Part shown: positions 1 to 14,596 of the stretch, in pieces
How positions within the stretch are numbered: the stretch's first letter is position 1
Layout of the letters: the number at the start of each line of letters is the position of its first letter
Origin: Methylocystis echinoides
GTDB taxonomy: Bacteria; Pseudomonadota; Alphaproteobacteria; Rhizobiales; Beijerinckiaceae
Direction of reading: 5' to 3'
NCBI RefSeq assembly: GCF_027923385.1
Contig: NZ_BSEC01000009.1
Location: 1 to 14,596 of the forward strand
Length of the DNA: 14,596 nucleotides
Made by a program: the position numbers and the translations under genes
Notes under the pieces: model-generated
What the model was told of the DNA's origin: nothing
Seen by the model: only the letters and a program-made list of their open reading frames with translations
The model's database searches: none

Positions 1-260
1 AGGAGGTTTGAGAGGCTTTGTCCCTAGTACGAGAGGACCGGGATGAACGTACCTCTGGTGGAGCTGTTGTCGCGCCAGCGGCAGTGCAGCATAGCTATGT
101 ACGGACGGGATAACCGCTGAAGGCATCTAAGCGGGAAACCCCCCTTAAAACGAGACCTCCCTTGAGGGCCGTGGAAGACGACCACGTCGATAGGCCGGGG
201 GTGCAAGCGCGGCGACGCGTTGAGCCGACCGGTACTAATCGCCCGATTGGCTTGATCGCT
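1..260 (+). rRNA. rrl: 23S ribosomal RNA, 3' end (partial)
   Basis: This is the last ~260 nt of a 23S rRNA gene, cut by the left edge of the window. The sarcin-ricin loop core AGTACGAGAGGACC is at 28-41. The conserved 3' end is visible as GATAGGCCGGGGGTG near 190 and GAGCCGACCGGTACTAAT near 222-239. The end is placed near 260 by comparison with the E. coli 3' end and could be off by several bases. All open frames over this stretch are chance. Confidence 0.96.
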
Positions 261-427
261 CTCGTGATCCGTGTCCGGACTGGTTCGGCAGCCGCAAAGG
301 CTGGCGAAGCCAGAGACACGGTCATAAACAGACCAGCAGCAGACGCTGCCACCAACATGCTTGCCGAACCGGACACACGCGCCTCGCAACCCGCGACGGC
401 CAAGTCCGAAAGAAATTGCGATGCGCC
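261..427 (+). other. 23S-5S internal transcribed spacer with a long-range stem
   Basis: This spacer of about 167 nt separates the 23S and 5S genes. GTGTCCGG plus GGTTCGGCA at 272-291 can pair with TGCCGAACCGGACAC at 362-376, leaving a few unpaired bases on the left arm. That would close a ~105-nt stem-loop in the precursor RNA, plausibly a processing stem that releases pre-5S. Pairing is read directly from the sequence; the processing role is inferred. No tRNA is present in the spacer. Confidence 0.6.
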
Positions 428-546
428 GGTCTGGTGGCCTGAGCGGCGTGCCCAGAACCCGATCCCATCTCGAACTCGGCCGTTAAACACGCCAGCGCCT
501 ATGGTACTGTGTCTCAAGACACGGGAGAGTCGGTCGCCGCCAGACC
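428..546 (+). rRNA. rrf: 5S ribosomal RNA
   Basis: A complete 5S rRNA of ~119 nt. The terminal helix is formed by GGTCTGG at 428-434 and CCAGACC at 540-546. Conserved interior sequence includes CCCGATCCCATCTCGAACTC and GGCCGTTAAAC, followed by GGGAGAGT near 522-530. The ends are set by the terminal pairing. It follows the 23S in normal order. The tRNA-Met that often follows 5S in alphaproteobacterial rrn operons was looked for and not found. Confidence 0.95.
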
Positions 547-893
547 TGCCCATCGCAATACACACACCTTCCCTCGACACGAACACCGATCCGGCCCCCG
601 GACACGGCGCATGCTTACACAGAGCCCGCGCCGGATCTCATCGGTCGCTCCGCCCCCGTGCAAGTTCTCTGAGCCACGTCACCTTCGGTGATGGGCGTTC
701 GATCGGCCGCACGGCCATCCCAATCAGCCGAGAGATGGTGCGCAACCGCGAAGGCGGTTCCCCGCGTCGCGCGAGGGCTGACTGATCCCGGACATCTGCC
801 TGCTCCGAGCCTTTCCCGACCGGTCGTGCCGAACGCCTCGGCCACTCGTCGTTCGCCCGGCACCGACGGCCGCGCTGTGCCGAAGGCGCGGCC
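547..893. other. Intergenic region after the rrn operon, no gene recognised
   Basis: I see no gene, tRNA or clear rRNA terminator in these ~350 nt. A short UUCG hairpin (TCAC/GTGA stem) lies at about 676-688 but lacks a T tract. Open frames on both strands have compositions unlike proteins. The right end merges into the promoter of the truncated sigma gene. Confidence 0.5.
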
Positions 894-922
894 TTGAGGG
901 CTGTACAGCAAACCTCTATTAT
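894..922 (+). promoter_or_regulatory. Sigma-70-type promoter of the truncated sigma factor gene
   Basis: TTGAGG at 894-899 and TATTAT at 917-922 are separated by 17 bp. An overlapping alternative -10 is TATAAT at 920-925. The perfect palindrome GCTGTACAGC sits in the spacer and a second GCTGTACA lies at 929-936 just past the -10, as expected for a repressed promoter. The boxes are visible; activity is inferred. Confidence 0.5.
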
Positions 923-936
923 AATGCTGCTGTACA
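900..936. promoter_or_regulatory. Two CTGTACA operator-like elements (site A)
   Basis: GCTGTACAGC at 900-909 is a perfect 10-bp palindrome and continues as AAAC, giving GCTGTACAGCAAAC. A second copy, GCTGTACA, is at 929-936, 29 bp downstream. They flank the -10 box of the sigma fragment. The same core recurs at 8069-8080 and 9064-9073. The binding protein is unknown; the XRE protein encoded at 8125 is the nearest candidate. Confidence 0.5.
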
Positions 937-968
937 ATGCCTCCGGTCAGTGTGGAATCGAGCATCGC

Positions 969-1430
969 ATGCCGTGCCATCCGGACACGCGCTCACGGTC
1001 GGTCCCCGGTGATAGGGCTGGATCGCCGTCCTTCAGGCCTGATGGCGGACCAGAGTGTCCGCCTGCCGCGTCCGGCCCCGACAAGATCGATCTGCGTCGT
1101 CCGCGCTCAGGGGATCTCAATGCGGCGGCCGATCGGGATCCGGCGTTCGACGCGGACCGTTTCCGGGCAGCCCTCGTGGAGTTGCTGCCCGACCTGAAGC
1201 GATTCGCAAGGTCGATGGCGAAGACGGCCGATCAGGCTGAGGACTTGGTTCAAGAGACGCTGCTCAGGGCTTGGCTGTGTCAGGATCGCTTTCGTCCTCG
1301 TGGCCATCTTCGAGCCTGGACATTCACCATCATGCGGAGCAGCCTCTCGCCCTCCAAGCGTGAGACAGCGGATCCGACGGATGTCGGCAACGCTGCACCC
1401 GACAGGCGACGCATCGATCCTGACCGGTGA
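969..1430 (+). CDS. Truncated EcfG-like ECF sigma factor, region 2 only
   Basis: The predicted 153-aa protein has ~60 residues of low-complexity N-terminus and then a clear sigma region 2 at residues 65-133. Visible motifs are LLPDLKRFARSM, QAEDLVQETLLRAW and RFRPRGHLRAWTFTIMRSSL. This resembles the EcfG (ECF15) general-stress sigma factors of alphaproteobacteria. Region 4, which contacts the -35 element, is missing: the frame stops at 1428-1430 about 20 residues after region 2, and none of the three downstream frames encodes it. The start ATG at 969 is chosen because the TTG at 894 lies in the promoter; its ribosome site is weak. With a good promoter intact, this may be a decaying gene or a retained sigma-2 fragment. 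The full-length relative at 9110 is a possible parent family member. Confidence 0.65.
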   Translation: MPCHPDTRSRSVPGDRAGSPSFRPDGGPECPPAASGPDKIDLRRPRSGDLNAAADRDPAFDADRFRAALVELLPDLKRFARSMAKTADQAEDLVQETLLRAWLCQDRFRPRGHLRAWTFTIMRSSLSPSKRETADPTDVGNAAPDRRRIDPDR

Positions 1431-1662
1431 AACCGCGGAGCGTTCTCGCAGGACGAATGGCGACGGCCACGTCCTCTGACGCGGCGGTGCTGGATGTGGC
1501 GACGCCGATCATCGACGCGCGCGCTCTGCTGCGTGCGTCGAGATATGAACTGCTCTTCGTCAGCTCGAGTGCTTCGCGCTCCCCGGTCGAGTTCAGGGCG
1601 GTCGAGCGCCACCGTCGAGAACTCAGGAGAATGCCTGCCGTTCGCGGATCCTCGGTTTCCCG

Positions 1663-4581
1663 TCAGGAGTGGAGGTCGAAGTGATGGGCGTTGGCGCCGT
1701 GATCTGAAACCCCGATCAGGCCGACGTCTCCGTGGACGCCACTGTCCGCCGGTGCGTGGCTCGGTCCGGCCGGTGAGCCGGGTTTGCTGTCGGACGCGAA
1801 TTCGATGGTGCCGTTCGGGCCGATGCTTGCGGCCGGTCTCGGACCGTGACTGCCCCCGCTCGTCGGGGGACTCGGCTCGCTTGACGGTTCTTGATCGCGG
1901 CTCACGCCGGTCGAGCCTCCCGATCCCTGGCGCGAGAGCGATTGGTCTGACGCCACCGGGGTGCCGACGTTCGCGGCCGCACCGGCAGTGCCGTGACCTG
2001 TGTGGTGCGGGCCCGCGTCGAGGTTCGCGGGATTGGGATCCGCCCCGACGGCTCGATCCTGCGTGCCGCTCGGTGGGATGCCTGCGTTCGCACCGGTTGC
2101 CGGGTTGGAGCCGTCCGAGTTCCGCAGATGCGGATCGGTCTCTCGGGCGTGATCCGCAGGATCGCCGCTGCGGCCGGGCCCGTCGGCGGTCTGAGCATGG
2201 CCTGGATCGTCCGCTCTCACCCCCGCCAGCGCGCTGGCTGACGGAGCGATTGGGTCCGCGTCGGAAGCCGCGCTGTGAACGGCGGAACCCTGTGCGTGCG
2301 GTCCATCGTCTTGGAGGTGCCCGGGCGGCTCGCCGCTTCGATCGTCCTGCCCGTGGCCTGGATCGGCAGCGCGCGCCTGCGCGCCGGCTGACGGCGGACC
2401 TGGGTCCGCGTCGGTGGCCGAGCCGTGACCGCGGCTATCCTGTGCGGGTGGTGCCGTATCGTGAAGATGTCCCGGCGCCTCGGCGCTCCGGCCAGGTGAA
2501 GCGCCGGCCCGCGCGTGACCGGGATCAGCAACATCCGCCTGCGTCTGCGCGCTCGCGGATGGTTGGACCGGATCCGTGTCGGCGGCCGAGCCGTGATGGC
2601 CGGCATCCCGAGCGTGCGGCGCCGTGTCTTGGACATGTTCCGGCGCCACCCCGCTCCGAACCGGTCCCTCGCCAGCCTGCCTGTGATCCGGTTCGGCGGC
2701 TCTGGCCTCGATCTGCAGGTTAGCTGCCGGTGCTGAGGGGGTGGGATCGGTGGCCGCCGTGCCGTGGCTGCCGGCATCCTGTGCGTGCCCTGCCGGGCCC
2801 TGGAGAGGCCCCGGTGCCTCGGCGCTCCGGCTGGGGCTTTCGCCGGCCGGAGCGTGCGCAGCCACCGCGCCGCTCGCCTGCACGGTGGCTGAGGGCGGCG
2901 CTGATTGCGTGCCGGTGTCCGTGCCCTGACCGTCGTTGTCCTGGGCGTGCGGCGCCGAGCCCCGGAGGTGGCCCGGCGCAGCGGCACTCCGGCCGGGACC
3001 TTCGCCGGCCCGCGTCGGGCCTGGATCGGAAGTGCTTGTCTGAGCCTGTGCCAGACCCGGCGGTTCATCCGGACTCGCGCCGCCGGCCACGTCCAGTGGA
3101 ACGGCCGCCGCGTCCTTGTGATGGCCTGGCGCATCGGCGCTCCGGCCAGGCCCGTCGCCATCTTGACCGCGGCCCTGATCGGTGACCTCCCCCCGGATCT
3201 GCGCGAGGCCCGCTGTTGGACGCGGGCTCGGATCGGATGCTGCACTGGGATCGCCGGCCGCGCCGTGCAACTCCCGTTCGGATGCACCTGCGCCGATGCC
3301 TGAAGGATCCGCATGCGCGACCGCGTCGTGCCGCCCCCTTGCCTCCGGCGAGACGCCCGTTCGCGGATCGTTGTCCGGGCTACCGGAGCGCTCCTCGACC
3401 GGGAGCTGCGCGTGTCTCAACTCGGGCTGTGCGGCGGCATTGAGCCCGTTGACCGGGGCTGGCGGAGCTTCCGATGCCGCGTGACCGGTCGTCGGGGTCA
3501 CGCTCTGGGCCAGCGATGGCGCCTCACCGGTCGCGCTCGACGACGGGGCTCCCTGTTCCCGTACCGCGGCGTCCCCAGATGGCGCGGCGCCACCGTCCGA
3601 TCTGGAATCCGGAGACGACGATGAACCCGCTGCGAGGGCTGCGCTGGCCTCGGCGCCGCGCGCGAGCGGCTGAAATCCGGATTCCGCGCCTGCCCGGGTC
3701 GGCCCATGGCCGAGGGCCGGGTCTCTGAGGCCGATGAGTCCGAAATCGGCGGCGTCAGATCGGGCGGAAGCGACCGCCGCCGACTCGGCCGTTACGAGAC
3801 CGGCCGCGCCGCTCGCGGGACCTTCGTGGCGGCCGGTGCCGAGCGGTCCTTCCGACTGGACGGGGCTCGCCGCTCCACCCGTCGTCGGCGACAGGCTGCC
3901 CTGGTCACCCGGGACAGCGCTGCTGGCACCCCGCGCGCCGAGGTATGATGTCGCCTCGATACCCTGAGCGGGGTGGTCGACGAGGGCATCCGCGGCGAAG
4001 ACCATGGCCGAGAACACGATCAGCCCGACCTGCTTACGGTGGCCGTCGCGCTCATCGGTATCGCCCGTGTCGCGCGCTTCGGACGACCCGTGCTGTTGCG
4101 CGTGGCCCGCGTGAGGAGGCTGCGCCGCGCTCTCGGTCGATCGCTCCCCGTCATCCGCGCGGGCGTCGTCGGGCGACAGGCTCAGGGCCGCAGCCGCGAC
4201 GAGAGCCGCGAGCAGCGCCGCCGGGTGAACCGAGAGCTTCGTCCCGCGGGCATCCTGCGGGATCGGGAGAAGCTCGGGATAGCGTCGGGCGATCTCGTTG
4301 ATGAGGGCGCGGAAATCGCTGCCTCGCATCGGGCTGTCCAAGACATCGGACGCGATGACGTAGCTGCCGTCGATCCTGGCGAAATGCATGACGGCGTCGC
4401 CATCCGGCCGGCAGAAGACGAACCAGGGGTCCGCCTCGTCGCTCAGGCCCTGCTCGCTGCCGATCTGCAGGCCGGCTCGGATCAGGGCGGCCTCGAGGCG
4501 GTAGAATTCCGCGAGCTCCTGCTGCGACCAGCCGCCCTGGCACGTCGTTGCGGGTCGGAAGAACGAGATGACCGCGCCCAT
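1663..4581 (-). CDS. T1SS-linked repeat protein, 972 aa, Ala/Gly/Pro/Asp/His-rich
   Basis: This is the third gene of the secretion operon and starts 38 nt after hlyD; GAGG six bases before the ATG supports the start. Residues ~14-110 form a compact, normal-composition domain with motifs WSQQELAEFYRLEAALIRAG, DPWFVFCRPDGD and HFARIDGSYVIASD. I believe this domain recurs next to type I exporters in Hyphomicrobiales, but I cannot name it. Hydrophobic segments follow at 117-136 and 184-201. Residues 202-972 are low complexity, with about seven degenerate 51-57-residue repeats at ~455-845. The motif DxGLIGxxD appears twice (279-287 and 952-960), flanking the repeats. There are no RTX nonapeptides. 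The C-terminus ends HHFDLHS. Position suggests it is the exporter's substrate or a surface or adaptor protein; the N-terminal domain and membrane segments are odd for a simple substrate. Function is unknown. Confidence 0.75.
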   Translation of the reverse strand: MGAVISFFRPATTCQGGWSQQELAEFYRLEAALIRAGLQIGSEQGLSDEADPWFVFCRPDGDAVMHFARIDGSYVIASDVLDSPMRGSDFRALINEIARRYPELLPIPQDARGTKLSVHPAALLAALVAAAALSLSPDDARADDGERSTESAAQPPHAGHAQQHGSSEARDTGDTDERDGHRKQVGLIVFSAMVFAADALVDHPAQGIEATSYLGARGASSAVPGDQGSLSPTTGGAASPVQSEGPLGTGRHEGPASGAAGLVTAESAAVASARSDAADFGLIGLRDPALGHGPTRAGAESGFQPLARGAEASAALAAGSSSSPDSRSDGGAAPSGDAAVREQGAPSSSATGEAPSLAQSVTPTTGHAASEAPPAPVNGLNAAAQPELRHAQLPVEERSGSPDNDPRTGVSPEARGRHDAVAHADPSGIGAGASERELHGAAGDPSAASDPSPRPTAGLAQIRGEVTDQGRGQDGDGPGRSADAPGHHKDAAAVPLDVAGGASPDEPPGLAQAQTSTSDPGPTRAGEGPGRSAAAPGHLRGSAPHAQDNDGQGTDTGTQSAPPSATVQASGAVAAHAPAGESPSRSAEAPGPLQGPAGHAQDAGSHGTAATDPTPSAPAANLQIEARAAEPDHRQAGEGPVRSGVAPEHVQDTAPHARDAGHHGSAADTDPVQPSASAQTQADVADPGHARAGASPGRSAEAPGHLHDTAPPAQDSRGHGSATDADPGPPSAGAQARAADPGHGQDDRSGEPPGHLQDDGPHAQGSAVHSAASDADPIAPSASALAGVRADDPGHAQTADGPGRSGDPADHARETDPHLRNSDGSNPATGANAGIPPSGTQDRAVGADPNPANLDAGPHHTGHGTAGAAANVGTPVASDQSLSRQGSGGSTGVSRDQEPSSEPSPPTSGGSHGPRPAASIGPNGTIEFASDSKPGSPAGPSHAPADSGVHGDVGLIGVSDHGANAHHFDLHS
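2059..3216 (-). repeat. Tandem degenerate repeats inside the T1SS-linked protein
   Basis: Residues ~455-841 of the 972-aa protein repeat a pattern close to GPGRSAEAPGHLQDTAPHAQ, followed by GxHGSAxDxDPxxPSAxAQ and then DPGHARAG. Anchors of the GPGRS type are at residues 477, 528, 582, 639, 695 and 801, with a degenerate copy near 747. Spacing is 51-57 residues (about 153-171 bp). The units diverge at the base level, so this is old duplication or selected variation, not a fresh slippage array. It is not a CRISPR: the units are coding and contiguous. Confidence 0.7.
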
Positions 4582-4619
4582 CGGGACCTCACGTCCGCAC
4601 AGTGACTGAGAAGCGGACT

Positions 4620-5984
4620 CTATCGTTCATGGAAACTGCGTCCCAGAGCATCGAAGAACGGCGCCACCAGATAGTCGAGCGCCGTGCGCTCGCCGGCCGA
4701 GACGACGACCTCGGCGGGCAGGCCCGCCAGGAGGCGTGGTCGTACGTCGTCCGGGAGTTGATGGTCGTCGATCTCCACGGTGCCGGCGAAATAGGCCTGC
4801 TTGGTGCCGTCGTCGATCAGGCGGTCGCGGGAGACCATCGTCAACGTCCCGAAGATCGCCGACATGCGGCGCGTCTGAAAAGCCGGGAACTTCACCTCGG
4901 CCCGCATGCCGGCATGAACCGCCTCGAGATCGTTCGGCGCGAACTGCACGCTGATCACGAGCCTGTCGTTCGTCGGAACGATCTCCATCAGCGGCTCGCC
5001 CGAGCGGACCACCTGGCCGATCGTGTAAACCTTCAATCCCTGGATGACGCCCTGATGCGACGCCCGGACCTCGTGCCGACGGAGGACATCCCGGGCCACG
5101 ATGAGCTTCTCGCGCAGTTCTGCGATCTTCTGGCGCGTGTCGAGGAGCTGCGCGGTCAGCGATTCCTGCAGCTTCTGCTTGAGCTGCGCGGTCTGCATCC
5201 CCGCCTCGTTGATGCCGTTCTGCGCCTTGGCGGTCTCCGCCACGGACCGTCCGATCACGCCTCGGAGGCGCGCGTGCTCGCGCTCCATCATCAGAACGCG
5301 CGAGAGTGGGATGAGGTTCTTCTCCTGGAGGCCGCGCAGGCCCTCCAGCTCCTGCTGGATCAGGGCGACCTGCTGCTCGCCCGAGGCCTTCTCGACCGCC
5401 AGCCCGGAAATCTCCGTCTTCAGCTGCGTGACCCGCGCCTCGATGAGGCCGAGCTGCGCCTGGAAGGACGCGCGGCGCTCCGACAGCTGGCTGGCCTGGT
5501 CGTCGATCAGGCCGGCGACGGCCGGCTCGGCGCGTCGCTCCGCGATCTCCGGCGGCAGGAGCAGATCCTGCGCCTGGCCCTGCTCCGCGCGGAGGCGCGC
5601 TTCGAGAATCAGGGCCCCGTCGAGCTGGCCGCGGAGCAGATCGTTGCTGGCTCGCGATTGCACGGGATCGATGCGTAGCAGGACGTCGCCCGCGCGAACC
5701 GCCTGGCCGTCCCGGACCAGCACCTCCTGGACGATGCCGCCTTCGAGGTGCTGCACCACTTTGCGGCTGCCTTCCGCGACCACCACCCCGGGACTGATGA
5801 CTGCCCGGTCGAGGCGCGCGACGGCGGCCCAGGTGCCGACTACCCCGAACGTCGCGACGATGAGCGCGTAGCCGGCGACGGCGTACGCGCGCCAGTTCGT
5901 CAGGTCGGCGGAGCCCGACCGGTCCCGATCGGACCTTCTTCGCACGGGGGACGGGCTCGGGATCGCGGCGCGCGTGACGGTCAT
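4620..5984 (-). CDS. HlyD/PrtE-family type I secretion membrane fusion protein
   Basis: This 454-aa periplasmic adaptor would join the inner-membrane ABC exporter to an outer-membrane TolC-type channel. A short cytosolic N-terminus is followed by one membrane segment at ~33-55. The biotinyl-lipoyl-like half motif follows (VVQHLEGGIVQEVLVRDGQAV, about 77-97, then AGDVLLRIDP). A long coiled coil covers ~110-320 and includes DTRQKIAELREKL. The second lipoyl half, VRASHQGVIQGLKVYTIGQV, and the beta-barrel region complete the fold. The C-terminus, LGRSFHER, resembles the FRE-type end of HlyD proteins. Its ATG lies 3 nt after the exporter stop codon, so the two are almost certainly co-translated. 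No TolC gene is in the window; these are commonly encoded elsewhere. Confidence 0.95.
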   Translation of the reverse strand: MTVTRAAIPSPSPVRRRSDRDRSGSADLTNWRAYAVAGYALIVATFGVVGTWAAVARLDRAVISPGVVVAEGSRKVVQHLEGGIVQEVLVRDGQAVRAGDVLLRIDPVQSRASNDLLRGQLDGALILEARLRAEQGQAQDLLLPPEIAERRAEPAVAGLIDDQASQLSERRASFQAQLGLIEARVTQLKTEISGLAVEKASGEQQVALIQQELEGLRGLQEKNLIPLSRVLMMEREHARLRGVIGRSVAETAKAQNGINEAGMQTAQLKQKLQESLTAQLLDTRQKIAELREKLIVARDVLRRHEVRASHQGVIQGLKVYTIGQVVRSGEPLMEIVPTNDRLVISVQFAPNDLEAVHAGMRAEVKFPAFQTRRMSAIFGTLTMVSRDRLIDDGTKQAYFAGTVEIDDHQLPDDVRPRLLAGLPAEVVVSAGERTALDYLVAPFFDALGRSFHER

Positions 5985-5987
5985 CGC

Positions 5988-7751
5988 TTATCCCGCGCTC
6001 CGCTGTTCGTCGGAGCCGCGGCGGGTCTGGGATGCCGCGGGGCCGACGGGCGGCACCAGGGTCGGGACCGGCCGCTGGCCGGTGACGTGGGCGAGGACCT
6101 GCTCGGGCGTACCGGAGAGCTGCACGCGGCCCTCGCTCATGAGCAGGATACGGTCGGCCTCCTCCAGCAGGCTCACCTTGTGGGTCACCAACACCACCGT
6201 CGCCCCGGATCGCTTCAGGTCCGCGACGGCGCGCATCAGCGCCGCCTCGCCGGGCTGGTCGAGACTCGCATTGGGCTCGTCGAGCACGACCAGGCTCGGC
6301 TCGCCGTAGAGCGCGCGGGCCAGAGCGATGCGCTGCCGCTGACCGCCTGACAGCCCGTTTCCCCCCCGCCCGATCACCGTATTGTAGCCCTCCGGAAGCG
6401 ACTGGATCAGCGCGTGACAGCCAGCCCGCTGGGCAACCTCGATGACGCGCGCGTCGTCCCGGTCGGCGAAGCGCGCGATGTTCTGCGCGACGGTCCCATC
6501 GAACAGCTCGACGTCTTGAGACAGGTAACCGACATGCTGCCCGAGCAGGGCCCTGTCCCAGTGGTTCAGGTCGGACCCGTCGATGCGCACCGTGCCTGCC
6601 AGCAAGGGCCAGACCCCGGTGAGCGCGCGAACGAGCGTCGATTTGCCGGCGGCACTCGGGCCGATGATCCCCACGACGCTGCCGGGCTCGAGCCGGACGC
6701 TCACAGCCTTGAGGATGGGGCGCGTCGCGCCGGGGGCCGCCACCGAGATGTCTTCGGCCTCGATCAGGCCGCGCGGCCGCGGCAGGACGAGGCGGCGCGT
6801 CTCCGAGCCTGCGACCGCCACGAGATCGGCCAATCGCCGATAGCTGGCCCGCGCCGCCGTGAAGCCCTTCCAGTTGCCGACGACGGCCTCGATCGGCGCG
6901 AGGGTGCGGCCGATGATGATGGACGCGGCGATCATCGACCCGGCCGAGATCTCGCGGTGAATCGCCAGATACGCGCCGATGCCCAGCACCAGGGTCTGCA
7001 GCAGCATGCGGACGAACTTCGTGGCCGCGACGATCAGGCCCGCGCGATCGCTGGCCCGCGCCTGGAGGAGCAGGACGTCGTCGTGGCGGCGCCCCCAGAG
7101 CCCGCGCATGGACGCGACCATGCCCATGGCCTGCAGCACCTCCCCATTCCGAAAGACCGTGGCGGCGCTCTGCCCCGCTTCGCGCGAGGCCTGACTGGCG
7201 GCGTCGAGCGTCCGACGGGTGGCGACCTCGTTGAGCAGCGTGAGGCCGAGGATCGTGCCGCCGCCCACCAGCGCCATCCAGCCGAACCAGGGATGGAGGA
7301 TGAAGCAGGCGAGCAGGAAGATCGGTATCCAGGGCAGATCGCAGAACGCCAGCATGCCGGCGCCGGTCAGGAACTCCCGCAGGACGTCCACGTCGCGCAG
7401 CGCCGTATCGTGCTGCGCGCCGGGCCTGAGCAAGGTGCCGCGATGGGCGGCATCGAAGATCGGCGTGGCGATTTTCTGATCGAACACCACACCGCCGCGC
7501 ACCAGGAGGCGGGCGCGCAGCATCTCCAGCATCGCGTAGACGGCCAGGCCGAACGCCGCGATCAGCGTGATCCCCGCCAGGGTCGTATCACTCCGGCTGG
7601 GGATCACGCGGTCGTAGATCTGGAGCATGTAGAGCGGGCTGACGAACAGCAGCAGATTGATGAAGAGCCCGAACACCACGGCGGTCGCCAGGACCGGCCG
7701 GAGCGAGCGCAGGCCGATGGTCAATGCCGATTGCAGCGAAGGATCGCCCAT
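5988..7751 (-). CDS. PrtD-type type I secretion ABC transporter (permease/ATPase)
   Basis: A 587-aa fused membrane and ATPase half-transporter of the PrtD/HlyB class, the engine of a type I secretion system. The membrane domain (residues ~18-300) has hydrophobic segments near 20-45, 58-78, 139-175 and 245-290. The ATPase has Walker A GPSAAGKST at 364-372, Q-loop Q412, signature LSGGQ at 467-471, Walker B LVVLDEP at 487-493 and the switch histidine H524. There is no C39 peptidase domain at the N-terminus, which fits substrates with a C-terminal signal. The start at 7751 is chosen for its GGAAGAGGG ribosome site and normal PrtD length; an in-frame TTG at 7940 would add 63 residues of atypical sequence. 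First gene of the operon with hlyD and the repeat protein. Confidence 0.95.
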   Translation of the reverse strand: MGDPSLQSALTIGLRSLRPVLATAVVFGLFINLLLFVSPLYMLQIYDRVIPSRSDTTLAGITLIAAFGLAVYAMLEMLRARLLVRGGVVFDQKIATPIFDAAHRGTLLRPGAQHDTALRDVDVLREFLTGAGMLAFCDLPWIPIFLLACFILHPWFGWMALVGGGTILGLTLLNEVATRRTLDAASQASREAGQSAATVFRNGEVLQAMGMVASMRGLWGRRHDDVLLLQARASDRAGLIVAATKFVRMLLQTLVLGIGAYLAIHREISAGSMIAASIIIGRTLAPIEAVVGNWKGFTAARASYRRLADLVAVAGSETRRLVLPRPRGLIEAEDISVAAPGATRPILKAVSVRLEPGSVVGIIGPSAAGKSTLVRALTGVWPLLAGTVRIDGSDLNHWDRALLGQHVGYLSQDVELFDGTVAQNIARFADRDDARVIEVAQRAGCHALIQSLPEGYNTVIGRGGNGLSGGQRQRIALARALYGEPSLVVLDEPNASLDQPGEAALMRAVADLKRSGATVVLVTHKVSLLEEADRILLMSEGRVQLSGTPEQVLAHVTGQRPVPTLVPPVGPAASQTRRGSDEQRSAG

Positions 7752-7955
7752 TCTGCCCTCTTCCTGCGATCGATCGGCACGATCGGCGATACCCGGTGGC
7801 TCAAATTCCCGTGCTGCTCGCGTCAGTGACCCGCGGGCGCTCAGATCCGCGAGCGGCAATCGTACGTGCGATACTCGACTTTCATGGGCCGCTATCCAGA
7901 GACATGCACCGGTAGTGGGGCATCCGGCGCCATTCTCCAAATCGTTCCTTACAGG

Positions 7956-7983
7956 ATGATAGCGCTATTCAGGTAGTTGCCAA
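7956..7983 (-). promoter_or_regulatory. Candidate promoter of the T1SS operon
   Basis: On the minus strand TTGGCA (7983-7978) and TATCAT (7961-7956) are separated by 16 bp, a good sigma-70 arrangement. Transcription would start near 7949 and leave a leader of about 200 nt before the exporter start. Activity is inferred from the boxes only. Confidence 0.45.
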
Positions 7984-7988
7984 GCAAC
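7976..7988. promoter_or_regulatory. Palindrome overlapping the -35 box of the T1SS promoter
   Basis: GTTGC-CAA-GCAAC is a perfect 5-bp inverted repeat with a 3-bp centre. It covers the -35 hexamer of the candidate T1SS promoter, a common operator position. It differs from the CTGTACAG elements, so it may bind a different factor. Confidence 0.4.
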
Positions 7989-8036
7989 GGGATCCGTTCG
8001 GGGAGGACGCGGGGACGACGGGTGCCGCCGCGCATC

Positions 8037-8066
8037 TGGACAGCGCGGCTCCGTCCCAGCTATATG
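8037..8066 (+). promoter_or_regulatory. Candidate promoter of the XRE regulator gene
   Basis: TGGACA at 8037-8042 and TATATG at 8061-8066 are separated by 18 bp. The operator-like GTTTGCTGTATA begins 2 bp after the -10. An alternative -10, TATAAG at 8077-8082, overlaps that element but has no convincing -35. Confidence 0.35.
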
Positions 8067-8068
8067 GT

Positions 8069-8080
8069 GTTTGCTGTATA
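8069..8080. promoter_or_regulatory. Operator-like element GTTTGCTGTATA (site B)
   Basis: This 12-mer differs by one base from GTTTGCTGTACA, the reverse complement of the element at 901-912. It lies between the -10 box and start of the XRE gene, in the divergent region shared with the T1SS operon. Autoregulation by the XRE protein would fit. Confidence 0.45.
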
Positions 8081-8124
8081 AGCGCCGCGCCGCGTGGCTT
8101 CGGTCGGCAGGAAGGTGAAACCCC

Positions 8125-8451
8125 GTGTATGCCCATCAGCAACGCCTGGACTCCGAGGAGGTGCTGGAGCTGCGTCGGGAGGGGGGACGGTATCTGAAGG
8201 AACTGCGGGAGGCGCGCGGCCTGTCGCAACGACAGCTCGCAGCTCTTGTCGGTGCGGATTACTACACCTTCATCTCGCAGCTGGAGACCGGGCGCGGTCG
8301 TATTCCTCCGGATCGGTACCGCGCGTGGGCCGAGGCGCTGGCGATCGAGCCGAGAGCGTTCGTCCGGAACGTGATGCGCTTCTACGACCCGATCACCCAC
8401 GAGATCCTGTTCGGCGATCGGAGCGCGGAGCCTGAGGGCAACGAGGCGTAG
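8125..8451 (+). CDS. XRE-family helix-turn-helix transcriptional regulator
   Basis: A 108-aa DNA-binding protein. The HTH domain spans residues ~22-76 with motifs LKELREARGLSQRQLAALVG, FISQLETGRGRIPPDRYRAW and ALAIEPRAFV. A C-terminal tail (NVMRFYDPITHEILFGD) follows; I recall this tail from a Hyphomicrobiales family but cannot name it. It starts with GTG, supported by AAGGTGA a few bases upstream. The out-of-frame ATG at 8129 is not used. It is divergent from the T1SS operon, with ~370 nt between the two starts, and is the nearest regulator to three copies of a shared operator-like element. Control of the secretion operon and the two sigma genes is inferred from position only. Confidence 0.88.
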   Translation: MYAHQQRLDSEEVLELRREGGRYLKELREARGLSQRQLAALVGADYYTFISQLETGRGRIPPDRYRAWAEALAIEPRAFVRNVMRFYDPITHEILFGDRSAEPEGNEA

Positions 8452-8536
8452 GCCGTCGACGCTCTCAGGGCCCGGATCGTTCGGATGCGCGAGGCGCGCG
8501 GGACGGCTCCAGCCTGGAGACGACCGCCCGCGCAGC

Positions 8537-8791
8537 TCAGGAGGTGGAGTGGTCCGCACCGTCCACCGTCTGTGATCCGAGGGGTGATGGGTCGTCAGAC
8601 GTCACGTCGGCGGCCGATACGGGCGCGCCGATCGCCGCCATCAGCATTCGCAATCCCTCGATCCACGTATCGGCCTCGGCCCGCGAGATGCACCCGCTGC
8701 GGCGAAAGATTTTGCCGGACTCGAGCTTGACAACAACGTCGAAGAGGCCGTCCGGCCTGTCCGTGATCCAGTATTCGACATTCTGAGGCAT
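8537..8791 (-). CDS. Small conserved protein of unknown function
   Basis: An 84-aa protein with a normal-composition core, NVEYWITDRPDGLFDVVVKL then ESGKIFRRSG and EADTWIEGLRMLMAA, followed by a polar tail. I associate this type with hypothetical proteins of Methylobacterium, from memory. No catalytic motif or membrane segment is visible. The ATG at 8791 is preferred over the GTG at 8896, whose extra 35 residues are Arg/Ala-rich and have no well-placed ribosome site; the ATG's own site (GAGGA about 15 nt upstream) is also poor. It is convergent with the XRE gene and divergent from the sigma factor gene. Function unknown. Confidence 0.65.
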   Translation of the reverse strand: MPQNVEYWITDRPDGLFDVVVKLESGKIFRRSGCISRAEADTWIEGLRMLMAAIGAPVSAADVTSDDPSPLGSQTVDGADHSTS

Positions 8792-9063
8792 CGACGCTGC
8801 CCAATAGATCCTCACTTGGCCGGCAACAGCCGCCCCGCCCACGCAGCTCGCAGTCTGACGGCGAACGCGCGCCTCTCGCCGACGTGACTCGTTCACCTCG
8901 ATCCGTTGTTCCTCGCTCGGCCTCAGACCACGTCGGGGTTCACCTGCGCGCGCGATGATCTTCGGCTCCTTCTCGGTTCAACATGTCCGCCCCCCAGGGA
9001 CGGAAGCGTGCCCCAACGCGTAGGCCGCGGAGAACGATCCGCCGCTTGCGGGGTTAGATGTTC

Positions 9064-9073
9064 ACTGTACAGT
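9064..9073. promoter_or_regulatory. Palindrome ACTGTACAGT (site C)
   Basis: A perfect 10-bp palindrome 36 bp upstream of the NepR-sigma fusion start. With its left flank it reads GTTCACTGTACAG, two mismatches from GTTTGCTGTACAG as found at the truncated sigma gene. A possible -10, TTAGAT, is at 9054-9059; no convincing -35 accompanies it. Confidence 0.45.
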
Positions 9074-9109
9074 CAGGTGGCGGGTCCTATTTGGAGGGGT
9101 GGACGCTCG

Positions 9110-9919
9110 ATGACGCGCGTGGTCGGGCCACTCCCGCCGGATGGCCCGCTGCAGATCGCCGGTTCGTCAGGCGGGATTCACGGCGGCCCGAGATCGGTTC
9201 GTGCGGCGAGCGCTTTGAGAGGACGTGAGTTGACGGACACGCTGGTTGCTCAAGACGGCGGAGTCGATCGGCCGAGCCGACAGGACCCTCCGGAACCCGC
9301 GATTCTGCCCACCGGTGTGCGGGATCATCTCGGCCTGCAGCTGCGCGCCGCCTACGAGGCCGTGACACGGGCACAGACACCGCCGCGTCTGCTGGACCTC
9401 GTCGCGCGGCTCGATGCAGCGCTGGAGGGGCCGCGCCAGGACGATGCCACTGCGTTTCGCGAGGGCCTGACCGAAACGCTGCCCGGCCTGCGCGCCTTCG
9501 CCCTCTCGCTCGTCGGCGATGCCTCGCGCGCCGACGATCTGGTCCAGGAGACTGTGCTCCGAGCCTGGGCGCGCCAGGACCTGTTCATCCCAGGTTCGAA
9601 CCTGAAGGCGTGGCTCTGCACCATCCTGCGCAACCAGTTCTACACCGAGTGCCGCAAGCGAAAGCGCGAGATCGAGGACGTGAACGGTGCCGCCGCGGCG
9701 CAGCTCACGGCGCCCGCAGCCCAGGAGCACGGGTCCGATCTGCAGATCGTCTGGTCCCATATCGGCAAGCTGCCGGAACTGCAGCGTGAGGCCCTGCTCC
9801 TCGTGGGGGCCCAAGGCCTGACCTACGAGGCTGCCGCGGAGGTGATGGGCTGTCAGACCGGGACCGTGAAGAGCCGGGTGAGCCGCGCCCGGGCCTTGCT
9901 CGTCGCGCATCTCGCCTGA
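9110..9919 (+). CDS. EcfG-type sigma factor with an N-terminal NepR-like anti-sigma segment
   Basis: A 269-aa protein, about 80-90 residues longer than usual EcfG. Residues ~67-107 read as a NepR segment: HLGLQLRAAYEAVTR, then PPRLLDLVARLD. This matches the family pattern LGxxLRxxYxxV...PxRfxxLLxxL(D/E) as I remember it. Sigma region 2 is at 118-180 (LPGLRAFALSLVGDASRADD, LVQETVLRAWARQ, LKAWLCTILRNQFYTE). Region 4 is at ~212-267 (LPELQREALLLVGAQGLTYE, GTVKSRVSRARAL). In most alphaproteobacteria nepR and ecfG are separate genes, NepR binds EcfG, and phosphorylated PhyR removes it. Here both lie in one frame with a ~10-residue linker. The ATG at 9110 has GGAGGGG ten bases upstream; a TTG at 9230 is possible and would still include NepR. 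Sigma assignment is firm; the NepR call is a motif match. Confidence 0.85.
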   Translation: MTRVVGPLPPDGPLQIAGSSGGIHGGPRSVRAASALRGRELTDTLVAQDGGVDRPSRQDPPEPAILPTGVRDHLGLQLRAAYEAVTRAQTPPRLLDLVARLDAALEGPRQDDATAFREGLTETLPGLRAFALSLVGDASRADDLVQETVLRAWARQDLFIPGSNLKAWLCTILRNQFYTECRKRKREIEDVNGAAAAQLTAPAAQEHGSDLQIVWSHIGKLPELQREALLLVGAQGLTYEAAAEVMGCQTGTVKSRVSRARALLVAHLA

Positions 9920-10590
9920 GACGGGCATCCTGACCGAGAGCGGATTTTCCACGCTCGACGGCCCCTGCATGGTTGAGACAGGTGCCCATCCGCGCTCCGC
10001 CCTGGGGCGAGTCCCGACGGGCGACGACCTGGGAACGGTCCCCCGCCGTCCTGGCCGGTGTCGAACCTCGACGGCTCGACCATCCTTGTCGGACGGATAG
10101 CCCGGGCAGAGAGACGAGGTGAGGCGCGCGACACGCTCGAAGGCCGGGGAAAGGCCAGGCGCAGGCCGGCAAAGCCGTCTCGGCCCCTATCGCGACCGCG
10201 AAACCGCCGCGGGACGCCCTGCCCCATCGCGCTTCAAGTCGCACGAGCGTGTCGCGAGCAGCGACTGCACCACGCGGCCGCCATCGTCGATGGACACCGC
10301 CGTCAGCCCGCGCTTCGGCAAGGTTCGGGCCCGTCCCGGTCGCTGCCGCCGCAGCAGGCCGCTCGTCCCGGTCCGAGCCAGAGATCATCCCCGGGCACCT
10401 CGACGGACGCTCCGCCTCCACGCGCCGCCCGTGTCGCACGAAGGTCGGCCGTGGCGTCACCGATCATTGGCAGCGCCGCGTCTGGCATCCTCGCCGCGGA
10501 GACTCTCGACGCGGTCTCCGGTGCCGCTGCGGAACAGGTCGCCCTTAACAAACTCACCCATCCCCGTACGAATCCGGGTCGCCGCTGGAC
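9920..10590. other. Intergenic region, no gene recognised
   Basis: About 670 nt follow the sigma factor with no gene I can support. Several long open frames cover it on both strands, but their translations are Arg/Pro/Ala-rich with no motif, as expected by chance at this GC content. It may hold an unseen RNA or the decayed remains of a gene. Confidence 0.4.
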
Positions 10591-10638
10591 TCACTTTGCA
10601 GAATCGGTCCACATGAACAGTCACGTTGGCAGAATCGG
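10591..10638 (+). repeat. Direct repeat upstream of the ribbon-helix-helix gene
   Basis: TCACTTTGCAGAATCGG at 10591-10607 and TCACGTTGGCAGAATCGG at 10621-10638 share TCAC and an identical GCAGAATCGG, about 31 bp (three helical turns) apart. The second copy ends 10 bp before the ATG of a ribbon-helix-helix protein. Such proteins often bind direct repeats in their own promoters, so this is a candidate operator. Confidence 0.5.
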
Positions 10639-10648
10639 GCGGGGACCG

Positions 10649-10873
10649 ATGACCGCAGAGGAACGGCTGGCTGAGCTGAAGGCGGCGGACACGCGCCGTC
10701 AGACACGTCGCAGGGAGGCTCTGAAGCAGAAGGGCATGACCCAGCAGAACGTGTGGCTGAAGCCGTCGGTCAAGGCCGTCATCGACCAGGCGATCCAGAA
10801 CGGTCGGTTCAGGAGCCGTACCGAGGCGATCGAGTGGGCGCTCGCGTCTGCCTTCGAGGAGAAGTCGGCATGA
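10649..10873 (+). CDS. Small ribbon-helix-helix (Arc/CopG-like) DNA-binding protein
   Basis: A 74-aa basic protein. The N-terminal half is charged and helical (EERLAELKAADTRRQTRRRE). The C-terminal half fits a ribbon-helix-helix fold: strand QNVWLKP at 33-39, helix A SVKAVIDQAIQN, and helix B SRTEAIEWALASAF at 56-69. The ATG at 10649 is preferred over the in-frame ATG at 10613 because the second direct repeat lies between them; neither has a strong ribosome site. A terminator follows 17 nt after the stop, so it is probably its own transcript. Position just before repC suggests a role in plasmid copy control or partition, but it could be the orphan antitoxin of a lost toxin-antitoxin pair. Confidence 0.7.
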   Translation: MTAEERLAELKAADTRRQTRRREALKQKGMTQQNVWLKPSVKAVIDQAIQNGRFRSRTEAIEWALASAFEEKSA

Positions 10874-10890
10874 TGTAACGGGCAAAGCAG

Positions 10891-10920
10891 AAGGCCCCGA
10901 GGCGGGAACCTCGAGGCCTT
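10891..10920 (+). terminator. Rho-independent-type terminator after the ribbon-helix-helix gene
   Basis: AAGGCC-C-CGAGG pairs with CCTCG-A-GGCCTT around a 6-nt loop, with one mismatch in an 11-bp stem. It is followed by only a short T run, so termination may be partial. It separates the small gene from the repC leader. Confidence 0.7.
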
Positions 10921-11002
10921 TGGACCTGACATACCCTGGGATGGGGCGCGACAGGCGATTCGCACCCCCTTTATGCCCCCTCCCCCAGGCCGTCGTCAAG
11001 AA

Positions 11003-11016
11003 CACCCTTCGGGGTG
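11003..11016. terminator. CACCC-TTCG-GGGTG hairpin in the repC leader
   Basis: A perfect 5-bp stem closed by a TTCG loop. Read on the minus strand it is followed by TTCTTG, which would make it a weak terminator for an RNA antisense to the repC leader. In repABC plasmids a small antisense RNA in this position controls repC. The hairpin is seen; the antisense RNA is inferred, and I could not identify its promoter. Confidence 0.4.
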
Positions 11017-11030
11017 AACGGTCCCGCTTT

Positions 11031-11047
11031 GCCTCCTGAGAGGAGGC
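11031..11047 (+). promoter_or_regulatory. Hairpin sequestering the repC ribosome binding site
   Basis: GCCTCCT (11031-11037) and AGGAGGC (11041-11047) form a perfect 7-bp stem with a GAG loop. The right arm contains the whole Shine-Dalgarno AGGAGG, eight bases before the GTG start of repC. In the folded state ribosome access would be blocked. Masking of the repC ribosome site by leader structure is a known theme in repABC plasmids. Confidence 0.65.
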
Positions 11048-11054
11048 GGACGAG

Positions 11055-12185
11055 GTGGAGACAGTTCATTCCGGTGGCCGGCCGCTCACGCGCGCCGCGC
11101 TCGCCGGCCGGAGACGTGCGCTCGAAGACGGGCGGACGGTCTCGCGCAGGGAGCTCTCGGCCGCGGGCCGGGACGCGGCCAAGGCCCTGAACCTGCGCCC
11201 TGCCCTGCGTTCGATCCTCTCGGCGCTCTGCGCCGTGTGGGGTGAGCAGGATTGGGAACGCCTGGTGGTGTGGCCCTCGAACGAGCACCTGTGCGGGATG
11301 ACCGGGCTGTCGGAGCGCGCGCTCCGCTACGGCCTGCGCGACCTCGTGGCCTTGGAGGTCATCACACCTCGGGACAGCGCGAACGGCAAGCGTTTCGCCA
11401 TCCGCGGGCCGGGCGGCGCCGTCATCGACGCGTACGGTTTCGACCTGACTCCCATCGTCGCCCGGAAGGGAGAATGGGCGACCGCGATCATGGAAGCCAC
11501 CGCGAGGGACGCTCAGCGAAGCCGCGCGTTCGATCTCCTGACCGTTCGTCGCCGCGCAGTGTCGGAGGCCCTCGCTGCCCTGCGCGCCCGCTTCCCGGCG
11601 ACGGATGCTGCCGATCTGCTCGCGGCGCAGGAGGCCCTCGAGCGCAGCACGCCGAGGAGACGCGCTTCTGGCGTGGGCCCTGACGTCGTCCTCGACGCCT
11701 GGGGAGAACTGCAAGTCATGGCGGAGGATCGTTTCTATCAAGCCGCCTCTGCCGGCAATTCCGGCCGTCACTTAGAACAAGACACCGGATCTCCTACCGA
11801 TCCTTGTGCAAGGGCTCCCGAGAAGGAGCCTGAGCCGACCCGTAGGCCCGAACCGTCACTCGTCGCGGCTGCTTGCCCTGTCGCTGCCGAATTCGGCGTC
11901 ACCCTCAGAAGGGAAGCGGATGTCATCGAGATCGGCCGGCTGATGCGGGGCGGGATCGGCGCGCATCCGTCGGCCTGGAGCGAGGCTTGCGAAGCCCTCG
12001 GTCCATTCCGGGCCTCGGTGCTCGTGCTGATCGTCGCGCAGCTCCACGACGACGACGTGCGCCGGGGTGAGATCCGCATCAAGAACCCAGGCGGCTACTT
12101 CAGGCAGCTCGTCCGCCTGTGTTCCGAAGGTCGCTACGGGCTCGAAGCCGAGCTCATGGCGATGCGCAGGAGGAAGATGACGTGA
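11055..12185 (+). CDS. repC: RepC-like plasmid replication initiator
   Basis: A 376-aa protein matching RepC, the initiator of repABC replicons (usually ~400 aa). The N-terminal winged-helix region shows LNLRPALRSILSALCAVWG, VVWPSNEHLCGMTGLSERAL, PRDSANGKRFAIRG and AYGFDLTPIVAR. The C-terminal region shows HPSAWSEACEALG and IKNPGGYFRQLVRLCSEGRY. The start is a GTG eight bases after AGGAGG. In known family members the origin lies inside repC; the less GC-rich stretch at ~11720-11810 is where I would look. Unusually, no repA or repB partition genes precede it: a ribbon-helix-helix gene is there instead. It may be a repC-only replicon, a module within a larger replicon, or a chromosomal remnant. 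Confidence 0.88.
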   Translation: METVHSGGRPLTRAALAGRRRALEDGRTVSRRELSAAGRDAAKALNLRPALRSILSALCAVWGEQDWERLVVWPSNEHLCGMTGLSERALRYGLRDLVALEVITPRDSANGKRFAIRGPGGAVIDAYGFDLTPIVARKGEWATAIMEATARDAQRSRAFDLLTVRRRAVSEALAALRARFPATDAADLLAAQEALERSTPRRRASGVGPDVVLDAWGELQVMAEDRFYQAASAGNSGRHLEQDTGSPTDPCARAPEKEPEPTRRPEPSLVAAACPVAAEFGVTLRREADVIEIGRLMRGGIGAHPSAWSEACEALGPFRASVLVLIVAQLHDDDVRRGEIRIKNPGGYFRQLVRLCSEGRYGLEAELMAMRRRKMT

Positions 12186-12343
12186 CCTCGGGCGAACGTC
12201 ACCCGCCCCGGACCGCCAAGCCCTGCAGATGCGCCACGCCGCGGCAGCGAATCCGGGCACCCGGATCCTGACCGATGTAGGTAGCCTCCGGATCCCGGAA
12301 CTCACGCTACGCTTGCGCGGCCATTGAACATGGGAGGCTTGCG

Positions 12344-12520
12344 GTGAAGGTGTTTCAGATCCGGCACGAGGTGACGGGCGCCATCCTCTGGACGGGCTCG
12401 GCGCCTGACCCGCTCGCTGCCCTCGACGCCATGGCGCACGAGGCGGGGTATTACGATCATTCCGACATCCCCGACCATCTCCGGGCCGGTGGACTCGCCA
12501 TCGAGGAGATCCGGGTCTAG
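12344..12520 (+). CDS. 58-aa conserved hypothetical protein
   Basis: A short frame with GTG start and GGGAGG six bases upstream. It translates as MKVFQIRHEVTGAILWTGSA, then PDPLAALDAMAHEAGYYDH and a short end IEEIRV. Composition is that of a real folded protein (beta strand, Trp-Thr-Gly turn, Ala-rich helix), unlike neighbouring chance frames. I associate this pattern with small Methylobacterium proteins, but know no function. It sits between repC and the response regulator on the same strand; gaps of 158 and 237 nt argue against tight coupling. Confidence 0.7.
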   Translation: MKVFQIRHEVTGAILWTGSAPDPLAALDAMAHEAGYYDHSDIPDHLRAGGLAIEEIRV

Positions 12521-12757
12521 CGCGCCGACAACCACGCGAAGAGGCCGATCCCTGCGGGCGCCGGGCACGCTGCGGTCATCGAGGCGCCTGCAGTGCCGTT
12601 CCGCCAGGAGGCCGGGCAGGTACCGCGGCACCCGGCACTCTCGGTGCGAGGGGTTCGGCGCGTGATCGCCCCGAACCCGGTCCCCATCGGACAGGTTTGT
12701 GTGGGACGCAATCGGGATCAACTGCGTTACTGCGGCGACGAAGTGTGGAGATCCAGG

Positions 12758-13162
12758 ATGGCAGACGCCGTCGCGTCGCAACGCGCTGTTCTGATTGTCG
12801 AGGACAATCCCGTGCAGCTCATGGATGCGGCTGCGGCCCTTCGCGACGCGGGATACGAAGTCGCGGAGGCCGCCACTGTCGAAGCCGCCCAGGCTCATCT
12901 GGCGGCCCGTCCCGAACTTGTGGCCATGGTCGCGGACGTGGACTTGGCAGGCGAGCCCTTGAGTGGCTTCACCCTGGCCAAAGCCGTCGCGGCGCGCTGG
13001 CCCGAACTGGCGATCCTGATCGTGTCGGGTGTGGCTTGGCCGGCCGAGGAGCAGATGCCGATGGGCGCTCGCTACCTGCGCAAACCGTTCACACCGGAGG
13101 AGCTGGCCGGCGCGCTGGGGGCTGTGCTGGCGGCGCGGGGCGTAGGGTCCGTGCCGCATTGA
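12758..13162 (+). CDS. Single-domain CheY-like response regulator
   Basis: A 134-aa receiver domain with no output domain. Acidic pocket residues E15-D16 (VLIVEDN), phospho-acceptor most likely D60 in VADVDLAG, switch serine S90 in LIVSG and the conserved lysine K109 in YLRKPF are all present, so it should be phosphorylated. The ATG at 12758 has GGAG seven bases upstream; an in-frame ATG at 12593 would add 55 residues of atypical sequence. No histidine kinase is nearby, so its partner lies elsewhere. It lacks the FATGUY signature of receivers tied to the general stress response. A long hairpin follows the stop codon. Confidence 0.93.
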   Translation: MADAVASQRAVLIVEDNPVQLMDAAAALRDAGYEVAEAATVEAAQAHLAARPELVAMVADVDLAGEPLSGFTLAKAVAARWPELAILIVSGVAWPAEEQMPMGARYLRKPFTPEELAGALGAVLAARGVGSVPH

Positions 13163-13172
13163 CGGTGGCCAG

Positions 13173-13217
13173 CCCAGCGTGCGCCGGCGCGGGAAATCCG
13201 CGCCGGCGCACGCTGGG
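13173..13217. terminator. Perfect 20-bp inverted repeat, likely bidirectional terminator
   Basis: A 20-bp arm at 13173-13192 is exactly complementary to 13198-13217 around the 5-nt loop GAAAT. It starts 10 nt after the response regulator stop and ends 17 nt before the stop of the converging truncated gene. No T tract follows on either side, so the terminator role rests on position and stem strength. Confidence 0.65.
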
Positions 13218-13234
13218 ACGCATCACGGCGAGGT

Positions 13235-13343
13235 TCAGGTCCCACTGTCGCCGGCGCTGGCATCGTCGCTACCATCGAGCAGCCAGTCCGGTATCCCGGG
13301 AAGCACTTCCCTGGCGACCTCACCGGCGGTCTTCAGTGCCCGC
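13235..13343 (-). pseudogene. C-terminal remnant of a gene interrupted by the IS element
   Basis: The minus strand reads ALKTAGEVAREVLPGIPDWL, then LDGSDDASAGDSGT and a TGA stop (13237-13235). This looks like the C-terminus of a genuine helical protein with an acidic tail, not a chance frame. The frame begins exactly at the end of the IS256-type element. Family unknown; the N-terminal part should lie beyond the other end of the element, outside the window. Confidence 0.5.
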
Positions 13344-13366
13344 GGGACTGTCAGGAATTCCGTGTG
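13344..13366 (-). repeat. Terminal inverted repeat of the IS256-family element (one end)
   Basis: GGGACTGTCAGGAATTC at 13344-13360 resembles IS256-family ends as I remember them. It lies ~20 bp beyond the transposase stop codon. The other end and the 8-bp target duplication expected for this family are outside the window, so the exact boundary is approximate. Confidence 0.5.
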
Positions 13367-13384
13367 CGGGCGGCGGGTTGAACA

Positions 13385-14596
13385 TCAGGCCGCCATGGCC
13401 CGGGTGAAGCGCTCGCCGAAGATGACGGCGAACTGCGCCTTGGCCATGACCCACTCACGTGGCCCCATCTTCCACGCCTTCTCGGAGCGGTTCAAGACCA
13501 GGTAGAGCAGCTTCAGCGCGGCCTCGTCGGTCGGGAAGTGACCGCGGGCGCGCACAGCCCGGCGCAGCGTGGCGTTCAGGGCCTCGATGGCGTTGGTCGT
13601 GTACAGGATCCGGCGCACCTCGCCGGGGAAGGCATAGAACGGGACTACCTCGCCCCAGGCCCGTCGCCAGCTCTGGGCGATGGCTGGGTAGCGCCGACCC
13701 CATTCGCTTGTCTCGAAGGCCGCCAACGCCGCCTCGCCAGCCGCGGCATCGAGCGCGCGGTAGATGTCCTTCAGCGCCCCCGCCACGAGCTTGCGGTCCT
13801 TGTAGGACACGAAGTCGAGGCTGTGGCGTAGCAGGTGGACGATGCAGGTTTGGACCAGCGCCTCGGGGAACACCGCCCGGATCGCATCGGGGAAGCCCTT
13901 CAGGCCATCGACCACGGCAAGCAGCACGTCCTCGACGCCGCGGTTCCTGAGCTCGTTCATGACCCGCAACCAGAACTTGGCGCCCTCGTTCTGCTCCAGC
14001 CAGAGGCCGAGGATCTCCTTGGAGCCGTCGGCGCGCACGCCCAGCGCGATGTGGACGGCCTTGTTGCGGACCACGCCCTCGTCACGCACCTTGATCCGCA
14101 GGGCGTCGAAGAACACGATCGGGTAGACCGGCTCCAGCGGCCGGGCTTGCCAGGCGGCGACCTCCTCCAGGACCGCGTCGGTCACAGCGCTGATCAGGTC
14201 GGGTGAGACCTCGATCCCGTAGAGCTCGCGCAGGTGCGCGGCGATCTCTCGGGTGCTCATGCCACGCGCATACATCGACACGATCTTGTCGTCGAAGCCC
14301 GGGAAGCGGCGCTGGTAGCGGGCGATCAGCTGCGGGTCGAACGTCGCCTGCCGATCGCGCGGGATCGCCAGTTCGATCCGGCCCGTCTCGGTCGTGACCG
14401 TCTTGCGACCGTAGCCGTTGCGCGTGTTGCCGGCGTCCTCGCCCGCCAGATGATGGTCCATCTCTGCGTTGAGCGCCCGCTCGGCCAGGGCCTTCTTAAG
14501 CTCGTCCAACAGACCGTCGGCCTCGAAGGCCGTCTTCGGATCGGCCCCGGCCAGGAGCTGGTCCAGGATCGCGTCAGGGATGCGGGGTGCTTTGCG
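13385..14596 (-). CDS. IS256-family (mutator-type) transposase, 5' end cut by window
   Basis: 403 codons are visible, with the frame open through the right edge. The TTG at 14509 is not the true start, because upstream codons read as normal family sequence (LDQLLAGADPKTAFEADGLL). IS256 motifs are intact: NTRNGYGRKTV near the N-terminus, MYARGMSTREIAAHLRELYG, the DDE residues in IVFFDALRIKVRDEG (D), LLAVVDGLKGFPDAI (D) and TTNAIEALNATLRR (E), plus the CIVHLLRHSLDFV block between the second D and the E. No frameshift is seen, so it is probably active or recently active. Confidence 0.95.
   Translation of the reverse strand, partial: RKAPRIPDAILDQLLAGADPKTAFEADGLLDELKKALAERALNAEMDHHLAGEDAGNTRNGYGRKTVTTETGRIELAIPRDRQATFDPQLIARYQRRFPGFDDKIVSMYARGMSTREIAAHLRELYGIEVSPDLISAVTDAVLEEVAAWQARPLEPVYPIVFFDALRIKVRDEGVVRNKAVHIALGVRADGSKEILGLWLEQNEGAKFWLRVMNELRNRGVEDVLLAVVDGLKGFPDAIRAVFPEALVQTCIVHLLRHSLDFVSYKDRKLVAGALKDIYRALDAAAGEAALAAFETSEWGRRYPAIAQSWRRAWGEVVPFYAFPGEVRRILYTTNAIEALNATLRRAVRARGHFPTDEAALKLLYLVLNRSEKAWKMGPREWVMAKAQFAVIFGERFTRAMAA

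Follow-up and report, generated by a model that had tools for sequence, protein, structure and literature searches.

A NepR-like segment fused in frame to an EcfG-type sigma factor on a plasmid-type Methylobacterium contig

The window, i.e., the whole stretch of DNA analysed here, is the entire contig C9 (14,596 bases). It carries a gene in which a NepR-like segment is followed by an EcfG-type sigma factor in the same reading frame (Table 1). NepR inhibits EcfG and is titrated by phosphorylated PhyR (PhyR-P), and the EcfG (ECF15) sigma factors act at promoters of the GGAAC-N16,17-CGTT type. A second EcfG-like sequence was found at 1113-1445; it is reduced to sigma region 2, its match is interrupted by a stop, and it corresponds to a 71-aa 'sigma factor' in the annotation of a Methylobacterium oryzae plasmid. 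No NepR match was obtained in the ORF scanned there. On the minus strand (1663-7940), genes for a type I secretion permease/ATPase and an HlyD adaptor adjoin that of a 972-aa low-complexity protein, which is possibly their exported substrate; the M. oryzae plasmid has the same gene order. Slightly downstream of the fused gene lies a repC-type replication gene (11055-12185), which is followed by repA and repB on pMRAD01 of M. radiotolerans; these two are unannotated at that place in the M. oryzae copy. A single-domain response regulator (Response_reg, 44.6 bits) is encoded at 12593-13162.

For the origin of the contig, bases 1-13343 matched the M. oryzae plasmid NZ_CP090350.1 at one place, in three pieces, with 98.1% identity, and the window ends in an IS256-family element of which M. 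radiotolerans plasmids have 100% identical copies. In the same assembly, bases 1-8160 of contig C8 are 99.1% identical to NZ_CP090350.1 (first 20,000 of 46,561 bases compared), and contig C10 matches Methylobacterium insertion sequences. The only 16S rRNA detected in the assembly shares 98.5% identity with one of Methylosinus sp. C49. Based on these Methylobacterium-matching contigs and the Methylosinus-like 16S rRNA, contig C9 is by its sequence Methylobacterium DNA, which entered a Methylosinus-like assembly either as a contaminant or by transfer.

Table 1. Positions of the fused gene, its domains and its upstream elements in the window
Feature	Position	Strand	Remarks
Sigma-EcfG-type promoter-like pair, GAAC-N16-GGTT	9032..9055	+	Published consensus (PMC4814048)
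Conserved 18-base element GTTAGATGTTCACTGTAC, begins in the -10-like GTT	9053..9070	+	Conserved upstream of fused genes
In-frame stretch upstream of TTG, from ATG 9110	9110..9229	+	Probably untranslated leader; open frame, low conservation
Fused nepR-ecfG gene, 229 aa	9230..9919	+	Most likely start TTG 9230; orthologue WP_026605354.1 (M. oryzae plasmid)
NepR-like segment with two helices, at about residues 28-47 and 52-66 (229-aa numbering)	9311..9427	+	PF18557 at 9320-9421; AlphaFold2 helices 28-46 and 52-64; conserved island
Linker between NepR segment and sigma region 2	9428..9448	+	Sequence variable, length nearly fixed
Sigma region 2, EcfG type	9449..9679	+	
Sigma region 4, -35 binding	9734..9916	+	

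The frame at 9110-9919 is open, with 269 codons ahead of the stop. A sequence-only reading had taken this whole frame as the gene, with NepR preceding sigma; the open frame and the domain order stood, while the start probably lies elsewhere. In the M. oryzae plasmid orthologue, which is 99.6% identical at the protein level, the annotated start is a TTG that matches position 9230 of the window. An upstream alignment of relatives (without L050, L052, and L084-L087) revealed that a ribosome-binding-like stretch before this start and the codon itself are conserved in many of them. Positions 9110-9229 are poorly conserved, and the M. radiotolerans counterpart of ATG 9110 lies in a different frame. 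ATG 9110 was set aside in favor of TTG 9230 because of the M. oryzae annotation and the conserved ribosome-binding-like stretch. The fused protein thus probably starts at TTG 9230, with ATG 9110 as a possible alternative. Given the annotated start, the conserved TTG context, and the poor conservation of 9110-9229, the numbering of the 229-aa form is used below unless stated otherwise; it places the NepR segment at residues 28-66.

In a profile scan of the 269-aa frame, NepR (PF18557) matched residues 72-104 (22.9 bits, E 6.6e-5), where the sequence-only reading had recognized a NepR motif at residues ~67-107. The match is followed in the same frame by Sigma70_r2 (55.8 bits), Sigma70_r4_2 (51.8 bits), and PhyR_sigma2 (42.1 bits), such that the proposed in-frame fusion of a NepR-like segment to an EcfG-type sigma factor is borne out. 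By sequence, the nearest PDB entry to the EcfG-type sigma regions 2 and 4 is 5uxx (E 9.5e-64, with a profile of the 58-sequence alignment described below). The NepR of PF18557 is a small free-standing protein, which the window segment, in a continuous frame with the sigma domains, is not. In the full-length context, the PF18557 score was 22.9 to 23.8 bits, slightly below the curated cut-off of 25.7. This shortfall, together with the M. radiotolerans annotation, in which the protein starts at a GTG within the NepR segment, could be taken to mean that the match arose by chance or from a mis-set start and that the true protein begins downstream of the segment. We regard this as very improbable. 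The excised segment (9296-9463) scored 27.5 bits (E 2.4e-6) and the whole-genome scan gave 27.2 bits at 9320-9421, both above the cut-off, and published protein work exists on such extensions (PMC4814048).

The conservation of the segment argues in the same direction. We compared two alignments, one of the window protein with 57 proteins (58 rows) and the other with 110 (111 rows), which were picked for spread and not at random from 120 and 326 homologues listed. At E<=0.1, PF18557 was matched by 53 of the 58 members, including the window protein, and by 88 of the 111 in the wider set. Among the 58 sequences, the two NepR helices form a conserved island, with column entropies that average 1.36 and 1.13 bits, compared with 2.29 in the leader, 2.50 in the linker, and ~0.7 in the sigma domains; the values on either side of the linker are 1.13 and 0.73. 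The mean gap fraction over the two helices is 0.02 and 0.00, with at most 0.07 at residues 28-29. The relatives therefore contain the segment; conserved homologues that start after residue 110 of the 269-aa frame, which would have counted against the fusion, are not what the alignment holds, and the NepR profile search that had been proposed for residues 60-110 did return a match. The linker, estimated earlier at ~10 residues, measures exactly 10 residues from position 65 (the end of the NepR core) to F76 (the first sigma2 helix) in 89/111 aligned sequences. On these grounds the NepR-EcfG fusion is confirmed as real and conserved.

Individual positions of the segment differ between groups. L34, G35, L38, Y42, and P51 are retained in 77-80 of the 80 Methylobacterium-type and in all 31 Microvirga-type sequences (a conservative replacement at position 34 or 42 was not scored as a loss). 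In the Microvirga-type sequences, position 55 is changed in 31/31 and position 61 in 24/31 (L61 is kept in 7/31). In pairwise comparisons with M. radiotolerans and M. sp. UNC378MF, dN/dS is ~0.40 and ~0.25, respectively, for the NepR segment, 0.19 and 0.25 for the leader, and 0.09 and 0.16 for sigma region 2, such that dN/dS fails to single out the NepR segment from the leader; with 39 and 27 codons, the segment and leader values are rough.

The sequence-only reading had further considered the fusion an undescribed architecture. This claim falls because the same architecture was reported for Methylorubrum extorquens AM1, in which six sigma-EcfG proteins have a NepR-like N-terminal extension of ~55 residues (Francez-Charlot et al., 2016; PMC4814048). 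According to that article, the extension is absent in Alphaproteobacteria outside Methylobacteriaceae, may derive from an ancient fusion of nepR with ecfG, "as noted before" (citing an earlier paper, its reference 4), and has a role stated as not known (PMC4814048). The window gene adds a plasmid-borne member to these described fusions of Methylobacteriaceae. Some fusions are already named 'NepR family anti-sigma factor' by NCBI (e.g., P0031, P0032, and P0071).

Methylobacterium had been suggested as the place to look for the architecture, and such fusions are indeed encoded by all 15 Methylobacterium-type genomes examined, which were reached via Methylobacterium and Methylorubrum loci, with four to nine per genome. 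These counts are from the 96 strongest matches (E<=8e-50; weaker matches, which we took for fragments or for ECF sigma factors of other kinds, were omitted), which comprise 80 fusions in one open frame, 10 sigma-only genes, and six genes with an internal stop. Each of the 15 genomes also has one separate NepR match (52 to 64 bits; frame length, 79 to 193 aa), which is the top match of its genome. All but one of the 10 sigma-only genes, spread over nine genomes (G039-G044 and G051-G053), have a NepR match 54-117 bases upstream, in another frame and always with the same offset, which indicates that these genomes have nepR-ecfG pairs of the conventional kind in addition to the fusions.

In two wider searches, the counts are lower bounds since only the best matches were listed, with at most 24 candidates per genome scored in the family and at most seven in the class. 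An uninterrupted fusion is present in at least nine of 119 genomes from the same GTDB family (G039, G061, G085, G102, G123, G127, G136, G152, and G161), four of which were read directly. Among 385 genomes of the class, an uninterrupted fusion was found only in G039 and G061 among the matches listed. A plasmid protein of Microvirga ossetica has the same domain order with a weak NepR match (14.1 bits, below the cut-off). Several candidates were rejected, namely, G208 and G317 in the class-wide set, which have no NepR segment when read by eye; G013 from the genus of the assembly, which has two overlapping ORFs in different frames; two Rhizobium plasmid matches, with no NepR core in the frames read; and Microvirga lotononidis, in which the NepR match reaches 23.2 bits but the frame stops ahead of any sigma domain. 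A more divergent NepR-EcfG fusion with a PERIRKLLEELR motif was observed in the same family (L151, G127:C129), and this perhaps represents a separate fusion event.

The unfused arrangement can be seen within the assembly itself. On chromosome C1, a PhyR-like gene (named by eye) is divergent from a nepR and an ecfG gene (L001), with the nepR stop and the ecfG start overlapping. In G003, from the genus of the assembly, the match crosses two TGA codons and looks like nepR followed by ecfG as two genes. This canonical operon has the same modules in the same order as the fusion, but its NepR and EcfG are two proteins, whereas the window gene is one reading frame. The fusion could have arisen simply, by loss of a stop or a change of frame in an operon of this kind.

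Upstream of the fused gene, the element GTTAGATGTTCACTGTAC at 9053-9070 is the sole match in the window with at most three mismatches (0 expected). With at most two mismatches, 15 copies were found in 12 of the 15 Methylobacterium-type genomes, and the reversed sequence used as a control had no copies in the same genomes. Each of the 15 copies directly precedes, in the same orientation, a fused nepR-ecfG gene from the high-scoring clade (>=352 bits; coordinates compared). Within this clade the element precedes 15 of 18 genes and is absent from three (G041:C17, G043:C124, and G044:C12). At a near-fixed distance ahead of it is a box of the form GGAAC, GGATC, or a variant, which reads AGAAC in the window. 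The strict core TTCACTGTAC is present upstream in 14/18 aligned relatives; the other four (L038, L042, L049, and L083) lack it or have a diverged form. The core TGTTCACTGTACA is an imperfect palindrome, and thus an operator is possible.

The published sigma-EcfG promoter consensus is GAAC-N16,17-C/GGTT, and no such promoter was found before the AM1 ecfG genes (PMC4814048). This pattern has six matches in the window, including the one at 9032, compared with a mean of 0.87 and a maximum of five in mononucleotide shuffles. With six matches the pattern alone is weak, and the promoter-like pair at 9032 rests on its conservation in relatives. The stricter GGAAC-N16-18-SGTT has no matches in the window. 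Among the papers listed for TTCACTGTAC as a promoter sequence, none concerns Methylobacterium by its title. The clade-specific, promoter-like element GTTAGATGTTCACTGTAC upstream of fused genes may be new, and we consider it a modest lead. It provides a handle on whether these accessory sigma factors are autoregulated, in contrast to the inference drawn for M. extorquens AM1 (PMC4814048).

As to what the NepR segment does, we tentatively favor, at somewhat less than an even chance, the view that the window gene encodes, on a plasmid, an accessory sigma factor of the general stress response whose NepR module folds back as a cis latch and partly inhibits it. The module would fold onto the sigma domains and cover the surface used by free NepR or by core RNA polymerase, such that the sigma factor would be both partly self-inhibited and shielded from free NepR. 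The latch might be eased by a competitor such as PhyR-P, or simply by RNA polymerase. Given the conserved upstream sigma-EcfG-type promoter element, from which expression would probably be driven, the gene may be subject to autoregulation or to control by the stress response. The window segment itself would inhibit EcfG and be titrated by PhyR-P.

The published binding results fit such a latch. In vitro, NepR was bound by EcfG1 only without the extension, and in two-hybrid assays NepR was bound only by the truncated forms of EcfG1 and EcfG5, the former strongly and the latter weakly (PMC4814048). That NepR is bound only by truncated EcfG1 makes cis occupancy of the NepR site plausible, although it is no proof, and the nearly fixed spacing between NepR segment and sigma region 2 also fits cis occupancy. 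We further count in favor of the latch the separate NepR of each of the 15 Methylobacterium-type genomes, the profile match, the helices conserved amid variable flanks, the signature residues, dN/dS, and the promoter-like element. Counted against it are the changed positions 55 and 61 in the Microvirga-type sequences, the failure of dN/dS to set the segment apart from the leader, and the arrangement of the sigma regions in the structure models described below.

The same binding results could be read as the work of a shield, i.e., an extension that mainly makes an accessory sigma factor blind to free NepR, with its activity constitutive or set by level and without switching. This reading gains from EcfG2, which has the extension and was judged apparently constitutively active, and from EcfG3, which is controlled at the protein level (PMC4814048). 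We nevertheless find it rather unlikely, since EcfG1 bears the extension yet is under NepR control in vivo (PMC4814048), and the retained NepR signature residues suggest more than a passive plug. Both EcfG1 isoforms complemented the sextuple mutant and pulled down NepR in vivo (PMC4814048). Together with the apparent constitutive activity of EcfG2, the function of both isoforms suggests that the extension is no tight lock in every member.

It is also conceivable that the segment acts in trans, by binding PhyR as a competitor of NepR in a feedback or by bridging to the sigma domains of further EcfG molecules. In M. extorquens, PhyR is bound by two NepR homologues for which no EcfG partner was found (PMC4814048), so NepR folds can be PhyR-only, and the NepR signature is retained in most of the 111 aligned fusions. 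The near-constant spacing to sigma region 2 (89/111), however, hints at a cis geometry, and we judge action in trans to be improbable. If the cis latch is real, inhibition would be intramolecular and one-to-one, as the sequence-only reading proposed, in place of a partner switch of three proteins, and this would help to explain how many EcfG paralogues in Methylobacterium coexist with few free NepR proteins. A fuller scheme seems quite doubtful to us: the fusion clade would be a self-contained switch, held off by the cis latch and released by PhyR-P, with the sigma factor transcribing its own gene from a dedicated promoter of the form GGAWC-N17 to 19-GTTAGATGTTCACTGTAC, which in the genomes searched precedes genes of this clade only.

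Two AlphaFold2 models, from the alignments of 58 and 111 rows, were confident for sigma regions 2 and 4, with pTM of only 0.45 and 0.50. Compared with the NepR-bound EcfG of 5uxx, they differ by 18-19 A over the whole chain and by 1 to 3 A over single domains. Neither model reproduced the NepR-bound arrangement, and sigma regions 2 and 4 were placed otherwise than in 5uxx. With such low pTM (<=0.5) and the whole-chain misfit, the models neither support nor refute cis occupancy, and docking of the NepR helices gains no support from them. Foldseek and VIA-align gave no NepR chain among the matches listed, which mostly span the sigma part and barely cover the NepR helices. A coupling analysis (111 sequences, effective number 72) was apparently dominated by the phylogenetic signal of the split between Methylobacterium and Microvirga.

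Among known systems, EcfG1 to EcfG6 of AM1 (PMC4814048) are close to the window protein in design, all being ECF15/EcfG proteins with a NepR-like extension of ~55 residues, encoded as several paralogues per genome and away from the phyR locus (no phyR was seen beside the window gene); the window protein differs in being a plasmid paralogue and in having a sigma-EcfG-type promoter pattern upstream of its gene. The EcfG-NepR complex of Bartonella quintana (PDB 5uxx) is intermolecular and without fusion; its sigma part is 46-53% identical to the window protein, and its NepR chain aligns weakly with the fused segment (13.4 bits, E 0.81). Sigma and anti-sigma functions on one chain also occur in IutY and ECF36, neither of which involves NepR. 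In IutY, the anti-sigma part is membrane-bound, lies on the C-terminal side, and is freed by proteolysis, whereas ECF36 has an N-terminal extension with transmembrane helices and a DUF2275 domain.
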